Positions 1-64,000 of a stretch of DNA of 64,000 nt are shown here, in pieces (position 1 is the stretch's first letter; every line of letters begins with the position of its first letter). The DNA is from Lachnospiraceae bacterium (GTDB lineage Bacteria > Bacillota > Clostridia > Lachnospirales > Lachnospiraceae): contig JAQUVX010000001.1 of the NCBI GenBank assembly GCA_028693165.1, forward strand, positions 1 to 64,000, read 5' to 3'. The notes below the pieces were generated by a model. The model did not search any database and had not been told where the DNA came from. It saw nothing but the letters and a program-made list of their open reading frames with translations. The position numbers were made by a program, and so were the translations under genes.

Positions 1-330
1 GGTGTTTCGGGCAAAGCGGGAAATGGACTTCGTAATAATCATGTCGATTTTGCCGTCCTCGCAGTCGGCAATCATGCGTTTGAATTCTTCGCGGTGACGG
101 GTACTCGTTCCCGTTATACCCTCATCTGCATATATCTCGACAAGCTCATATTCGGGATGCCTGGCGGCATAATCGCGGTAATAGGTTACCTGGTTTTCAA
201 AGCTCAAAAGCTGGTCTTCATTGTTAGTGGAAACGCGGCAATATGCCGCAAGTCGAATCTTCCGCTCACGCACGGCGGCTCTGTTGACCACCTCGCGCCG
301 AGCCGGAATATGCTGAATTTCTCTTGCCAT
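1..330 (-). CDS. Large serine recombinase, N-terminal part (runs off window)
   Basis: Reading the minus strand from the ATG at 330 gives 110 codons of a serine recombinase catalytic domain with no stop before base 1. The N-terminus carries the resolvase signature AAYCRVSTNNEDQLLSFENQ, where the Ser of RVST is the expected nucleophile. It also has YADEGITGTSTRHREEF and ITKSISRFARNT, which match the helix-E and catalytic-Arg region of the family. The start lies just beyond the TGA (332-334) of the second recombinase and has a GGAAG Shine-Dalgarno. The two genes are therefore a tandem pair, probably co-transcribed, at the left end of the prophage. By family knowledge it should cut and religate attP/attB. 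The C-terminal DNA-binding part is outside the window, so its completeness is unknown. Confidence 0.9.
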   Translation of the reverse strand, partial: MAREIQHIPARREVVNRAAVRERKIRLAAYCRVSTNNEDQLLSFENQVTYYRDYAARHPEYELVEIYADEGITGTSTRHREEFKRMIADCEDGKIDMIITKSISRFARNT

Positions 331-331
331 A

Positions 332-1561
332 TCAATCTTCCTTTCTATATGGGCATTCCTCGGAAGCGTCGTATTCGTCCTTCGGGAATGCGGTAAATCG
401 GTTCATGCCGTTTTTGTCTTTGTAGGGTACGACCGTCACAGGCTCGGTCACGCCCCAGGCATCAGCAACGGCTGCGGGAAGCCACACGCCCTTGCAAGCC
501 GTCGCCGACACTTTGATGTTGGTCTTGCAAGCCCAATATTCCCGACTGCCGTTGCTCCATTTGTGAAGGAGCTTCTCTCCGCAGTATGGGCAGTAAAGCA
601 TATTCGTCAATGGGTACTGCGTTCTGCTTGGGCGGGGCTGTAAAGGAGCGGGAGGGAGTGGCGTGTCCAGATGCTCCCGACGCTCTGCAAGAACCGTCTG
701 TACCCGTTCCCATTGGGCGGGGTCGACTATCGCAGGATGGTCGTCGGCAATGTACCACTGGTCTGCTTCGCCCTTGTTCCGCTTGCTCACCCTGTGGCTG
801 TCCTTATAGGTTTTCTGCAAAATAATATCGCCCTTGTACATCACATTGCGAAGTACACGGGCGATTTGAGAGTCAGTCCACTTGCCGACTTTCGGCGAAG
901 GGATACCGTCCCTGTTCAGTTTTTCTTTAATCTTTGATGCCCATACGCCTTGCTCGGCAAGGTCAAACATGAGCTTCACCACCTTTGCCTCCTCCGGCAC
1001 AACGGTCAGTTCGTCGTACTCGTCGACCTTGAAGGCGTAGGTGGCCGCCGAAGCGTGAGAACGGATGCCCTGGCTGAACTTCCTTTGGTACACCATCTTG
1101 CCGACCTGGCTTGCTCCTTCGCTCTCGGCCTGGGCGAAAGCCCCCTGGATGGTCATGAGCAGTTCGCCGGAGGTGGTGAGGGTGTTGATGTTCTGGAGTT
1201 GAAAGAAAACTCCGATGCCCAGGCTTTTAAGTTCCCGAGTGGCGTTGAGCGTCGTTTCCGTGTTCCTGGCGAACCGTGAAATGCTCTTCACTACAATGAG
1301 GTCGATTTTACCCGCCCTGGCATCGGCGAGCATCCTTTGAAACTCCGGCCGGTTTTCCTTAAAGCCCGATATGCCACGGTCGGCATAAATACCGACGAAC
1401 TCCCATGCAGGATTGGCGTTGATGTAGTCCGTGAAATACTGCGCCTGGTTATCGAGAGAACCTTCCTGTTCATCGCTGTCAGTCGACACACGCACATACG
1501 CGCAAACTCGCAGCCTGCGGGTCAGCTTCGGAGCGTTTGGTTTGATGACTCTGATACGCAT
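332..1561 (-). CDS. Large serine recombinase (site-specific integrase)
   Basis: A 409-residue serine recombinase. The N-terminal resolvase domain (about 20-165) contains YVRVSTDSDEQEGSLDNQ (nucleophile Ser), IYADRGISGFKENRPEF and VKSISRFARNTETTL. A Recombinase domain follows (about 175-290, with DGIPSPKVGKWTDSQIARVLRN). Next comes a zinc ribbon (CPYCGEKL, then CKTN and ACKG at about 330-370). It is shorter than phiC31-type integrases but within the range of Clostridial serine recombinases. The RBS AAAGGAGG precedes the ATG, and a copy of the recurrent promoter-like element (1590-1622) lies directly upstream. With its downstream partner it probably catalyses integration into comM, whose right-hand fragment sits at 53 kb. 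Which of the two, or a heterodimer as for CcrA/CcrB, does the reaction cannot be told from sequence. Confidence 0.93.
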   Translation of the reverse strand: MRIRVIKPNAPKLTRRLRVCAYVRVSTDSDEQEGSLDNQAQYFTDYINANPAWEFVGIYADRGISGFKENRPEFQRMLADARAGKIDLIVVKSISRFARNTETTLNATRELKSLGIGVFFQLQNINTLTTSGELLMTIQGAFAQAESEGASQVGKMVYQRKFSQGIRSHASAATYAFKVDEYDELTVVPEEAKVVKLMFDLAEQGVWASKIKEKLNRDGIPSPKVGKWTDSQIARVLRNVMYKGDIILQKTYKDSHRVSKRNKGEADQWYIADDHPAIVDPAQWERVQTVLAERREHLDTPLPPAPLQPRPSRTQYPLTNMLYCPYCGEKLLHKWSNGSREYWACKTNIKVSATACKGVWLPAAVADAWGVTEPVTVVPYKDKNGMNRFTAFPKDEYDASEECPYRKED

Positions 1562-1589
1562 TTCAGCGCCTCCTTTCTATTAGCGTAGT

Positions 1590-1622
1590 GTATATATCAC
1601 TCTAAAGAGCGTATTAGTCAAG
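1590..1622 (-). promoter_or_regulatory. Recurrent promoter-like element, copy 1
   Basis: On the minus strand this reads TTGACT, 17 bases, then GATATATACAC, about 30 bases ahead of the recombinase ATG. The core AGAGTGATATATACA recurs upstream of three other genes (near 19.5, 21.6 and 22.6 kb). It looks like a sigma-A promoter with extra conserved sequence in the spacer, which suggests a shared regulator. Confidence 0.6.
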
Positions 1623-1672
1623 CAATAAAGGCAACAATTATCCGTTTTATTTTTGCGTGGGTTTTCACGCAG

Positions 1673-1716
1673 AAAAAAAGGGCGCCGGGCCTCGTTTGAG
1701 GAAGCCCGGTCGCCTT
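1673..1716 (-). terminator. Rho-independent terminator of the lysis/late operon
   Basis: On the minus strand GGCGACCGGGC pairs with GCCCGGCGCC (one bulge), followed by seven T. It lies a few bases after the amidase stop and closes the long late operon. A second small hairpin, TGCGTG-GGTTTT-CACGCA (1654-1671), follows. Confidence 0.85.
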
Positions 1717-1722
1717 TATTGC

Positions 1723-2544
1723 TCAGAGTTTCGCAGCGTAGTCAAGGGAAATCCATCCGTTGCGGTTCTTTTTGTATGCCTTGAGAAGCCCCCACCTGGA
1801 AGCCCCTGCGCCGCTTGCCTCCTCAACGATGGTGAACACGCCCTTGCCCGTATACTTCCCCGCAGTCCCGTAGTTCGTGCCGGGGCCTTTGCGGATGTTG
1901 AGGTTGGAGATCGCCACACGGACACGGTACGGCTCAAAGGCAGCAGTAGGCGTGTCGCTGGGTTCGGTCGGCTGTGCTGTGCCACCCGAAAGCCCGGCTT
2001 TAACATCTGCACGGAAGGTATCCATGCTTTTGCCGTGGCGCGGAAACCAATGCATCACATCGCCGTGGTTGGAAGCGATGCCTTGTTTGTACCCCTCGCA
2101 ATGGCAGATGATGTTCTTTTCGGTCAGCCCATACTGCTTGCAGAGGTAAACGCATAACTCGACGGCTTCCTTGTAAACGGCATAAAAATACGAGGCATCG
2201 GTAAGACCGTCCTCGCAGATTTCAAATCCGATATGAGTGTTGTTCGAGCTGCCGCCGCCATGCCAGCCTCGCATATTCCACGGGAGCGTCTGGTAGGTGG
2301 CGATAGAACCGTCCTTCAGCTTGCCGATGAAAGCGTGGACGCAGACCTGTCTGCCGCCGGGAGTGGCGGTGTTCCAGTGGTTTCCGTACTGATTTACGCC
2401 GAGCAGACCATCGTCGGGACCGACATAGCGTTTCAAGTTCGGATTGTTTGCACCAGTGGAGTGAACCATGATTCCCTTGGGCTTTATCGTCTTCCCGGCC
2501 TTATAGCAGTCGTTGTTTGTCAGTAAGAGTTTGTGTAGATTCAT
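1723..2544 (-). CDS. N-acetylmuramoyl-L-alanine amidase endolysin
   Basis: A 273-residue protein with an Amidase_2-type (type 2 amidase, zinc-dependent) catalytic domain and a C-terminal SH3-like wall-binding domain. IMVHSTGANN gives the first zinc His, with NTHIGFEICEDG in the core. CHCEGYKQGIASNHGDVMHWF carries the later conserved His and Asp. The tail (about 205-273) contains VAISNLNIRKGPGTNY and GWISLDYAAKL, typical of SH3_3 repeats. It should cut the amide bond between MurNAc and the stem peptide at host lysis. Its ATG overlaps the holin stop (ATGA), and a strong terminator follows, so this is the last gene of the late operon. Confidence 0.95.
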   Translation of the reverse strand: MNLHKLLLTNNDCYKAGKTIKPKGIMVHSTGANNPNLKRYVGPDDGLLGVNQYGNHWNTATPGGRQVCVHAFIGKLKDGSIATYQTLPWNMRGWHGGGSSNNTHIGFEICEDGLTDASYFYAVYKEAVELCVYLCKQYGLTEKNIICHCEGYKQGIASNHGDVMHWFPRHGKSMDTFRADVKAGLSGGTAQPTEPSDTPTAAFEPYRVRVAISNLNIRKGPGTNYGTAGKYTGKGVFTIVEEASGAGASRWGLLKAYKKNRNGWISLDYAAKL

Positions 2545-2957
2545 TTGTTGTCCTCCTTTTCAGCCCGGTCATGGAGCTGCTCAAGCACAGCCTTTAGCTT
2601 GTTGGGAATGGGCAGACCCAGGTGCCCGGCATTCTCCAGAAGCGAAACGCCCTCGTTGGAAATGTAGAAAAAGATGATGGCTGTACGCAGCACGGAGCCT
2701 GTGCCTATCACGTTCATGTCGAGTATGTGAGCGATGCCGACCAGCGCAAAGATGAGTACCTTCTTAAAGATACCCTTAAAGCCTACCGAGCTGGACAGCT
2801 TGTGGTCGATGACTGCACACATGATGCCCGTGATGTAGTCCACGACCACGAACGCGATAAGCGCATACAGCAAGCCGTCACACCCCCCAAGAAACCAGCC
2901 GAGCCAGCCGCCGATAGCGGCAAACACCACTTGAATAACACTCCAAAATTCCTTCAT
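2541..2957 (-). CDS. Phage holin, phage_holin_4 (Cph1/TcdE-like) family
   Basis: A 138-residue membrane protein with hydrophobic segments at about 8-25, 30-50, 66-85 and 88-105, and a charged C-terminus (LEQLHDRAEKEDNK). The phrase LIAFVVVDYITGIMCAVIDHKLSSSVGF is characteristic of the family, in which DY.TG and the following K.SS.G are conserved. It forms membrane lesions that release the amidase encoded by the next gene, whose ATG overlaps this stop. No signal peptide is expected. Confidence 0.9.
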   Translation of the reverse strand: MKEFWSVIQVVFAAIGGWLGWFLGGCDGLLYALIAFVVVDYITGIMCAVIDHKLSSSVGFKGIFKKVLIFALVGIAHILDMNVIGTGSVLRTAIIFFYISNEGVSLLENAGHLGLPIPNKLKAVLEQLHDRAEKEDNK

Positions 2958-2972
2958 TATAACTCCCTCCGT

Positions 2973-4304
2973 TTAATAGATTTCTACGCCCTTTGTATTG
3001 GGCGATTCGGATGCCTTGCCTATCAGATCGGACAGACGAGCCTTTGCCTTTCGTCCGCCGCTGTCCACGGTAAACGAGGTGTAAAATCCGCCTTTGCCGA
3101 AATTGTGTGTTACATCGGTCACCGTGCCAATAACCTCTTCATCGCCGTTTTCATCGATGATATGCGCCTCGTCGCCGATGGTAAGCTGCGGAGTGAACAC
3201 GCCCACAAAGCTCTCAAGCCGCCCGGATATGGAGAGGGACTCTGCCATCTCATTCGCCATCCGGGTCACCTCTTCAAGCGTCGCGCCATCCACAGCCGAA
3301 ACATAGAGCGTTCTATGCGATGGCTGAACCCACCATTTGCTCTGCTGCACATCGGCGTAGACACGAAGTTCCGGCTCGGAGCAGGTCACACACACACGGC
3401 TCGCGGCATCGGAATCGTCATACTCCACGTTGTAGCTCCAACAGGTTTTGTCCCGCTCGAAGGTAAAAACGCCCGGTTGGTCGAAGCGCGGGTCGGTAAC
3501 GGCCGCCACACCCACTCTGCCAGCCTGGGTTTCGTCGACCTTCCAGTCCGGCAAAAGCGAAATGACCCGCTTCAGACCATCCAGTATTGTAACGTCCGGC
3601 TCGAAGCGGAGCCGCCATGCCTTTCCCGCATCTCCTATGAAGAAGTCCTCGACTCCGGCGAGCGTTAGGACGGCGGTCATGTTGTCAATGAGCGCACCTT
3701 CCTCAAAGGTCGTGTCCTCGTCAAAGGTCTGCTCACGCAGCAGTTTGCCAATGGCGTTTCTCGCCGAAACGGAAACCTTCTCGTCGGGATAGGATACGTT
3801 GGCGCGGTCGATGTAGAAGATGCCGAGCGGCATCTCGGCGCTGTTGCCGAGAGAAAAGTAAATCTCCATCTTCGTTCCAGGCGTGACGAGGGCGCGGAAG
3901 CGGTTGAGAAGCTCGCCTCTGATGTTGAGCAGATTGCAGGACATCGACGATACCTCGCTGCCCACGCTGAACGACACAGAGCCATCCACGAGAGCTTTGG
4001 ATATATCGGTCGGCATCATGAACATGACGAAGCGGTGATCTCCCTCTGCGCTCCAAAAGCCGTAGCCGCCGTAATGCGCCACGCGCTTCAAGCTCGGAAA
4101 CGAAATGTCATCGTCCGGCGAAGCGCGACCCTTGTTCTCAAAAACGAGGTCGGCATACAGCCCCAATACGGGATCGGTGTTTAAGGCACGAATTACCCCG
4201 TCCGGGCTGAGATAGAAAACCCGCAGGAGATTGTCATTGGAGTGAATCACCTGTGGGTATTGCCCCTGCCCGATATTCATTGTGTACTCAAAAGTTAGCT
4301 GCAT
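2973..4304 (-). CDS. Tail tip / minor structural protein
   Basis: A 443-residue protein starting at MQLTFEYTMN, where AGAGAGGATG is a fair Shine-Dalgarno. A longer reading to 4406 would run deep into the previous gene and was not used. The sequence has no enzymatic signature. Residues about 60-200 read like a tail-associated fold (FVMFMMPTDISKALVDGSVS, EIYFSLGNSAEMPLGIFYID), and the C-terminus (IIDENGDEEVIGTVTDVTHN) resembles phage tail-hub or phage_tail_S-like segments. It lies between the tail genes and the lysis genes, where tail-tip and receptor-binding components sit in siphoviruses. A structural role is inferred mainly from position. Confidence 0.7.
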   Translation of the reverse strand: MQLTFEYTMNIGQGQYPQVIHSNDNLLRVFYLSPDGVIRALNTDPVLGLYADLVFENKGRASPDDDISFPSLKRVAHYGGYGFWSAEGDHRFVMFMMPTDISKALVDGSVSFSVGSEVSSMSCNLLNIRGELLNRFRALVTPGTKMEIYFSLGNSAEMPLGIFYIDRANVSYPDEKVSVSARNAIGKLLREQTFDEDTTFEEGALIDNMTAVLTLAGVEDFFIGDAGKAWRLRFEPDVTILDGLKRVISLLPDWKVDETQAGRVGVAAVTDPRFDQPGVFTFERDKTCWSYNVEYDDSDAASRVCVTCSEPELRVYADVQQSKWWVQPSHRTLYVSAVDGATLEEVTRMANEMAESLSISGRLESFVGVFTPQLTIGDEAHIIDENGDEEVIGTVTDVTHNFGKGGFYTSFTVDSGGRKAKARLSDLIGKASESPNTKGVEIY

Positions 4305-4308
4305 ACCA

Positions 4309-5898
4309 TCATCCTCTCTGTAGCTGAATGGAACAGGTGAAGCGAAGCAGATTGTTTTCGGTCTTGAACGGCAGGTCAATAGAATAGCTCGCTTCGACCG
4401 TCTCACCCGCTGCGGGAGGTGTGGTCAGTTTAAGGCCCGGCACGGTCTTTCCGATGAAGAAGGAAGTACCGAAAGACTGCCCGTCTCTTGTAGGGATGTT
4501 TGTCCTTGCAAGCGAATACGACCAGTTGTAACCAGGGATATACACTCTCCAATATCGCGCCCTGATAAGTGGCCACGACCATACCTGCGCGTTGCGTGTT
4601 GCTTCCACGGCAGTCCAGGTCTCATTGTCTGTCGAATACTCGATTACCAAATTGCCAATCTGCGATGATGGGACCGTGACAATTTCAAACTTCAGCCTGT
4701 TACATTCCTTCGGCGAAAGCAAATCGACGAAAATGGGGTTAGCTTCGGTAATATAGCAGGAGGATGGATATTTCGTGGAGTCGTAGCAGTTCCACCATGC
4801 CATCGGATCACGATAGCTGTAGGAGGTCGAAGGTGTGCGGGTACGAAGGTCGCCGAAAGAAACATTCTCGTCAAAGACAGAGAACTGCGCCGTGTGGTAG
4901 TTTTCATACCAGTCTCCGCAGTTGCTTTCGTAATCGACTGTGAAGTCTGTCCCCGCTTCAAGCTCGATATCGTTCACAAAGACCCGCGCTGTGCCGGACT
5001 GAATAACCGGGCATCGGATATTGAACTCCGTTTTCTCCCCATCACCTTCGCCGACAACGATATGGTCGATGGCATACGGAGGGAAAACGGCATGGTCTGG
5101 GAAAGTAAAAGACCCAAAGCCAGCAATGCCGAGATGCCGCACAATGCGGTTATTGCATTCGCTGTCGAGGAAAGTCGTGACCGGGATGTCGTATTGGTAG
5201 TTCTCCATGCTGCCCACGCCGTTTGTGAAAGTATAGCTTTTTGAGCCTGTATACTTCACTTCCAAATCCGAGGAAAGCTCAAGCGGATAGCGGGAGAAAC
5301 GAATATAACTGTCCATGCTTCCTGTGAGCAGCCAGCGCAGAAGATAATTCTTGTCCGGGTCGGGATAGATGCCATTGTCGCCGAAGCCGGACGGAGTATA
5401 GGTGGCATAGAAGGTCGCGGTGATATACACCACATCCACATCCGTCTTTGCTATGGCGATTTGATTCCCCTCGGAGTCCTGGAGCATGGCGTGGGTCATG
5501 AGATAATACGTCCCGGACCATGTTCCGCTTCTGTACGTCTCGAAGCCGACTTCCGTGATATTTGACCCGTTGCATTCCGTGGCTTCAAGTTTGATCTGCC
5601 GTGTGGTGTGGGATGTCGGATACTCATATACGGTTTCAAGCGTTGTGACAGATTTGCGCGTCAAATGTGAAAAGAGCGCGGTATCCGTTATTGCCGGAGT
5701 ACCGATGCCCGTTCCGACAGCAATATAGTTCAAGAGGTCGCTCGTCTTATAATACGGCGTGTTTGTCAGTCGGCTGCTGAAGTAATAATTCAGTATCACA
5801 TTGTAGGCGGTTGCCGTCTGCTTAACCTTGCCAGTACGGGAGTCGACGACCTTGACCTCGAATTTGTTGTGCAAAAGCACTTTTTCTTTTATTTCCAT
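4309..5898 (-). CDS. Large tail-tip structural protein with discoidin-like domain
   Basis: A 529-residue protein in the tail-tip cluster. The N-terminal 160 residues are rich in Thr/Tyr beta segments (YNVILNYYFSSRLTNTPYY). A middle segment, FNIRCPVIQSGTARVFVND, is the sort seen in phage baseplate proteins. Residues about 385-470 (LLSPKECNRLKFEIVTVP, VIEYSTDNETWTAV, ARYWRVYIPG) read as an F5/8 type C (discoidin-like) beta sandwich, a fold often used to bind surface carbohydrate. The most likely job is adsorption to the host wall. No chaperone or cleavage signature was seen. The start ATG has an AGGAGGCAA leader. Confidence 0.65.
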   Translation of the reverse strand: MEIKEKVLLHNKFEVKVVDSRTGKVKQTATAYNVILNYYFSSRLTNTPYYKTSDLLNYIAVGTGIGTPAITDTALFSHLTRKSVTTLETVYEYPTSHTTRQIKLEATECNGSNITEVGFETYRSGTWSGTYYLMTHAMLQDSEGNQIAIAKTDVDVVYITATFYATYTPSGFGDNGIYPDPDKNYLLRWLLTGSMDSYIRFSRYPLELSSDLEVKYTGSKSYTFTNGVGSMENYQYDIPVTTFLDSECNNRIVRHLGIAGFGSFTFPDHAVFPPYAIDHIVVGEGDGEKTEFNIRCPVIQSGTARVFVNDIELEAGTDFTVDYESNCGDWYENYHTAQFSVFDENVSFGDLRTRTPSTSYSYRDPMAWWNCYDSTKYPSSCYITEANPIFVDLLSPKECNRLKFEIVTVPSSQIGNLVIEYSTDNETWTAVEATRNAQVWSWPLIRARYWRVYIPGYNWSYSLARTNIPTRDGQSFGTSFFIGKTVPGLKLTTPPAAGETVEASYSIDLPFKTENNLLRFTCSIQLQRG

Positions 5899-5910
5899 GT
5901 TGCCTCCTCC

Positions 5911-7317
5911 TTAAATCGGTAAGGTTGATACGGGCGCAAGGGTCATTGACGCTGTTGGGATGGATACTATGGCATAACTCGCCTCATCGAACAGCCAGGT
6001 AAAGACCGCTTCATCAATCCAGCCCTGCGTTCCAAGAACATAAATAGCAGCAGTTTCATTCTCGTAACCGTAGTGATATATGGCTTCGGCTTCGGCAACG
6101 GCGGTCAAGGACGGCAAGAACCATGCCTGGCCTTGCAGTCGGTAATACCAAAAGTTCCGATGCTCCGGGATTGTGATTGTGACCTCAAGCGTCCGGCGTA
6201 TATCGGCGCTCGTATGAAGAACGATGGCTTGAAGCTCACTATCATATTCGCTTGAAATCACCGTCACGTTTGGTGCAGAGACTTTGCATCCCGCAAGGAA
6301 AGCGGGGTCTGGCACACCGTGTAGAGCCTTATCAAGATACACACGAAACCCATAGCACGAGAACCCTTCGTCACGGTTGATTTTCTCTACCCGGTCAACG
6401 GCTATTTCCGGCGAGGCTTGAAGCGCATCCAACATGAAGTATGGAAGCTCGGCTTTCAAACCTGCGCTTTCATCTGTGTAGCCATAATACTCACGAATCC
6501 TCGGAAGCCAGGCACGAGCATTAAAGGTATTGATGTGGATGGTTTCGGGTCGGACGCTCATCCCTGCGTAATTCCTGTGTGTCAGCGTCAGCAGCATATC
6601 GCTGCCGTTCTGCGTGAGAAACCCGATGCGGAAGTCGTTTGTTCGTATGACCGAAAGTGTGGTGTTGCCGGAGCCGAGGGTCGTCACCTCACGCTCGGCC
6701 TCCCAAACATAAGAACCATCGTGCTGGCAGCAGAGAGCGCGATAAAACACAGCGCCGTCACGCAGGTAGCCGATGATAAGCCCCTGGTCGAGATCGATGT
6801 CCACGCTCGATTGCCAGCCCTTGCAGGACGAAATCTGCGACACGCCAATGGCAAGCAGAGCGCGGGAATCCCTGTCCCTCCAATGCTGAACATAAAGGTT
6901 GCCGTCCTCGACCGTGAAGATGTACGGATATTCTTCGGTTTGCAGATAATACCACTCTTGGGCGGCGTTCATCTTCCACACGCCGTTGTATTCGATAGCG
7001 GCATCTTCTATGCGCCCATACGTCCATTGATACTCCCACTTGTAGTCAAAACCTGCGGGGAAACGCCGCTTGTATATCTGTGCGACACCATCGTCAAGGC
7101 AGATGGCATAGGCAAACGCAAGATTCGCATCGCCCTCCATCTGCCTGACGGCGACATCGCCGAGCGCGGGAGCGATATCCTCATGTATCGGCTCGGAAAG
7201 CAAAGTGTTGATGGAAGTCTGCGTGGCAACGAGCCGGAGGTTCGGCTTGCTGTCCGTGTCCTCTGCCTTAAAGCGGTTAAGAAGTTTGATACGCAGCGCG
7301 GAAGGAATACTTCTCAT
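5911..7317 (-). CDS. Tail-associated structural protein, unknown fold
   Basis: A 468-residue protein. The start chosen is MRSIPSALRI, whose ATG overlaps the previous stop as ATGA; a 17-residue extension upstream would overlap further and has no RBS. The sequence is rich in aromatic beta-strand phrases (CCQHDGSYVWEAEREVTTLG, FWYYRLQGQAWFLP), and residues about 100-290 suggest a beta-propeller-like or fibre-like body. No enzymatic motif was recognised. Its place between the distal tail gene and the discoidin-like tail protein argues for a tail-tip or side-fibre component. I do not recognise a named family. Confidence 0.6.
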   Translation of the reverse strand: MRSIPSALRIKLLNRFKAEDTDSKPNLRLVATQTSINTLLSEPIHEDIAPALGDVAVRQMEGDANLAFAYAICLDDGVAQIYKRRFPAGFDYKWEYQWTYGRIEDAAIEYNGVWKMNAAQEWYYLQTEEYPYIFTVEDGNLYVQHWRDRDSRALLAIGVSQISSCKGWQSSVDIDLDQGLIIGYLRDGAVFYRALCCQHDGSYVWEAEREVTTLGSGNTTLSVIRTNDFRIGFLTQNGSDMLLTLTHRNYAGMSVRPETIHINTFNARAWLPRIREYYGYTDESAGLKAELPYFMLDALQASPEIAVDRVEKINRDEGFSCYGFRVYLDKALHGVPDPAFLAGCKVSAPNVTVISSEYDSELQAIVLHTSADIRRTLEVTITIPEHRNFWYYRLQGQAWFLPSLTAVAEAEAIYHYGYENETAAIYVLGTQGWIDEAVFTWLFDEASYAIVSIPTASMTLAPVSTLPI

Positions 7318-7661
7318 CGGTCGGTCACCTCGCTTACTGCGGAAAGAATGACCGTGGACTTGTACCATCCCGCCGCGAGGTAGTCGAACTTGCCAAGCTC
7401 TGTGATGCGCCCGGTGAAAAGCCCCTGCTTGGCAGAAACCTCAAGCAGAGGGAGCAGGTCGGCGGAAGACATCAGCGCCGCTTTACCCGTTTCATCAACA
7501 TAGACCTCAAGCTCATACCGCACGGTCGGACTGCCGAAGCGGGTCAGATATTCTGTCCCGTCAAGGGCAGTCTGAACCGTGAGTATAAGCTCCTGTGTAT
7601 TCTTGAAGCTGACGAAGCGCGTGATAAGGCTATCTTCGCCGGATACCTTCAGATATGCCAT
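7314..7661 (-). CDS. Small tail protein downstream of tape measure
   Basis: A 115-residue protein translated from an ATG that overlaps the tape-measure stop (TAATG), so it is translationally coupled. It is a compact alpha/beta sequence (MAYLKVSGEDSLITRFVSF, GRITELGKFDYLAAGWYKS) without motifs. In siphoviruses the gene after the tape measure usually encodes the distal tail protein, but those are larger. This may be a short adaptor that fulfils the same position. The function is inferred from context only. Confidence 0.6.
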   Translation of the reverse strand: MAYLKVSGEDSLITRFVSFKNTQELILTVQTALDGTEYLTRFGSPTVRYELEVYVDETGKAALMSSADLLPLLEVSAKQGLFTGRITELGKFDYLAAGWYKSTVILSAVSEVTDR

Positions 7662-9937
7662 TACACACGTACCTCCTGTCTCAATCTGTCGATTACGATA
7701 TCCACCACGCCAGTGAGCGCGCCTTCGTCGTTTACGCCCTCCACACGGATAATCCCGGTGTGCTGCATTACGGTCGTCACGACATTTGCGGCGCGGTCAA
7801 GGAACGAGGTGTCAAGTTTGGCGTTTGCGGCAATGTCAAAGTCGGTGGGCAGCGTGGTTTCCATATCTTTTGCGATGCCCTTCATGGCCTTGTCGATGTC
7901 CTCGCCCATGCCGTTGACTGCCTTAACTGCGTCCTGCCCATTGGTTTCAATAGACCCTGCAAGACCTTCGACCATCATCTTACCAATCCAGCCCATTTCC
8001 TTTGAAGGAGAAGCGATGCCGAAGAAGTCGCAGATTCCGTCCCAAATAGAGGAAATCCACCCGGAAACCTTATCCCAAAGCCAGGAGGCCAACGACTGAA
8101 TGCCCTCCCACAAGCCGGACACGATGTTCGCGCCTATTTCAAATACCTTGCCGACCGCTTTTCCAAGTCCCTCCACAATGGCGGCGACAATTTGCGGTAA
8201 TGCCGCCACAAGCTGCGGAATTGCCTCTATGAGTCCAACGGCAAGCTGAACGATAAGCTCAATGCCCATCTCAATGATGGCGGGGAGGTTATCGGTGATG
8301 AAGTTTACGATGGTCAGGATGATTTCCGGCAGCGCCGCCACAAGCTCCGGCAGAGCATTCAAAAGCCCCTCTGCCAATCCCTGAATGATGGCAAAGGCGG
8401 CTTCGAGGATTTTATCCATATTGTCGAGCAGCGTTTTTGCTATGAGGATAATTGCCTCGACGATTGCCGGGATGAGTTCGGGGAGCGCCTCTCCGATGCC
8501 TGTCACAAGCGCGATGACGATTTGGATGGCAGCCTCCACCAGAAGCGGCAGGTTCTCCACAAGAGCGTCGATAATCGTGAGAACGGCTTGCACCACGGCA
8601 GGTATCAGTTCCGGCAGGAGTGAAAGGAGCGTCTCAAGCACCTGCTCGAAGAGCGTTGTGACCGTGTCCAGCAAGGTCGGTAAAAGTTCCGCAAGAGCGC
8701 CGAGCAGTCCATCCATAGCCGTAGGCAGCGCCGCCACGATGTTTTCAATGACAGGTGTAATATTCTTCACGACCGACTGAAACGCATCCACCACGTTTTC
8801 GGTCAAGTTCTTCATGTCCGCTTCGCTATTGCCGAGTCCGGCAATAAACGAACTCCACGATGCTTGCAGAAGACCGAGAGAGCCGGATATCGTCTCGGTG
8901 CTTTCACGGGCGAAGTTCCCGGCATACTGTTCGGTGTTCTCGAAGAACATCTGCATGGCGACTTCAGCTTTTTCCGCTTGCGTGGCCGAAGCCCACACGA
9001 AATCCAGCCCTTTTGCCACGGCATAGGCTTCGATGTTGGTGGCGTTCATCGCCACACCGAGGTTATCCATCATGGTGAAGTTGCCCTTTGCGGCGCCAGC
9101 CACGGAATCAAGAGCGACCTGCATATCAATGCCCATAACAGAAGCCATGTCCGCCGCGCGCTGCATTGCCTTTTCGGTTAGATCGGCAGATTTCTGCACA
9201 TCAAGGCCGGAGCCTTGAAAGAGCGCGCCCATTTTGTTTGCGGTGGCGAGGTATTGGCTCTGAGACACACCCAGGTTCTTGTACGCTTCCTCGCCGACTT
9301 GTTGCATATGGTCGGCGTATTCCTGAAAGACCGCTTCCGAGCCGCCGAGGTTCTGCTCCAACTCACCGAATTGCTGCACGACCTCTTTGCCGAGTTTGAT
9401 GGCGGCGGTGCCGGCCGCAAGAGCCACAGCGCCCATAGCCGTGCCGAGACCCTTGACCACAGAGCCGAGCTTCTCAAACTTGCCCCCTGACCGTTCAGCC
9501 TCGTCTCCGGCTTCGTCAAGCTCGTCAGCGAATTTATCCGTCTGCTTGGCGGCATCGCCCATCTCGTCGCCGATATCATCAATGGCCTTTTCGTTTTGAG
9601 AAAGCTCGCGCTCCATGCCGTTAAGCTCGGCCTGGGCATTATTCAGAGCGGCGACCCATTGCTGGGTGCGCTTGTCGTTCTCACCGAAAGATTCAGAAGC
9701 GTTCTCAAGGGCTTTGCGCAGAGTCTCGATTTTTTCCTTTTGTGCGTCGATTTGTTTTGCCAGCACTTGGTTTTTTGCCGTAAGCGAATCGACGCTGCGC
9801 TCGTTGGATTCAAATTGTGAGGTGGCGAGCTTCATCTCAGAACCGAGAACTTTGAATGACTGATTGATGTCCGCCAGAGCCTTTTTAAACTCTTTTTCGC
9901 CCTCGACTCCAATTTTCAGACCGAAATTGTCCGCCAC
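7661..9937 (-). CDS. Tail tape measure protein
   Basis: A 758-residue protein with the standard architecture. Residues 1-165 form a charged coiled coil (ESNERSVDSLTAKNQVLAKQ). A TP901-type tape-measure domain follows at about 170-390 (KLGKEVVQQFGELEQNLGGS, QYLATANKMGALFQGSG). A long run of amphipathic hydrophobic repeats fills about 400-640 (LPELIPAVVQAVLTIIDALV and many variants). The C-terminal segment has FFGIASPSKEMGWIGKMM, common in Clostridial phages. At about 1.5 angstrom per residue the length predicts a tail near 110 nm (family rule, not measured here). It is preceded by a good RBS (AAGGAGGTGG) and by the 9976-10018 hairpin. The repeats are protein-level; the DNA copies are diverged. 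Confidence 0.95.
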   Translation of the reverse strand: MADNFGLKIGVEGEKEFKKALADINQSFKVLGSEMKLATSQFESNERSVDSLTAKNQVLAKQIDAQKEKIETLRKALENASESFGENDKRTQQWVAALNNAQAELNGMERELSQNEKAIDDIGDEMGDAAKQTDKFADELDEAGDEAERSGGKFEKLGSVVKGLGTAMGAVALAAGTAAIKLGKEVVQQFGELEQNLGGSEAVFQEYADHMQQVGEEAYKNLGVSQSQYLATANKMGALFQGSGLDVQKSADLTEKAMQRAADMASVMGIDMQVALDSVAGAAKGNFTMMDNLGVAMNATNIEAYAVAKGLDFVWASATQAEKAEVAMQMFFENTEQYAGNFARESTETISGSLGLLQASWSSFIAGLGNSEADMKNLTENVVDAFQSVVKNITPVIENIVAALPTAMDGLLGALAELLPTLLDTVTTLFEQVLETLLSLLPELIPAVVQAVLTIIDALVENLPLLVEAAIQIVIALVTGIGEALPELIPAIVEAIILIAKTLLDNMDKILEAAFAIIQGLAEGLLNALPELVAALPEIILTIVNFITDNLPAIIEMGIELIVQLAVGLIEAIPQLVAALPQIVAAIVEGLGKAVGKVFEIGANIVSGLWEGIQSLASWLWDKVSGWISSIWDGICDFFGIASPSKEMGWIGKMMVEGLAGSIETNGQDAVKAVNGMGEDIDKAMKGIAKDMETTLPTDFDIAANAKLDTSFLDRAANVVTTVMQHTGIIRVEGVNDEGALTGVVDIVIDRLRQEVRV

Positions 9938-9975
9938 ATAACCACCTCCTTCAGAGTAGCTTCATATATAACGAG

Positions 9976-10018
9976 GAGCTATCTGCACATAAAAATCGCT
10001 TTCCTGTGCAGATAGCTC
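9976..10018 (-). repeat. Perfect 14-bp inverted repeat between tail chaperone and tape measure
   Basis: GAGCTATCTGCACA (9976-9989) is the exact reverse complement of TGTGCAGATAGCTC (10005-10018), with a 15-base loop. The stem overlaps the TGA of the frameshifted chaperone reading (10017-10019). There is no T tract, so it is not a simple terminator. It may protect the mRNA, mark a processing site, or help set the ratio of tape-measure to chaperone. Confidence 0.8.
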
Positions 10019-10591
10019 ATATCCCGGATGGGATGATATCATCGATAAAATGCTCGCGCATGGGTTTCGCCATGCCGTTATACTGCATATACACCTCCCA
10101 TTGGTCGAGGAGATGTCCGAGTGGCATGAGCCACACTTCACTCTCCGACCGATGAAGGAGGGATACGCCGTAAAAAATCAGTCGGGCAAACAACTCATCG
10201 TCGCTTACCCGACCTCTGCGTTTTTTGAGGCATCCTCCTCGCTGACCACGTTCCGCTTCGCGCCCCTGAACATAGCATCCATAATGGCGTTCTTATACTC
10301 GGCAAGCTCAAAGGGAGAGGTGAGCAATTCGACCGCCTCTTCGGAAAGCTGCTCCTTCTTGTCCTCCGGGTTTTGCAGGTTATGAACGAGGACGGATTGA
10401 TTTACGAGCAGCGTGATGAGCCATACGATTTCATCGAGAGCCATCTCGAAGTTCTCTGCCTTCATCAGCTTCTCGCCCAGGTTTGAAAGGCCGCCATACC
10501 TCTTGGCGATTTCTTTCGTGGCGCGGGTGGTCAGAATCATCTGATAGTCCTTCCCGCCGATGCGGACGGGTGCGCTTCTCTCATCAGCCAT
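10017..10591 (-). CDS. gpG-T-type tail assembly chaperone made by -1 frameshift
   Basis: This is the predicted fusion product of the chaperone gene. The zero-frame codons TCA AAA AAC (10228-10220) contain the classical slippery heptamer A AAA AAC. After a -1 slip the frame continues for 67 codons to TGA at 10017-10019, giving a 191-residue protein. The extension is clearly protein-like (DDELFARLIFYGVSLLHRSE, WLMPLGHLLDQWEVYMQYNG, REHFIDDIIPSGI) and would otherwise be an unexplained open stretch before the tape measure. By analogy with lambda gpG/gpGT, the long form should bind the tape measure and recruit tail-tube subunits. The frameshift itself is inferred. Confidence 0.8.
10205..10591 (-). 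CDS. Tail assembly chaperone, zero-frame (gpG-like) product
   Basis: A 128-residue, mostly helical acidic protein (RIGGKDYQMILTTRATKEIA, FEMALDEIVWLITLLVNQSV). It is encoded between the tail tube and the tape measure, the invariant position of tail assembly chaperones in long-tailed phages. Its ATG overlaps the tail-tube stop (TAATG), so expression is coupled to the tube protein. Normal termination is TAA at 10205-10207, thirteen codons before which lies no stop but a slippery run. See the frameshifted product for the long form. Confidence 0.88.
   Translation of the reverse strand: MADERSAPVRIGGKDYQMILTTRATKEIAKRYGGLSNLGEKLMKAENFEMALDEIVWLITLLVNQSVLVHNLQNPEDKKEQLSEEAVELLTSPFELAEYKNAIMDAMFRGAKRNVVSEEDASKNAEVG
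10220..10226 (-). promoter_or_regulatory. Slippery heptamer A AAA AAC (programmed -1 frameshift site)
   Basis: On the mRNA the heptamer is in the X XXY YYZ phase relative to the chaperone frame (TCA AAA AAC). It sits five codons before the zero-frame stop (GCA GAG GTC GGG TAA). Its position and phase match programmed -1 sites in tail chaperone genes. Confidence 0.8.
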
Positions 10592-11193
10592 TAGCCCTCA
10601 CCTCCGTCAGAAGGAGTAAACACAGGCTCATAGACCTGCGTGTACCATCCCGTGATAACAGATGCTGCGACATCGGCATCGCCCTCGGTGACCTCTGCCT
10701 TCCAGGGGTGCTTGCCGTTAAGGTCGAGCTTGTTTCGCCGCAGAACCGTTCCTTCGATGGTAGGCGTGGAGAATGTGATGGAGTCGCCCTTCGTGGCGAG
10801 GTTGGTTGCGGACACGCCGAACTTGACTCTGTAGAGCCAGAAATAGCGATATTTGCCGTTTGATTTCTTGGCGCGGAAGCCGACCGCCACAGGGTCGCCA
10901 CCGTCCTCCGATCCGGCAATTACAACGCCGTTGTCGTCGATTTTAGCCCCGGTGAGGTCTTCTGCGACCGTCTTGCCGATATCGTCCACGCCGAGGGACA
11001 GCGTCCCGCTCTTGAACTCCTTAACGACCTCGGACGGGCCGTCATCGGCGTAGAGCGTCGCTTCGGCAAGCTCGACCGACAGGTCTGCCTTCATTGCTTT
11101 CGCAAGCATAACAGGCACAGCGTAGGTCTCATTGCCGTTTGTATCTTCTGTGATTTTCGAGTAGTAAAGCCTATCAAGACCGATAGTAGCCAT
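10591..11193 (-). CDS. Major tail (tube) protein, phi13-like
   Basis: A 200-residue protein opening MATIGLDRLYYSKITED, the usual opening of the phi13-type major tail protein. The body has KADLSVELAEATLYADDGPS and GTLSLGVDDIGKTVAEDLTG, both family-typical. It has no Ig-like C-terminal extension. It is predicted to polymerise into the tail tube around the tape measure. It sits directly upstream of the chaperone, with overlapping stop and start, and follows the tail-terminator fusion by three bases. Confidence 0.92.
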   Translation of the reverse strand: MATIGLDRLYYSKITEDTNGNETYAVPVMLAKAMKADLSVELAEATLYADDGPSEVVKEFKSGTLSLGVDDIGKTVAEDLTGAKIDDNGVVIAGSEDGGDPVAVGFRAKKSNGKYRYFWLYRVKFGVSATNLATKGDSITFSTPTIEGTVLRRNKLDLNGKHPWKAEVTEGDADVAASVITGWYTQVYEPVFTPSDGGEG

Positions 11194-11196
11194 TTT

Positions 11197-12216
11197 TCAT
11201 TCCTCCGTGTTATATACTTGCGCCACATCAATGGCGCTGTGGTGATACCCTGTTTCGTCCTCGTGCGCGACATACCGTCTGTCGGTAATGGTGATCTCCG
11301 ACGAAAGCAACGCGTTCAAAATACGGTCCCGTGTCCGCAGGTAGTTGCCCTTGTCGAAAAGGGAAATGCGGACTTCCTGCACCTCATGTACGGGGCGGTT
11401 GTCCGCAAATAGCTCGTAGCTGTCGTAGAGCGGTGTCAGCACGGCATAGCAGTCGGGCGGGGTATCTGTGAAAACGCCCGTCTCTACCGGGATGGAGAGG
11501 TTGGTGAAAATGCTCTTCAGCGTTGTCAGCAGGTATCTGTCGCTGACGGTTACGGGCGAATACAGAGCGTGAACGACCATGTCCGATGTGACTTGGGCAG
11601 TCGACTCGCTCCATCCATCAAAGGTGTATCCCTCTCGGACAGGGTCGGCAGGAGGCATCGAGGCACCTCCGAAGTCGACCGTTTCCGATTTCAACAGCGC
11701 GCCGTCCCAATCGAGGTACTGCACGTCGCATTGCCTGATACCTTCAAGCGCAGTTATTTCCACTTCGCCGATACCGACATAGGTGTTTCTTGACGAATAG
11801 CCGTCCTCACAGACTACCCAAAGCACGTCGGTGATTACTGGTTCAGAAAGCGCAAACTCCAAAACGGTGAAAGAGCCTTCCTCAAACTGCCCCTGGGCGA
11901 TAAGCCGTCCCTTGTCCGCATCGGCATAAACCGACACATTTTTGGTTAGGTGCCGGAAGGACGAATACTTGTTATACAGCTTCAAATGCGCAATACGCAG
12001 AGTGACGGGAAACATCCACCTCCACCATGCGGGGATAGCATCCTTCGATGATTCCCACGAGCAGTCGCTTCCTTCGTGCAGACCGTCCGAGGCTTTCCAG
12101 GGAAAGGCAATCTGCCCCGTGGCGGGGTTGTTGACAGAGCTTGCCGAAACGACACCGTATTCGTCGTTATCCGTCAAAACGGGCTGTGTCCAGGGAATCC
12201 AACGATACCCGCTCAT
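11197..12216 (-). CDS. Tail terminator fused to discoidin-like and InlB-type repeat domains
   Basis: A 339-residue protein with three parts. Residues about 15-160 (FPWKASDGLHEGSDCSWESS, HLKLYNKYSSFRHLTKNVSV) read as a discoidin-like beta sandwich. Residues about 163-222 (PPADPVREGYTFDGWSES, ending VVHALYSP) match an InlB B-repeat / Listeria-Bacteroides repeat. Residues about 225-339 (YLLTTLKSIFTNLSIPVETG, EVRISLFDKGNYLRTRDRIL) look like a small tail-completion/terminator protein. In simpler phages only the last part occupies this position, between the HK97 gp10-like gene and the tail tube. The added domains may decorate the neck or head-tail junction and bind glycans. It starts with ATGA overlap after the gp10-like gene. 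Confidence 0.75.
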   Translation of the reverse strand: MSGYRWIPWTQPVLTDNDEYGVVSASSVNNPATGQIAFPWKASDGLHEGSDCSWESSKDAIPAWWRWMFPVTLRIAHLKLYNKYSSFRHLTKNVSVYADADKGRLIAQGQFEEGSFTVLEFALSEPVITDVLWVVCEDGYSSRNTYVGIGEVEITALEGIRQCDVQYLDWDGALLKSETVDFGGASMPPADPVREGYTFDGWSESTAQVTSDMVVHALYSPVTVSDRYLLTTLKSIFTNLSIPVETGVFTDTPPDCYAVLTPLYDSYELFADNRPVHEVQEVRISLFDKGNYLRTRDRILNALLSSEITITDRRYVAHEDETGYHHSAIDVAQVYNTEE

Positions 12217-12644
12217 ATGCTTTCCACCTCCTCTTCAAAGACGCGCTTCATAGCTTCAATACACTCTGCTTTGGAGGCGGACTTCGCTGGCTTCAGAAAC
12301 GGCTTGGGCGGTTGTCCGCTCTTGCCATATTCCAGGATGTTGGCGATTTTTGCATTGCTCTCGCCATCGCGCCGGGGTTCGGCAAAGCCGATTTTCACAT
12401 CGTGGTTTCCGTCACGGTTGACCCTCGGTTTTGAAACGCCGAGCGCCCCCGCAAGCTGCCCCGTGGACTTGGATTCGGTTTTTGTGTTCGCGCCTATAAC
12501 GGATTCGAGATTGCCCCGAACCTTATCGGCGACGATTGCGCCTCCGGCTTCGAGCGCCTTTTCCGTGATTTCATCGGTCTTTGCTCCGAGGCGAGACAGC
12601 TTCAGAAGGAAATCCTCCGGCATTTTGATATCGCATTTAGCCAC
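12213..12644 (-). CDS. HK97 gp10-like head-tail protein
   Basis: A 143-residue protein typical of the HK97 gp10 family: helical N-terminus (LLKLSRLGAKTDEITEKALE), central GANTKTESKSTGQLAGALGV, and KIANILEYGKSGQPPKPFLK, where the E-Y-G-S..P..PF phrase is conserved. It belongs to the neck proteins that complete the head-to-tail joint. The stop overlaps the following start (ATGA), and the start overlaps the preceding head-closure gene by eight bases, showing tight packing of the structural operon. Confidence 0.92.
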   Translation of the reverse strand: MAKCDIKMPEDFLLKLSRLGAKTDEITEKALEAGGAIVADKVRGNLESVIGANTKTESKSTGQLAGALGVSKPRVNRDGNHDVKIGFAEPRRDGESNAKIANILEYGKSGQPPKPFLKPAKSASKAECIEAMKRVFEEEVESI

Positions 12645-12969
12645 TTGGTTTTACCTCCTTTGCCAGTACCTCGACATACATTCCGCGCCCTTTCACATCT
12701 TCGACAGAGGTGATTTCAAAGCGACCGTTTTCGTTTACGATGACCATAGCGGTCGTGACCGTAACGCCGGGAATAACACGGAAGCAGAAGAGGTCTGTAG
12801 CTTCCGAGAACTGCGCCCGGTTTGCCCATCGTGTGCTTCCATGCCGGCCTTCCCGGTACGCTCTCACGGAGGCGAGGATTTCATCGTGCTTTGTTGAAAA
12901 CCCCTCGCTGTCCTTGACTGTCCGTTCTTCGATGAGGTCAATAAATGTGTTCATCTGCCCGTAGCTCAT
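12637..12969 (-). CDS. Head closure / head-tail adaptor (SPP1 gp16-like)
   Basis: A 110-residue beta-rich protein opening MSYGQMNTFIDLIEER, followed by DSEGFSTKHDEILASVRAYR and RFEITSVEDVKGRGMYVEVL. This pattern (start, D.dGf, vrA.r, f.I..v.d...r..ye) is typical of the Phage_H_T_join family. The start at 12969 has AAGGTG seven bases upstream; a start five codons earlier would overlap the connector stop and lacks spacing. It is expected to seal the connector after packaging and accept the tail. Confidence 0.85.
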   Translation of the reverse strand: MSYGQMNTFIDLIEERTVKDSEGFSTKHDEILASVRAYREGRHGSTRWANRAQFSEATDLFCFRVIPGVTVTTAMVIVNENGRFEITSVEDVKGRGMYVEVLAKEVKPSG

Positions 12970-12971
12970 AA

Positions 12972-13280
12972 TCACACCTTCCAATCCCGGTCAAGCCGGA
13001 GCAGCAGGTTTACCGTGTTCCAGACCTGCTGCCCCGCTTGAACGCTGTCCGCAAAAAAACCGCCCGTGCTGCCGTCCCTGGACTCGTAGAAATGGGACGA
13101 CAGCATGATGACGGCTTGCTCTGTGGTGGGAGGCATCGTGTGTTCCGCATACCACCCCGCCGAGATGTGTTGGTAGCTTTCGGCATAGGACACGGCGGCG
13201 GCGATATACATTTCGAGCAGCGCGTCATCCACGCTGTGTTCCAGAATGAGGTTTGCTTTGACTTTCTCAAGCAAGGTCAT
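12972..13280 (-). CDS. Head-tail connector (HK97 gp6-like)
   Basis: A 102-residue helical protein: MTLLEKVKANLILEHSVDDA, LEMYIAAAVSYAESYQH, TTEQAVIMLSSHFYESRDGS. The combination of 'D..L..yI.aA..yae.y' and 'A...L..hfYe.R' is diagnostic for the phage_gp6 / HK97 connector family, which forms a ring under the portal. It follows the capsid gene by about twenty bases and ends three bases before the head-closure gene. Confidence 0.92.
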   Translation of the reverse strand: MTLLEKVKANLILEHSVDDALLEMYIAAAVSYAESYQHISAGWYAEHTMPPTTEQAVIMLSSHFYESRDGSTGGFFADSVQAGQQVWNTVNLLLRLDRDWKV

Positions 13281-13301
13281 ATATCATCGCCGCCTTTCTG
13301 C

Positions 13302-14486
13302 TTACGCGCCCATCTGAAGGAGCTTGATGCCCTCGTTGAGAATGACCTTGCCGTCCACGCGCTCGGTTGCGATGAAGCCCACCTGCCCGTTTCCGGCGTA
13401 AAGCTCGTTCAGACGCTGAACGGTACGGCCCATGCGGTCGGCAATCCAGTAGTTGGAGAAGTCGCCGAAAGCGATGGGGAGAGCGCCGGCCGCCGCCGCA
13501 GGGACATAGGGAGAGGTGTAAATCGGATAGCCGAGCAGACGGTCGGGCTGACCAGCCTGTACGCTCGGCTGCCACAGGTACGCGCCGTTGGCATCCTTCA
13601 GCTTGCGCAGGCCGGAAATGGTAACATCTTTCATGAGGAAGATGGCGTTCCGGCGATACGGGGATTTCAGCGAGTAGATGAGGTCGATGATGTTATCCAC
13701 GGTGATGGCGGTGGGGCTTCCGGCAGTTACGCCGACCTCGCCGCCGTTTGCGGTAAAGATGCCGGAGGGCTGACCCGTCCCGGTGCCGACGCAGAAGGCT
13801 TCCTCCTCGGCTACGCCGAAGGCACGGGCAAACTCCTGGGCGATATAGGACTCAAGGTCGAACATGGAGTCCTGGAGAAGCTCGGTGCTTACTTTAATGA
13901 GGTCGGTCAGCTTGAATGCATCGATCTGCTTCTGCGCGAAGGTCGGATTGCTCTCGGTGTAGGAAGCGTTCTCCGCAGTCCACTGCGCGGTCGAATGGGT
14001 GGCCGCAATGGGGATTTTGCGCTCGGCAGAGGTGGTGATGGTCTTGGCGATGGAACGGATGATGTTGAACTCTTCCAGTCCTGTCACGATCTGACGCTCA
14101 AACTCCTCCGGCACCAGGAAGCCGCCATCGGCATCGACACCTTCGCTCATGACGTTATGGAGCATAGGCTTGCCACGCAGGGCGCGGCCGAAGTCCTCCT
14201 TGTACTCGCCGGACGCACGGCCGGTCTTCTGCTCGGTACGGGCAGAGCCGGGCTTCCCGGTGATGGGGTCGGAAGTGGGCTTGCTGAGTTCTGCATCGAT
14301 GGCAGCCTGACGGGTCAGACGCTCGATTTCTTTGCCGAGTGCGACAACGTCCTTCTCCATCTTCTCGTAGGTGGCGGCATCCTCTGCGGACACCAGCCCG
14401 TCCGTGCCGCGACGGGTATCAAGAAATTTCTTGGTGGCATCCCATGCCTGGGCGCGTTTTTCGAGCAGTTCCTGAATCTTATTCAT
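13302..14486 (-). CDS. Major capsid protein, HK97 fold
   Basis: A 394-residue HK97-type capsid protein. Residues 1-105 form a charged coiled-coil delta (scaffold) domain (LLEKRAQAWDATKKFLDTRR), which the adjacent protease would remove. The shell domain begins around DGGFLVPEEFERQIVTGLEE. Conserved family segments include QIDAFKLTDLIKVSTELLQD, FARAFGVAEEEAFCVGTGTG and GYPIYTSPYVPAA. It assembles the icosahedral head. The gene lies between the ClpP-like protease and the connector, in the classical order. Confidence 0.97.
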   Translation of the reverse strand: MNKIQELLEKRAQAWDATKKFLDTRRGTDGLVSAEDAATYEKMEKDVVALGKEIERLTRQAAIDAELSKPTSDPITGKPGSARTEQKTGRASGEYKEDFGRALRGKPMLHNVMSEGVDADGGFLVPEEFERQIVTGLEEFNIIRSIAKTITTSAERKIPIAATHSTAQWTAENASYTESNPTFAQKQIDAFKLTDLIKVSTELLQDSMFDLESYIAQEFARAFGVAEEEAFCVGTGTGQPSGIFTANGGEVGVTAGSPTAITVDNIIDLIYSLKSPYRRNAIFLMKDVTISGLRKLKDANGAYLWQPSVQAGQPDRLLGYPIYTSPYVPAAAAGALPIAFGDFSNYWIADRMGRTVQRLNELYAGNGQVGFIATERVDGKVILNEGIKLLQMGA

Positions 14487-14504
14487 GGTGTTATCCTCCT
14501 AAAA

Positions 14505-15218
14505 TTAGTGTTGAATTAGAGAAAGCCGCTTTTCCAGCTCATCGGCGGGAACAGGCGGCTTTACGGACTTATGAGATTTTGCTTTCGGGAGCTTATCCAG
14601 CAGAGAGTTTGTGACCGCTCTCCGGCTGAACATGAAGCTGTTTTCCAACAGCAGGTCGGGAGGCGTGTCGCTTTCGCCCTTAAATAGAATGCCGTCTGCA
14701 AATCCAAGCTCCACGGCTTTGTTGGCATTGAGCCAGGTTTCCGCATCCATCATGTGAGAGATTTTCGTCCGGCTCTGACCCGTCTTAATCTCGTAGGCGT
14801 TCATAATGGATTCTTTGACCTCGTCGAGCATAGCGATGGCTTTCTGCATCTCCTCGCTGTCGCCGATAGCAACGGTGAGCGGATTGTGAATCATCATCAG
14901 CGCGGTCGGGGCCATAAGGACTTTTGTGCCGGCCATAGCGATGACGGAAGCAGCCGATGCTGCGATGCCGTCGATTTTGACCGTCACGCTGCCGCGGTAA
15001 TCCATGAGCATGGAGTAAATCTGACTCGCGGCAACACAGTCACCACCCGGCGAGTTAATCCAGATGGTCACATCCCCGTCGCCGGAGAACAGTTCATCCT
15101 TGAACGCCGCAGGTGTAACGTCATCGTCAAACCAGCTTTCCTCGGCAATCGTGCCGTCGAGGTAAAGGGTACGGGTGCCGGACTCTTCGTCCTTTACCCA
15201 ATTCCAAAACTTGTTCAC
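14505..15218 (-). CDS. ClpP-like prohead protease
   Basis: A 237-residue ClpP/crotonase-fold serine protease. WINSPGGDCVAASQIYSML is the oxyanion region, and GIAASAASVIAMAG holds the catalytic Ser. ALMMIHNPLTVAIG holds the His and SHMMDAETWLNANKA the Asp. The C-terminal 50 residues are basic and unlike housekeeping ClpP. Encoded directly before the capsid gene, it should mature the prohead by cutting the capsid delta domain. The start overlaps the DUF1599 stop as ATGA. Confidence 0.95.
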   Translation of the reverse strand: MNKFWNWVKDEESGTRTLYLDGTIAEESWFDDDVTPAAFKDELFSGDGDVTIWINSPGGDCVAASQIYSMLMDYRGSVTVKIDGIAASAASVIAMAGTKVLMAPTALMMIHNPLTVAIGDSEEMQKAIAMLDEVKESIMNAYEIKTGQSRTKISHMMDAETWLNANKAVELGFADGILFKGESDTPPDLLLENSFMFSRRAVTNSLLDKLPKAKSHKSVKPPVPADELEKRLSLIQH

Positions 15219-15529
15219 TTGGTATCCTCCGTTTCTGAAGTATTCGAGCGTTCCAGTTCAATCACCGACATAACGGCATAGTTGGCAAGGTCAAGGAGCG
15301 TGTCCCTGACTGATTCGTCCTCGACCTGCGCCGCCCGTACACACAGACTTTGAAGACGATTTACCTTATCGGTGATGCGCGTAACTGCGCTGATAACGCC
15401 GAGCTTTCTGAAGGTCTCGCCGAAGCTGTCGCCATAGTCGGCGTTCTTCCGGCCGTAGATTTCATTAAGCTCGGCGCAGATCTCAGCGTGCCGTTCTTGT
15501 TTTGTTTTCCGTACCGTTGTTCTCACCAT
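15215..15529 (-). CDS. DUF1599 / nucleotide-modification-associated domain protein
   Basis: A 104-residue protein with the DUF1599 (Nmad1) pattern: LNEIYGRKNADYGDSFGETF, then RITDKVNRLQSLCVRA and DESVRDTLLDLANYAVMSVI. Such domains are MazG-like helical modules proposed to work with modified nucleotides in phages; that role is family inference. The start could be the ATG at 15529 or the GTG at 15526, since the AGGAAAGG leader sits close to the ATG. It overlaps the portal 3' end by about 45 bases and the protease start by four, so it is embedded in the packaging operon, an unusual site for a nucleotide gene. Confidence 0.85.
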   Translation of the reverse strand: MVRTTVRKTKQERHAEICAELNEIYGRKNADYGDSFGETFRKLGVISAVTRITDKVNRLQSLCVRAAQVEDESVRDTLLDLANYAVMSVIELERSNTSETEDTK

Positions 15530-16781
15530 CCTTTCCTGTGTCCGTCCCGGTTCCGGCGAACACGCCCGCATCCTCAAGTTTTGTCATAGCTCCGTTTATG
15601 AGATATAGGTCGCCGCCTTGCTCGGCGGGAATGCGGTCAAGATTTTCAAGCTCGCGGATGTCGTTTGCGGACATCCAGCCGTTCTGACGAGCCGTGGCGT
15701 AGCCCGTCATACGGGATGCATAATCGCCGCGCAAAAGACCGTCAACATTGAACTTGATAAAACGCTGCGGTTTTTCGCTTTCCGAAAGGAGAACGCGGCT
15801 CATGGACTGCTCCCATCTGACACACCAGGGATCGAGCGTGTATTTCACAAATTCGAGCGACTGTTGCTCAATATTGCTGAATGAGGATTTTTCGAGGTCG
15901 GCAAGCATATGCGGAGGGACACGGAAGATACGGGCGATTTCGTTTATCTGGAACTTCCTCGTCTCCAAAAACTGCGCTTGCTCCGGCGAGATGCCGATTG
16001 CCTGGTATTTCATACCCTCTTCAAGCACAGCAACTTTGTGCGCGTTTCCGCTCCCCTGATAGGCGCTGTTCCAACTTTCCTTCACACGCTGCGGGTCTTT
16101 GATAGTACCGGGATGCTCAAGCACACCACCGGGAGCGGCGCCGTTAGCAAAGAACTTTGCTCCGTACTCCTCGGTTGCTATAGCAAGGCCGATGGCGTTC
16201 TTTGCCATTGCAATTGGGCTGTACCCGACAAGACCGTCAAAGCCGAGACCGGGAATGTGAAGGACATCCGAGGGCGATAGGTACACCTGGCTCGTGCTGC
16301 CGATTGCCGGAGCGTCCTCCTGGGTGCGTTGGTAGAGGTAGTAAAGCTGACCTTTGGAATCTCGGTCGACCTTCATCTTGTTTGGCATGAGCGGGTAAAG
16401 AGCCACGACCTCTCCGCGCGCGTTTCGGATGACCTGTGCATAGGCGTTGCCCCACAGCAACAGATGCCCCATCAGAGTCTCGCGGAAGACGAATGAGGTC
16501 ATCTCCGGGTTCGGCTCGTCATGGAGCAGTTGATAGAGCGGGTGGGACAGGTCTTTTTCCTTGCCGCCCGAATCGTTGTATTTGTAAACATGAAGCGGCA
16601 GTCCGGCGACAGCTTCCGAAAGGATGCGGACGCACGAGTAGACTGCCGTCATCTGCATTGCCGTGTTTTCATTTACGGGCTTGCCGGAGGTCGTGCCTCC
16701 GAAAAAGAAGCTGTAGCGGTTGCCGTGCAATGCGTCCCTGGGCTTATCACGGGAACGGAACAGTCCTGTAAAAATGCTCAT
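15483..16781 (-). CDS. Portal protein, HK97 family
   Basis: A 432-residue portal protein with family phrases NTAMQMTAVYSCVRILSEAV, LHVYKYNDSGGKEKDLSHPL, MGHLLLWGNAYAQVIRNARG and ADLEKSSFSNIEQQSLEFVK. These match the phage_portal (HK97-type) family along its length. It forms the dodecameric DNA gate at one capsid vertex. It is encoded after the large terminase and before the DUF1599 gene and protease. The C-terminus (AGTGTDTGKDGENNGTENKT) is low complexity. Confidence 0.96.
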   Translation of the reverse strand: MSIFTGLFRSRDKPRDALHGNRYSFFFGGTTSGKPVNENTAMQMTAVYSCVRILSEAVAGLPLHVYKYNDSGGKEKDLSHPLYQLLHDEPNPEMTSFVFRETLMGHLLLWGNAYAQVIRNARGEVVALYPLMPNKMKVDRDSKGQLYYLYQRTQEDAPAIGSTSQVYLSPSDVLHIPGLGFDGLVGYSPIAMAKNAIGLAIATEEYGAKFFANGAAPGGVLEHPGTIKDPQRVKESWNSAYQGSGNAHKVAVLEEGMKYQAIGISPEQAQFLETRKFQINEIARIFRVPPHMLADLEKSSFSNIEQQSLEFVKYTLDPWCVRWEQSMSRVLLSESEKPQRFIKFNVDGLLRGDYASRMTGYATARQNGWMSANDIRELENLDRIPAEQGGDLYLINGAMTKLEDAGVFAGTGTDTGKDGENNGTENKTRTAR

Positions 16782-16802
16782 AAGCGATTACCTCCTTTGC
16801 GG

Positions 16803-18392
16803 TCAGAGAATAAGAAGACCCCGACCGTCATAAACGGAGTCGGGGCTTTCACAGCGGATGGCGCGGTCGAGCGCCATGATTGCGGCAACAATGCCGTCGA
16901 TTTTCTCGGTCGATTTCTCCTTGTCGGGTTTGATGTTCCCCGCAGGGTCGTTTCTCATCACGACGTTTTGAGCCATCCATCGCAGGACGGGATTGCCGCC
17001 GTGGTTGATTTCGCCGCCCATGAGGAGCTTGTATAGCTCTTTCGACGGAGGCGACATATCTTTATACCCCTGGCCGAAGGGAACGACCGTGAATCCCATG
17101 TCCTCAAGGTCTTGTACCATCTGCGTGGCGTTCCATCGGTCAAAGGCGATCTCGCGGATATTGAACTTCTCTCCAAGCTCTTCAATGAACTTTTCGATGT
17201 ATCCGTAATGCACGACGTTTCCTTCGGTCGTGTTGATGAAACCCTCGCGCTCCCAAACATCATACGGAACATGGTCGCGGCGGCATCGCAGGTCGAGCGT
17301 CTCCTCCGGCAGCCAGAAGTACGGCAAAAACACATACTTCTCACCCTCGCTCCTGGGCGGGAACACGAGAACGAAAGCGGTGATGTCCGAGGTGCTTGAC
17401 AGGTCGAGTCCGCCATAGCATTCACGCCCGTAAAGCTCCTCCACATCAATCGGCAGGTTGCCCCGCTCATAAATGTGGTCGGGAATCCAGCACACAGTCG
17501 CCGAAGTCCAGATATTGAGCCGAAGCTGCTTGAAGATGTTTTCTTCAGCCGGATTGTCGAGAGCGTTTTTGTAGGCGTCGCGCACACGCTCAATGGCAAT
17601 CGTATGCCCAAGCGAGGGATTTGCCTTATACCAATTCCGCTCGTCCGTCCAATCGTCATCCTCGGTAAGTCCGAAAACTACAGGGTAGAATGACGAGTCA
17701 AACTTCCGCTTGGAAAGAAGGTCTGTGGATTTGGTATGAAGCTCATAGCAGATACTGTTCTTGTTCGTGCCGGCCGTAGTGATGATGAAGAACAAGGGCT
17801 GTTCACGAGCATCGCCGGAACCTTTGGTCAGCACGTCGTAGAGCTTGCGGTCGGGCTGCGCGTGTATTTCATCGAACACCAGGCCGGACACGTTCAAACC
17901 GTGCTTCGTGCCTGTTTCTGCTGAAAGCACCTGGTAAAACCCGTTGTTGGAATAGTTCATTATGCGTTTGACCGCCGCCGCCACCTTCGACCTCTTGATG
18001 AGGGCGGGAGACATGAGAACCATCTGCTTGGCAACGTCAAAGACGATAGATGCCTGGTTACGGTCGCAAGCCGCGCCGTACACTTCGGCAGACGGCTCAC
18101 GGTCGGCGTAGAGCAGGTAGAGGGCAATGGCGGCCGCAAGCTCGGACTTGCCGTTCTTCTTCGGTATTTCCACATACGCCGTGCGGAACTGACGCTTGCC
18201 TTTTTCATCCACGATGCCGAAAACATCACGGACGATCTGTTCCTGCCAGGGCAGAAGCGTAAATTTTGTACCCGCCCACTTGCCTTTGGTGTGGCAGAGG
18301 TTTTCTATGAAGTTGACGGCGCGGTCGGCTTTCCGCTTGTCGTAATGGGAGGTCGGCAGCATAAAAGGCGTAGGCTCATACTTGAACGCCAT
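16803..18392 (-). CDS. Large terminase subunit (Terminase_1 type)
   Basis: A 529-residue packaging ATPase and nuclease. The ATPase part shows the family's deviant Walker A EIPKKNGKSELAAAIALYLL and Walker B SGLVFDEIHAQ. TTAGTNKNSICYELH follows as coupling motif. The C-terminal RNase-H-like nuclease shows YGGLDLSSTSDITAF (first Asp) and later Asp residues (IREIAFDRWNA, EKIDGIVAAIMALDRA). It translocates concatemeric DNA into proheads through the portal. Its ATG overlaps the small-subunit stop as TAATG. Confidence 0.97.
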   Translation of the reverse strand: MAFKYEPTPFMLPTSHYDKRKADRAVNFIENLCHTKGKWAGTKFTLLPWQEQIVRDVFGIVDEKGKRQFRTAYVEIPKKNGKSELAAAIALYLLYADREPSAEVYGAACDRNQASIVFDVAKQMVLMSPALIKRSKVAAAVKRIMNYSNNGFYQVLSAETGTKHGLNVSGLVFDEIHAQPDRKLYDVLTKGSGDAREQPLFFIITTAGTNKNSICYELHTKSTDLLSKRKFDSSFYPVVFGLTEDDDWTDERNWYKANPSLGHTIAIERVRDAYKNALDNPAEENIFKQLRLNIWTSATVCWIPDHIYERGNLPIDVEELYGRECYGGLDLSSTSDITAFVLVFPPRSEGEKYVFLPYFWLPEETLDLRCRRDHVPYDVWEREGFINTTEGNVVHYGYIEKFIEELGEKFNIREIAFDRWNATQMVQDLEDMGFTVVPFGQGYKDMSPPSKELYKLLMGGEINHGGNPVLRWMAQNVVMRNDPAGNIKPDKEKSTEKIDGIVAAIMALDRAIRCESPDSVYDGRGLLIL

Positions 18393-18865
18393 TAGTCCTC
18401 ACCTCCAAGCAGCCGCTCCATCTCATCTGCGGGGTCGACAGCGCCTTCCCCGGCGATGATGCGGCTCCGCGCGGAGGGAGTCAAACCGAACTGCTCACAG
18501 AAACGGAGCATGATTTTCATATTGGTCTGGGCAATGGATACCTGCGGCACCTGCTGAAGATAGCCATTGGGAGTCCGAACCATCGCGCCGTGCTGCGTGA
18601 TGAACTCTTCTGCTTCCTTCCATCGTGCGTATGCCTGGCAGTACCCGGCGAAGGCGGCCATATCCATTTCGGTAAGCAAGCCCATCTGTTCGAGGATTTT
18701 GCCCATTCGCCGCCATTCCTTTTTTGCCTCGGCTTCGAGCCAGGCAGGGCAGCGCGGGGCTTTACGCTCCGGCTTCGGCTCGTTCTCATTCAAAGGGCGG
18801 CGGCCGGGATTTCCCTCAAACTCCTTCAGAGCGGTGGGCTTTGGTTTCCTTCCTCGTTGTGCCAT
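18392..18865 (-). CDS. Small terminase subunit, P27 family
   Basis: A 157-residue P27-type small terminase. It opens MAQRGRKPKPTALKEFEGNP, with the hallmark GR.PKP...K...G.PG.R.L.E.EP. It continues with CPAWLEAEAKKEWRRMGKIL and ends in a conserved GLTPSARSRI motif. It selects the packaging site and loads the large subunit. The start at 18865 has AGGAGGTG six bases upstream; an in-frame ATG three codons earlier is too close to that site. Transcription reaching it must pass a UUCG-loop terminator just upstream (18899-18920), so it probably has its own or read-through control. Confidence 0.95.
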   Translation of the reverse strand: MAQRGRKPKPTALKEFEGNPGRRPLNENEPKPERKAPRCPAWLEAEAKKEWRRMGKILEQMGLLTEMDMAAFAGYCQAYARWKEAEEFITQHGAMVRTPNGYLQQVPQVSIAQTNMKIMLRFCEQFGLTPSARSRIIAGEGAVDPADEMERLLGGED

Positions 18866-18898
18866 GCAGTACACCTCCTCTCGGTGAAAATAGGCAAC

Positions 18899-18920
18899 AA
18901 AAAAGACCGCCGAAGCAGTC
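18899..18920 (-). terminator. UUCG-tetraloop terminator ahead of terminase genes
   Basis: On the minus strand GACTGC-TTCG-GCGGTC is followed by six T. It lies between the 106-residue hypothetical gene and the small terminase, marking the border between the accessory block and the packaging operon. A second hairpin, ACAGCCC-cgtcaa-GGGCTGT, is at 18945-18964. Confidence 0.75.
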
Positions 18921-18991
18921 CGTCAAAATCTATGTGTACGAGATACAGCCCCGTCAAGGGCTGTGGCTCGGCTATTCGCTTGCCTTAAAAA

Positions 18992-19312
18992 CTAAATCTT
19001 GATGACATCAAGAAACCAGCTTGCTTCTTTGTGGTATTCGCCCGTCGCGGTTTCGAGGATGCTGGAATCCTCCAAAATGTAGTGAATGCCCTTTCCGACC
19101 TTGATAAACCGAGCTTCCTCATACCCAGGAAGGTCGCAGCGAAGAACGTATGCATTTCGGCTTTCGCCGTTATAGGATTTCCCGTCCCAGCCATTGAAGG
19201 TGAAGGTAATCCGCTCGTTGGTTTTTCTAAAGGCGGCTTCAAAATCCTTACGAGTAATGGCAATGCGGTCTATCAAGTGAAACTCGTTTCTCAAGTCCCA
19301 AATGCGTTTCAT
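18992..19312 (-). CDS. Conserved-looking phage hypothetical protein
   Basis: A 106-residue protein of mixed alpha/beta character (NEFHLIDRIAITRKDFEAAF, KVGKGIHYILEDSSILETAT). No motif, signal peptide or membrane segment is visible, and I do not recognise a family. It starts two bases after the stop of the preceding 63-residue gene and ends before a terminator, so it is the last gene of the accessory block that begins with the recurrent element at 19.54 kb. Confidence 0.6.
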   Translation of the reverse strand: MKRIWDLRNEFHLIDRIAITRKDFEAAFRKTNERITFTFNGWDGKSYNGESRNAYVLRCDLPGYEEARFIKVGKGIHYILEDSSILETATGEYHKEASWFLDVIKI

Positions 19313-19313
19313 C

Positions 19314-19505
19314 TTATTTGCCCTCCTTCGCTTTGCGCTGTGCGTCGACGGTGACCTGCCATCTGCGGTCCATCTCGGTCATAAGGTCGTGGTCGCGGTT
19401 GATAAGCTCTCTTTTGCGGGGAAGGTCTGCGGTGCGAAGCTCGCTGCGGTTTTTGATTAACTCGTTCTCCATCTCTTTGTAGGTCATCGTCTTCGGGTTT
19501 TTCAT
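19314..19505 (-). CDS. Small charged hypothetical protein
   Basis: A 63-residue, highly charged, probably helical protein (MTYKEMENELIKNRSELRTA). The start at 19505 has a strong GAAGGAGGAA leader; a longer reading to 19595 would run through the recurrent promoter-like element and lacks an RBS. It is the first gene behind copy 4 of that element and overlaps transcriptionally with the 106-residue gene. Function unknown. Confidence 0.6.
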   Translation of the reverse strand: MKNPKTMTYKEMENELIKNRSELRTADLPRKRELINRDHDLMTEMDRRWQVTVDAQRKAKEGK

Positions 19506-19538
19506 GGTGTGTTCCTCCTTCGTTTTCCCTTTCGGTAT

Positions 19539-19576
19539 GTACATATTCGCTCTAAAAGGGCTGAAAGTCCAGTCAA
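19539..19576 (-). promoter_or_regulatory. Recurrent promoter-like element, copy 4 (most diverged)
   Basis: On the minus strand it reads GACTGGACT, then CCCTTTTAGAGCGAATATGTACA, shown here in two pieces: CCCTTTTAGAGCGA and ATATGTACA. It sits about 35 bases ahead of the 63-residue gene. It shares CTTTTAGAGyGA with copies at 1.6, 21.6 and 22.6 kb, and it is followed, as copy 2 is, by TACCGAAAG before the RBS. Confidence 0.55.
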
Positions 19577-19622
19577 TTCTGCGAATAATATGCACATATA
19601 TTCGAGGAAGAACCTGTGTACA

Positions 19623-19898
19623 TTATGGCTTAATGGCGTTCACATAAACGTCCTCACAGGAGCAAGATATAAGCTGACCTCCGCAGGAAGGGCATCGCTC
19701 AATGTCACAGCCCCAATGGTGGTAGTGACCGTGCAAAGCCCCGCAGTCGTGGCAACGGTCGCCCTCACGCAGTTCGGCATCGAACCAGGAGTCGCCGACC
19801 TTGCTGCGCTTATACACCTTGCCGCCGATGTGTATTTCACCGACTGAACAGCCCTCTGCCGAAAGCATCTCCCGGCCGCAGATTTCACACTTTACCAT
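19623..19898 (-). CDS. Small protein with multiple Cys pairs (zinc-binding)
   Basis: A 91-residue protein with four CxxC-type clusters: [33 protein letters not shown] and CSCED. It should bind two zinc ions. There is no catalytic motif. It overlaps the DUF4314 gene start region by 14 bases and so belongs to the amidoligase/GGCT block. It may bind nucleic acid or protein. The stop codon TAA is embedded in TAATGTACACAGG, a sequence repeated exactly after the 268-residue gene at 21.7 kb. Confidence 0.75.
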
Positions 19899-20160
19899 TT
19901 TCGTCCTCCCAAGCGTTCAGCTTGCTGTAGCGGTCAACACCGTAAACAAGGTTGAGGGAGCCGCCGTTGTCCCAATCGACGAGGATGTTCGCCATATCGT
20001 CCACGCCCCTCACCGTGCCTTTTGTGCCGATGGGCGGGGCCTGGGCATCGTCCATTTCCAGAAGGACAATCCGTGTGCCGGGCGGGAGCCGCTTGCGGAG
20101 CCGCTCGACCGTCTGCTGCCTGGTATACTCCATCATCTCATTCAGCGTCGGTTTCCTCAT
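19885..20160 (-). CDS. DUF4314 family protein
   Basis: A 91-residue protein whose C-terminal half is the DUF4314 pattern: [20 protein letters not shown], then [20 protein letters not shown] and [12 protein letters not shown]. This is an SH3-like beta barrel seen beside mobile-element genes of Clostridia; its role is unknown. The start at 20160 ([12 protein letters not shown]) has GAGGAG seven bases upstream and overlaps the GGCT gene by 23 bases. Context links it to the GGCT and amidoligase genes. Confidence 0.8.
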
Positions 20161-20611
20161 CGTCATACTCCTCTCTTGAAATGGTATCCTCCAGGGCTTT
20201 GTCGAGAATGGCGGTGTCGAACCCGAACTTCTTGTAGGCATCCTCGATGCAGGTGTAGTATCGGTAGCTTGGCTCTCCGCACGGTCGGTTCTCGTGCATG
20301 ATATACACCATCGCCTTTCGTGGCTTGCCGTCGAGAAGCACCGTCACCGTCTTCTTGTAGTAGAAATGCGGGAAGCCCTCATAACGGTCAAGCCGTTCCT
20401 CGTCGAGCTTCGTAATCGCCCAAACGAGGACGGGGACTTTGTAACCCTCTGCCTTCTCGACCGTGGCATAAGCGCCCGACAGAGAGCCTTTGAATAAAAG
20501 CTGCCAGCCGTCCATTTCGGACTTACCGAGCAGTTCAGCCGTAGGGCAGCGATACGCCATTTGCTCCGTATCCATGTTGCTGCCGTAGGCTATGTAGAGT
20601 GCCTTTTTCAT
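20138..20611 (-). CDS. Gamma-glutamylcyclotransferase-like (GGCT/AIG2) protein
   Basis: A 157-residue protein opening MKKALYIAYGSNMDTEQMAY, which carries the GGCT substrate loop YGSNM. LLGKSEMDGWQLLFKG follows, and ITKLDEERLDRYEGFPHFYY holds the conserved catalytic Glu (D..EG.p..Y). The C-terminal 50 residues are an extension. The family releases 5-oxoproline from gamma-glutamyl amines. The next gene upstream on the same strand is an amidoligase, and the pairing of these two families is a known genomic theme (proposed to make and remove peptide-like tags). Its start at 20611 has AAAGGA at good spacing. Confidence 0.9.
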   Translation of the reverse strand: MKKALYIAYGSNMDTEQMAYRCPTAELLGKSEMDGWQLLFKGSLSGAYATVEKAEGYKVPVLVWAITKLDEERLDRYEGFPHFYYKKTVTVLLDGKPRKAMVYIMHENRPCGEPSYRYYTCIEDAYKKFGFDTAILDKALEDTISREEYDDEETDAE

Positions 20612-20697
20612 TTGCACCATCCTTTCCGAAGGGTGAAGACCCTTCTACCACCTCAAGACCGCCGAAGCGGTCGGGAGGGGGCCTGTGGCTATTCCCT

Positions 20698-21588
20698 TCA
20701 AGCTGCGTTTCGCCAGGCCGAGTTGCCTTCGAGGTGCTTGAGGAAGTGGAGGCGGCAGGTTTTGAACTCGTCTCCGATAAGCCCCAGGCGGAGCATCCAA
20801 CACCTGAATGCGTACTTCTCGTTGTCGGTGACCGTCCGTCTGCAGCTTGCCTTGCTCTGCGTCAAAGCCTGGTGGGTAACCGCAAGGCAAAACTGTATGT
20901 AGGCTTTAATCTCCCCTGCGTGGGTCGTGCCGTTGAAAAGTCTGAACTCGACCGTTCCCTTCGTGAAGGTGGCGTGGAGGTTCAAGCCGTGGTAGCGGCT
21001 GCGGTTGTAGTGGTCGGTTCGCCCTGTCGGGAAGTCGGCGTACCAAATGTCCGCCAGTTGACTCATGGTCTTGGGCTTTTTGCGGTTGATGGTTTCGAGG
21101 AGCCGCTCGTTGGTCTTTTTGCAGTAGCTCATCCTTGCGGGGTCGATTTCCAGGGCGCGGTAAAGGATGTCCTCCTTGCTTGCAATGATGTTCACAATGT
21201 TCCGCAGGGTTTGCGGGGTGAACCGCTCCGCTCCGACGTGGATGTGGATTCCGCAGGAGTTGTTGGCGAAAGCCCCTTTGTGCCGAAGCTGGCGGACGAT
21301 TTCCTGCAAGTCCTCGATGTCCTCGTACTGAAGGATGGGGCTGACCACTTCGCATTTGTAGTCGCTGCCGGCCATGACCCTTGCGCCGCTCTGCTTTTTC
21401 TCGGCGTTGATGCTCATGTCGCTCATGGCTTTCCAGGTTCTGCCCTTGCGGTCGGTGGCGGTGTAGGCGCTGTACCCAAGCCCTGCGTAGGTGGAGGTCG
21501 TTCCGAAGTAGGCGGCGATGGTCTCCGCAGCCTCTTTGCGGGTGATGCCCGTAAGTTCAATCTCGATTCCAAAGTTCTGATTTTTCAT
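20698..21588 (-). CDS. Amidoligase family protein
   Basis: A 296-residue protein starting MKNQNFGIEIELTGI, where GIEIEL is the glutamine-synthetase-like metal-binding strand of Amidoligase_2. Further signature parts are DYKCEVVSPIL, NNSCGIHIHVGAERF (the G.H.H motif) and TVEFRLFNGTTHAGEIKAYI (the R-F or EfR motif). These enzymes form amide bonds using ATP. The last 45 residues (DNEKYAFRCWMLRLGLIGDE and SAWRNAA) are a helical module that recurs in the 268-residue protein encoded just upstream. The gene is preceded by copy 2 of the recurrent element and followed by a GACCGC-UUCG-GCGGTC hairpin (20657-20672) before GGCT. Confidence 0.92.
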   Translation of the reverse strand: MKNQNFGIEIELTGITRKEAAETIAAYFGTTSTYAGLGYSAYTATDRKGRTWKAMSDMSINAEKKQSGARVMAGSDYKCEVVSPILQYEDIEDLQEIVRQLRHKGAFANNSCGIHIHVGAERFTPQTLRNIVNIIASKEDILYRALEIDPARMSYCKKTNERLLETINRKKPKTMSQLADIWYADFPTGRTDHYNRSRYHGLNLHATFTKGTVEFRLFNGTTHAGEIKAYIQFCLAVTHQALTQSKASCRRTVTDNEKYAFRCWMLRLGLIGDEFKTCRLHFLKHLEGNSAWRNAA

Positions 21589-21632
21589 GGTGTTTCCATC
21601 CTTTCTTGCCCAGGCTGTGTGCCTTTCGGTAC

Positions 21633-21670
21633 TGTATATATCACTCTAAAAGCACATAATAGCCAGTCTT
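21633..21670 (-). promoter_or_regulatory. Recurrent promoter-like element, copy 2
   Basis: On the minus strand: GACTGGCTATTATG, then TGCTTTTAGAGTGATATATA, then CAG, about 50 bases ahead of the amidoligase ATG. The shared core CTTTTAGAGTGATATATACA matches copies 1 and 3. It may be a promoter with an overlapping operator. Confidence 0.6.
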
Positions 21671-21728
21671 TTTTGCGATATATATCTGACAAATATTAGG
21701 ACGAAAACAAGGGGTTGCCCTGTGTACA

Positions 21729-22535
21729 TTATTCCTCTTCGGTATCCTCCGAGGGCGCAGCTTGGGCGGCTTTTCGGGCGGCGAGGCGAGCCTTGTGCTT
21801 CTCTGCGTCAGCAGGGGTTCGGAACGCTGTGTGGCCGCTCAGTCCTTCGAGCAAGGCTTTCCTCGACTCCTTACCGCCCTCGCCTGTAAAGCCCAAGCGG
21901 AGAAGCCAGGTGCGAAGATAATACTTTTCATTTTCGGGTTTCTGCTCGGTCGGCGATACTCTCGTGGCCTCTTTTGCCCTTGCCACCATGAAGGCTGAAA
22001 GCTCTGCGTAGGCTCGGTTCTTGTTCGGGTTGTCGGAAACGGGGAAGGTAAAGGTAACCTTGCCCTCTTCAAAGACGATGCCCTTCAAAGCGCCCGTGTC
22101 CGCCGACAAAGCCCCGCAGAAAGCCTCGTAGTCGGAGGGAGGGGTCGTTTCCAAAGCCTCGACAAGTGAGTCGCTCACGGCGAAGCTGTCGCGGCGTGTG
22201 ACCCTGTTGAGGAGGTACTGCTTGGCGTGGAGCGTGAACATCAGGTTCTTCAAAGCGTTCATGTCCGAGGTGTCAATCGGCACACCGATAAGCAGCTCGT
22301 CTGCGTTGTCTTCCTGGTCGATGAATCCCCGACTGGCAAGCCCCTCAATCAGAGCCTCGACTTCCTCGCTGTCGGCGCGGTCATCAAAGGATATGACGCT
22401 GTCGCGTCGGATGGTGAAATAGTCGACGGTGTAGGAGAAGCTGGGCGGCCCGTCGTACTTTGCCTCCGCACCTGTGATTTCGGCGACTGCCTTGACCAGC
22501 GCCTTGCGGTCCTGCGTGTTTGTTTTGATTTCCAT
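21729..22535 (-). CDS. 'Virulence-related' phage protein with amidoligase-like C-terminal module
   Basis: A 268-residue protein starting MEIKTNTQDRKALVKAVAEI, with AAAGGTGG upstream. This opening recalls proteins annotated only as 'virulence-related' in Clostridial mobile elements. Residues 1-140 show an alpha/beta fold with tandem halves (FTIRRDSVISFDDRADSEEV). Residues about 195-245 (ENEKYYLRTWLLRLGFTGEG and LLEGLSGHTAFRTPADAEKH) match the tail of the amidoligase encoded next. The extreme C-terminus is a low-complexity Ala/Glu stretch. It lacks the EIEL metal site, so it is probably not an amidoligase itself; it may be a partner or carrier. It sits behind copy 3 of the recurrent element. 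Confidence 0.75.
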   Translation of the reverse strand: MEIKTNTQDRKALVKAVAEITGAEAKYDGPPSFSYTVDYFTIRRDSVISFDDRADSEEVEALIEGLASRGFIDQEDNADELLIGVPIDTSDMNALKNLMFTLHAKQYLLNRVTRRDSFAVSDSLVEALETTPPSDYEAFCGALSADTGALKGIVFEEGKVTFTFPVSDNPNKNRAYAELSAFMVARAKEATRVSPTEQKPENEKYYLRTWLLRLGFTGEGGKESRKALLEGLSGHTAFRTPADAEKHKARLAARKAAQAAPSEDTEEE

Positions 22536-22560
22536 GTGGATACCACCTTTCTTTTTGGTA

Positions 22561-22599
22561 GTCACATATATCACTCTGAAAGGCTCATAAGTCAAGTCA
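22561..22599 (-). promoter_or_regulatory. Recurrent promoter-like element, copy 3
   Basis: On the minus strand: GACTTGACTTATGAGCC followed by TTTCAGAGTGATATATGTGA, about 26 bases ahead of the 268-residue gene. It overlaps the last codons and stop of the cytosine methyltransferase (22592), so the element lies partly inside that gene. Confidence 0.55.
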
Positions 22600-23932
22600 T
22601 ATCAGCGATTTTTCTCCCGATAGAATAAACAACATTTACGGTCACGCCGTTGCCGGCCTGCTTGTAGAGCTGCGCGTCCGAATTGACTGAGGCGGCCTTG
22701 TCGAACAGGTCGTCGCTGAAGCCCTGTAGACGGAAACACTCCCTCGGCGTGAGCCGTCTGATGCGGACACGCTTACCGTTCCAGACAGCGACTCCCACAG
22801 CGCCGGAGCATGAGAGCGCATGGGCGAAACCCTGCCCCACACGCGCCCGACGTGTTGAGGAGGTGGGATAAGCGAGGTCGACCGAGTCCCCGTGATGGGC
22901 GCTCTGATAACCTTGCTTCGTGGCGTTTCGGAGTCTCACTTCCTCTGAAGTGTGTTTTTGCGGGTCTCTGTGATCCTTAGAAGGACTGTCTTCCTCCTGA
23001 AGCTCAAGCATTACACCGTGCCTGTCCTGGCTTGTCAGAGTAAACATCGGCTCTCCAGCTTCCTTCATTCTGCGACCGTTCTGCCTTTTCTCCAAACGGT
23101 CGGGAGTGAGAACGGGGTATGCGGCGCCGACTTCAAGAACGGCGCTGTTCATGGCTGTGCGCTTGGTCGTGCCGGAGGTGTAACGAGCCGTGATGCAGCG
23201 AGCCTCTTCGGTCAGCTTTGGCGCGGTCAGCGACTGGTCGATAAGGTAAAGACCCGTCTTTGCGCCCATGCCTCCAGCTTCACTTGCCAGGGTGGACGAA
23301 ACGCCGGAGGGGTCATAAACCCGGTAGCCCTGCATCCCGCCTACAACTTGCTTAAGATTTCCACTGCTCTCTGCGCTGATAGGTAGTATTTCTCGTCTGC
23401 CTCGGCTTCCAAGATGTCCAATAGTGTACACTCGTTCTCGATTTTGAGGGACTCCGTAGTCTTTGGAGTTGAAAACCTGCCACTCGCAATCATACCCAGC
23501 TTCGGCCAGTTCACCGAGATACTCAAGGAAGTCCCATCCTCCATTGCTCGAAAGAAGTCCCTTAACATTCTCAAGGATAATCCATTCGGGTTTATCCGCT
23601 TCCGCTTTGCCTTTGAGGAGGTCAACGAATTGAAAAAAGAGTCCGCTTCGGTCACCGTGTAATCCGGCGCGTCCCCCTGCAATAGAGACATTTTGACAAG
23701 GGCTTCCCGCAGTCCATATATTTGCTTGAGGAACGTCATCTGCTCCGAGCTTTGAAATGTCCGCTCCATACCATTCTCCTTCCGTGTCGTACATAGCGCG
23801 GTATGACTTAACCGCAAATTTGTCCTTCTCGCAGAAACCGACGCACTTCATCCCGGCAAGCTCAAGGCCATGACGGAAGCCGCCGATTCCTGCAAAGAAG
23901 TCTATAAATGTTAGCTGCTGTTTATCAGACAT
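22592..23932 (-). CDS. DNA (cytosine-5) methyltransferase
   Basis: A 446-residue C5-MTase. Motif I is FIDFFAGIGGFRHGLELAGM and motif IV is WTAGSPCQNVSIAG with the catalytic Cys. Motif VI is IILENVKGLL and motif VIII is VPQNRERVYTIGHL. A long variable target-recognition region follows (about 200-390). Motifs IX-X are LTPRECFRLQGF and YKQAGNGVTVNVVYSIGR. All catalytic parts are present. There is no cognate endonuclease next to it, so it is probably an orphan phage enzyme for self-protection against host restriction. It ends within copy 3 of the recurrent element. A 158-codon open frame (23341-23817) overlaps it in another phase. Confidence 0.96.
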   Translation of the reverse strand: MSDKQQLTFIDFFAGIGGFRHGLELAGMKCVGFCEKDKFAVKSYRAMYDTEGEWYGADISKLGADDVPQANIWTAGSPCQNVSIAGGRAGLHGDRSGLFFQFVDLLKGKAEADKPEWIILENVKGLLSSNGGWDFLEYLGELAEAGYDCEWQVFNSKDYGVPQNRERVYTIGHLGSRGRREILPISAESSGNLKQVVGGMQGYRVYDPSGVSSTLASEAGGMGAKTGLYLIDQSLTAPKLTEEARCITARYTSGTTKRTAMNSAVLEVGAAYPVLTPDRLEKRQNGRRMKEAGEPMFTLTSQDRHGVMLELQEEDSPSKDHRDPQKHTSEEVRLRNATKQGYQSAHHGDSVDLAYPTSSTRRARVGQGFAHALSCSGAVGVAVWNGKRVRIRRLTPRECFRLQGFSDDLFDKAASVNSDAQLYKQAGNGVTVNVVYSIGRKIADMT

Positions 23933-23977
23933 AGCTGTCCGCTCCTTTCAATGAAAAAGGCACGGGACAGCCCATGC

Positions 23978-25246
23978 CTAAAAAAGTGGTATTTCTTCCG
24001 AATCGCTGTCCGGCTTCGGGACCTCATCCCACGGTATCTGGACCCCATCGCGCACGAGAAACACACCGTCCGTGCTGCCCACAGCTTCAACATAACGGTT
24101 CACAATGACATCGGCGAACTTCTCGTCAAGCTCGATTCCATAGCAAACCCGCCCAGTCTGCTCACACGCCATCAGCGTGGAGCCGGAGCCGAGGAAGGGG
24201 TCAAGGACGATGCAGCCCCGCATAGAAGAGTTTTGTACTGGATACGCAAGGAGCGCCACGGGCTTCATAGTCGGATGCTCCTTTGAGGACTTGGGGCGGT
24301 CGTATTCCCAAATGGTAGTCTGCTTGCGGTCGCTGTACCATAGATGCTTACCGCCGACCTTCCATCCGAAGAGGCACGGCTCGTGCTGCCATTGGTACGG
24401 GGAGCGGCCGAGAACGAGAGCGTTCTTTTTCCAGATGCAACACCCGGAAAGATAGAACCCGGCATCGTGAAACGCCTGACGGAAGATAAGTCCCTTCGAG
24501 TCGGCGTGGAAGATATACACAGAGGCGTCGCTCTCCATGTTCTGTTCCATATTAACGAAAGCGGCGAACAGGAACTTATAGAAGTCCTCGTCCGCCATAT
24601 TGTCGTTTTTGATTTTTCCCGCCGTTTCCTCGACATTCACGTTATAGGGCGGGTCGGTTACGATGAGGTTTGCTTTCCTGCCGTCCATGAGAGCCGTGAA
24701 GGTCTCCGGCAGCGTGGAGTCGCCACACACAAGGCGATGCCGGCCGAGAAGCCAGATGTCGCCCTGCTTGGAAACAGTAGGCTTTTGGAGCGCGGCTTCA
24801 ACATCGAAGTCGTCCTCCTTGACCTCCTTGTTATGGACTTTGGAAAAAAGCTGTTCGACCTCCGGGGCTTCAAAGCCCGTGAGGGCAATGTTGAAATCCA
24901 CGCTCTGAAGGTCAACGAGCAGATCGGCGAGAAGCTGCTCATTCCATGCACCCGTGATTTTGTTGAGGGCGATGTTGAGCGCCTTGACCTTTTTGTCATC
25001 CTCGATATGGAGAACTACGCATTGGGCTTCGGTATAGCCCAGGTCTTTCAGCACCGTCAAACGCTGATGGCCGCCGATGACCGTCATGTCGAAGTTTACG
25101 ATGATAGGCTCGACATAGCCGAACTCCAATATGGAGTTTTTGATTTTCTCATATTCCTTATCGCCGGACTTGAGCTTTTTGCGCGGGTTATACTCCGCAG
25201 GGCGAAGCGCATCCAGGGACAGGGTTTGCCATTGCATTTCACTCAT
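23978..25246 (-). CDS. ParB-like nuclease domain / adenine or cytosine-N4 DNA methyltransferase fusion
   Basis: A 422-residue fusion. Residues about 1-110 are a ParB/Srx-like domain (LSLDALRPAEYNPRKKL, VNFDMTVIGGHQRLTVLKDL). The MTase half has the catalytic motif IV LIVTDPPYNVNVEET, and later motif I VLDPFLGSGSTLMACEQTGR. The order DPPY before FxGxG marks a beta-class N4/N6 enzyme. Start 25246 (MSEMQWQ) has GGAGG six bases upstream and overlaps the previous stop by a few bases. Such fusions are common orphan methylases in Clostridial phages. With the C5-MTase it gives the phage two methylation activities near its own SAM synthetase. Confidence 0.93.
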   Translation of the reverse strand: MSEMQWQTLSLDALRPAEYNPRKKLKSGDKEYEKIKNSILEFGYVEPIIVNFDMTVIGGHQRLTVLKDLGYTEAQCVVLHIEDDKKVKALNIALNKITGAWNEQLLADLLVDLQSVDFNIALTGFEAPEVEQLFSKVHNKEVKEDDFDVEAALQKPTVSKQGDIWLLGRHRLVCGDSTLPETFTALMDGRKANLIVTDPPYNVNVEETAGKIKNDNMADEDFYKFLFAAFVNMEQNMESDASVYIFHADSKGLIFRQAFHDAGFYLSGCCIWKKNALVLGRSPYQWQHEPCLFGWKVGGKHLWYSDRKQTTIWEYDRPKSSKEHPTMKPVALLAYPVQNSSMRGCIVLDPFLGSGSTLMACEQTGRVCYGIELDEKFADVIVNRYVEAVGSTDGVFLVRDGVQIPWDEVPKPDSDSEEIPLF

Positions 25247-25721
25247 GGGCTGCCTCCAATTTCTGAGCAGCCGAAACGTATGGCTCGCGTCCCTCTTCTT
25301 CACGCCAGAAGCGGTCGTGGACATAGCAATCATGGCTGCAGTATTTTCGTGTTTTGTTCCCGTAGGACTCATAGACTTTTCCGCAGTAGGCGCAGGTCAG
25401 TTGATAAATCGCAGACTCCTTCTTTTGGAGAGCGCCGGGATGCGCGCCCCACCATTGCCGTCTGCATTTGTCTGAGCAGAATTTCCGCTTGCGGCCTGTC
25501 ACGGGTTGCTTGACTGGCTTCCCGCAGTTCACGCAAACAGTCCCTCTCTGCATCTGCTCTTTCATGTTGGCGGTAAGCTCCACGCCGAAACCATCGAGGG
25601 AGTGGGTCTTGCAGTAGTTGCGGACGATGTCGCGCGACAGCCCGGTCACCGAGGCGATAGAACGATAGCCCACGCCTTTCATCCGATATTCCCGAATCTG
25701 CCGTGCCTGGTACTCGTTCAT
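25239..25721 (-). CDS. HTH and zinc-ribbon DNA-binding protein
   Basis: A 160-residue protein. Residues 1-45 are a helix-turn-helix (QARQIREYRMKGVGYRSIAS then VTGLSRDIVRNYCKTH). Two zinc clusters follow, TVCVNCGKPVKQPVTGRKRK with FCSDKCRRQWWGAHPG, and LTCAYCGKVYESYGNKTRKY with CSHDCYVHDRFW. The start at 25721 was chosen because a GAGGTG leader precedes it and upstream residues have no family character. It resembles sigma-like or invertase-like regulators in phage DNA-modification blocks. It is coupled to the ParB-MTase by an overlap and may control the methylase genes; that is inference. Confidence 0.75.
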   Translation of the reverse strand: MNEYQARQIREYRMKGVGYRSIASVTGLSRDIVRNYCKTHSLDGFGVELTANMKEQMQRGTVCVNCGKPVKQPVTGRKRKFCSDKCRRQWWGAHPGALQKKESAIYQLTCAYCGKVYESYGNKTRKYCSHDCYVHDRFWREEEGREPYVSAAQKLEAAHE

Positions 25722-25997
25722 CACCTCACATCCTTTCGCATAAAAAATGACCGCGGAGGACGTGTAAAACGCCCTTTCAACGGTCGATAAACCAAACTTG
25801 GCGGCGAAAGAGGTTCTTCGGACGGGGTTGAGTTGCGCCGTCAAGTACCGCAGTTTCGCCAGATTTTTAGCCTTTTGCCCGTGAGTGGGCGGTTTGCGGG
25901 GTATCCCCCCTAACCAATTCCGCGAAAATTCACACGAAGCCCCGCGCCGGTCTTCATCTGAAAAGGCTGTAGAGATTTGACCGCCCCCAGGGGTTCG

Positions 25998-26357
25998 TCA
26001 ATACTTGAAATCCTGGAAGCGGTCGTCGGTCATCGTCTTGGTGTCGTGGCACGATTTGCAAAGCGGCTGCCAGTTCCCCTCGTCCCAGAAGAGGACGGGG
26101 TCGCCGCGATGCGGAACGATGTGGTCGACTACTGTGGCGGGGACGAGCTTGCCCTCCGCTTGGCACTTCACGCAGAGAGGGTGTGCTTTAAGGAACACTC
26201 CGCGAGCCTTCTGCCAGCGTCTTCCGTAGCCTTTCTCCTTCGTGGTCTTCACGTCGTAGCGATGGGTGGGTTTGTGTTCGTCGCAATACATCTGACCGTA
26301 GGGTACAAGCTTCGCACAGCCGGGGTGCTTGCACGGGGTGTTGGGTCGGCGCGGCAC
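25998..26357 (-). CDS. HNH endonuclease
   Basis: A 119-residue HNH protein: zinc Cys pairs CKHPGCAKLVPYGQMYCDEH and LCVKCQAEGKL, catalytic core VVDHIVPHRGDPVLFWDEGN, and WQPLCKSCHDTKTMTDDRF. In HK97-like phages an HNH protein beside the terminase is needed for packaging cleavage. Here about 7 kb of methylase and accessory genes separate it from the terminases, so that link is weaker. It begins three bases after the SAM synthetase stop. A 275-base interval (25,722-25,997) after it holds no gene that I can see, only GC-rich inverted sequence. Confidence 0.93.
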   Translation of the reverse strand: MPRRPNTPCKHPGCAKLVPYGQMYCDEHKPTHRYDVKTTKEKGYGRRWQKARGVFLKAHPLCVKCQAEGKLVPATVVDHIVPHRGDPVLFWDEGNWQPLCKSCHDTKTMTDDRFQDFKY

Positions 26358-26360
26358 GGC

Positions 26361-27407
26361 TCAGTTCTCCCAGGGGAACGAGGGATCGCCGAAGTGACCA
26401 TACGCCGACACGAGGTTGTAGTCGAAGTCCCGCAGTCCGAGAGCGTCGATGATACCCTGCGGCGTGAGGTCGTAGTTCTCACGGACAAAAGCATAGATGC
26501 TGTCCAAAGGAACGCGCTCACTGCCGAAGCACTCAATGTTCACGGACACGGGTTCGGGAACTCCGATGGCGTAGGCAAGCTGTACTTCACAGCCGTCAGC
26601 CCATCCCTGTGCCACCACGTCACGGGCAATCTTCCTCGCAGCATACGCGCCGGAGCGGTCGACCTTTGTGGGGTCTTTGCCGGAGAAAGCTCCTCCACCA
26701 TGACGGCACATCCCGCCGTAGGAGTCCGCGATAATCTTTCGCCCTGTCAGCCCACTGTCGGCAAAGGACGAACCGACGACAAAACGCCCGGTCGGATTGA
26801 CGAGCCGGGTGAAGTCGGTAGGAAGCCCGTAGTCCTGGGCCGCCGTTTCCATGACTGCCTCCACCACAGGACGGATGTCCTCGACCGTCGCATCTTCAAT
26901 GTGCTGTGTGCTGATGAGAAATGTAGTGATGCGATGAAGGTCATAGTCGTAGGAAACCTGGCACTTGGCATCGGGCAACAGCAACGGACAGTTTGCTTCA
27001 CGAAGCAGTTTCAAGGCGTGGGTCGCCACGGCATAGGGAATGGGCATAAGTTCCGGGGTTTCATTGGTAGCGTAGCCGAACATCATACCCTGGTCTCCGG
27101 CGCCGTTCACATCCACGCCCTGGGCGATGTCCGCGCTCTGTTGGCTCACGAGGACGGTTACCCTGTACCTTTCGACATTCGGCAGCCCGATGCGTCCGAG
27201 AACGGAACGCACAATATCGATGTAGTCCGGCTCATGAGTGGAAGTAATCTCGCCGGCCACGATGATGTCGTAATCTTTGATAAGGCACTCTGCGGCAACA
27301 CGGCTGTTGCGGTCGTGAATGAGGCAATCGGTCAAAATGGCATCTGAGATTTGGTCGCATATTTTGTCCGGGTGTCCGCACGACACTTGTTCGCTTGTAA
27401 AAATCAT
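26361..27407 (-). CDS. metK: Phage-encoded S-adenosylmethionine synthetase
   Basis: A 348-residue MetK homologue. It has TSEQVSCGHPDKICDQISDA (ATP/methionine site), DQGMMFGYATNETPELMPI (the GAGDQG loop), FVVGSSFADSGLTGRKIIAD and GGGAFSGKDPTKVDRSGAYA (P-loop-like signature). All active-site blocks are present, but it is shorter than the usual 380-400 residues, mostly in the C-terminal part. It makes SAM from methionine and ATP. Encoded next to an HNH nuclease, an HTH regulator and two DNA methylases, it likely supplies methyl donor for phage DNA modification. The start has AAAGGAGCGG upstream. It lies behind a terminator (27468-27502), so expression may be attenuated. Confidence 0.92.
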   Translation of the reverse strand: MIFTSEQVSCGHPDKICDQISDAILTDCLIHDRNSRVAAECLIKDYDIIVAGEITSTHEPDYIDIVRSVLGRIGLPNVERYRVTVLVSQQSADIAQGVDVNGAGDQGMMFGYATNETPELMPIPYAVATHALKLLREANCPLLLPDAKCQVSYDYDLHRITTFLISTQHIEDATVEDIRPVVEAVMETAAQDYGLPTDFTRLVNPTGRFVVGSSFADSGLTGRKIIADSYGGMCRHGGGAFSGKDPTKVDRSGAYAARKIARDVVAQGWADGCEVQLAYAIGVPEPVSVNIECFGSERVPLDSIYAFVRENYDLTPQGIIDALGLRDFDYNLVSAYGHFGDPSFPWEN

Positions 27408-27467
27408 TTTTTTCCGCTCCTTTCTATGTACGGGCGACGGAAAGGATGAAAGCGCCGCCCGGCCACG

Positions 27468-27502
27468 AAAAAAGGACTTGAGGCCGAAGCCCCAAGTCCT
27501 TT
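27468..27502 (-). terminator. UUCG-loop terminator/attenuator in the metK leader
   Basis: On the minus strand AGGACTTG-gGGC-TTCG-GCCt-CAAGTCCT is followed by a run of T. There is no gene between the divergent promoter region (about 27.7 kb) and this hairpin, so it could attenuate transcription into metK. Confidence 0.75.
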
Positions 27503-27647
27503 ATCCTATCCTGGCAATTATAAGTATAGCGCATTCAAAATGAAAAAACAGCTAACCAACAGGACACCTTTAGATAACCAAATCGGCGAAACTCTACCCC
27601 ACCCACAGACCGCTTGGAGCGGAAAGAGAACGATTTTTTCATAAGTA

Positions 27648-27673
27648 GTTCTAATGGAACTATATCTCGTTCC
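27648..27673. promoter_or_regulatory. Left operator of the XRE repressor module
   Basis: GTTCTAATGGAAC overlaps GGAAC-TATATCTC-GTTCC. The reverse complement aligns at 20 of 26 positions with the operator at 28183-28208, sharing GAACGA, GTTC and TAGAAC half-sites with the same spacing. It lies in the presumed leader of the leftward metK transcript, whose TATAATTATA -10 region (27706-27715) is palindromic and may serve both directions. Confidence 0.65.
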
Positions 27674-27751
27674 GCTGATTTCTGTATTGCCGTCATCTCC
27701 ACGGATATAATTATAGCAGACCTATAAATCGTTCCGTAAGGAGGTGTTTGA

Positions 27752-28072
27752 ATGGACTTGAAAGCTGTCGGCGCAAGAATAAAGGCCGCAAGGGAATCAA
27801 AAGGTCTGACCCAGGAAAACTTGGCCGAGATGATCGGAAAAAGCACGACGCATATCAGCGTGATAGAACGAGGTTTCAAAGCTCCGAAACTGGAGACCTT
27901 TATCAGCATCGCCAATGCGCTCGACGTTTCAGCCGATTCTCTCCTCATCGACGTGGTCACCTGCGCTACCAAAAGCACAGCAAGCGAGCTTTCTGCTTTA
28001 ATTGAAAAGAGACCAATAAAGGAACAGCAACGAATAATGAACGCTGTCCGCGCATTGCTCACATCAGAATAA
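27752..28072 (+). CDS. XRE-family transcriptional repressor
   Basis: A 106-residue HTH protein. Residues 4-60 form the five-helix Xre/Cro domain (ARIKAARESKGLTQENLAEM, then STTHISVIERGFKAPKLETF). A short helical tail may dimerise. It has an AAGGAGGTG RBS. It is transcribed divergently from the metK operon and tandem with a Spo0A_C-like gene. Matching GTTC/GAAC operators flank it (27648-27673, 28183-28208), which suggests that it controls both neighbours. It lacks a protease domain, so induction would need another signal. Confidence 0.9.
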   Translation: MDLKAVGARIKAARESKGLTQENLAEMIGKSTTHISVIERGFKAPKLETFISIANALDVSADSLLIDVVTCATKSTASELSALIEKRPIKEQQRIMNAVRALLTSE

Positions 28073-28182
28073 ACCCATTTCAACAGGAAGAGCCGAAAGG
28101 TTCTTCTTTTTTTGCTTTTTTTCTGCCCCTCGACAAAGGTTGCCATCATTCGACACGGCTCTCATGCTATACTAATTCCAAC

Positions 28183-28208
28183 AGAACGATAAGCCGTTCT
28201 AATAGAAC
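28183..28208. promoter_or_regulatory. Right operator, upstream of the Spo0A_C-like gene
   Basis: AGAACGATAAGCCGTTCT is an inverted repeat and continues as AATAGAAC, giving three half-sites as in the left operator. A -10-like TATACT at 28168-28173 lies directly upstream, so a bound repressor would block early elongation. TTCGACA (28149-28155) is identical to a Spo0A box. Confidence 0.65.
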
Positions 28209-28224
28209 ATAGGAGGTATAAGCC

Positions 28225-28455
28225 ATGAGAAGCATGAGGTCGATTTTCAAAGAAATCGCTCGTAAAGAAGGGACTACTGTGGAGGCGGTATATCAGAACA
28301 TACAGGAGGCGATTGACGCAGGGTTCGACAATCCAGACCCGGCAGTCCAGGCCGCTTGGAGTCAGATTCCCTTTTCGGGAAGCCGTCCTACGCCGGAAGA
28401 AGTCATATCATACTACGCTCTGCGAGTAGCGCCGCATAACGGAATCCTGCAATGA
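28225..28455 (+). CDS. Small Spo0A C-terminal-domain-like protein
   Basis: A 76-residue protein that reads like the DNA-binding domain of Spo0A without a receiver. IFKEIARKEGTTVEAVYQNI aligns with the Spo0A recognition helix region (IAKKFNTTASRVERAI), followed by QEAIDAGF and RPTPEEVIS, matching Spo0A's helix and its KPTNSEFIA segment. The RBS is TAGGAGG. It sits behind a repressor operator and before a strong bidirectional terminator, as a single-gene transcript. It may bind 0A boxes or act as anti-sporulation or late regulator; the biochemical role is unproven. Confidence 0.75.
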   Translation: MRSMRSIFKEIARKEGTTVEAVYQNIQEAIDAGFDNPDPAVQAAWSQIPFSGSRPTPEEVISYYALRVAPHNGILQ

Positions 28456-28464
28456 AAGCAAGAA

Positions 28465-28503
28465 AAAAGTGGTCTGTATCACATTTTGATACAGACCACT
28501 TTT
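28465..28503. terminator. Bidirectional terminator between convergent genes
   Basis: AAAAGTGGTCTGTATCA (28465-28481) pairs perfectly with TGATACAGACCACTTTT (28487-28503), loop CATTT. It ends the Spo0A_C-like transcript on the plus strand and the mazF transcript on the minus strand. Confidence 0.9.
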
Positions 28504-28506
28504 GGA

Positions 28507-28869
28507 TTAGTTGTACTCTTCAAACGCCCCGATCTGCACCTGCAGCGCCGTGGTGATTTGCCCCATGACCTTCTTGCTCGTTATCTTGCCCTTATAGTCG
28601 AGAAGATTGGACTTGTCCAGCGTTTCCACCTGCTCGGCGAGAGCAAGGCTCATGCGGTTAAGCCCGACTCCGGCCGTTGTCGGGATCAGAACGTGTGTCG
28701 GAAGATAATGCTTCCTGGTACGGGTGGTCAACGGCACGACCGTCACCACAGGCGAATGCGTATTGGCTTTGTTGTTGCTGACCACCACCGCAGGGCGAAT
28801 GCCGCTCTGCTTGAAGCTGCCTATGTTCTCGCCGAAGTCCACATAGTAGATTTCACCGCGTTTGCACAT
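28507..28869 (-). CDS. PemK/MazF-family toxin-like protein
   Basis: A 120-residue MazF-fold protein: RGEIYYVDFGENIGSFKQSG, IRPAVVVSNNKANTHSPVVT, VVPLTTRTRKHYLPTHVLIP and the conserved LNRMSLALAEQVETLDKSNL. The active-site Arg and Thr of the family are present (R in IRPAVVV, T in PLTTR). MazF toxins are sequence-specific endoribonucleases. No MazE-like antitoxin is adjacent: the gene 12 bases upstream encodes an ArpU-like regulator. It may use a distant antitoxin or act as a phage mRNA modulator. It is the last gene of the early operon. Confidence 0.93.
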   Translation of the reverse strand: MCKRGEIYYVDFGENIGSFKQSGIRPAVVVSNNKANTHSPVVTVVPLTTRTRKHYLPTHVLIPTTAGVGLNRMSLALAEQVETLDKSNLLDYKGKITSKKVMGQITTALQVQIGAFEEYN

Positions 28870-28881
28870 TTTGCTCTCCTC

Positions 28882-29373
28882 CTAATTCAGAATGTAGGCC
28901 GCGACCTCTGCGTCGTGCGCGGCATAGAGCTTATCCAATTCAACAATGGCGCGTCGCCTGTACTTGACCACCATCGTCCTGCTGACAAAGTATTTTGAAG
29001 CGATGGCATCGTAGGTCAAGCCGTCGATGACCATGTCCCTCATGACCCCGGACAGATTGCCGGAGAGGGAGGCAAGGGCTGACTCGAAGAAGCGAAGCTC
29101 CTCAGAGAGAAGAAGGTATTTCTGCTCAAGGTAGTCGTACCACTCCTTGTTGATGCGCTCCATCTTTTCTCTGTACGATATAGCAATACGGGCTGTCTTA
29201 TCGGAAACGCCGCTTGTCTGCACACGCTCGCCTTCGGGGTGGGAGTACAGCATGGACTCAATCATCTCCGTCTCGGAAATGCCCCGGAAGTCCCGTATCT
29301 GATTTTCGAGGCATTTGACCTCTGTTTTCATTTGCGGGTACTCCCGCATCAGCTTTTCTACTCGTTCACTCAT
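28882..29373 (-). CDS. ArpU/RinA-like phage transcriptional regulator
   Basis: A 163-residue helical protein. The N-terminal 110 residues are coiled-coil-like (REYPQMKTEVKCLENQIRDF). The C-terminus is a sigma-4-like HTH (MVIDGLTYDAIASKYFVSRT then MVVKYRRRAIVELDKLY). This is the arrangement of ArpU-type late activators, which end the early operon of many Gram-positive phages and switch on the late genes. Start 29373 has GGAGGGG upstream and overlaps the SNF2 stop as ATGA. Residues read further upstream lack family character. Confidence 0.78.
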   Translation of the reverse strand: MSERVEKLMREYPQMKTEVKCLENQIRDFRGISETEMIESMLYSHPEGERVQTSGVSDKTARIAISYREKMERINKEWYDYLEQKYLLLSEELRFFESALASLSGNLSGVMRDMVIDGLTYDAIASKYFVSRTMVVKYRRRAIVELDKLYAAHDAEVAAYILN

Positions 29374-30719
29374 GCCGCCCCTCCAATCCTGGCCTTGACC
29401 GCTTCTATCAGAGCGGATTGCCCCATGTCCTTCCGCTCCAAAGCCCGAAGCACATCTTCGTCGTGTGTGCCGGCCGTTATGATGTGCTGAAGAACGACCG
29501 TATCCTTTTGACCCTGCCGCCATAGCCTTGCGTTCAACTGCTGATAAAGCTCCAACGACCAGGTAAGCCCAAACCAAACGATTGTGGAGCCGCCATCCTG
29601 TAGGTTCAGCCCGTGACCCGCCGAAGCGGGGTGGATGAGGGCAACGGGAATCTCCCCTGCGCACCAGGCGTCGATATCGGCAGATGTGTTTATTAGCCGA
29701 GCCTCGTGGAAACGCGCCATGATGCGGTCGCGGTCATGGTTGAACCAATAAGCCACGAGGAGCGGTTTGCCGTTGGCGGCTTCGATGATGTCCTCCAAAG
29801 CGTCCAGCTTGCGGTCGTGAAGCGAGAGTACCTTCCGCTCATCACCGTAAACTGCGCCATTCGCCATCTGAAGGAGCTTGCCGGAGAGGGCGGCCGCATT
29901 CACAGCGTCAAGCTCGCCCTCCGGCAGTTTCAGAACCATGTCCTGCTTGAACTTATCGTATAGCGACTGCTCCGCATCAGTCATCCGAACATCGACACGG
30001 GAGGAAATCAACTCCGGCATTTGCAGGTGGTCGGTTGCCTTCATGGAAATGCAGATATCCGAAATGAGCCGATAGATTGCTTCCTCCGCGCCATCACGAG
30101 GCTTGTAGCTGTAAATGATTTCACGGTTTCGCTTGTCAGGAAGGAAGAAGCGGTCACGGAATCCTCCGATGAACCGTCCGAGCCGCTGCCCCATATCCAG
30201 AAGGTAAATTTCCGGCCATAGGTCGATGAGCGAGTTGGGTGCCGGAGTACCCGTAAGGCCGATGACCCTTTTCACCAGGGGACGGACGCGCTTGAGGGCT
30301 TTGAACCTTTGCGCTTTCGCCGATTTGAAAGAGGAAAGCTCGTCAATGATGAGGGTGTCGAAGTCCCATCTATAATTCGAGACGAGCCAGGCCACGTTCT
30401 CACGGTTGATGATGTATATGAAAGCCCGTCTTTGCAGGGCTTCGCGCCTCTGCTTTTCGCTGCCGAGGACAAGCGAGTATGTCAGCCCTTTGAGGTGATC
30501 CCATTTTGCCAGTTCCTTCGGCCAGGTATCTTCAGCCACACGCTTCGGAGCAATGATGAGGACTCTGCCGACATCAAAACTGTCCAGAATCAAGTCCCAT
30601 AAAGCCGTGAGCGTGATCACGCTCTTGCCAAGCCCCATATCGAGGATTAAGCCGCTGACCGTATGCGTCAGGACGAAATCCGTCGCATAGTCCTGGTATT
30701 CATGTGGTTTGTATTTCAT
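29370..30719 (-). CDS. SNF2-family DEAD/DEAH helicase
   Basis: A 449-residue superfamily-2 helicase. Motif I is LILDMGLGKSVITLTALWDL and Ia is VLIIAPKRVAEDTW. Motif II is DTLIIDELSSFKS and motif III is VIGLTGTPAPNSLIDLW. Motifs V-VI are ALIHPASAGHGLNLQDGGST and QQLNARLWRQGQ. It is a compact SNF2 core without accessory domains, common in Clostridial phage replication modules. It probably remodels replication or recombination intermediates. It overlaps the VRR-NUC gene by 20 bases and the ArpU-like gene by four, so the three are coupled. Confidence 0.95.
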   Translation of the reverse strand: MKYKPHEYQDYATDFVLTHTVSGLILDMGLGKSVITLTALWDLILDSFDVGRVLIIAPKRVAEDTWPKELAKWDHLKGLTYSLVLGSEKQRREALQRRAFIYIINRENVAWLVSNYRWDFDTLIIDELSSFKSAKAQRFKALKRVRPLVKRVIGLTGTPAPNSLIDLWPEIYLLDMGQRLGRFIGGFRDRFFLPDKRNREIIYSYKPRDGAEEAIYRLISDICISMKATDHLQMPELISSRVDVRMTDAEQSLYDKFKQDMVLKLPEGELDAVNAAALSGKLLQMANGAVYGDERKVLSLHDRKLDALEDIIEAANGKPLLVAYWFNHDRDRIMARFHEARLINTSADIDAWCAGEIPVALIHPASAGHGLNLQDGGSTIVWFGLTWSLELYQQLNARLWRQGQKDTVVLQHIITAGTHDEDVLRALERKDMGQSALIEAVKARIGGAA

Positions 30720-30981
30720 CCAGAACGCCTCCTATCTGTTCTTTGCCGTCTATGCAGTAGACCCGGAAACCCAAAGCGGTAAGCTGCCGTGCGCGTTTCT
30801 CCTGAAGGGGTCTCATGCTCTTGCCCGGCGCCTTCAGTTCCACGAAAGCCAGTCGAGCGCCGGGGAGAAGTACCAGGCGGTCGGGCACTCCATCAAGACC
30901 CGGCGATACGAATTTAGCCGCCAGCCCACCACGCTTTTTTGTCTCGGTGACGAGCTTCCTCTCGATTGAACTTTCTCGCAT
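30700..30981 (-). CDS. VRR-NUC domain nuclease
   Basis: A 93-residue protein consisting of the VRR-NUC fold: ESSIERKLVTETKKRGGLAA, then PGLDGVPDRLVLLPGARLAF and VELKAPGKSMRPLQEKRA, with the PD...ExK catalytic pattern (D in VPDR, E and K in VELK). Start 30981 has AGGAGG seven bases upstream. It is the usual partner of phage SNF2 helicases and is thought to resolve branched DNA. Its start abuts the iteron-like repeat cluster. Confidence 0.95.
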   Translation of the reverse strand: MRESSIERKLVTETKKRGGLAAKFVSPGLDGVPDRLVLLPGARLAFVELKAPGKSMRPLQEKRARQLTALGFRVYCIDGKEQIGGVLDEIQTT

Positions 30982-30994
30982 AACGCCGCCTCCT

Positions 30995-31229
30995 GTTCCT
31001 ATGAGCCGTTCCTTGCCCATTTTTCTCTATACGCGCATATACACATATAACGCGCCCATTTCCCATCTCTTTTTCTTTGTAGACTGTAAAATGCTGATTT
31101 ATAGGAACGGTAGGAACAGAGCCTTGCAAACACCGTGTATGACTACCGTTTGTGGATGTTCCTATCCCTGTTCCTATCTCCGTCCTGGGAATCATAGGAA
31201 CGTTCCTATCTCCTGTCGGGTGTTCCTTG
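30995..31229. repeat. Iteron-like cluster of GTTCCTAT repeats (candidate replication origin)
   Basis: GTTCCTAT occurs at 30995-31002, 31158-31165, 31170-31177 and 31202-31209. ATAGGAAC occurs at 31101-31108 and 31194-31201, and GTAGGAAC at 31110-31117. GTTCCTTGCCCA occurs at 31008-31019 and 31222-31233. The copies at 31194-31209 form a perfect 16-bp palindrome, ATAGGAACGTTCCTAT. The interval between VRR-NUC and the primase-helicase has no gene and an AT-rich stretch (31020-31080). This fits an origin or initiator-binding region. Confidence 0.65.
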
Positions 31230-33599
31230 CCCACGACGCACAAAGGTCTTTTGAACCCCGTAAATGGGGTAACGGGCTTTGCCGCTCTTGTTGGCGGTCA
31301 TGACCTCCCACCCTCCGATGCGAAGGATAATGCTCTCGATTTCGTAAGAATCCGTGCGTTTGAGGTTCTGGCGCTCTTTGCAGAAACACTCGCACCATAT
31401 CTCCATGATGCAGACCTTCTCGCGGCGCACAGTCCCATTAACTGCGGCTCCGTCAAATTCGCTACCGCCCAGGAAGCTCCTACGCTGATACAAATCCATT
31501 GCATCCCAATTCTCCGGGAGGAGGTGTTCGAGGTAGTCCGACACCACTCCCTCACGGTCATCGGACTCCATTGCGACCTGCTGCGCCTCGTAAGCAAGGG
31601 CCGCCACATCCCCCTTGAGGAACAGTTCCTCACCGTCTCGGTACTTTTCGATTGCTTCAGCCCAAAGCTGGTCAACTACCTCCGGCGTAATATCCCATAC
31701 ATTGCGCTTGCCTTTTCCCGTCACGAGAACAGGCCAGAAGCGGCGATTGCCTGTGATGTCGCGGAGGAAGCCGGACTCGGCGTTGGTCGAGCCTACGATG
31801 ACATTATTCCGAGGATGGCTTTCGACCGTCACGCCATAGGACTGCCGGAACTTATCATCGGTGCGGGTGATGAACGACTTGACCGTTTCCACATCGACCT
31901 TTTTGATGCCGGCCAGTTCGCCAAGCTCAAGAATCCAGTAGCCCTGCAGCTTCTCGGCGGCAGTCTTGTCCCTCATGTCTGAAATGGTGAGCGAGTCCGA
32001 ATACCATTCACGACCGAGTCGGGCAAAAAGGGTAGATTTTCCGATACCCTGCGGTCCGTTCAAAACGAGGATGGAGTCAAACTTAACGCCCGGCTCATAC
32101 ACACGGGCAACGGCGGCGCAGAGCGTTTTCCTCGTGACGGCACGTGTGTAGGCATTGTCCTCCGCACCCAGGTAATCTACGAGCAAACGGTCGATTCGCT
32201 CTTCGCCATCCCAGGCGAGCGTCTCAAAATACTCCTTGATGGGATGATAAACACGCTCGGCTGAAATAACTGCGAGCAGCGCGTCTCTGAATTTGGTCGG
32301 CGACCAGATGCCATAGACCCGCTCAAAGTACACCTTCGCACAGGCAACATCGGCATCGCCCCAGCCGGGCTTGACCTGTTTCCACGGCACTTCGCCGACC
32401 ACATCCACCATGCACTTGAACTCGTTGTAGACGATAGCGCGGAGGTTCGGGTCGAAGCGGACGATATTGGCGATATTCGTGAGCGTATCCTTGACCCGTC
32501 CCTGCTTATCAAGCTCAAGTACAGACTGCCAGTCCGTGTCACCGTCTGCGGCGAACTCATCCGAAGCCGCGATTTGTCGTTCCTTCGCAAGCTGCAGTTT
32601 TACGCTCTCGTCATTGACGGCAAATTCCTGCATGGCTTTGAACGACGGGAGCTTGCCGGGATCGGTGTCCTCGTCGGCTCTCGAATCAAGCCCTCCAAAT
32701 TTGTGAAGCCTCACCATGTCAAAGGCGTTCAGCAGTTTTCCGCAAGCGGGATCTGTCGCATGGTGGCTGTAGGCATACTTATCGTCGTAGATGACCACAC
32801 CGGCCTGCGAATCCGCAGGGATATAATCGAAGCGGCCTGGCATGGCGCTGTGCTTATACACATCTTGGAGGAAAGTCTCTATTGCCTCGGTTACGCCGTA
32901 TGTCCGGCAAAAGGCCCCTACCGTGCCGGGCTTGGATAGCGGGTCGGCCTGCTTTTTAAACTCGCGCTGCACGACCGTCGTCTGCCGATTTGAAACGGGC
33001 CATTCGGCCGTGTTGCGCCAATCGGTGTATTTCGCTAACACCACATCTGGATTGAGCAGTTCTCCATCGATCTCCCGAAAGACAAACTCACCGTCCGAGG
33101 AGGTGGAGGGCCAATACATGAGGCGGCTCGGCTCGTAGGTCGTATCGTCAAACTGCTCGATGCCGATTTCCTCGGCGACCTTTCTGCCGACTGCCATATA
33201 CTCATCCGGCGAAACATCGCGCGAGAGCGGGACAATGAGCCGGAGGCGCGGTTTCTCCGGGGTGTGCTTATGCGTAGAGTAGAACCAGCAGCGAAAAGAG
33301 AAAAACATCTCAATCTGCTCGATAACGCTCGGCTCGGCGTAGTCCATATCCAGGCAGAGCGCGGAGCGGGAAACGACGCTGTCCTTCTTGCGCCGACCTC
33401 CCTTCAAAACACCCAGGACGAAACCGCCCACATCCTTGATATCGTCCTGTTTGGCTTTGGAGAGCTTCTTATATTGCTCGACCGTTTCCGCAGTCCTTTT
33501 TGTGGTGGAGATTCGGTCACGGAACTCTTCAAGCTCCATTTCGACCAAATTCCACTTTTTGTCCATGCGGCTGTTGCCGACTGATACCTTGATTTTCAC
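31206..33599 (-). CDS. VirE-type primase-helicase (virulence-associated E family)
   Basis: A 797-residue replication protein. The N-terminal 230 residues hold a primase-like (PriCT/RepB-like) part (SALCLDMDYAEPSVIEQIEM, HTPEKPRLRLIVPLSRD). The VirE helicase domain contains Walker A VLNGPQGIGKSTLFARLGRE and Walker B GYWILELGELAGIKKVD. NNVIVGSTNAESGFLRDITG and NRRFWPVLVTGK are further family motifs. I place the start at a GTG (33599) that shares its G with the TAG of the 36-residue gene; the preceding GGGAG is a usable RBS. Earlier in-frame residues overlap two small genes. It probably primes and unwinds phage DNA at the adjacent iterons. Confidence 0.93.
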   Translation of the reverse strand: MKIKVSVGNSRMDKKWNLVEMELEEFRDRISTTKRTAETVEQYKKLSKAKQDDIKDVGGFVLGVLKGGRRKKDSVVSRSALCLDMDYAEPSVIEQIEMFFSFRCWFYSTHKHTPEKPRLRLIVPLSRDVSPDEYMAVGRKVAEEIGIEQFDDTTYEPSRLMYWPSTSSDGEFVFREIDGELLNPDVVLAKYTDWRNTAEWPVSNRQTTVVQREFKKQADPLSKPGTVGAFCRTYGVTEAIETFLQDVYKHSAMPGRFDYIPADSQAGVVIYDDKYAYSHHATDPACGKLLNAFDMVRLHKFGGLDSRADEDTDPGKLPSFKAMQEFAVNDESVKLQLAKERQIAASDEFAADGDTDWQSVLELDKQGRVKDTLTNIANIVRFDPNLRAIVYNEFKCMVDVVGEVPWKQVKPGWGDADVACAKVYFERVYGIWSPTKFRDALLAVISAERVYHPIKEYFETLAWDGEERIDRLLVDYLGAEDNAYTRAVTRKTLCAAVARVYEPGVKFDSILVLNGPQGIGKSTLFARLGREWYSDSLTISDMRDKTAAEKLQGYWILELGELAGIKKVDVETVKSFITRTDDKFRQSYGVTVESHPRNNVIVGSTNAESGFLRDITGNRRFWPVLVTGKGKRNVWDITPEVVDQLWAEAIEKYRDGEELFLKGDVAALAYEAQQVAMESDDREGVVSDYLEHLLPENWDAMDLYQRRSFLGGSEFDGAAVNGTVRREKVCIMEIWCECFCKERQNLKRTDSYEIESIILRIGGWEVMTANKSGKARYPIYGVQKTFVRRGQGTPDRR

Positions 33600-33709
33600 T
33601 ATTTCGACACTCCCTTCATTTGATGGTTTCCACACCAGCAGTCCTTTTTGAACGCAATTGGGCAAATGCTCCGCTTGATGCAGGAGGCACACATATCATG
33701 TGGATTCAT
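33599..33709 (-). CDS. 36-residue Cys-rich protein
   Basis: A short gene missed by length filters. The ATG at 33709 has GGAGG eight bases upstream, and the TAG stop shares its last base with the primase GTG. The sequence contains CASCIKRSICPIAFKKDC and CWCGNH-like Cys clusters, so it should be a small zinc- or metal-binding protein. It overlaps the 70-residue gene by 14 bases. The tight coupling on both sides supports that it is translated. Confidence 0.65.
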   Translation of the reverse strand: MNPHDMCASCIKRSICPIAFKKDCWCGNHQMKGVSK

Positions 33710-33908
33710 TGGGCATACCTCCGTTAAACTGCTGTGATTGTCTCTGTTCGGCAGATGAGCCGACGAACTTTCGTCTGTTCTCACGCTGACGCTGTCTGCT
33801 CTTTCCTCGTTTTGCATTTGGCTTTTTCTCCTCTCTGACGGCATTGCTGATTGCCTCGTATGCAGTAAGGTCAAGGTAGCCCTCTGCGTTATGCTTGTTG
33901 ACTCCCAT
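33696..33908 (-). CDS. Small basic phage protein
   Basis: A 70-residue protein, MGVNKHNAEGYLDLTAYEAI then SNAVREEKKPNAKRGKSRQ, with a very basic centre (RGKSRQRQRENRRKFVGSS). It has a GAGGGC leader and follows the DNA polymerase by about a dozen bases. The 'NAEGY.D.TAYEA' opening is frequent in small Clostridial phage proteins near replication genes. Function unknown; nucleic-acid binding is likely from charge. Confidence 0.75.
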   Translation of the reverse strand: MGVNKHNAEGYLDLTAYEAISNAVREEKKPNAKRGKSRQRQRENRRKFVGSSAEQRQSQQFNGGMPNEST

Positions 33909-33920
33909 ATCTGCCCTCCT

Positions 33921-35858
33921 TTAATCTTTTTTGTAGAAGTCGCATTCGTACCCATCGGCACGAAGCGGCAAACCGTCTGCCCACGGCGGGGCTTCAGCCA
34001 TAATCCGGCATACCTCCTCAACGGAGGAAACGCCGAGCGGGGCCTCGATTACCGCTTCATCGTGGACGTGCATCACAATGTCAAATCCGGCATTGCGAAG
34101 CCGGAGCATCCCTTCGGCAAGTAAGTCTCGCGCCGTTGCCTGGACGATGTTTTCCACGAGCTTCGGGCCGTATGTCTCAATCCGCAGCCATTTCTTGCTT
34201 TCGCCGACTCCTTCGTAGGTCAGCCCCATTCTGCCGAAGCGGTTAGTTGCCAGCCGGGGTTTGATGTACGAGAGCTTGCGCCCGGACGGGAGCGTGATGA
34301 AAAGGATGCCGGAGCGCCATGAGAATGCGACCCTGCCGACCGTGACTTCGGTCTTTTGCTCCACAGCCGTAAATGCCGCAGAATCGCAGTCCCACCAGTA
34401 TTTTGTGATGTGTGGGTTGGCAACTCGCCATTGATTGACAAGGGGCTGAAGCTCCTCTTCGGTCAAGCCCATGTCGAGAGCGCCCATTGCCGTGAGAGCG
34501 CCCACGGAGCCGCCGTAGCCGAGGGCAAGCTCGGCAATCTTGCCCTTCTGCCGGAGAGGGCTGCCTTTGGTGATTTCCTCGATAGGTACGCCGAACATGG
34601 CTGAAGCCGACGCTTCATAAATGCGCCCGTGCGTCTTGAATACATCGAGCCGCCAGTTCTCGCCGGAGAGCCATGCGATGACCCGCGCCTCAATCGCGCT
34701 GAAGTCTGCCACGATAAAACGGCATCCGGGACGGGGAACAAACGCCGTGCGGATAAGCTCCGACAGTACCCCAGGGGTGGAATCATATAGCAAATCAATA
34801 TCCTCGAAACGCCGCTTTTTTACGAGGTCACGGGCAAGTCCCAAATCGGGGATATGGTTTTGCGGGAGGTTTTGAACCTGGACGAGCCGTCCCGCCCATC
34901 TGCCTGTCCTGTTCGCGCCGTAGAACTGCAGCAGTCCATGAACGCGCCCGTCCGAGCAGACGGAACGCTCTATGGCCTGGTACTTTTTGACCGAGGTCTT
35001 TGCCATGAGAAGACGGAGCTTCAGCATCTCCAAAACCTCGCCATCTGCATCGCCGATGAGTTCCTTGACCGCTTTCTTGTCGAGGCTTTCAGCTTCCACG
35101 CCGCGCCCGGAGAGCCAGTCCTTGACCTGTGAAACGGAGTTGGGATTGTCAAGGCCGGTCAGTTCATAAGCTCGGCGGGTGGTCTGCTCCTTGTATTGAA
35201 GGTCGCACTCCACGGCGCAGGACACGAGTTCGCGGTCGACAAGAATGCCTCTGTCGTTGATTTCCTGGTCGAGACGGTATAGTTCCATCTCGCTGTCGGG
35301 AATGGGATAGTTGCGGAGCTTCTCACGGATTTCACGCTCGGCATCGACATCGCGGACGCAGTATTCTTTGAATCGCGCCCATTTCTCCGGCTCATCGGCT
35401 GGGAGATTGCGTGTGCGGCCGCCGTTGGCTTTGGTCGGTTTGCAAGGCATCGAGAAGAAGCGGACGAGATCGGCGCCTTCCTTCAGCTTCTTCCTTGTGA
35501 TGTCGAGAACTTCGCCCACACCGTCAAGGGAAAGCGGCAGGGCGAGCATCGCCGACTGGACTGCCGTGCAGACCCAAGAGGTAGCCGACAGATGAATGCC
35601 GAGAAAACGAGAGATACAGATGCGCTCGAATGCTGCATTAAACGCTGTCTTGGTGACCGCTTCATCGGTCAGCGCGTCGAGAACGGATTTCGGCAGATGT
35701 TCGCCGGAAGCGATATCCACGATCTCCGTCGCCTCGTCATCGAAAGCGTAGGCGAAGAGCAAGATTGTAAAATTGGGACTGTCCGTATAGGCGTAAACGC
35801 CCGATTTGATAAGGTCGATATCTGAGTAGGTTTCGATATCTATGGCAAGTACGCTCAC
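33921..35858 (-). CDS. DNA polymerase I-family phage polymerase
   Basis: A 645-residue family-A polymerase. The N-terminal 3'-5' exonuclease shows SVLAIDIETYSDIDLIKSG (Exo I, DxE). The polymerase part shows motif A RFIVADFSAIEARVIAWLSG, motif B RQKGKIAELALGYGGSVGAL and motif C FDIVMHVHDEAVIEAPLG. No 5'-nuclease domain is present. It is the replicative polymerase of this phage type. It is flanked by the DUF2815 gene upstream and small proteins downstream, in the common Clostridial phage order DUF2800-DUF2815-PolA-VirE. Confidence 0.97.
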   Translation of the reverse strand: MSVLAIDIETYSDIDLIKSGVYAYTDSPNFTILLFAYAFDDEATEIVDIASGEHLPKSVLDALTDEAVTKTAFNAAFERICISRFLGIHLSATSWVCTAVQSAMLALPLSLDGVGEVLDITRKKLKEGADLVRFFSMPCKPTKANGGRTRNLPADEPEKWARFKEYCVRDVDAEREIREKLRNYPIPDSEMELYRLDQEINDRGILVDRELVSCAVECDLQYKEQTTRRAYELTGLDNPNSVSQVKDWLSGRGVEAESLDKKAVKELIGDADGEVLEMLKLRLLMAKTSVKKYQAIERSVCSDGRVHGLLQFYGANRTGRWAGRLVQVQNLPQNHIPDLGLARDLVKKRRFEDIDLLYDSTPGVLSELIRTAFVPRPGCRFIVADFSAIEARVIAWLSGENWRLDVFKTHGRIYEASASAMFGVPIEEITKGSPLRQKGKIAELALGYGGSVGALTAMGALDMGLTEEELQPLVNQWRVANPHITKYWWDCDSAAFTAVEQKTEVTVGRVAFSWRSGILFITLPSGRKLSYIKPRLATNRFGRMGLTYEGVGESKKWLRIETYGPKLVENIVQATARDLLAEGMLRLRNAGFDIVMHVHDEAVIEAPLGVSSVEEVCRIMAEAPPWADGLPLRADGYECDFYKKD

Positions 35859-35923
35859 TTCATCCTCTCCTTTCTGTTATGTAGAGGGGCGGCAGTTTCC
35901 CACCGCCCCATGCGGATGTGTAC

Positions 35924-36472
35924 TTAGGAGAGGAAATCCTCGTCGTCGACTGTGCCGAACTCCTCGGTCGCGCTGACTCTGCCGCCCAGGGACTCGCCAT
36001 CCTTGATTTTCTGAATGTTGCCGAGACCTGCGGCGATGCCGCGATTGCCGTTAGAGTTGTAGCCGTAGAAGGTCACGCTGATGTTGCCGTAGCAGCCGGA
36101 GTAAACCTCGGACTGGTCGAGGATGGGCTTGACCTTCGCATCAACCACCTGGGGTGCCTGACGGCTGTTGGCGTTGAAGAAGTAGCAGCCCTTGTACGCT
36201 TCGTCTTCGGGACGGTCAAGGTCGCCGTCGCGCAGAGGGGTCTTGAGGTTGCCGGGGATTTTGCTGCCCCACTTGGAGACGGAGTCCTTCTTGGCCTGCT
36301 CGATGGCGGCTTTGATGGCTTCCACGGTCTTGGTGTCGCTCTTCGGCACGATAGCCGAAACGCTGTACTTGGGGTCGCCTCCGTTGACCGAATCCGGCTC
36401 CCAGCAATGCAGGTAGGAGAAGCGGCAAGGGACGATGACTTTGGTCTTATTGGTATTGGTGTTCATAATCAA
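35924..36472 (-). CDS. DUF2815 family (probable ssDNA-binding protein)
   Basis: A 182-residue protein with DUF2815 features: KVIVPCRFSYLHCWEPDSVN, YSVSAIVPKSDTKTVEAIKA, LRDGDLDRPEDEAYKGCYFF and QSEVYSGCYGNISVTFYGYN. It has an OB-fold-like pattern with an acidic C-terminal tip (EEFGTVDDEDFLS), which is reminiscent of single-strand binding proteins. It is always seen with DUF2800 and PolA-like genes, and its start overlaps the DUF2800 stop as ATGA. The ssDNA-binding role is a family suggestion. Confidence 0.9.
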   Translation of the reverse strand: MIMNTNTNKTKVIVPCRFSYLHCWEPDSVNGGDPKYSVSAIVPKSDTKTVEAIKAAIEQAKKDSVSKWGSKIPGNLKTPLRDGDLDRPEDEAYKGCYFFNANSRQAPQVVDAKVKPILDQSEVYSGCYGNISVTFYGYNSNGNRGIAAGLGNIQKIKDGESLGGRVSATEEFGTVDDEDFLS

Positions 36473-37596
36473 ACCTCCGTAAATTCCGCAAGAGCGGTTG
36501 TTTTTGTGATGGACTCACGTTTGTCGGAGTCCGGGGCCAGGGTGATTTTCCCCTGGGGCTTGTAGACAAGATGTCCGAGGATACGGGCGAAGTCATCCTT
36601 GCCCATGAGCTTTTCCATCTCGCCGATGCCTATGAGGGAATGCTTGTAGATGTCGCTGTATCCTGCGGCCTTTGCCGCTTCTGCGACTTCCTCGTCGGAT
36701 GTGTACTTGCGGTTGGCGCGACCCTCGACGAGCTTATAGCCGGGCCACACCTTTCCGTGGATAATTGCCTGGTCCTGGGCGAAGGCGTACACGTCGGATG
36801 CCCATTTTGCCAGTTCGTCGGATTTCCGCAGGACTTCAGCTATCTCCTCATCTGAGAGGAGCGCCGGAGCGCGAAACTCCATCTGCGCGAGCTTGAGAAA
36901 CTCATCGGCTCTTGCCCGGCATTGATTTCTTGCCCGGCAGAATCTGCACCATGCGCCGGCCGAGAACTCTCCCGCGCCCATCAGCGCCATAGCGCCTCTC
37001 GGACGGAGGACTTCCTCACCCCACTTCTTCAAAACGGACGGGGTCACATCCCAAGTGGAGGAACTGTTGAGTCGGGGCTGAAACACAGTCAGGCGGACAG
37101 TTTCCACGTCGTAGAGCAGTTCTGCCATGCTCAAGACCCCAAGACCGTAAATCATGAGCTGCGGGTTCTCCTCGGCATAGACGGGTACTCCCTTGCCGAG
37201 CTTGAGATCGATAACATGGGCGACCTTGTCCGTGACGATGACCGCATCGGCTGTGCCGAAGCACTCGTCCACATAATCGGAAGCGTCGACACGTTGCTCC
37301 ACGCAGATGACCGGGGTCTTACATTCGCGCCGCGCGTCCTCAATCTCGCCGATGACGAAGGAAACATACTCGTCCACGGCTTCAAGCAGGTCATCCGAGT
37401 AGTAGTCGGACACAGGGCGCTTGGTGCGGATTTTGAGGTGCTTTTTGATGAGGTGTTCGGCAAGCGCATGGCCTGCCGTTCCCTCTGCTGCGTATTGGCT
37501 CTCTTCCTCGTCGAACTGCTCCTCAAGCACCAGTGAGGGTGGACAGTTCAAACGGCGGCTCGCCGCTGAAGGTGAAAACCGTGCGTGGCGCGCCAT
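36469..37596 (-). CDS. DUF2800 family PD-(D/E)XK nuclease
   Basis: A 375-residue Cas4/RecB-like nuclease. HARFSPSAASRRLNCPPSLV opens it. FGTADAVIVTDKVAHVIDLK holds the catalytic GTAD and D..K pair, continued by LGKGVPVYAEENPQLMIYGL. WCRFCRARNQCRARADEF gives a Cys triplet that, with Cys in LNCPPS, could bind an Fe-S cluster as in Cas4/AddB. It probably acts as an exonuclease in recombination-dependent replication. Its stop overlaps DUF2815 and its start overlaps the 91-residue gene. Confidence 0.9.
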   Translation of the reverse strand: MARHARFSPSAASRRLNCPPSLVLEEQFDEEESQYAAEGTAGHALAEHLIKKHLKIRTKRPVSDYYSDDLLEAVDEYVSFVIGEIEDARRECKTPVICVEQRVDASDYVDECFGTADAVIVTDKVAHVIDLKLGKGVPVYAEENPQLMIYGLGVLSMAELLYDVETVRLTVFQPRLNSSSTWDVTPSVLKKWGEEVLRPRGAMALMGAGEFSAGAWCRFCRARNQCRARADEFLKLAQMEFRAPALLSDEEIAEVLRKSDELAKWASDVYAFAQDQAIIHGKVWPGYKLVEGRANRKYTSDEEVAEAAKAAGYSDIYKHSLIGIGEMEKLMGKDDFARILGHLVYKPQGKITLAPDSDKRESITKTTALAEFTEV

Positions 37597-37871
37597 TACA
37601 GCGCCTCCGCTTCTTTGATGAGGGCGGAGTAGTCCTCCGGCTTGACCCCGGAGAGCTTCCCGGCATCGTACTTCATCAGAAGAGCCTTGATTTCACGGGT
37701 CTTGCCTTCCTCGCTCTTTTTGCCAAGCACAGCGCGAACTTCTTCGATGGTGACCTGCCGTGCCTCCGGCTCTGCGGGAGGAGGTGTGTTATCGCCCTGT
37801 TTCGCAAGGGCGCGGTATCCGGCTGCCAGCTTCTCAAAGCCGTCTGCCAGGGAAAGATAAACGTCGCTCAT
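37596..37871 (-). CDS. Small phage protein next to DUF2800 nuclease
   Basis: A 91-residue protein, MSDVYLSLADGFEKLAAGYR, a Pro/Glu-rich linker, then QVTIEEVRAVLGKKSEEGKT and REIKALLMKYDAGKLSGVKP, a two-part helical protein. It is the first gene of the nuclease/replication block, with its stop sharing the DUF2800 start. Such proteins are regular partners of DUF2800 but have no known function. There is no RNA- or DNA-binding motif I can name. Confidence 0.75.
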   Translation of the reverse strand: MSDVYLSLADGFEKLAAGYRALAKQGDNTPPPAEPEARQVTIEEVRAVLGKKSEEGKTREIKALLMKYDAGKLSGVKPEDYSALIKEAEAL

Positions 37872-37887
37872 TTCTTGCCATCCTTTC

Positions 37888-38283
37888 TCATACGAGGTTC
37901 GCGCCCTTGAGGGCGGTCAGAAAATCGTCATTGACGCGGTCATCGACGGAGAGCGTCTCCGGGTAGATGCGGTTCTTTTCCACGTCGTAGCAGCGAACAG
38001 GTATCTTGAGTTCTTTCGCCGCGTCGATTTCAAACTGCATTCCTTTGGTGACCTTGCTGCCAACGACCCACATCATGTCGCAAACCTTGAGAAGCTCTTT
38101 GCCGAGCGTGATGCCGAGGATGCGTTCCTTCGGGTCGTTGTCGTCCAGAAACTGAGGAAACACCAGGTGCGGGATAACGGGGACATAGTCGCACATAGCG
38201 GCGAGCCGTCCGAACTCCCTGGCAATCTTGGTGTTTTCCTTGACCTCCCCACGGTACGGGGAGCATATGAATACTTTTTTCAT
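37888..38283 (-). CDS. Nucleoside 2-deoxyribosyltransferase-like / DUF4406-type protein
   Basis: A 131-residue Rossmann-like protein: KKVFICSPYRGEVKENTKIA, then CDYVPVIPHLVFPQFLDDND, CDMMWVVGSKVTKGMQFEID and AAKELKIPVRCYDVEKN. This is the SPYRG / p.iPHl..p / D..wv.G..vs.GM..Ei..A pattern of phage DUF4406-type (2-deoxyribosyltransferase-like) proteins. Two starts, 38289 and 38283, are both plausible; I prefer 38283 for spacing from AAGGTG. It may salvage or trim nucleotides. It is the first minus-strand gene after the 38.3-38.6 kb terminator region. Confidence 0.82.
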   Translation of the reverse strand: MKKVFICSPYRGEVKENTKIAREFGRLAAMCDYVPVIPHLVFPQFLDDNDPKERILGITLGKELLKVCDMMWVVGSKVTKGMQFEIDAAKELKIPVRCYDVEKNRIYPETLSVDDRVNDDFLTALKGANLV

Positions 38284-38289
38284 AACCAT

Positions 38290-38623
38290 TCACCTTAACC
38301 TTTCTGTCATACGGGGGTGTAGCCCGTGGTATTGTTTGTGTCCGAGCCGCTTGTGCGACTCGCTGAGTGGCCACCTCATGTGCTTAATTGTAGCGGCGAA
38401 ACGCCCTCGTTACCCGGACCGAAAAAGCCCGGTTTTAACGCAAAAAAGGCCGCTCCGAGCCGCCCAAACTTGTGGGCGAAATGCTCGAAGCGGCCTAAAG
38501 CAGCAAAAAACAGCCGGGCTTTTTTTACCCGGCTGTCAGAAAAATTATTTCATTTTTTCTCATAGCGCCATCCTAATTCTGGAAGCGTTTCATCATCCGA
38601 AGCGCAGAAAAAGGTCCTCCCAA
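38290..38623 (-). terminator. Intergenic stretch with two tandem minus-strand terminators
   Basis: This 334-base gap has no gene. At 38505-38536, minus strand GCCGGG-loop-CCCGGC is followed by six T. At 38447-38496 a large three-tier hairpin (AGGCCGCT, CGAGC and CGCCCA paired with their partners) is followed by six T. Both end leftward transcription from the YbaK gene. Expression of the genes at 38.3 kb and below therefore needs a promoter here or anti-termination. Confidence 0.8.
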
Positions 38624-39106
38624 TCATATCTCGACAATGTCAACTGAATTCCCGTGGTCACGGACCAAGCGTACCAATTCTGTGGCCTGCATCCATACCG
38701 TAGCGGTATTATCATTTGGATGCACACCGATTATATGCTCAACAAACTCAGCATCGATAAAGAAGTGTACCCGCCGATCCACATCGTTCAATATGCCCAG
38801 GGGTGTTACTGAACCCGGAGCCAGTTTTAAGATCGCGGCCAAATCGTCTGCCGAAGCAAAAGAAAGAGCTTTTAAACCGTTTGCTTTTCTAAACTCCTTT
38901 AGGTCGACCCGTTTATCTCCCTTAACTGTAATCAGATAGTAATTTCTTTTTTTGTCGTCACGGATAAAGAGATTTTTTGCATCGTACTCTGGATAAGGCA
39001 AGTCTATCGAATCCAATTCCTCCATGTTATATACTGCTTTATGCTCTGTAATCTCATAGGGAATGCTGTGTTCCGTTAAATACTGATACGTTTCCGATTT
39101 ATTCAT
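38624..39106 (-). CDS. YbaK/ProX-type aminoacyl-tRNA deacylase
   Basis: A 160-residue YbaK/aa-tRNA-deacylase fold. It opens MNKSETYQYLTEHSIPYEIT, then AKNLFIRDDKKRNYYLITV with the KNLFLrD-like conserved block, GDKRVDLKEFRKANGLKAL, APGSVTPLGILNDVDRRVHF with conserved GSVTPLgl, and FIDAEFVEHIIGVHPNDNTA. It clears mischarged tRNA (Ala-tRNA-Pro or Cys-tRNA-Pro) in trans. It is normally a bacterial gene; here it sits alone inside the phage early region, between two terminators and the ImmA-like gene, in visibly AT-richer DNA. It therefore looks like a recent moron-type acquisition. Confidence 0.92.
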   Translation of the reverse strand: MNKSETYQYLTEHSIPYEITEHKAVYNMEELDSIDLPYPEYDAKNLFIRDDKKRNYYLITVKGDKRVDLKEFRKANGLKALSFASADDLAAILKLAPGSVTPLGILNDVDRRVHFFIDAEFVEHIIGVHPNDNTATVWMQATELVRLVRDHGNSVDIVEI

Positions 39107-39156
39107 AGTAGCCTCCGTAAATTTTGTTTAGCTATTCATAATGCTTTATCTTTTCT

Positions 39157-41055
39157 TTATTCCTCTTTGGATAGGGGCCTGACGTTCACGGAGCGGAGCA
39201 TTTCATTGCACTCGTAGATGCTGTTCTGCGTCATGGTACAGAGGATGATGTGGTAGGCGGCTTGTTCCATACCGTTCTTCAGCGTAAATCCGGCTTTGTC
39301 CAGGAGGTCAAAGCACAGCATAGGAGGAAGCTGTAGCCCGACACACATGGCGACCACCGTTTGCAGTTTCGGCGTTTTAGCGCCGCTTCGGTATTTGCGG
39401 ATATTGTCCTCGTTGATAAGGCAGCGGTCAGCCAGCGCCTCGTTAGTTAGCCCCAGGCGCTTAATGTGTGCGGCCAAAGTATCGCCGAACTCGCTGGGGA
39501 GCGCCTTCTTGATAGCGGTCACGGTTTTTACCGACGCTTGGAAGTCCGCACTGGTCGAGGCTTTGATATCAAGCGCCTGGTTGAACTGATTATGGAGATA
39601 CCCGGCTTCAGCCTGGGAATCCGACATCGCCGCCCGGAACAGGGCGCATTCCGTGTAGTAGGATGCGCCGTACTGCGAGTTTTTCTTATATGAAATTTCA
39701 AAGGCAAGGCAGCACTCATCCATGTGCTGCACGGCGTAATCGGTGAGCATCGCCGTTCCCGCCGCAGTCCTGCCGATGTACTTCTTATTGTTTATGCAAA
39801 CGTGCTTGTCCACATAGACATACCGCCCGGACTCCATCATCGTCTTGAATTCGGGCTTCGTGAGGAACGCAATAGCTAAGTCCGCTTCAGTAGCGACGAA
39901 GGTCTGATTCTTGGAGACGGATTTGGACTCGAAAGAATGGCTTTGAACATAGCCGTCCTCCGTATAATTGAACACGCCGATGGCTTCCGTGTATCCGAGG
40001 TCAATCATTCGGATTTTCGCAGACTGCTTGGACACGCCGAAATACTCCGCAAGGGAGGCGACGACCTGCTCCATGATCTCGGAGGGAGCGGCATCCGGGA
40101 ACTGCGCCTTTTTCTCGGCGAACAGTTCTTTGATTTTAATCTTCGTGGTCGATATGGGCATAAGGATGCGGGGCGCGAGGTGGTTGGCTTGCCATTCCAT
40201 CCACTCAAGCGGAGAACGCTTCTTCTCCGGCGCATCGCCCTCTTTGACCTGGCAGACGATGGATTTGGCATCTGCGTTGTACAGCTTTTCAAGCTCAAAA
40301 AAGCGGCGATGCAAGCCCCAATGGACGCACTCGTGAACGATGGTGTTATTATACGAGCCGAGCGTGTACATGAAAAACACATCGGGGTCGACGAGAATCG
40401 TTCCCTCCTCGACCGCCACATCGTGGTATACACCCTTGTCCTCATCGTAGCAGGGAACGAGGCAGTCGGCAAAGAACACCTGCCCAAACACCGAGCAGGT
40501 CTTTGTGATGCGCTCCTGCCGAATAGTCAAGCCCATACGACTGGCAAGGTCGGACGCAGCAAGAGGTGTCGGCTTTTCGAGGGCTTCGGGATAGTACTGC
40601 CGAAGGAAGTCCTCTGCGACGGAATCAAGCTCGCCCTTATGTATAATCGGAATGAGATAGTCGGAAAGCTGACCCGGTTTGCCGGCCTTTGACTTGGAAT
40701 AGATATGGAAATCCTCCACACGGAAGTTCTTGATGCCGTTGGAGATGTCACAGGAACAGGATACTCTGAACCATTGCTCTGCGGCATCAGTCTCACGCTC
40801 ACGCCGCACGGTCTCGGCGATTTCTATCTCGGCCGAGACGACCACGTCGAACTTAAGCTCCGTGCTGGTCGTTCCCGTGATGCTCAACAGCCGGACTTCC
40901 ATATCTTCGAGGCGGGCTTCCTCCGGCTCTTGCACATAGGAAGAGCGGCAGCCGAGCCTGGACGGGTTCTCTTCGATATGAGCGGAGAGCGCAGAAAAAA
41001 TAACATCGTAAAACTTATCCGATATGACATCCTTGAATGAAGCTATTTGTGCCAT
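39157..41055 (-). CDS. Long ImmA/IrrE-family metallopeptidase with C-terminal HTH
   Basis: A 632-residue protein, about three times the length of a usual ImmA. The metallopeptidase centre is NNTIVHECVHWGLHRRFFEL (HExxH zinc site) followed by WMEWQANHLAPRILMPISTT (conserved E/A..LAA region). A long C-terminal part (about 350-560) is of unknown fold. Near the end lies an XRE-type helix-turn-helix (HIKRLGLTNEALADRCLINE, then DNIRKYRSGAKTPKLQTVVA). Start 41055 has AGGAGGT seven bases upstream. ImmA proteins cleave phage or ICE repressors to trigger induction. This one could self-target through its own HTH. Confidence 0.88.
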   Translation of the reverse strand: MAQIASFKDVISDKFYDVIFSALSAHIEENPSRLGCRSSYVQEPEEARLEDMEVRLLSITGTTSTELKFDVVVSAEIEIAETVRRERETDAAEQWFRVSCSCDISNGIKNFRVEDFHIYSKSKAGKPGQLSDYLIPIIHKGELDSVAEDFLRQYYPEALEKPTPLAASDLASRMGLTIRQERITKTCSVFGQVFFADCLVPCYDEDKGVYHDVAVEEGTILVDPDVFFMYTLGSYNNTIVHECVHWGLHRRFFELEKLYNADAKSIVCQVKEGDAPEKKRSPLEWMEWQANHLAPRILMPISTTKIKIKELFAEKKAQFPDAAPSEIMEQVVASLAEYFGVSKQSAKIRMIDLGYTEAIGVFNYTEDGYVQSHSFESKSVSKNQTFVATEADLAIAFLTKPEFKTMMESGRYVYVDKHVCINNKKYIGRTAAGTAMLTDYAVQHMDECCLAFEISYKKNSQYGASYYTECALFRAAMSDSQAEAGYLHNQFNQALDIKASTSADFQASVKTVTAIKKALPSEFGDTLAAHIKRLGLTNEALADRCLINEDNIRKYRSGAKTPKLQTVVAMCVGLQLPPMLCFDLLDKAGFTLKNGMEQAAYHIILCTMTQNSIYECNEMLRSVNVRPLSKEE

Positions 41056-41196
41056 CGCAGTACCTCCTATCTGCGCCCTTCGGAACACACGCCTGTTTCC
41101 GAAATTACCACAATTCTCCGGCTTCCCTTGAGTCCAATTATAGTATGATACAGGCTTAGTGTAAATCTTTATGTTCGTTACCTCCGTGATGAGTGT

Positions 41197-42438
41197 TCAT
41201 CGTGCCATCATGCCGGGCATGATTATTTCGTGCATTCCTCGACCCGGCATTTTCAAGTCGCCCATCAGCGCCGCCGAGTGGATTGCTCGTTTCCCAAAAC
41301 GGCGACGGATATCCTCGACCGCAGTTTCGAGTTTGTCGAGCCTGTCGAGTCGTGCTGAATCGGTGAAAATGTCCATCTGCTGCGGTTGACCCTGCGGCAG
41401 AAGGTTAATTGCGCGGACGGTGACCGCGCGGACGGGAATCCGCCAGTCATACCGTGCCGTGAACAGTTCCCGCGCCTTCTCCGCAATTATCATAGGGCTG
41501 CGTGTTGCGATGGAAAACGGGGTCTGGTATTGCTTGTAGTTCAGTTCATTATTCTTAACGGTGATCTGCACACCTCCGGCGACGAGTTGGTGAACACGCA
41601 GCTTATGACCGATGTCCTGGGATAATTCAAGCATCACCTTCCAGACCTCTTCTTCGTTCTCAAGGTCGGCAACACAGGTGATGCCGTGTCCTATGGATTT
41701 GACAGGGGAAACAAAATCCTTGCTCGCCACACGGGAAGAGTCGGCGCCGGAAGCGTAGCTCCATAGGGCAAGTCCATTCACGCCGAACCAGCCTTTGAGT
41801 GTTTCGGGAGGGAGCGCCGCAAGCTGCCCGATGGTGTGAACGCCATAGCTCGCCAGCTTCTTTTCTGTGGCTCTGCCGACATATATCATCTCGGATGCAG
41901 GGAGCGGCCACACCTTATCCCGATAGTTCTCTTCGGTGATTTCGGTTATAGCGTCGGGCTTTTTCATATCGCTGCCCAATTTCGCAAAAATCTTATTGAA
42001 GGAAACGCCGATGGATACCGTAAGCCCAAGTTCCTGCTTTACCGTCTGCCGGATGGTTTCTGCTATCTCCATCTCGTTTCCGTACATGGTGCGGCTTCCC
42101 GAAACGTCGAGCCAACACTCGTCCATTCCAAATGGCTCGACAAGGTCGGTGAAGCGGGAGTAGATGGCGCGGGTCAGCGCCGAATACTTGAGGTACTGCT
42201 CGTACTGCGGAGGTACAAGGATGAGGTTCGGGCAGAGCCGTTTCGCTTCCCAATTCACCATGCCCGTTTTCACGCCGGCCTTTTTCGCAATCTCCGACTT
42301 CGCCAGGACGATGCCATGTCTGTCCTCTGTGCTTCCGCATACAGCCACAGCCTTATTCCGCAGCGACGGGTCGAGCATCATCTCCACAGACGCATAAAAG
42401 CAATTCAAATCGCTATGCAGTATGGCTCGCGCTGACAC
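41197..42438 (-). CDS. Y-family DNA polymerase (DinB/UmuC-like)
   Basis: A 413-residue translesion polymerase. The palm opens ILHSDLNCFYASVEMMLDPS (catalytic D, YF-gate) and contains VEPFGMDECWLDVSGSRTMY (second catalytic DE) and TVSIGVSFNKIFAKLGSDMK. A helix-hairpin-helix thumb follows (YGVHTIGQLAALPPETLKGW), then a little-finger domain. The C-terminus ends MDIFTDSARLDRLDKLETAV, resembling the clamp-binding MDLF/QLxLF type motif. It is the first gene of the leftward early transcript starting from the consensus promoter at 42545-42573, so it would be made first on induction. Confidence 0.96.
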   Translation of the reverse strand: MSARAILHSDLNCFYASVEMMLDPSLRNKAVAVCGSTEDRHGIVLAKSEIAKKAGVKTGMVNWEAKRLCPNLILVPPQYEQYLKYSALTRAIYSRFTDLVEPFGMDECWLDVSGSRTMYGNEMEIAETIRQTVKQELGLTVSIGVSFNKIFAKLGSDMKKPDAITEITEENYRDKVWPLPASEMIYVGRATEKKLASYGVHTIGQLAALPPETLKGWFGVNGLALWSYASGADSSRVASKDFVSPVKSIGHGITCVADLENEEEVWKVMLELSQDIGHKLRVHQLVAGGVQITVKNNELNYKQYQTPFSIATRSPMIIAEKARELFTARYDWRIPVRAVTVRAINLLPQGQPQQMDIFTDSARLDRLDKLETAVEDIRRRFGKRAIHSAALMGDLKMPGRGMHEIIMPGMMAR

Positions 42439-42460
42439 GAAAACAGCCTCCTTTCCGAAA

Positions 42461-42610
42461 ACTTCTCAAAAACTTTGTTCAAACCCCTTGACAAGAGAGG
42501 TATGGGAAGTTACAATAATGATGAACTTCCCAAACTTCTCTTTTAGTATAGTGAGAAAGAGAAGTTTTGTCAATAGGTTTTGAGAAGTTTGAGAAGAAAA
42601 ATGAGAAGTA
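42461..42610. promoter_or_regulatory. Operator array with two face-to-face consensus promoters
   Basis: Plus-strand promoter: TTGACA (42487-42492), 17 bases, TACAAT (42510-42515). Minus-strand promoter: TTGACA (42568-42573 read leftward), 17 bases, TATACT (42545-42550). Around them lie repeated 9-bp boxes: ACTTCTC (42461-42467), GGGAAGTT (42503-42510) inverted to AACTTCCC (42523-42530), AAACTTCTC (42531-42539), GAGAAGTTT (42559-42567 and 42582-42590), GAGAAGTA (42603-42610). The start points are expected near 42522 and 42538, so the two transcripts would collide. This is a genetic-switch layout. Confidence 0.88.
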
Positions 42611-42632
42611 CAGCTATTAAGGAGGAATTCCC

Positions 42633-43061
42633 ATGACTTTCTCTGACAAAGTAAAACTCGCGCGCACCGAGCTTGGCATAAATCAAGAGCAGCTTGCCGA
42701 GCTTATGGGAGTGTCGCGGCGCAGCGTGACATCCTGGGAAACTACGGGTACCAAGCCGCGCGGAAGTCGGCTTCGCAAATTGGCGGAGCTTCTTCAAGTG
42801 TCGGAGGATTATCTCGCGCACGACAAAATCACCGACCCGAAATATGGTATGGAAAAGAAGGAGTACGTCGAAGAGACTCGTTCCCGTTTCGGCGACCGTG
42901 CGGCAAAGGAGATGGATGTCCTTCTCGAAAAGAACGTCGCCCTGTTCGCCGGAGGTGAATTAAGCCAGGAAGCAAAGGACTCGTATTTCGAGGCCGTGAT
43001 GAGGGCTTATATCACCTGCAAAGAGGAAGCAAAAAAAACCTACGGACGCAAGAAGTCCTGA
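42633..43061 (+). CDS. XRE-family repressor of the lysogeny switch
   Basis: A 142-residue repressor. Residues 5-60 are a Xre HTH (VKLARTELGINQEQLAELMG, SRRSVTSWETTGTKPRGSRL). The rest is a charged helical dimerisation region (EKKEYVEETRSRFGDRAAKE). The RBS is AAGGAGG. It is transcribed from the plus-strand promoter at 42487-42515 and lies next to the operator array, so it should repress the divergent polymerase/early operon and itself. It has no LexA-like protease region. The ImmA gene just downstream probably inactivates it. Confidence 0.92.
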   Translation: MTFSDKVKLARTELGINQEQLAELMGVSRRSVTSWETTGTKPRGSRLRKLAELLQVSEDYLAHDKITDPKYGMEKKEYVEETRSRFGDRAAKEMDVLLEKNVALFAGGELSQEAKDSYFEAVMRAYITCKEEAKKTYGRKKS

Positions 43062-43126
43062 ATATGGGACACACCTTCATTTAAAATATAGGGTGTAGTC
43101 TACCCTGAACCGGGGAGGTATCGGAT

Positions 43127-43684
43127 TTGTCGCTGGACTGGATAAGCCGTGAAGTCATGCGGCTTAAAAGAAAGTATGACGAAACCGACCCGTTCCGACT
43201 GTGCCGCGCTATGGGTATTATTCTCCTCTTCGAGCCGATGGGAACACATGAGGGCGCTTGCAAAGGCTTTTTCCTCGCCCAAAGCCGCAAGAGGTCAATC
43301 ACGATAAACTGCGATCTCCCGCAGGCCCTACAGCGAATCATTGCGACACACGAATTGGGTCACGCAGTCCTCCATGCCAGAGCCGCCGGAGTCAAGGCGT
43401 TTCACGACTTCGAGCTTTTTGACGGCACGTCGCGCATGGAGTACGAAGCGAATATATTTGCAGCAGAATTCCTCATGGCAGATGAGGATGTATTAGAGCG
43501 GCTTAATGACGACATCTCCTTTTTCGGAGCGGCCGCCGAGCTTCGGGTTCCTGCCGAACTGCTCGATTTCAAATTCCGCATTATGAAGCGTAAGGGCTTC
43601 AAGATGATTGACCCTCCGCTCATGTGCAACAGTAATTTTCTGAAGGACGTGGAGGTGGGCGCGGATGACGACGAAGCCTATTAA
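43127..43684 (+). CDS. ImmA/IrrE metallopeptidase (anti-repressor protease)
   Basis: A 185-residue ImmA-type protease with RIIATHELGHAVLHARAAGV (HELGH zinc site) and RMEYEANIFAAEFLMADEDV (conserved E..AN.FAaeLLmp). I use the TTG at 43127 as start because GGAGG is seven bases upstream; there is no good ATG. It follows the repressor on the same strand, the classical repressor-ImmA pair, and would cleave the repressor when activated by DNA damage or other signals. The last bases overlap the next gene by 20. Confidence 0.92.
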   Translation: MSLDWISREVMRLKRKYDETDPFRLCRAMGIILLFEPMGTHEGACKGFFLAQSRKRSITINCDLPQALQRIIATHELGHAVLHARAAGVKAFHDFELFDGTSRMEYEANIFAAEFLMADEDVLERLNDDISFFGAAAELRVPAELLDFKFRIMKRKGFKMIDPPLMCNSNFLKDVEVGADDDEAY

Positions 43685-43943
43685 AGTCTATGTGGCGGTC
43701 TCAGCGGAGTTCGATGCCGAAGGCCGCCTCATCCCTACGGTGATAACCTGGGAGGACGGCAACAAATACGAAATCGACCGTATCACGAACATCTGCCAAG
43801 CGGCGGCGATGAAGGCCGGTGGGCAGGGCGACAGATATACGATAATGATAAACGGTCATCAGAGCTATCTGTTCTTTGAGCGGAACGCCTCGCTGACCGG
43901 GAACAACATAGGGCGCTGGTTCGTGGAACGGCGCACGGCATAA
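43665..43943 (+). CDS. Conserved small protein behind ImmA
   Basis: A 92-residue beta-rich protein: KVYVAVSAEFDAEGRLIPTV, ITWEDGNKYEIDRITNICQA and HQSYLFFERNASLTGNNIGR. The ATG has GGAGGTGGG upstream and overlaps the ImmA 3' end, so translation is coupled. Proteins of this look are common beside ImmA-like genes of Clostridial elements but have no known role. No metal or nucleotide motif is visible. Confidence 0.78.
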   Translation: MTTKPIKVYVAVSAEFDAEGRLIPTVITWEDGNKYEIDRITNICQAAAMKAGGQGDRYTIMINGHQSYLFFERNASLTGNNIGRWFVERRTA

Positions 43944-43960
43944 AAGAAAGGGTGGTTTAT

Positions 43961-44185
43961 ATGAAATCTGATGTTATTACTTGTGCGAAATGCGGCGGTA
44001 AGTTTACATGGCATGAATACAATGGTGGCTACCCCGGCGGCAAGGACAGAGAAAGCGTTTGTTGCCCCTACTGCGATGAAGAGGCATTCACCGTCATGAT
44101 AAGCGGAGTGGTGGCAGTCGATAAAGTTCAAGAGCCTGGCACAGATGAAACCGTAGCGACAATGACCACTCTCGGATTGTTATGA
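43961..44185 (+). CDS. Small zinc-ribbon protein
   Basis: A 74-residue protein with ITCAKCGGKFTWHEYNGGYP and SVCCPYCDEEAFTVMISG, two Cys pairs forming a zinc ribbon. The ATG at 43961 has AAGGGTGG at suitable spacing, while a GTG three codons earlier is also possible. It lies between the unknown 92-residue protein and the exonuclease operon and may be part of the same transcript. Function unknown; nucleic-acid or protein binding is likely. Confidence 0.7.
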   Translation: MKSDVITCAKCGGKFTWHEYNGGYPGGKDRESVCCPYCDEEAFTVMISGVVAVDKVQEPGTDETVATMTTLGLL

Positions 44186-44200
44186 TTTGGAGGGATTGAT

Positions 44201-45172
44201 ATGAGCGGTACTGTTATCAGCATTGGTCCGGGAGGCATCAGCTTTGGTGGCTCGGCAGAAAAGGCAGACAGAACTGAAAAGGGAGAAAGTCTCCTTGCTC
44301 TCCCGACTACATACACGGTCGTCGACCTTGAAACTACCGGTCTTGACCCGCAATGGAACGATATAATTGAATTCGGAGCTATGCGTGTAGTAGACGGCAT
44401 GGTAACCGAGAAATACGCGCAGCTTGTCAATCCTGGATATGAGATTGATGAGTTCATCACAGAGCTTACGGGCATTACCAATGAGATGCTTGCGGAGGCT
44501 CCGGCTGTAAATGTGGTTCTCCCTGGCTTTTTGGAGTTTGTTGGTGACGGTGTAGTAATCGGTCACAATGTGAATTTCGATATAAACTTCATATACGACA
44601 CTTGCATTAGCGTTCTGGACAAGCCCTTCAAGAATGACTTTGTCGATACCATGCGACTGAGTCGCCGCCTCTTCCCGCAGGAACGCCATCACAGGCTTTG
44701 CGACCTAATAGAACGCTTCCGTGTAGGCGAAGCTGTGGAGCATCGGGCGTTGGCTGATGTAGAGCAAACAAACCGTTGCTACCTCTTCATGAAAGGACAC
44801 ATGGAAAGCAACGGGATTACCATAGAATCCTTGCGCCCTACGAAGAGCGGATTTTCTGCAAAAGATATCCAAGCCTCGACAACGGACTTTGATGAAGCAT
44901 CCCCGGTCTATGAAAAAGTATTCGTGTTTACGGGTACTCTGGAGCGCATGACCCGCAAAGAGGCTATGCAGCTTGTTGTCGACCGTGGTGGCCTATGTGG
45001 CGACGGGGTCAACAAGAAGACAAATTTCCTCGTCCTCGGCAACAATGACTACTGCTCCACAATAAAGGACGGCAAAAGCTCCAAACAAAAGAAAGCGGAA
45101 CAGCTTAAGCTGTCTGGCTGCGATATCGAAATCATCTCCGAGAATGTGTTTTATGACATGATTGGAGGATGA
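44201..45172 (+). CDS. DnaQ-type 3'-5' exonuclease fused to BRCT domain
   Basis: A 323-residue DEDDh exonuclease plus BRCT. TYTVVDLETTGLDPQWNDII carries the first D-E pair, VVIGHNVNFDINFIYDTCIS the third Asp, and EHRALADVEQTNRCYLFMKG the His/Asp. The BRCT domain spans about 230-320 (KVFVFTGTLERMTRKEAMQL, then VNKKTNFLVLGNNDYCSTIK). Such proteins trim or proofread DNA ends; the BRCT may bind nicks or phosphate. Its stop overlaps the next ATG (ATGA), the first of three such overlaps. The gene belongs to an accessory operon rather than to the replication module. Confidence 0.93.
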   Translation: MSGTVISIGPGGISFGGSAEKADRTEKGESLLALPTTYTVVDLETTGLDPQWNDIIEFGAMRVVDGMVTEKYAQLVNPGYEIDEFITELTGITNEMLAEAPAVNVVLPGFLEFVGDGVVIGHNVNFDINFIYDTCISVLDKPFKNDFVDTMRLSRRLFPQERHHRLCDLIERFRVGEAVEHRALADVEQTNRCYLFMKGHMESNGITIESLRPTKSGFSAKDIQASTTDFDEASPVYEKVFVFTGTLERMTRKEAMQLVVDRGGLCGDGVNKKTNFLVLGNNDYCSTIKDGKSSKQKKAEQLKLSGCDIEIISENVFYDMIGG

Positions 45173-45801
45173 CCAATATGCCGCTGATTCAAGAAGAACG
45201 AATGATGATAACAATTGATAAAGACCGTTTCGACTTTCTCCTATACGCCTATTTTGGTGGGAGCAATAACCCCTACCCAGTAGCGAGCAAACGAGCATAT
45301 CGTGACCTGTGCCGGACGCTGCGTTTCAACGGCGGCGACGGACACGAATACCGTGAGGACATGGACGCTCTCCTGGAGAAGAGAATACGCTCGCTCCTGG
45401 CAGAGCCGAGCCACACACAAGCCCACTACGATGAGTGGCATCAGTCTTTGTGCGAAGAGATGGTGGGCTACTACCATAACCGAGGCATTGAATTCAACAT
45501 CGGTCACGCCCAAAAGTGGGTCAACATGACGATGAAGTATCTGTACATTCACGGTGGCGTGGATGTATCCTCCGTATTCGATTACCTCCACGTCCCCCTC
45601 GATCAGTATGTGTTTACAGCCGCAGAGGGGAAACTGTCGCTTCGCCGCCCTTGCGCCGCTTGGAGCAAGATATGCGACTATAAGCTGTACTTGGACTTCC
45701 AGAAGAAAATTCGAGCCGCAGTTGATGTAGCCCCTCTTCGTTGGGAGTTCCAGAACTGGATTGAGGAAGCGGCAAAGAGGAAAGGTGGCAATTCAGAATG
45801 A
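45169..45801 (+). CDS. Unknown 210-residue protein of the exonuclease operon
   Basis: A helical protein without a recognised family: FDFLLYAYFGGSNNPYPVAS, DLCRTLRFNGGDGHEYREDM, HYDEWHQSLCEEMVGYYHNR and VNMTMKYLYIHGGVDVSSVF. It looks like a globular cytosolic protein; no metal, nucleotide or membrane signal. Translation is coupled to both the exonuclease upstream and the 345-residue protein downstream through ATGA overlaps, so it almost surely works with them. It is a prime unknown for experimental study. Confidence 0.75.
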   Translation: MTNMPLIQEERMMITIDKDRFDFLLYAYFGGSNNPYPVASKRAYRDLCRTLRFNGGDGHEYREDMDALLEKRIRSLLAEPSHTQAHYDEWHQSLCEEMVGYYHNRGIEFNIGHAQKWVNMTMKYLYIHGGVDVSSVFDYLHVPLDQYVFTAAEGKLSLRRPCAAWSKICDYKLYLDFQKKIRAAVDVAPLRWEFQNWIEEAAKRKGGNSE

Positions 45802-46835
45802 AGATTGAGATGGGCGAATCGCTCTTTTACTCTTGGCTTCGCCATGTGAAGGAGTGCCAGATAGTACAGACGAATTGGAAGGTATCCCCACAATGGCAAC
45901 TACACCATGAAGATGAACTTGCGGAGCTTATGACGGCAACGGATGAGCATTTCAGTTTGAGGTACGGGTATAAGATTTATAAGAAAAACAGTTCTCTGTC
46001 GCAGCTTATCCAGCAAGGAGAATGCGATGCGGTTGGCGTTTCCATTCAAGAGGATGGCCCTCGCTATTATGCTGTGGATGTGGCCTTCCATGAGAGCGGT
46101 CTAAACTATGGCACACGAGAAGAAACCGTGATGAAAGTAATATCCAAGAGCCTACGAACCGCTATGTGCCTTTATGGGTATATGGAAACGAAGCGCGCGG
46201 AAATCACATTTGCATCGCCGAAGATTAACCCTTCGATACTCTCTGATGTAGAACCTTGCATCGAGGATGCAAACGCCCTGTTGGCGGCTCGTGGCTTCAA
46301 TTTTTCGATTCGGGTCATTGCTAACGAGGAGTTCAACGAGTCGGTGCTTCAGCCCATCCTTCTGATGAGCGATGGCGTAGCTGACACCTCCGAGCTTTTC
46401 CTCCGCAGCTATCAGATGTATACCATGTTTGCCGGATCGCCGGCCGGAGCCGCAAAATCGGGACGTGCTACATCCCCAAAGCGAATGGCAGATAAGGTGG
46501 AGATTGATTACCAGGACGATGGCGTTTATAAGGAACTGAAGGTCGGGGCAATAGCGAGAACAGTCTTGCGGAAAATGCTATCAGACGGGTCTGCCAGCGA
46601 TGATGAAGTAGCCTTTATGCAGACCACCGAGTATAGCAAGCAGTTTTTCGGGCTTCAGTATCCTCTGCTTCTACGGACAGATGCCGCCGAAACGGAGCTT
46701 CATTACTACAAAGACCCGCTGCTGATAAACGGTGAGCGATACCGTATGTGTTGCGAGTGGTTTGAAACGGCCGCAAACAACGACCGACCCTATCTGCTTA
46801 AGTGGATTGAGGGTCACAAGGAGGGAGTAAAATGA
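45798..46835 (+). CDS. Unknown 345-residue protein, possible PD-(D/E)XK-like nuclease
   Basis: Residues about 70-140 read like a restriction-endonuclease-like core: QQGECDAVGVSIQEDGPRYY, AVDVAFHESGLNYGTREETV, then VMKVISKSLRTAMCLYGYME and EITFASPKI. The strand order with D in AVDVA, E in FHES and K in KVISK fits, but does not prove, a PD-(D/E)XK fold. The C-terminal 100 residues (AGAAKSGRATSPKRMADKVE) form a second domain that looks like a DNA-modification-type cap. It is coupled by ATGA to both neighbours. It could be an effector nuclease of a defence unit; that is inference. Confidence 0.7.
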   Translation: MKIEMGESLFYSWLRHVKECQIVQTNWKVSPQWQLHHEDELAELMTATDEHFSLRYGYKIYKKNSSLSQLIQQGECDAVGVSIQEDGPRYYAVDVAFHESGLNYGTREETVMKVISKSLRTAMCLYGYMETKRAEITFASPKINPSILSDVEPCIEDANALLAARGFNFSIRVIANEEFNESVLQPILLMSDGVADTSELFLRSYQMYTMFAGSPAGAAKSGRATSPKRMADKVEIDYQDDGVYKELKVGAIARTVLRKMLSDGSASDDEVAFMQTTEYSKQFFGLQYPLLLRTDAAETELHYYKDPLLINGERYRMCCEWFETAANNDRPYLLKWIEGHKEGVK

Positions 46836-47488
46836 ACCGAACAATTACTGTAAAAGGCATTGGAAAGGTCAGCGCAAAACCCGACTACATAGTTCTTTCG
46901 ATGACTTTGAAAGCCCAGGACATGGATTACGAGAAGACAATGTCGATTGCGGCAGAGCAGTTAAATAATTTGCGGAGTGCCATAGTCAGTGTTGGCTTTA
47001 AGCGCGACGACCTTAAGACAGCCAATTTCGATGTCCAGCCGGACTTCCAAAGTGAGCGTGATAAGGACGGGAATTACAGACGGTGGTTCGCCGGATACAT
47101 CTGCAGCCATGCGCTGAAGGTTGAGTTTGATTTCGACATGGCACGACTCGCTCAGACTTTCTCTGCTTTGGCAAAATGCCTTGCCAAGCCAGAGTTTTCG
47201 GTACAGTTCACAGTGAAGGATAAAGAAGCGGTCAGCACCAGCCTTCTGAAGAGTGCGACGGAAAACGCCAAATCAAAAGCCGTCACACTTTGTGAAGCCG
47301 CAGGTGTATCTCTTGGCGGTCTTATCACTATCGACTATAACTGGGGTGAGCTTCACCTTTATTCGCCCACTCAGTATGAAATGGCAGACCGTTGCCTCGC
47401 AGAAGCACCGTGTGGAAGCAGTATTGATATTGAGCCAGATGATATCGACGTGAGCGATACGGTTACATTCGTGTGGGAAATTGCGTAA
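46832..47488 (+). CDS. SIMPL-domain (DUF541) protein
   Basis: A 218-residue SIMPL/DUF541 protein: RTITVKGIGKVSAKPDYIVL, SMTLKAQDMDYEKTMSIAAE, DLKTANFDVQPDFQSERDKD and SLLKSATENAKSKAVTLCEA. Family members form oligomeric cages and are usually secreted; this one has no signal peptide, so it would act in the cytoplasm. The ATG overlaps the previous stop, and a perfect terminator follows six bases after its stop. As last gene of the DnaQ-BRCT operon it may be a scaffold or sensor; the role here is unknown. Confidence 0.93.
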   Translation: MNRTITVKGIGKVSAKPDYIVLSMTLKAQDMDYEKTMSIAAEQLNNLRSAIVSVGFKRDDLKTANFDVQPDFQSERDKDGNYRRWFAGYICSHALKVEFDFDMARLAQTFSALAKCLAKPEFSVQFTVKDKEAVSTSLLKSATENAKSKAVTLCEAAGVSLGGLITIDYNWGELHLYSPTQYEMADRCLAEAPCGSSIDIEPDDIDVSDTVTFVWEIA

Positions 47489-47493
47489 AATGA

Positions 47494-47535
47494 AAAATAG
47501 CGAGGGATACTATTAAGAGAATCCCTCGCTATTTT
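47494..47535. terminator. Bidirectional terminator between convergent accessory modules
   Basis: AAAATAGCGAGGGAT (47494-47508) pairs perfectly with ATCCCTCGCTATTTT, separated by a 12-base loop. It ends the SIMPL operon rightward and the DUF262-HNH gene leftward. Confidence 0.9.
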
Positions 47536-47565
47536 GTGAGCGATATGCGACCGCAGGAGATGCAA

Positions 47566-48732
47566 TTATCGGTTTCCTTTTGCACGATTATGGGTTTTAC
47601 ACAGCATCTGACAGTTCGTTTCGTCAGTAGCTCCACCTTTGCTCCACGCCGTAACATGGTCTGCGTCCATTTCGGCTTCCTTGTATATTCGCTTTGCATT
47701 TGCGTCATGACCTATGGCACAAAATGGACAATTCGAAATCCCGCGCTGTTTTGCGTCTGCCGTCTGTTTTTGATACACTACTTTTTTGGTTCGCTGATCA
47801 AACACACGTATATTAAGTAGGCTAATATCCGACTCGCCACCGAGAATATATTCGAAAATTCCACGGCGATCTGTGATCTGTGCGTCCTCCATAAGTGAGT
47901 TGACCCTTGCTGCGACTTTATCCTTTGAATAGGCGTTTCTGTGGTATTTGGTGTACAAATCACCCCATTCTTGACCGCACATTTCATTGCCCGTATACTC
48001 AAAAACCGAGTCCACCCAGTCTATTACGGTCTCAAAGTAGGTTTTCAATTCAGTAATGCTGGTGTCACTCCTGTGGCGGGCCATATAGCCGTCGATATCA
48101 TGATTGCTAACCCAATCTAAGGCAGTTTCCAGTATTGCCTGTCTTTTTGGATCGCCCTTTACATAGGTCTGCCATCGGTTCATATTCGAATTTCCCATAT
48201 TTGAGAAAACCTCACGCGCCAGTGTGACGAACGGACCGTGGTAGGCAGCGTTACGTAGTTCCTGCTTAACAAGAGGAACACCAGCGATATTGATAGTTTC
48301 AAACCACGCCTGTATCTCCGATGGCTCACCTTCACAGATGTAAATCGTAAGTGGTGAATTCTTGATAAGCTTTTTCTCGTCCTCATCAAGGCTATTAAAA
48401 TACCGGGGCTTTCCATTTCGCTCGACTGCAAAAGGCCATGATTGATTAACGTACCGTGCGAAGGATGTGATTCTCTGTTGACCGTCAAGCACTTCAAATA
48501 ATCCATCTTTATTCAATACAAAGTAAATGAGTCCAAGAGGGTATTCTTTCAGCAGGGAATCCACAACAGCAACATCGCGCTTGCCATCTCCGTAAATATA
48601 GTTTCGCTGGTATTCTGGCTGAATAATCAGTTTTCCGTCGAGGCCGAATAAGCCTTTGCCTTCATTCTTGTCAAAGACGAAACCTTTACAAATATCGCCG
48701 ACCGTCCATGTCGTGACTAAAGTGGTTTTCAT
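47566..48732 (-). CDS. DUF262 / HNH nuclease (GmrSD-like)
   Basis: A 388-residue protein. The N-terminal DUF262 (ParB-like) domain has [20 protein letters not shown] and [19 protein letters not shown] (conserved YQR and DGQQR). The C-terminal HNH domain has [40 protein letters not shown] and [17 protein letters not shown]262-HNH proteins include GmrSD and BrxU, which restrict modified phage DNA. Its ATG overlaps the adenine MTase stop (ATGA), so it pairs with a methylase and may be the nuclease of a type II-like system. DNA here is visibly AT-richer than the phage core. Confidence 0.93.
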
Positions 48733-49895
48733 AAGCTCTCGCCTCTCTTCTTAAAGCGTATCAGGATACGTGAATACTTGGCTTGGCCGTTAACCACGGC
48801 CGTTCCAAGACCGCCCCCATATTTAACTGTGGGGTCAAATTCCAATTCTTCCATGATTTCATGAGGAGCATTGGCGTATGCGTTGCCACTCGCTTGCCAT
48901 ACTACTTCAAATTGTTCTGGACAATACTTGTCCATGAATGTGATTGGTACACCCATTACGCCGTCAAAGTCAGAGGGTATGCATTCGGTAAATGGAACTT
49001 CTATTGCATTGTAATTATCGTAGCGGGGATACTCGACTTTGCCATAACGCTTCTCAAATTCCAGTTTGAGCCTCTTGTTAAACTTGAGGTTATGGGCCAT
49101 CGTATCAAGAAGAATGGGGTCATGTCGTCTGCCGTGGTCAAGATTTGTGAACCAGCAAGCAGACGCTAAACGTCCCATCACCACGCCATCAATAATTTTG
49201 TATGCTGACCCTTCCTTTTTATTCTCTGTGACCCATTTCTTGTACTCATCAGTAATGATAAAATACATATCTTGATTGAGCGTTTTATATCCAAGCCATA
49301 TTTTGTTGTATTTCAGGAAGGGAAAAACCTCTTTGTATGGGATGGCATTCATGTTGCCGAGGATTACAAAACTCTTGTTTGCTTCCAGTATCCATGCCAG
49401 AAATTCACGAAAAAGGCTGAACGGGGGATTTGTTATAATGATGTCTGCCTCATCTCGTAGTCTACACACCTCATCTGAACGGAAATCTCCATCCCCGTCC
49501 AGATAGCCAGAGAATTGTATATCATCTGAATCAACATCACCGGAGCCATCAGTATCACTGGTTAATGTAAAAAGCTTCCCATGTGTCTCATGTTTACTCT
49601 CATCAAATAGCGGTGATTCACTTTCAAAAAGCGACAGTTGTCGGCTTCCGGCAGACTTCGCATAAGATGTAGAAATGAGTTTCTTCAGCCCAAACCGTGT
49701 AAAATTAGCTGCGAAGTACCTTGTAAAATTCGACCATTCCGGGTCATCACACGGAAGTAAGATGGTCTTATCCCGAAACACATCTGGATTATACTCCACA
49801 TATGCATTCATTTCCGACTCAATATCAGCATACTGAGTGTAGAATTCATCGTTTTGAACAGTTTTTGCCCTACTAAGGCTTGTATTTCCCGCCAT
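48729..49895 (-). CDS. EcoRI-type adenine-specific DNA methyltransferase
   Basis: A 388-residue protein. [20 protein letters not shown] and [20 protein letters not shown] are the N-terminal parts of the EcoRI-MTase family, followed by the catalytic [19 protein letters not shown] (NPPF). The segment [12 protein letters not shown] then [20 protein letters not shown] is family-typical. It should methylate adenine in a short palindrome. Coupled to the DUF262-HNH gene and preceded by a small HTH protein, it completes a methylase-nuclease-controller set. The C-terminal [20 protein letters not shown] tail is normal for the family. Confidence 0.92.
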
Positions 49896-49924
49896 ATATT
49901 CATCAGCCTCCTACGCCAAATTGT

Positions 49925-50143
49925 TTACTTATCAATGGACTCAGATGTAATTCGGAAAAGGTCATCAATTCCGCAGTTGAATAGAGTACATAGTTTCTCA
50001 ACAGTAAAGTAGTCTATTCGGGTCGCTTTATCGTTGTATAAGTTTGATATTGTATTTCGTGATAGCCCCGTTTTCTCGTGTACAGACTGGATGGAGTATC
50101 TATGTTCCCCCATCAATGTAGATAGTGCACAATGAATTGCCAT
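49925..50143 (-). CDS. Small XRE-like HTH controller protein
   Basis: A 72-residue HTH protein: CALSTLMGEHRYSIQSVHEK, TGLSRNTISNLYNDKATRID and YFTVEKLCTLFNCGIDDLFR, a complete Xre domain with no extra domain. Start 50143 has GGAGG at good spacing. It sits 30 bases upstream of the EcoRI-type MTase on the same strand, where C proteins of restriction-modification systems are encoded, and probably delays or balances expression. Confidence 0.9.
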   Translation of the reverse strand: MAIHCALSTLMGEHRYSIQSVHEKTGLSRNTISNLYNDKATRIDYFTVEKLCTLFNCGIDDLFRITSESIDK

Positions 50144-50253
50144 TTTGCACCTCCTCCAAAATATACTGCCATTATACCATACAAGCACATCATTGTAAAC
50201 TACATCATGGTTATATTACTTAGCAATTACATCAATGCACGAGCGTTTAATGC

Positions 50254-52734
50254 CTATCGACTGGTTACAACTTTTCTTGTGTACCTGCACCCGGTCGTCC
50301 GATAATTCGTACATCCATAAAATACGCCATACTGCCCGTTGCGTTTCGCAAGCGGAGCGCCGCAAAGCGGGCAAGTAAATGCTTCCTTACGCATCTCATC
50401 CTGGTATCGGCTCTTTAGTTCCAGAGCAAAGGATGAGGTGTTTTTTTCTGTGGTAACGATGTACACTCGCTTTTTTGCGCGGGTCATTGCTACATAGAAA
50501 AGGCGACGCTCTTCGGCATCAGGGAATGTGTCCGCTTTTTCAAGCAACAAATCGATGAGCGGAGGGTTCTGCACCTTGCTCGGAAAGCCCATGTAGGAAG
50601 CCCGATTGTTGATGATAAAGACAAACTCGGCTTGCAGTCCCTTTGACCTATGCGCCGTGTAAAACGCCATGCGGAGGTCGGGGCGTGACGGGAGTTTCAC
50701 ATCCAGCACCTTTGAGATGTTGTTGTAGGACAAGCGCAGCCGACCGCTTTCTTTCAGAAGATCGGAGTCGAATTGGTATCTCCCAATGAAGTAAACGGTG
50801 CTGTTCTGAGGCAAATCCTCCAACTTCGAGAGCATGAACTGAATCGCCCATTTATCTGTGTAACCCTGAATTTCGCCGAGGACGTACTGCTCCGTGTCGT
50901 TTGAAGCGCGGATGGCTTTCTTAAGCTGATTCGGGTTCTCCATGATGAAGCGGCTCGAAATGTCGATTAGCCTCTGCGAGAAGCGATAGGTGGTTTCTAT
51001 CTTGCTCGTTTCGGCATTGCCCCAATACTTCGCAAAGTTGAGGATATACCCGATGTCGCTTCCGGCAAAGCGATAGATGCTCTGCCAGTCATCCCCCACA
51101 CAGAACAGGGAGAAGAATGCGTCTTTCCTCATGGCTTGAAGGAGGCTGTACTGCCCTTTGGATATATCCTGGTACTCATCAATGATGATGTACTTGAAGC
51201 TATGGTGGAATCCTCCGGCGACGACAAGGTCACAAGCGCGGTTTATCATGTCGTTGAAGTCGATTGCGCCCTCGCTCGAAAGCATCTTCTCATAGGCTTC
51301 ATAAATGGGAAGGAAAAGCCGAACTAACACTTTCTGCCCAATATAAGACGGTAATGAACACAAGTCCAGCAGCCCTTGCGATGATAGACGACCGCTCTTT
51401 GCCAGGGACAGAACGGTTTGAAATAGCTCCGCAAGCCCATCCAGGACGTTCTTTTTGCCCGTGTCCATTTGAGAGAAAAGCTCATTCACGGACACCTGCT
51501 CCATCGGTACGCCGCGCTTTTGGAGGGCTTTCCGAAGATTGTCCAGAAGGCTACCGTTGAGTTTCTCATACGCATAACACTCAATCAGAGCGGTATTGTT
51601 GGCTTCGTGGATGCCTTCTTTCCATGCGATGCCCTCTTGGTAAACCTCTGTCGCCGTTTTTCCTCCACGGCCAGAGAAGTAGGACGGAACTTCACCCTTG
51701 CTGTTCGTTCCGAAGTATTCGATGTAAATGTCGTATTGCGGCAGATAGAAATCGGGGTAGTATTGCCCGTATTCCTCTGTGCGGGTGTCGACTTTGTAGG
51801 ATGCCTCGTATTGGTACTCAATGCCATACTGCGTGAGGAAGTTGGCGATCTCCATTTCGCCGTAGCTCTTTACGGTTTCGCCTTTGATGGTCGTCGGAGG
51901 ATTGGTAGTCAAATAGTCCCTGTATGACCTCTCGGAATCGAAGTCGAACTCCGACTTCTGATTGACCCGATGGAAGAGCATATAGGCCATGAGAAGCCGA
52001 GCATATTCATCATCTTCGAGGCATCGATCTATCTGCTCACGGATGAACTTCCGAGAATCGCCCTTGTAAATAAGCGGGGTCTTTGCCTCGGCTTTCCGAA
52101 TGATATCCAAGCCCAACTTATGAAAGGTAGAAACCCGTATATCGAGGTTCGTCTCCTTTGCAAGCCTGGCATTCATCTCGCTCGCGGCTGCGTTGGTAAA
52201 GGAAAGAACAAGGATTTCATCCGGCTTGCAGGCATCCGTGGCAAGGAGGTACTTAACCTTGCCAAGAATGGTCGTAGTTTTACCCGTTCCGGCTCCCGCC
52301 ACCACGAGGTGGTTCGGCGCGTCCTTGACGATGCATCCCATCTGCTGTTGGTCTAAAGGTCTCCCCTCAATGTTGCCTATGAGCTTATATGCGTTGGTAA
52401 TAGCGCCCTTGAGCCAGGAAGCATTATGGGCAGATATGCCTCCGTTGAGGTTTGAGAGGGCAGTTTGGAAAAGCTGGCTTTGACGCTGAAGCTCACGGTG
52501 CATCGAGGCTTTCCGCAGCTTGCGATTGTGTTCTGCGAGGCGGCTCTCCAAATGATGCCATGAGTTGAGAGAACTTGCATAACTATATCCGTAAATATAG
52601 CCCGGCGTACCATTAAGGAGGTTCGCAATGCCCTGGTTTGCCGCCGCCACTTCGTTTATGACTGACTGGCATAAAGCGTCTCGCTCGTCTTTCTTCTGCT
52701 TCTGATTTGCAAAAAACTTGTCGAGCAATCCCAT
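50254..52734 (-). CDS. UvrD/Rep-family (helicase IV-like) helicase with embedded nuclease-like segment
   Basis: An 826-residue SF1A helicase. Walker A is NHLVVAGAGTGKTTTILGKV, motif Ia VLSFTNAAASEMNARL, motif II FKYIIIDEYQDISKGQYSLL, motif III VGDDWQSIYRFAGSDIGY and motif VI EERRLFYVAMTRAKKRVYIV. Between Ia and II lies a PD-(D/E)XK-like insertion (YEASYKVDTRTEEYGQYYPD then FYLPQYDIYIEYFG), as in helicase IV. The C-terminus has a topoisomerase-type zinc finger (FTCPLCGAPLAKRNGQYGVF then YGCTNYRTTGC). It lies alone at the right end, after the restriction-like module. It might process foreign DNA ends or serve the module. Confidence 0.93.
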   Translation of the reverse strand: MGLLDKFFANQKQKKDERDALCQSVINEVAAANQGIANLLNGTPGYIYGYSYASSLNSWHHLESRLAEHNRKLRKASMHRELQRQSQLFQTALSNLNGGISAHNASWLKGAITNAYKLIGNIEGRPLDQQQMGCIVKDAPNHLVVAGAGTGKTTTILGKVKYLLATDACKPDEILVLSFTNAAASEMNARLAKETNLDIRVSTFHKLGLDIIRKAEAKTPLIYKGDSRKFIREQIDRCLEDDEYARLLMAYMLFHRVNQKSEFDFDSERSYRDYLTTNPPTTIKGETVKSYGEMEIANFLTQYGIEYQYEASYKVDTRTEEYGQYYPDFYLPQYDIYIEYFGTNSKGEVPSYFSGRGGKTATEVYQEGIAWKEGIHEANNTALIECYAYEKLNGSLLDNLRKALQKRGVPMEQVSVNELFSQMDTGKKNVLDGLAELFQTVLSLAKSGRLSSQGLLDLCSLPSYIGQKVLVRLFLPIYEAYEKMLSSEGAIDFNDMINRACDLVVAGGFHHSFKYIIIDEYQDISKGQYSLLQAMRKDAFFSLFCVGDDWQSIYRFAGSDIGYILNFAKYWGNAETSKIETTYRFSQRLIDISSRFIMENPNQLKKAIRASNDTEQYVLGEIQGYTDKWAIQFMLSKLEDLPQNSTVYFIGRYQFDSDLLKESGRLRLSYNNISKVLDVKLPSRPDLRMAFYTAHRSKGLQAEFVFIINNRASYMGFPSKVQNPPLIDLLLEKADTFPDAEERRLFYVAMTRAKKRVYIVTTEKNTSSFALELKSRYQDEMRKEAFTCPLCGAPLAKRNGQYGVFYGCTNYRTTGCRYTRKVVTSR

Positions 52735-52990
52735 GCGGGTAACCTCCTATCCGTATCTGATTTCGCCAAAAAGTATCCTTTCGCCGATAGGTTCATTATA
52801 ACAGCACCTTATGGCAAAACGCGACCCCATTTTTTACTCGATATCCATTCTTCCCGACCCCCGCAAGCAGAAAAACACACAAGCGATATGTACCGAAGTC
52901 GAGGAAATTTGCCCGTAATACGAGCAAAACCCCCGAAATAGGGGCTTTATTCAGCGATATATGCGCCCTGCATCGCGTTCCACAAGGTAA
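52735..52990. other. Right-end region of the prophage with terminator
   Basis: About 250 bases without a gene. A hairpin at 52926-52948 (minus strand AAAGCCCC-TATTTC-GGGGGTTTT) could end transcription of the truncated comM. The rest is AT-rich and gives no coding signal. The junction with host comM lies at its right edge. Confidence 0.6.
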
Positions 52991-53000
52991 TCAGACACCG
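52985..53000. other. Predicted prophage/host junction (attR) inside comM
   Basis: The comM reading frame stops at a TGA (52991-52993) right after SLASRGV, where intact homologues continue LFLDE (Walker B). Sequence to the left no longer resembles comM. The crossover is therefore within a few bases of the CGCGGTGTC block. The second half of comM should lie left of the tandem recombinases, outside the window. Confidence 0.75.
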
Positions 53001-53905
53001 CGGGACGCCAGCGAAATCTCCCCCGGTCTGGGAAAAGCGCCTCCTCCGGTAAGTGCCTGGGCACTGATGGTGTGGTGCGGTTCCCGAAACGGCCTCTGAG
53101 AAAGCAGCGCCTGTCCGGCTGGCAGCATTCCGCAAATACTGTAGATTTTTGAGATCTCCAGCTGTTCTTCCTTCGACAACACCGGCATAATCGTGGGAAT
53201 CCGGCGTGCGACCATACTTTTCCCACTCCCTGGCGGTCCGATGTAGAGCAGGTTATGGCGGCCGGCCACCGCAACCTCCGTCGCCCTGCGCAGGAGCAGC
53301 TGACCACTCACCTCACTAAAATCCACTGCTTCTGTCTCCGGCTGACCGCCTTCCAACTCCACTGCCTCCTCCGGTACCTCTCCGCTGATATTCTCCGGAT
53401 GGTTCAAAAGCTCTGCAAGTTCCCGAAGATCCCTCACCTTCACGATCTCGATCGCCCCGATCGCAAGCCCCTCCGCAACATTCTCCGCCGCCAGAAAACA
53501 CCGACGAATCCCAGCCTCCCGCATAGCGAGAACCATGGCAAGCACCCCGCGCACCGGTTTGATTCTCCCGTCCAGTCCAAGTTCTCCCACAAACGCCGAA
53601 TCCTTCAGCGTCCGGCCGGATATGGTTTCATAGGCGGCCAGTACCGCAACAGCGATCGGCAGATCATATGCCGTCCCCTCTTTTCGGATATTGGCCGGTG
53701 ACAGATTGATCGTCACCTTCATCGCCGGAAGCCGAAAGCCGGTATTCCGCATGGCTGTGCGAACCCGTTCCTCCGCCTCTCTCACCTGTGCCGAAAGATA
53801 TCCAACCATATAAAATCCCGGCAGGCCGGTACTTACGTCAGCCTCCACCTGAACCACATAGCCATCGACACCCTTTACTCCTCCGCTATACACGTTGCAA
53901 AACAA
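52991..53905 (-). pseudogene. comM: comM (YifB-type Mg-chelatase-like ATPase), cut by prophage
   Basis: The 304-residue N-terminal fragment has the Lon-like S16/ChlI N-terminal domain (VQVEADVSTGLPGFYMVGYL, VTINLSPANIRKEGTAYDLP, SAFVGELGLDGRIKPVRGVL) and Walker A NLLYIGPPGSGKSMVARRIP, plus FREPHHTISAQALTGGG. It stops at GEISLASRGV, just before the expected Walker B, whereas family members are about 510 residues. I set the start at a TTG (53905) with AAAGGAG eight bases upstream, giving the family-typical opening (M)FCNVYSGGVKGVDGY. ComM/YifB is linked to natural transformation (branch migration) in other bacteria. The prophage integration probably inactivates it. Confidence 0.93.
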
Positions 53906-54090
53906 TCCTGCTGCTCCTTTCCGAAGCACAAAATACATGCTTCTCCTGTGCTTTGTTTTCTCTGCGTCCTGGTGCTCTCTCTGTTTTGGAAACCCGTACG
54001 AATGTACCAATGAAAATCCCTGAATGGTTCCGAAAAAAGATAAGAATACTATAGCGGATTTTCGCAGAAAATGCAAGCGCTCAGGAGCAC

Positions 54091-54876
54091 TTATTCACTT
54101 ATTTTCGCCCTATTCTCAGGCGTTCCCTCAAACTCTACCATATAAGGACGAAAGCGCAGAGGGAGCATATTCATCTGGCAGCGCGGGTTTCTGCGCTGCG
54201 CAATGGCGATAGAGCTGTGGAACGTCTTCCAGAGTGTCTCAAAAACCGCCTCATCCGTCTCCCTGCTCAACCGTTCCTCCCACAAGGCAGAATCCGCCCG
54301 TACCAGAACCCAGCCGCGTCCGGCCTGATGAACCGCCGCTTTCTTTCGTCCGCAGTCATACAAAATCCAGTTCTCCTGTGGCATCCGATCCGCAAAGTGA
54401 GCGGCAAGAAGCGTTATAATATCATTCTTCGGTCCGATCTTTCCAAGTAAAATCCCCTCCTGCATCTGGAAAAAGCGCGTAAATCCGCGCATATGGTCAT
54501 ACTCCCGCGTCAGATTCCGGTTCATCTGAAAGATCTCGTAGACAGCCGGAAGCTGAAGCCGATTCTGCACACCGTTTCCAAGAGCAAACGCAAGGATCAG
54601 AAAGCGGTAAATCTTATCGCCGCGGAAAGGATCCTGTGAAAGCGCCGCCTTGTATATCTGCTCGTAACAGCTTTCCGAAAGCCTGGTTCGAATGCTGTCC
54701 GTCACCTTGGCCGCCTTCTCTGGTGTGGTAATCACCTGGCGGTATTCGCAGAACAGATCCAGGTTGCACCCTGCCGGCTCTAAGCGCACCTGTTCATGCC
54801 CAAGGCGGCTCATCCATGCATCATAGATGCCGCACCAGATCTCCTCCACCTCTTCCCCACACAAAAATATCGTCAT
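54091..54876 (-). CDS. TIGR03915-type DNA metabolism protein (DUF4130)
   Basis: A 261-residue protein. GIYDAWMSRLGHEQVRLEPA near the start, DSIRTRLSESCYEQIYKAAL, RFLILAFALGNGVQNRLQLP and LLGKIGPKNDIITLLAAHFA, and the C-terminal RFRPYMVEFEGTPENRAKIS match the TIGR03915 / DUF4130 family. It is always found with the radical SAM protein encoded just upstream and is probably the nucleic-acid-handling partner. The ATG follows AAGGAG and lies 13 bases after the radical SAM stop, so they form an operon. Confidence 0.92.
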   Translation of the reverse strand: MTIFLCGEEVEEIWCGIYDAWMSRLGHEQVRLEPAGCNLDLFCEYRQVITTPEKAAKVTDSIRTRLSESCYEQIYKAALSQDPFRGDKIYRFLILAFALGNGVQNRLQLPAVYEIFQMNRNLTREYDHMRGFTRFFQMQEGILLGKIGPKNDIITLLAAHFADRMPQENWILYDCGRKKAAVHQAGRGWVLVRADSALWEERLSRETDEAVFETLWKTFHSSIAIAQRRNPRCQMNMLPLRFRPYMVEFEGTPENRAKISE

Positions 54877-54889
54877 ATATTCACGCTCC

Positions 54890-56338
54890 TTACAGCGTCC
54901 CGGTCCGTACGGACTCCCTGTCCGCCGATGTAACCGGTGCCGCTATGTGATAATCATCAAACAGGCTCAGCTGGCGATAGCTGGCATGATGCTCCAGCTC
55001 CCAGGACTTCTGATGCTCCGTCCCGATCAGCTGACTGGTAATATAATTTTCATCCAGACGAATCGGATACATCGTCCGGCCCGAACAGGTGATAAAGTAC
55101 AGTGCACGCTTTAACACCACCCCCAGTTTCTTCAAATCTGCAAAATTCAGCACCGCGCCACGCCGGGCCGCCACAATCCTTCGGGCAGAATTCACACCAA
55201 GCCCAGGCACGCGCAGCAGTGTATGATAATCCGCCCGGTTGATCTCCACCGGAAACTGCTCCAGATGCCGCAGCGCCCAGTCACACTTCGGATCCAGCAG
55301 AACATTGAAATTCGGCTTCTTCTCTGAGAGAAGCTCCTCCGCCCGAAATCCATAGAAGCGAAGCAGCCAGTCCGCCTGATAAAGCCTGTGTTCCCGCAGA
55401 AGCGGCGGCCCGCCCGCAAGAACCGGAAGGGCGCTGTCATCGTTGATTCGAACAAAGGCAGAATAGAATACCCGCTTCAGATCATAGTTCTGATACAATG
55501 CCTCCGCCACCCGAATCATCTGATAATCATTCTCCGGCGTAGCGCCCACGATCATCTGAGTGCTCTGTCCAGCCGGAACAAAATTGCGGCCCGTTCTCCC
55601 ACTTTCCGGAAGCCAGACATTCCTTCCGGGATGAGAAACCGAATTTGCCATCCCAATGCGGGAAGATGTTCCCTGACGAAGCCCATAGCCTTTTTCTCCG
55701 CTCTCCAGATATCGCACATTCTGCGCCGCGATTCCACGCTGCACCTGGCGCATCGGTGCAAGAATCTTCTCCCTGGTCTTTCCAGGTGCCAGGGCAGCCA
55801 GCCCCGCCGCTGTCGGAAGCTCCAGATTCACGCTCATGCGGTCAGCCAGAAATCCAACCTGCTCCACAAGCCCGGCATCTGCTCCAGGTATAGCTTTCAC
55901 ATGGATGTAGCCATTAAAATGGCATTCGTTTCGAAGCCGGTACAGGGTCTGATAAATCAGCTCCATGGTATAATTGGGAGAGTGCAGGATCCCGGAGCTT
56001 AAAAACAAACCTTCTATATAATTGCGCCGGTAAAACTCCATAGTCAGGGTGCACACCTCCTCCGGGGTAAAGGCCGTCCGGACAACATCGTTGGAACGCC
56101 GGTTGATGCAATACTTACAGTCCTGAATACACTGATTCGTAAACAGAATTTTCAGCAGTGAGATGCACCTCCCGTCCGCTGAAAAGCTGTGACAGATCCC
56201 GCTGGCAAAGGTATTCCCCAGGCCATCCTTCTTCCCGCCTCTGGTGACTCCGCTGCTGGTGCAGGCCACATCATATTTCGCTGCATCCGAAAGAATCCGC
56301 AGCTTCTCCTGTAATTCCATTGTCTCCTGCAGCAGCAT
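54890..56338 (-). CDS. Putative DNA modification/repair radical SAM protein (TIGR03916)
   Basis: A 482-residue radical SAM enzyme. NQCIQDCKYCINRRSNDVVR holds the CxxxCxxC that binds the 4Fe-4S cluster, followed by FYRRNYIEGLFLSSGILHSP. The C-terminal LRVPGLGVNSARRIVAARRG is a helix-hairpin-helix DNA-binding motif, followed by LKKLGVVLKRALYFITCSGR. I choose the ATG at 56338, eight bases after AGGAGG; a GTG at 56359 and an ATG at 56320 are alternatives. With TIGR03915 it is proposed to act on DNA. A LexA-like box overlaps its promoter. Confidence 0.93.
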   Translation of the reverse strand: MLLQETMELQEKLRILSDAAKYDVACTSSGVTRGGKKDGLGNTFASGICHSFSADGRCISLLKILFTNQCIQDCKYCINRRSNDVVRTAFTPEEVCTLTMEFYRRNYIEGLFLSSGILHSPNYTMELIYQTLYRLRNECHFNGYIHVKAIPGADAGLVEQVGFLADRMSVNLELPTAAGLAALAPGKTREKILAPMRQVQRGIAAQNVRYLESGEKGYGLRQGTSSRIGMANSVSHPGRNVWLPESGRTGRNFVPAGQSTQMIVGATPENDYQMIRVAEALYQNYDLKRVFYSAFVRINDDSALPVLAGGPPLLREHRLYQADWLLRFYGFRAEELLSEKKPNFNVLLDPKCDWALRHLEQFPVEINRADYHTLLRVPGLGVNSARRIVAARRGAVLNFADLKKLGVVLKRALYFITCSGRTMYPIRLDENYITSQLIGTEHQKSWELEHHASYRQLSLFDDYHIAAPVTSADRESVRTGTL

Positions 56339-56453
56339 CCTCATCGCCTCCTGTTTCACGCCAGCTTTCTCTTGCCTGCTTTCTCACGTCTGTTTTCTTA
56401 CCCTCATTGCAAAGCCAAGAACGTATGTTCCGATTTTTATTCTACCACATCCC

Positions 56454-56489
56454 ATTCTATACTTCAAGCGGATTTCGAACAAGTGTTCT
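56454..56489 (-). promoter_or_regulatory. Promoter with overlapping LexA-like (SOS) box
   Basis: On the minus strand TTGTTC (-35, 56477-56482), 17 bases, TAGAAT (-10, 56454-56459). CGAACAAGTGTTCT (56476-56489) fits the Gram-positive LexA consensus CGAACN4GTTCG with one mismatch and lies over the -35. It is about 115 bases ahead of the radical SAM start, which fits a DNA-repair role. Confidence 0.7.
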
Positions 56490-56641
56490 AATTTGTCTTT
56501 TCATTCGATACTGTTTTCTGTTCGCATGGAAGCTTTTCGTTTTTTGGTAATTTTACCATCTGAATACGCCCGGTTACCAAATATGCGCACTCAGAATGTT
56601 AAAAATGGGGGGGGTTTGGACAATATCGGCTTCAAACAGGT

Positions 56642-56681
56642 CGTAATTACCCACGAATACAGCAATTCTTGGGTAATTACG
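56642..56681. repeat. 12-bp perfect inverted repeat in the comM-cit intergenic region
   Basis: CGTAATTACCCA (56642-56653) is reverse-complementary to TGGGTAATTACG (56670-56681), and inside the loop GAAT pairs with ATTC. It lies in the 615-base gap 56,339-56,953, which has no gene. A single-strand hairpin or repressor-binding site are both possible; other TACC/GGTAA tracts lie nearby (about 56550-56580 and 56700). Confidence 0.6.
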
Positions 56682-56875
56682 CCTTGTTTCATCTGATTAT
56701 TACCAAATCGCCAGGCAACGCGCAAACTAAAATTGCTGTCCCTCCGCTGTTTGGACAATTTTCAAATTATTGACCAGAAATTTTCCAAACGCATCCCCAA
56801 AAATGCATCCCAAAACAACATCCCCCCAAAACGCAAAACACGCCGCTCCCCACCAAACAAATTTTCTGCCCAACC

Positions 56876-56914
56876 CAAAAACAGCCGCCAAATGATCTCT
56901 CATTTGGCGGCTGT
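56876..56914 (-). terminator. Terminator of the citrate operon
   Basis: On the minus strand a perfect 15-bp stem ACAGCCGCCAAATGA-GAGA-TCATTTGGCGGCTGT is followed by TTTTT-like sequence. It lies about 40 bases after the citrate transporter stop. Confidence 0.9.
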
Positions 56915-56953
56915 CTCTCATGAATCCAAATCCATAAATCGTTGTTCGGCAGC

Positions 56954-58306
56954 TTACAGCGGCATCAGGCCCAGTGCGATTGCAACGAGCATACACACGA
57001 AGCTGAAGCCCCATACCCACAGGAAGCTGGCTTTGATATGATCCTTGATATCGATATCAGCAAGACCAACACCCAGCAGGGTAGCCGGTACCATCGGGCT
57101 GATGAAGGTTGCGCAGTTGCGGCATACCACCATCGCGATGGCGATCGGAAGCGGATTGATGCCAAAGCCCTGACCGATACCGATCATAACCGGAAGCATA
57201 CCATAGAAGTAGCTGTCCGTATCGAATGCCAGTGCAAGCGGAACGCTCAGGATACCGATAACGATCGGCAGGTGGCGGCCAAGTGCTGCCGGCAGGAAGC
57301 TGCTGATCAGACCGGACATACAGGTAATAACACTGGTAGTACCCTCAATATCCTTAACCAGAATACCCATCAAAACGGCTGCGCCCATCAGGGTGCTGCA
57401 CATCATCAGAGCCGGGCCAGCATGCAGGTTGATGATCTTCTTCTGCATCTTGGCGCCCGGATAGTTGATCAGGATTGCTGCTGCAACACCGATCATGAAC
57501 GGTACATAGCTTGGGAATATTTCCACAACAAGCAACACGATGACCGCGATGGTCAGTGCAATATTAAACAAAAACAGCTTCGGACGAGCCAGCTCATTAT
57601 GAGTCGCCTGCTCCGCATCACCGAGAACGACTTCACCCTCGATCTCCGCCAGCTTGCCGTGCAGACCGGCACCGCGTCTCTTCTCGCTTAAACCAAGAAT
57701 AACGGCTACAACGATGGAAAGGACAATACCAACTGCCTGGATCGGAAGCACAGTCTGCCACAGCGTACCTGCCTCTATGCCGAGCACGGTTGCCGCACGC
57801 ATGGTCGGGCCGGCCCACGGCATCAGGTTTAATACACCCATAGCCAGAACTGCGATGGTCAGCATGGTGGTCGGACGCATATGCATCTTCTTGTAGATCG
57901 GCAGCATAGCCGGAACTACGATACAGAAGGTGGAAGCGCCGCCGCCATCCAGATGACCGATCAGCGCGATCAGCGCTGTCATGACACAGACACCGACCAC
58001 ATTATCTTTTACAAGCGTCAGCATCTTACCGATGATGACGTCGAACATACCGGCATCCGTCATGATACCGAAATACAGAACACTGAACACAAACAGTGCT
58101 GCGGTCGGGCCGGTGCTGCCAAAACCACTTTTAATCAGAGATCCGATCTGATCCCAGGTGTAATAACCGCCAGCGACCAGACAGATCGCCAGAAGCAATG
58201 GAAATGTGATAAATGCAATACTTGGCAACGTAAAATTCTTGAACAGCGTTACAACAATCGCAACAATACAGGCAAAGCCCAGAATACCAACTAAAATCTC
58301 TGACAT
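56954..58306 (-). CDS. CitMHS-family citrate:H+/metal symporter
   Basis: A 450-residue polytopic membrane protein with about 11-12 hydrophobic spans. Signature regions include FVFSVLYFGIMTDAGMFDVI, ALIGHLDGGGASTFCIVVPA (conserved GHLDG), PTTMLTIAVLAMGVLNLMPW and ISPMVPATLLGVGLADI near the end. This is the CitMHS (Mg-citrate or Ca-citrate:H+) family. It imports citrate for the lyase encoded upstream on the same strand and is the last gene before a strong terminator. The exact metal partner cannot be told from sequence. Confidence 0.93.
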   Translation of the reverse strand: MSEILVGILGFACIVAIVVTLFKNFTLPSIAFITFPLLLAICLVAGGYYTWDQIGSLIKSGFGSTGPTAALFVFSVLYFGIMTDAGMFDVIIGKMLTLVKDNVVGVCVMTALIALIGHLDGGGASTFCIVVPAMLPIYKKMHMRPTTMLTIAVLAMGVLNLMPWAGPTMRAATVLGIEAGTLWQTVLPIQAVGIVLSIVVAVILGLSEKRRGAGLHGKLAEIEGEVVLGDAEQATHNELARPKLFLFNIALTIAVIVLLVVEIFPSYVPFMIGVAAAILINYPGAKMQKKIINLHAGPALMMCSTLMGAAVLMGILVKDIEGTTSVITCMSGLISSFLPAALGRHLPIVIGILSVPLALAFDTDSYFYGMLPVMIGIGQGFGINPLPIAIAMVVCRNCATFISPMVPATLLGVGLADIDIKDHIKASFLWVWGFSFVCMLVAIALGLMPL

Positions 58307-58369
58307 ACGTTTAATCTCCTCGTTTACATGTGTTTAACAAAACTTTATCTGAAAACCTTATCTAAAAAC

Positions 58370-59932
58370 TCAGTCACGGAACTCGTACTCTTTGATCTCG
58401 CGTACTACATCCATGATGGTGCCGTCACGGCCCTCGATCACACCTACCACGCGGTCGCCAAACTGAACGGGGCTTGGCTCGCCAACGATAGCGTATGCTT
58501 TGTCACGCAGTTCTTCAATCGTGCAGAATGGAAGCTTCACATCCTTCATGCACGCGATCAGATCCTGACGTCTCGGGTTGATTGCAATGCCGTAATCGGT
58601 AATAACCACATCCACAGTCTCACCTGGGGTTGTAACGGTAGTCACGTTGCTGCAAATCGCCGGGATACGTCCCTGCAGAAGCGGTGCGATCACGATGGTG
58701 CATTTCGCGCCGGCAGCCGTGTCCGGATGTCCGCCCTGTGCTCCGGTAATCATACCGTCGGAACCTACGACAACGTTACAGTTAAAGTTTACATCGACTT
58801 CCAGGGAAGCGAGAATTACGAAATCCAGCTTATTGACATATGCGCCCTTGTTGAATGGATCTGCATACTCCGAAGCCGAGATCTCGATGTGGTTTGGATT
58901 GGTTTTGATGGACTCAATGGCTCCCATATCAAAGTCCTGCGTGTCTACCAGTTTGTTGACCAGACCCTTTGCAAGCAGGTCACACATCGGGGTGGTAATG
59001 CCGCCGAGGCCCAGGCCCATGCGGATTCCGCGCTCTTCCATGATCTTGCCCAGTGAAATGGTGGATGCGATGGACGCGCCGCCGACACCGGTCTGATAGG
59101 AAAAGCCGTCTTTGAAATAAGGCGTATTGATTACGAACTGGGTGCAGTAATCCGCCATCATGATCTTACGAACATCGGTGGTTGGCTTTGCAGCGCCGGT
59201 TGCGATCTTGGCCGGATTACCGATCTCATCCACAACACAGACAAAGTCTACATTTGTCATGGAGATACTTGCCGGAATATTCGGGAATGGAACCAGGCAG
59301 TCCGTGATTGCAACCACACGGTTCGCATACTGTGCGTCAACCATCGCATAGGACAGCACGCCGCAGTCGCTCTTTCCGCCATTGGCTCTCATGTTGCCGT
59401 ACTCATCGCAGGTCGGTGCGCCGATGAAGGCGATGTCGATCTGCACTTCGCCGGACTCCACGGCACGTACACGGCCGCCGTGAGAACGCATGATTGCAAG
59501 ATCCTTTAATTTGCCGGTGGAGATTGCTTCACCGATCTTGCCACGCACGCCGGAAGACTGAATGCCGACGATGGTGCCGTCCTCGATATAAGCAACGATC
59601 GGATCGTTCGCCTTGCCCAGTGAGCTCGCGCAGATGGTCAGGTTCTTGATTCCCATGTTGTGAATCTCTTCCATAACCATATTGACTACATAATCGCCTT
59701 CACGGAAATGATGATGGAAGGAAATGGTCATGCCATCCTTAATCTCACATTTCACCAGAGCTTCGTGAATGCTCTCTACCATCTTGCTTCTCTTCGGGTC
59801 CATCATGGTTCTTGCCTTCGGAGCTGCTTTGGTATATTCATAATTATCATAGGCATAAGCGCCTTTGAATGGTTCTTTGCCGGTTGCTTTCAATACTTCT
59901 TCCGGGATTTCTCTACCTACAGCATTAATCAT
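58370..59932 (-). CDS. citF: Citrate lyase alpha subunit (citrate CoA-transferase)
   Basis: A 520-residue CitF. It starts MINAVGREIPEEVLKATGKE, the family opening, with a GGGGGA leader and an overlapping reading behind citE. Conserved parts include MTISFHHHFREGDYVVNMVM, SGVRGKIGEAISTGKLKDLA, GGGKSDCG-like DEYGNMRANGGKSDCGVL and GGHPDTAAGAKCTIVIAPLL. CitF transfers the acyl carrier from acetyl to citryl thioester. Length is normal (about 510). With CitD and CitE it forms the soluble enzyme that splits citrate to acetate and oxaloacetate. Confidence 0.97.
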   Translation of the reverse strand: MINAVGREIPEEVLKATGKEPFKGAYAYDNYEYTKAAPKARTMMDPKRSKMVESIHEALVKCEIKDGMTISFHHHFREGDYVVNMVMEEIHNMGIKNLTICASSLGKANDPIVAYIEDGTIVGIQSSGVRGKIGEAISTGKLKDLAIMRSHGGRVRAVESGEVQIDIAFIGAPTCDEYGNMRANGGKSDCGVLSYAMVDAQYANRVVAITDCLVPFPNIPASISMTNVDFVCVVDEIGNPAKIATGAAKPTTDVRKIMMADYCTQFVINTPYFKDGFSYQTGVGGASIASTISLGKIMEERGIRMGLGLGGITTPMCDLLAKGLVNKLVDTQDFDMGAIESIKTNPNHIEISASEYADPFNKGAYVNKLDFVILASLEVDVNFNCNVVVGSDGMITGAQGGHPDTAAGAKCTIVIAPLLQGRIPAICSNVTTVTTPGETVDVVITDYGIAINPRRQDLIACMKDVKLPFCTIEELRDKAYAIVGEPSPVQFGDRVVGVIEGRDGTIMDVVREIKEYEFRD

Positions 59933-59933
59933 T

Positions 59934-60836
59934 TTACAGATCCCCCTCATATACGCCTGATGCTTTCGCCAAAGCGATTGTTCTCTTTGCTCCATCGTAG
60001 AATGCAATATCGATCATCTTGCCGTCTACGGTAAATACGCCGATACCCAGTGCCTTCTTCTCGTCGATCTCTTTTACCACCTTCTCCGAGAAGATGATCT
60101 CCTTCTGGGTTGGGGTAAAGATCTGGTGTACGACTGCGATCTGACGCGGGTTCACCAGAGACTTGCCGTCAAAGCCCATCATCTTGATCATGCGGGTCTC
60201 TTTCTCGAAGGACTCCATGTCATCCAGGTTGGTAAATACCGTATCCCAGCACTGAACCCCGGCAGCTCTGGCCGCGATGATCATCTGCTGTCTTGCGCCC
60301 ATCAGCTCCACACCGGTTCCGGTGATCACGGTCTGAAGATCCTTGGTGTAATCTCCGCCGCTCAGTGCAATACCGATCAGACGGTCAGAAGATTTACAAA
60401 CCTCAAGAGCATGGAGAACACCGTTACAGGATTCCAGCGCCGCCATTAACAGAGTGGAACCTTCCGGTCTGCCAAACTCCTTCTCCGCAGCAAGGACATG
60501 CTCCTCCACGGTATGTACATCCTGTGCGCACTCGGTCTTTGCGATACGGATGGTGTCGGCACCACCTGCCACACATACACGGATGTCTTCTTTCCAGTGC
60601 GGAGTGTCCAGACCATTGATACGAACCACGCGCTCAACTCCGCGGTAATCGATCTCCTGCAGTGCATGGAATAAAGAATATCTTGCAGCATCTTTTTGGC
60701 TCTCGGCAACTGCATCCTCTAAGTCCAGCATAATGGAATCGGGATTGTAGATGTACGGATCCTTGATCAGGCCCGGCTTCTGGCAGTTTAAGAACATCAT
60801 GGAACGTCTCAGTCTTTTCTTGTTTGGATGGCTCAT
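59934..60836 (-). CDS. citE: Citrate lyase beta subunit (citryl-ACP lyase)
   Basis: A 300-residue TIM-barrel CitE. RLRRSMMFLNCQKPGLIKDP opens it, then NPDSIMLDLEDAVAESQKDA (conserved DLEDaV), YRGVERVVRINGLDTPHWKE, ALESCNGVLHALEVCKSSDR and MMGFDGKSLVNPRQIAVVHQ. It cleaves citryl-ACP into acetyl-ACP and oxaloacetate. Start at MSHPNK (60836), where GGGGAGG precedes it and the ATG overlaps the citD stop (ATGA). It is in operon order citD-citE-citF, the classical one. Confidence 0.97.
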   Translation of the reverse strand: MSHPNKKRLRRSMMFLNCQKPGLIKDPYIYNPDSIMLDLEDAVAESQKDAARYSLFHALQEIDYRGVERVVRINGLDTPHWKEDIRVCVAGGADTIRIAKTECAQDVHTVEEHVLAAEKEFGRPEGSTLLMAALESCNGVLHALEVCKSSDRLIGIALSGGDYTKDLQTVITGTGVELMGARQQMIIAARAAGVQCWDTVFTNLDDMESFEKETRMIKMMGFDGKSLVNPRQIAVVHQIFTPTQKEIIFSEKVVKEIDEKKALGIGVFTVDGKMIDIAFYDGAKRTIALAKASGVYEGDL

Positions 60837-61132
60837 TTGATTACACCTCCCCACGGAAGATTTTCGATTACATCATTAGAACGATAAACGGCACACTCTA
60901 CACGCGCCTTCAGCGTGCAGTCCAATGCACCCTTATCCACAACGGTAATCTTAGCGCTTTCTACGTCCAGACGGCCCAGTGTATCAAGCACCACTGCCTT
61001 GATCTGTTTGCCGAACTGGTGAATCACGCTGCTCTCGATGGAAAGTTCAATTGTGCCATTTCCCGGCTCAACTGTAACCTGGGCATCGCTGGATTCCAGA
61101 GTGCCTGCCATAGCGGCTTTCTTTACTTCCAT
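60833..61132 (-). CDS. citD: Citrate lyase gamma subunit (acyl carrier protein)
   Basis: A 99-residue CitD. MEVKKAAMAGTLESSDAQVT holds the Ser of GTLESSD to which the 2'-(5''-phosphoribosyl)-3'-dephospho-CoA prosthetic group is attached. The rest (NGTIELSIESSVIHQFGKQI, ALDCTLKARVECAVYR) is typical. Length is normal. It is the first gene of the operon. Enzymes for the prosthetic group (CitG, CitX) and acetylation (CitC) are not in the window. Confidence 0.96.
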   Translation of the reverse strand: MEVKKAAMAGTLESSDAQVTVEPGNGTIELSIESSVIHQFGKQIKAVVLDTLGRLDVESAKITVVDKGALDCTLKARVECAVYRSNDVIENLPWGGVIK

Positions 61133-61215
61133 TTTCTTCCTCCTTCATATACCCCATTAAATTTGTTGCAATTTTGACTGTGAACTCGGAATTCCCCGTC
61201 ATTTTCACTAAAATC

Positions 61216-61274
61216 AGTGTATCACTTCATGTACAATTATTCAAATACTTATATCACTATAACATTTATAACAT
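61216..61274 (-). promoter_or_regulatory. Promoter and repeats of the citrate operon
   Basis: On the minus strand TTGAAT (61239-61244), 17 bases, TACACT (61216-61221) is a plausible promoter for citD. Upstream lies a direct repeat, ATAACAT (61259-61265 and 61268-61274), within an AT-rich region shared with the divergent LysR gene, where LysR-type regulators normally bind. Confidence 0.6.
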
Positions 61275-61432
61275 TTTTCCTATGTCAATTTTCTTTTTTC
61301 ATAGTTCGTTCGTTATGATTTTCTTGTGTAAAACATGGATTTTCGTTGAATTTACATAATGCCTGTGTTATCATTAGCATATATTTACGAACCTTTCACT
61401 GTTATTTTATCCTTATTTTACGGAGGTGCTTT

Positions 61433-62353
61433 ATGAATATCAAACATGCACAGTATATGTTGACGGTACTCCAGGAAGGAAGCATCACAGCGGCCGCAAA
61501 AAAACTGTATATCTCCCAGCCCTCCCTGAGTCAGATGATCAAGCTTGTGGAAAACAATTTGGGGACTCCACTTTTTAATCGTTCGGCCGATCCCATCGCC
61601 CTGACCTATGCCGGCGAAAAGTATATTGAGGCCGCAAGACAGATTCTCACAATCAACAACAATCTCCAGAAGGAAATCGACGAGATCAACCACGAGGACC
61701 ATGGCACCATCAAGCTTGGTATTCCGGTTCAGCGCGCCATGCAGGTTCTGCCCTACATTCTCCCGAAGTTCAAGAAGCGTTACCCTCATGTGGAGATTGA
61801 TGTGCAGGAACATGGCTCTGCCACAACCGAGGCTCTGGTTCTGGAGGGCAATGTAGATTTTGCCTGCCTGACGACCTATCCCAAATATGACGAGCTGGAA
61901 TACATACTCGTAGAAAACGAAGAACTGGTGCTTCTGACCAGCCGCAATTCCGACATTGCAAAGCGGATTCCATCTGGAACGATGATCGATATTGAGGAGG
62001 CACGGGACGAAATCTTCGTCAACATCAAGACCGGACATAGTGTGCGCACCCTTCAGGACCGTCTCTTTGTACAGAAGGACATCCAGCCAAAGGTACTTCT
62101 TGAGACCATGAGCATCGAAGTCGCCAAACGTACTGCGATCGCCTGCGATGCCGTTATGATCTGCCCGCTCAACTACATCGAGATGTCACCGGAGCTGCTG
62201 CCCAAGTGCACCACGTATCCGATCCGCGGGATTGAGCAGAACCGCAATTTCTATATCTGCCACCGCAAGGATCGCTATCTGACCAAATACATGCGTGACT
62301 TTATCACCATGCTGACCACGGAAGATCAGCCGTTCATCTCCCATGAAGCCTGA
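61433..62353 (+). CDS. LysR-type regulator divergent from citrate operon
   Basis: A 306-residue LTTR. The N-terminal winged HTH is MNIKHAQYMLTVLQEGSITA then AAKKLYISQPSLSQMIKLVE and NNLGTPLFNRSADPIALTYA, all hallmark blocks. The effector domain (about 90-300) follows (DHGTIKLGIPVQRAMQVLPY). Start 61433 has CGGAGGT upstream; in-frame residues before it lack family character. It is transcribed away from citD-citE-citF, so it probably activates citrate fermentation genes in response to citrate or a related acid. The effector is unknown. Confidence 0.95.
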   Translation: MNIKHAQYMLTVLQEGSITAAAKKLYISQPSLSQMIKLVENNLGTPLFNRSADPIALTYAGEKYIEAARQILTINNNLQKEIDEINHEDHGTIKLGIPVQRAMQVLPYILPKFKKRYPHVEIDVQEHGSATTEALVLEGNVDFACLTTYPKYDELEYILVENEELVLLTSRNSDIAKRIPSGTMIDIEEARDEIFVNIKTGHSVRTLQDRLFVQKDIQPKVLLETMSIEVAKRTAIACDAVMICPLNYIEMSPELLPKCTTYPIRGIEQNRNFYICHRKDRYLTKYMRDFITMLTTEDQPFISHEA

Positions 62354-62395
62354 TACTTCCTGTCACATCCCGAAAACGTGCGCCGCCAGACTCAC

Positions 62396-62440
62396 AAAAA
62401 GAGGATCGACATTCTGCCTGAATGCCGGTCCTCTTTTTTT
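62396..62440. terminator. Bidirectional terminator
   Basis: AAAAAGAGGA and CATTC pair with GAATG and TCCTCTTTTT around a TGCC loop, with small mismatches, followed by T7. It separates the LysR gene from the convergent NlpC/P60 gene. Confidence 0.85.
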
Positions 62441-62462
62441 CTTCTCTTTTCGATTGAATGGA

Positions 62463-63998
62463 TCAGTCCAAAAATCTGCGGATCGTCTTAGGGGTACGAT
62501 AATTCCAGGTGGAAATTTTGATGCCGCTCTTTCTGCTGGCCGCATGGACGATCTGGCCGTTGCCGATATACATGGATACGTGGTTGACCACGCCGCTCTT
62601 GTTGGTGTAGAAAATCAGATCTCCCGGCTGCATCTCACTGGACTTGACGGCCCGCCCGGACTTCGCCTGCTCTCTGGAGGTACGTGGGAGGCTGACTCCC
62701 GCAGCGTTGCGCAGGACATACTGCACAAAACCGGAACAGTCTGCACCGGTGTTCGGATTTGTCCCGCCCCAGACATAACGTCCGCCCACAAACTGCAGCG
62801 CATAGTTGACCACCTTGCTGCGCACGGATGCCTGCTGGTTCGCTTTCTCCTCCAGCGGAGAGAATTTGATCGCCTCGGTCAGTGCATAACGCACCTCGAC
62901 GTTGTTGTCACGGGTTGAGATGAAGGCCTTATCCGCCGACTCGCTCTCCTCACTGTCGCCGGTATCCAGCTCGATCTGAACCCAGCCATCCAGCTGCGAT
63001 ACAACGGGATAGCGATCCTCCTTTGAAATCTGTGTCCAGATCTTGGAATCGGTATTGGCATCAGACCGTACGTTCAGCTTGTCGGTATTGACCACTGCCA
63101 TCAGCGTCGCCGCTTCCATCGCCAGATCCTTCGCCTCCTGTCCGGTCGCCACATACTGTGAATCCGCCGTGATATAACCGGTGATCGAACCGGACTTAAT
63201 CTTGTACCAGCCGTCCAGCGTCTCTAAGATCTCTCCGGCCGCTTTGCTTGGAAACTTACCGATGACATTGGACATACTGTCCGTGTTCGGTTCCTTGCGG
63301 ATGTTTAAGTAGTTGTCCACCTTTGAGATAACAAGGTTGTCATACTGGTTGAGTGCCATCGCCCGCAGATCCAGCTTGCGTGCCTCGTTCAGCGCGAGCT
63401 GCACCGTCACGTAGTCGGACGACATATAGCCCTCCTCAATCCTGACCCAGCCCTCCGTCTGCTCCAGTACCGGATAGCGCTCCTGAATCAAAACCTGTCC
63501 CACCACATTCGCCGGATCCAGGACCGGTTCCTGGCGAATGTTTAACTTGTCCGTATTGACAATCGCCATGGACGTCACATATTCCAGCGCCTTCGTGCGG
63601 GCTTCCTCTCCGCTCAGCACATACTGGTTGTGAATATAGCCTTCGATACCGCCCGACGTGATGTGATCCCACTCACCATCCGTCTCCACAATCTCACATA
63701 CACTGTTCTGCTCCAGCTTACCGATGATCTTGCCGTCGGCTCCCGGCGTCTCGCGGACATTCAAATATCCTGATACCTGTACCAGGCCGAGATTCTGATA
63801 GGAATCCACCACGGCCTGCTTCTCCTCAGCCTCCCGTGCTGCCTGTTCTTCTTCCTCCGAACGTGTCTCGGCCGGAACTGCACTCTCATTCAAAGCACCG
63901 CTCTCCGGTGATACGCCTGCCGGCACCGGTTCGCTGCCCGGCGTCCCGCCGCCGAGCTTTCGCCCTGCAACTACAACCAAAGACAGCAGCGCAATCAA
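62463..63998 (-). CDS. SH3b-repeat NlpC/P60 cell-wall hydrolase (5' end near window edge)
   Basis: At least 511 residues. A hydrophobic N-terminal segment (MIALLSLVVVAG) suggests a signal or membrane anchor; the true start may lie beyond the window. Four bacterial SH3 (SH3b) domains follow: VSGYLNVRETPGADGKIIGK, VNTDKLNIRQEPVLDPANVV, VDNYLNIRKEPNTDSMSNVI and VNTDKLNVRSDANTDSKIWT. The NlpC/P60 domain has the catalytic Cys in NTGADCSGFVQYVLRNAAG, the His in NKSGVVNHVSMYIGNGQIVH and a polar third residue in HAASRK. It should cut peptidoglycan stem peptides in host wall growth or separation. The DNA matches the host, not the phage. Confidence 0.93.
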   Translation of the reverse strand: MIALLSLVVVAGRKLGGGTPGSEPVPAGVSPESGALNESAVPAETRSEEEEQAAREAEEKQAVVDSYQNLGLVQVSGYLNVRETPGADGKIIGKLEQNSVCEIVETDGEWDHITSGGIEGYIHNQYVLSGEEARTKALEYVTSMAIVNTDKLNIRQEPVLDPANVVGQVLIQERYPVLEQTEGWVRIEEGYMSSDYVTVQLALNEARKLDLRAMALNQYDNLVISKVDNYLNIRKEPNTDSMSNVIGKFPSKAAGEILETLDGWYKIKSGSITGYITADSQYVATGQEAKDLAMEAATLMAVVNTDKLNVRSDANTDSKIWTQISKEDRYPVVSQLDGWVQIELDTGDSEESESADKAFISTRDNNVEVRYALTEAIKFSPLEEKANQQASVRSKVVNYALQFVGGRYVWGGTNPNTGADCSGFVQYVLRNAAGVSLPRTSREQAKSGRAVKSSEMQPGDLIFYTNKSGVVNHVSMYIGNGQIVHAASRKSGIKISTWNYRTPKTIRRFLD

Positions 63999-64000
63999 TA

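Follow-up and report, generated by a model that had tools for sequence, protein, structure and literature searches.

Our analysis assigns likely identities to two previously unclassified proteins encoded in the window, a 64,000-nucleotide stretch of a Lachnospiraceae contig (JAQUVX010000001.1), and we consider this its most useful result. P2 (210 aa) is likely an HhH-GPD DNA glycosylase resembling AGOG, an activity predicted from fold and residues, and P3 (345 aa) is likely a PD-(D/E)XK nuclease with an unusual active site, again by prediction. Their genes lie between those for a DnaQ-type exonuclease with a BRCT domain and a SIMPL protein. Our preferred, and tentative, reading is that these genes could quite possibly be exchangeable prophage cargo of DNA-attacking enzymes, held in a slot that closes a lysogeny operon. 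Such cargo would probably serve defence, with repair of prophage DNA a serious rival.

The initial annotation described a four-gene operon of plus-strand reading frames overlapping as ATGA and closed by a terminator, and all of these elements are present (Table 1). In the reading frames of the window, overlaps at 45169, 45798, and 46832 join the DnaQ-BRCT, P2, P3, and SIMPL genes. The starts of P3 and SIMPL are backed by conservation from residue 1 on; for P2 the start, and with it the first overlap, is less secure, as conservation in its family sets in further along. On folding, the strong terminator hairpin reaches -24.2 kcal/mol (z -7.76), a value equalled in 0 of 200 shuffles, and it was passed over by a pattern scan because its loop is larger than 8. 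What needs correction is the extent of the run. The four genes are the last of an eight-gene plus-strand run that starts with an HTH repressor gene at 42633, with spacings of 65, -20, 8, and 15 bases ahead of the DnaQ gene (the 15 falling between the fourth and fifth genes), and given the four preceding genes the set is therefore the tail of a lysogeny-type run. Purifying selection was observed as well. Upstream of the run lies a polymerase IV gene oriented away from it, and downstream, facing it, a type II restriction-modification pair, in which the EcoRI-type methyltransferase likely partners the GmrSD_N-HNH protein; this pair is the restriction-like module already reported to adjoin the set. 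The adjacent HTH and M78 genes near the head of the run, with their PADLOC matches to capH and capP, recall ImmR/ImmA and CapH/CapP, although we identified neither CBASS nor ICE genes in the eight-gene run.

Table 1. Features of the prophage arm in window coordinates, with the evidence for each.
Feature	Coordinates	Strand	Evidence
Polymerase IV (DinB)	41197..42438	opposite to run (divergent)	E 1.5e-46
HTH repressor, phage cI/ImmR type, run head	42633..43061	+	HTH_3 1.7e-14; PADLOC RmrA 1.5e-11, capH 5.1e-07
M78 / ImmA-IrrE-type metalloprotease	43127..43684	+	Peptidase_M78 1.5e-16; PADLOC capP 1.6e-11; PHROG metallo-protease 9.3e-20
92-aa protein, backbone gene of related prophage arms	43665..43943	+	tblastn L035, L067, L098, L100; phmmer L153
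77-aa zinc-ribbon-like protein	43952..44185	+	weak Zn_ribbon matches only
DnaQ+P2 stretch replaced in L035	44189..45798	+	blastn breaks either side
DnaQ-type DEDDh 3'-5' exonuclease + C-terminal BRCT	44201..45172	+	RNase_T 3.3e-34; BRCT 1.3e-07; PHROG 192 7.3e-52
P2, predicted HhH-GPD-fold DNA glycosylase/AP lyase, AGOG-like; candidate catalytic K116, D145	45169..45801	+	model, structural matches, conserved residues
P3, predicted PD-(D/E)XK-fold nuclease domain (1-212) + C-terminal module (about 232-340)	45798..46835	+	model, structural matches, invariant residues
SIMPL/DUF541 protein without leader peptide	46832..47488	+	SIMPL 4.2e-35; N-termini of relatives
Terminator hairpin, palindromic, between convergent genes	47494..47535	.	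fold; matches own opposite strand
GmrSD_N-HNH protein, type II restriction enzyme model	47566..48732	-	GmrSD_N 2.8e-19; HNH 1.9e-07; PADLOC REase_II 1.8e-83
EcoRI-type adenine methyltransferase	48729..49895	-	EcoRI_methylase 4.3e-121
UvrD/PcrA-type helicase	50254..52734		E 6.6e-32

The structure model of P2 (pLDDT 82.2) consists of helices only, fitting the earlier guess of an unknown helical protein, and its 11 best structural matches are 8-oxoguanine glycosylases. K116 and D145 are present in all 16 sequences of the family alignment (both L022 copies, L026, L027, L033, and one L024 copy were left out), P143 is nearly invariant, and the conserved residues K116, K123, PxD145, and E193xxxW197 form the same pattern as in archaeal AGOG. 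The predicted helical fold appears to match AGOG/OGG2 over most of the protein, and a lysine, a second lysine at +7, PxD, and an acid followed four residues on by tryptophan are kept in order, such that K142, P172, and D174 of Pab-AGOG are the counterparts of K116, P143, and D145. P2 differs from AGOG in that the base-reading Q24 has no counterpart that we could clearly see and the base-stacking F146 is M120, and from AGOG/OGG2 in that its family is found on phages, prophages, and plasmids.

Profile comparisons gave no significant link. Neither the AGOG profile (PF09171) nor the HhH-GPD profile matched any of the 16 members at E up to 10. With hhalign, the best E against five AGOG sequences was 0.43, which is not significant, in a local alignment that pairs PxD145, W165, and E193xxxW197 with the AGOG PxD, W, and DxxxW, and one AGOG-domain protein gave E 0.077 over 6 columns. 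A motif pattern written after both families had been seen, which therefore describes their likeness and does not test it, matches 8 of 16 P2 members and 4 of 5 AGOG sequences. It also picks out 9 of 766 locus ORFs, each a P2 family member by sequence. Comparison of P2 with predicted viral structures yielded no significant match (first row endonuclease III, E 0.58), profiles of P2 and P3 run against the sequences of solved structures gave nothing useful, and searches of Pfam, PADLOC, NCBIfam, and PHROGs turned up nothing significant for either protein. AGOG was found in 1 of 199 genomes of the phylum; a search for it in the window's own genome gave no match, but the control was silent too. Outside the 16-member alignment, one P2 relative (L022:11259-12203) is an exception to the K116/D145 rule.

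Modelled fold and structural matches point to P3 as the protein initially annotated as possibly PD-(D/E)XK. The core fold is present in residues 1-212 of the model (pLDDT 83.5), and this region resembles FokI, Nt.BspD6I, EndoMS, MspJI, and Can2 in fold and acidic residues. D77 and D94 are invariant in 45 of 45 sequences, an alignment that covers 44 of 58 loci and excludes near-duplicates, fusions, fragments, and one split gene. Unlike the PD-(D/E)XK nucleases, P3 has alanine in place of the active-site lysine usually found two residues after the second acid (A96 in 45 of 45 sequences; N in Priestia), and it carries a C-terminal module of its own. K117 is invariant in the same alignment and may, we infer, stand in for the missing lysine. 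The C-terminal module is likewise found at the end of proteins with GmrSD_N plus GmrSD_C (L028, L030) and of a GmrSD_C protein (L029); P3 differs from these GmrSD-type proteins in having a PD-(D/E)XK domain and no GmrSD match. P3 would add a nuclease family with a non-standard active site for which Pfam has no model. Its best matches in Pfam, PADLOC, NCBIfam, and PHROGs were JetA, set aside as too weak (E 0.017, PADLOC), and NucT (E 0.034, not significant), and HamA was likewise too weak to name the family (2 of 45 relatives, best E 0.0011).

Were the four genes a single anti-phage or exclusion system, as first proposed, they should recur together, and we now consider that proposal very improbable. 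The ATGA overlaps and common terminator speak for it, the enzyme types could act in sequence, and glycosylase, RNase H-like exonuclease, and PD-(D/E)XK-like types may also meet in locus L027 through other proteins. The set itself, however, was found nowhere else. Because the gene caller missed P3 in L059, L078, and L083 and P2 in L021 and L105, co-occurrence was counted by tblastn. P2 is encoded in 0 of 58 P3 loci outside the window; SIMPL is in two of these (adjacent in L035, about 3.5 kb off in L039), and two others (L044 and L062) match DnaQ only in its exonuclease domain, BRCT not being covered. None of 18 P2 loci has P3, SIMPL, or DnaQ-BRCT. Within the searches made, the 210- and 345-residue proteins thus show no conserved co-occurrence, and the DnaQ and P2 genes are replaced in L035.

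The P3 relatives comprise 55 loci in genome contigs across many phyla, from Bacillota to cyanobacteria, and 3 viral contigs, some of them near-duplicates. Among 299 genomes of the host family, full-length P3 occurs only in the window's genome and its C-terminal module alone in 3 more, a picture unchanged by a profile search of 240 family genomes (4 of 240). P2 was found in 8 of the same 299, and by profile in 2 of 249 genomes of the phylum, each count including the window's genome. Searching viral contigs with the single P2 and P3 sequences returned no relatives, and alignment-based searches found some; P3 had no match in a phage collection. WYL-regulator-like genes were noticed by eye near P2 in 4 of 18 loci (L022, L024, L027, L034); a search of solved structures with the WYL-like protein of L024 found nothing.

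The closest relative found, L035 (a contig of a Clostridiales MAG, with 89% identical DNA), shows a cassette swap. By blastn, identity to the window is 89.6% over 39916-44188 and 89.2% over 45799-53054. Between these stretches the window has 1.6 kb encoding DnaQ and P2, where L035 carries 3.7 kb of different genes that include one for a DNA/RNA non-specific endonuclease domain. The second junction is the start codon of P3, and the start/stop overlap is kept in both, such that the pair shows a clean exchange of cargo where a start and a stop codon overlap. P3 and SIMPL remain together in L035, and DinB and UvrD are kept there too. The 92-aa backbone gene was detected by tblastn in four contigs with varied company: P3 and SIMPL in L035; in L067 a 218-aa P3 without the C-terminal module, adjoining a C5 methyltransferase; P2 directly after it in L100; and SIMPL in L098. 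This arrangement has the appearance of a cargo slot and not of a fixed system. In the exchangeable-cargo reading, each gene would be a separately moving module and not a subunit of one machine, with SIMPL as an accessory that stays with P3 in L035.

The swap also bears on the serious rival, which we think unlikely: a DNA-repair or mutation kit in which DinB, DnaQ, P2, and the UvrD-type helicase aid survival of damage by the prophage or lysogen, and P2 removes an oxidized or alkylated base, unrelated to rival phages. Polymerase IV and the helicase do flank the set, repair enzymes are the nearest structural matches of P2, and ImmR/ImmA-like pairs respond to DNA damage (PMC10233336). A weak P2 relative on a Caballeronia plasmid (32% over 43% of P2, E 2e-3) adjoins genes annotated as ImuA, Y-family polymerase, and error-prone polymerase. 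Yet in L035 other genes take the place of the whole DnaQ and P2 block, with DinB and UvrD retained, as expected of cargo; in some phage and prophage contigs, methyltransferases and DUF2779 proteins are neighbours of P2 relatives; and the P2 family is rare in the host family.

The DnaQ-type protein has its DEDDh motifs (DLETT at 42, NVNFD at 123, EHRALAD at 180) and keeps regular company. In all 8 loci read, a short HTH gene adjoins its relative, and in six of the 8 a recombinase or integrase gene follows within about 3 kb (HTH by phmmer in L096, L097, L150, and L152; other HTH genes and the recombinases and integrases by eye). Such neighbours would suit ordinary lysogeny and integration genes, with the operon controlling or carrying out prophage maintenance and P2 and P3 as phage helpers. 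We regard this as improbable, since it accounts for DnaQ but leaves P2 and P3 unexplained: relatives of these two are also found on plasmids and, as judged by eye, among ordinary-looking chromosomal genes.

The anti-phage context suggested initially is supported in part by the type II pair beside the cargo and by methyltransferases and DUF2779 proteins near relatives of both P2 and P3, but not by the overall count of defence genes around P3, which are not generally enriched near it compared with further off. Defence models matched totalled 121 near P3 versus 141 far from it, in a comparison of 125 of 213 near and 125 of 161 far genes that left out L035, L043, L049, and L051. Of the 125 genes within 2.5 kb of P3, 5 are hit by C5 methyltransferase models, and among the top 25 families listed no defence model hits more than one of the 125 far genes; only C5 methyltransferases therefore stand out, and weakly. 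On two Priestia plasmids, a C5 methyltransferase gene lies directly upstream of P3 and one for a MutH/Sau3AI-type endonuclease downstream. In L072, L077, and L083, whose P3s share 55-77% identity, a DUF2779 gene begins 17-19 bases after that of P3, and in L027 and L104 DUF2779 proteins are encoded next to P2. DUF2779 is classified as a presumed RNase H-like 3'-5' exonuclease, and some of these proteins carry the PD-(D/E)XK-like DUF83 (PMC3985635). Glycosylase, exonuclease, and nuclease types so meet repeatedly through different proteins, in counts that are small and were noted after the fact.

In the exchangeable-cargo reading, the repressor/ImmA-type pair at the head of the run would hold or release the operon, probably upon DNA damage. 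Judging from its fold and residues, P2 would flip out a modified or damaged base and excise it with K116 and D145, leaving an abasic site or nick, which the P3 nuclease and the DnaQ-type 3'-5' exonuclease would then widen. The likeliest benefit would be a lysogen shielded from incoming phage or plasmid DNA.

Base excision as phage defence has recently been shown for UDG-like Brig and PabI-type enzymes (PMC11078745, PMC13160076, PMC10273834). It is conceivable, and we would call it doubtful, that the P2 family represents mobile HhH-fold glycosylases that protect the host by removing modified bases from invading DNA. They would be a second invention beside Brig, recurrently accompanied by an RNase H-like exonuclease and a PD-(D/E)XK nuclease: DnaQ-BRCT and P3 here, DUF2779 elsewhere. 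P2 would share with Brig1 and Brig3 the strategy of base excision against phage DNA. The best structural matches of Brig1 are uracil DNA glycosylases and Brig3 is mixed alpha/beta in the published descriptions (PMC11078745, PMC13160076), whereas the P2 model has helices only and lacks this UDG-like mixed alpha/beta fold. Brig defence, moreover, was measured, and that of P2 is predicted. PabI-type restriction glycosylases likewise put a glycosylase to restriction (PMC10273834), but have the HALFPIPE fold, and none is among the P2 structural matches listed. Neither this gene set nor an HhH-fold defence glycosylase is described among the open-access literature matches listed. If true, a mobile glycosylase family of a different fold, which escaped the profiles tried, would broaden the search, and it brings named residues for testing.

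For the SIMPL protein, the PF04402 match spans its full length (profile 1-205 of 205). It was initially described as cytoplasmic, and it has no leader peptide; the five of five starts read (window, L098, L099, L149, and L039, the last with about four extra residues) all fall at the beginning of the domain. A distant relative, L132, has a leader-like extension. By eye, the relative in L099 lies near genes reading as type III restriction, and those in L149 and L154 lie near macro-domain and ADP-ribosylglycohydrolase genes.

Judged by sequence divergence, the restriction-modification pair of the window looks as if it had been acquired or exchanged recently, since its dS against L035, the closest relative found (a contig of a Clostridiales MAG), is 0.07-0.08, far below that of the nearby UvrD-type helicase gene (about 1.06), and identity to L035 reaches 99.2% for GmrSD_N-HNH and 99.7% for the EcoRI-type methyltransferase.

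Coordinates of the loci discussed
Locus	Contig	Positions
GmrSD_N-HNH/methyltransferase pair	window	47566-49895
Run with P2 relative	L027	8505-11836
Weak P2 relative	L033	7881-8450
AGOG-domain fusion	L155	1012-3018
Split P3	L092	8001-9028
P3 and AAA_13 ATPase	L090	5704-9032
SIMPL and neighbours	L149	7480-10653
SIMPL and neighbours	L154	4140-7312

A relative of P2, the predicted AGOG-like DNA glycosylase, lies in a single same-strand run with a putative WYL regulator (named by reading) and a DUF2779 protein, whose gene overlaps that of the P2 relative; the three possibly form a compact system. On a Caballeronia plasmid, a weak P2 relative adjoins genes for an error-prone polymerase, a Y-family polymerase and ImuA. 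In a genome from the same phylum, a 668-aa protein combines an AGOG domain with DUF7664 and a stretch weakly resembling YaaA.

P3, the predicted PD-(D/E)XK-fold protein, is split into two ORFs in L092; in L090 it shares four bases with the end of a gene for an AAA_13 ATPase, which matches the PADLOC candidate family PDC-S06. Leaderless SIMPL genes in L149 and L154 directly follow consecutive genes for a macro-domain protein and an ADP-ribosylglycohydrolase, both assigned by eye.
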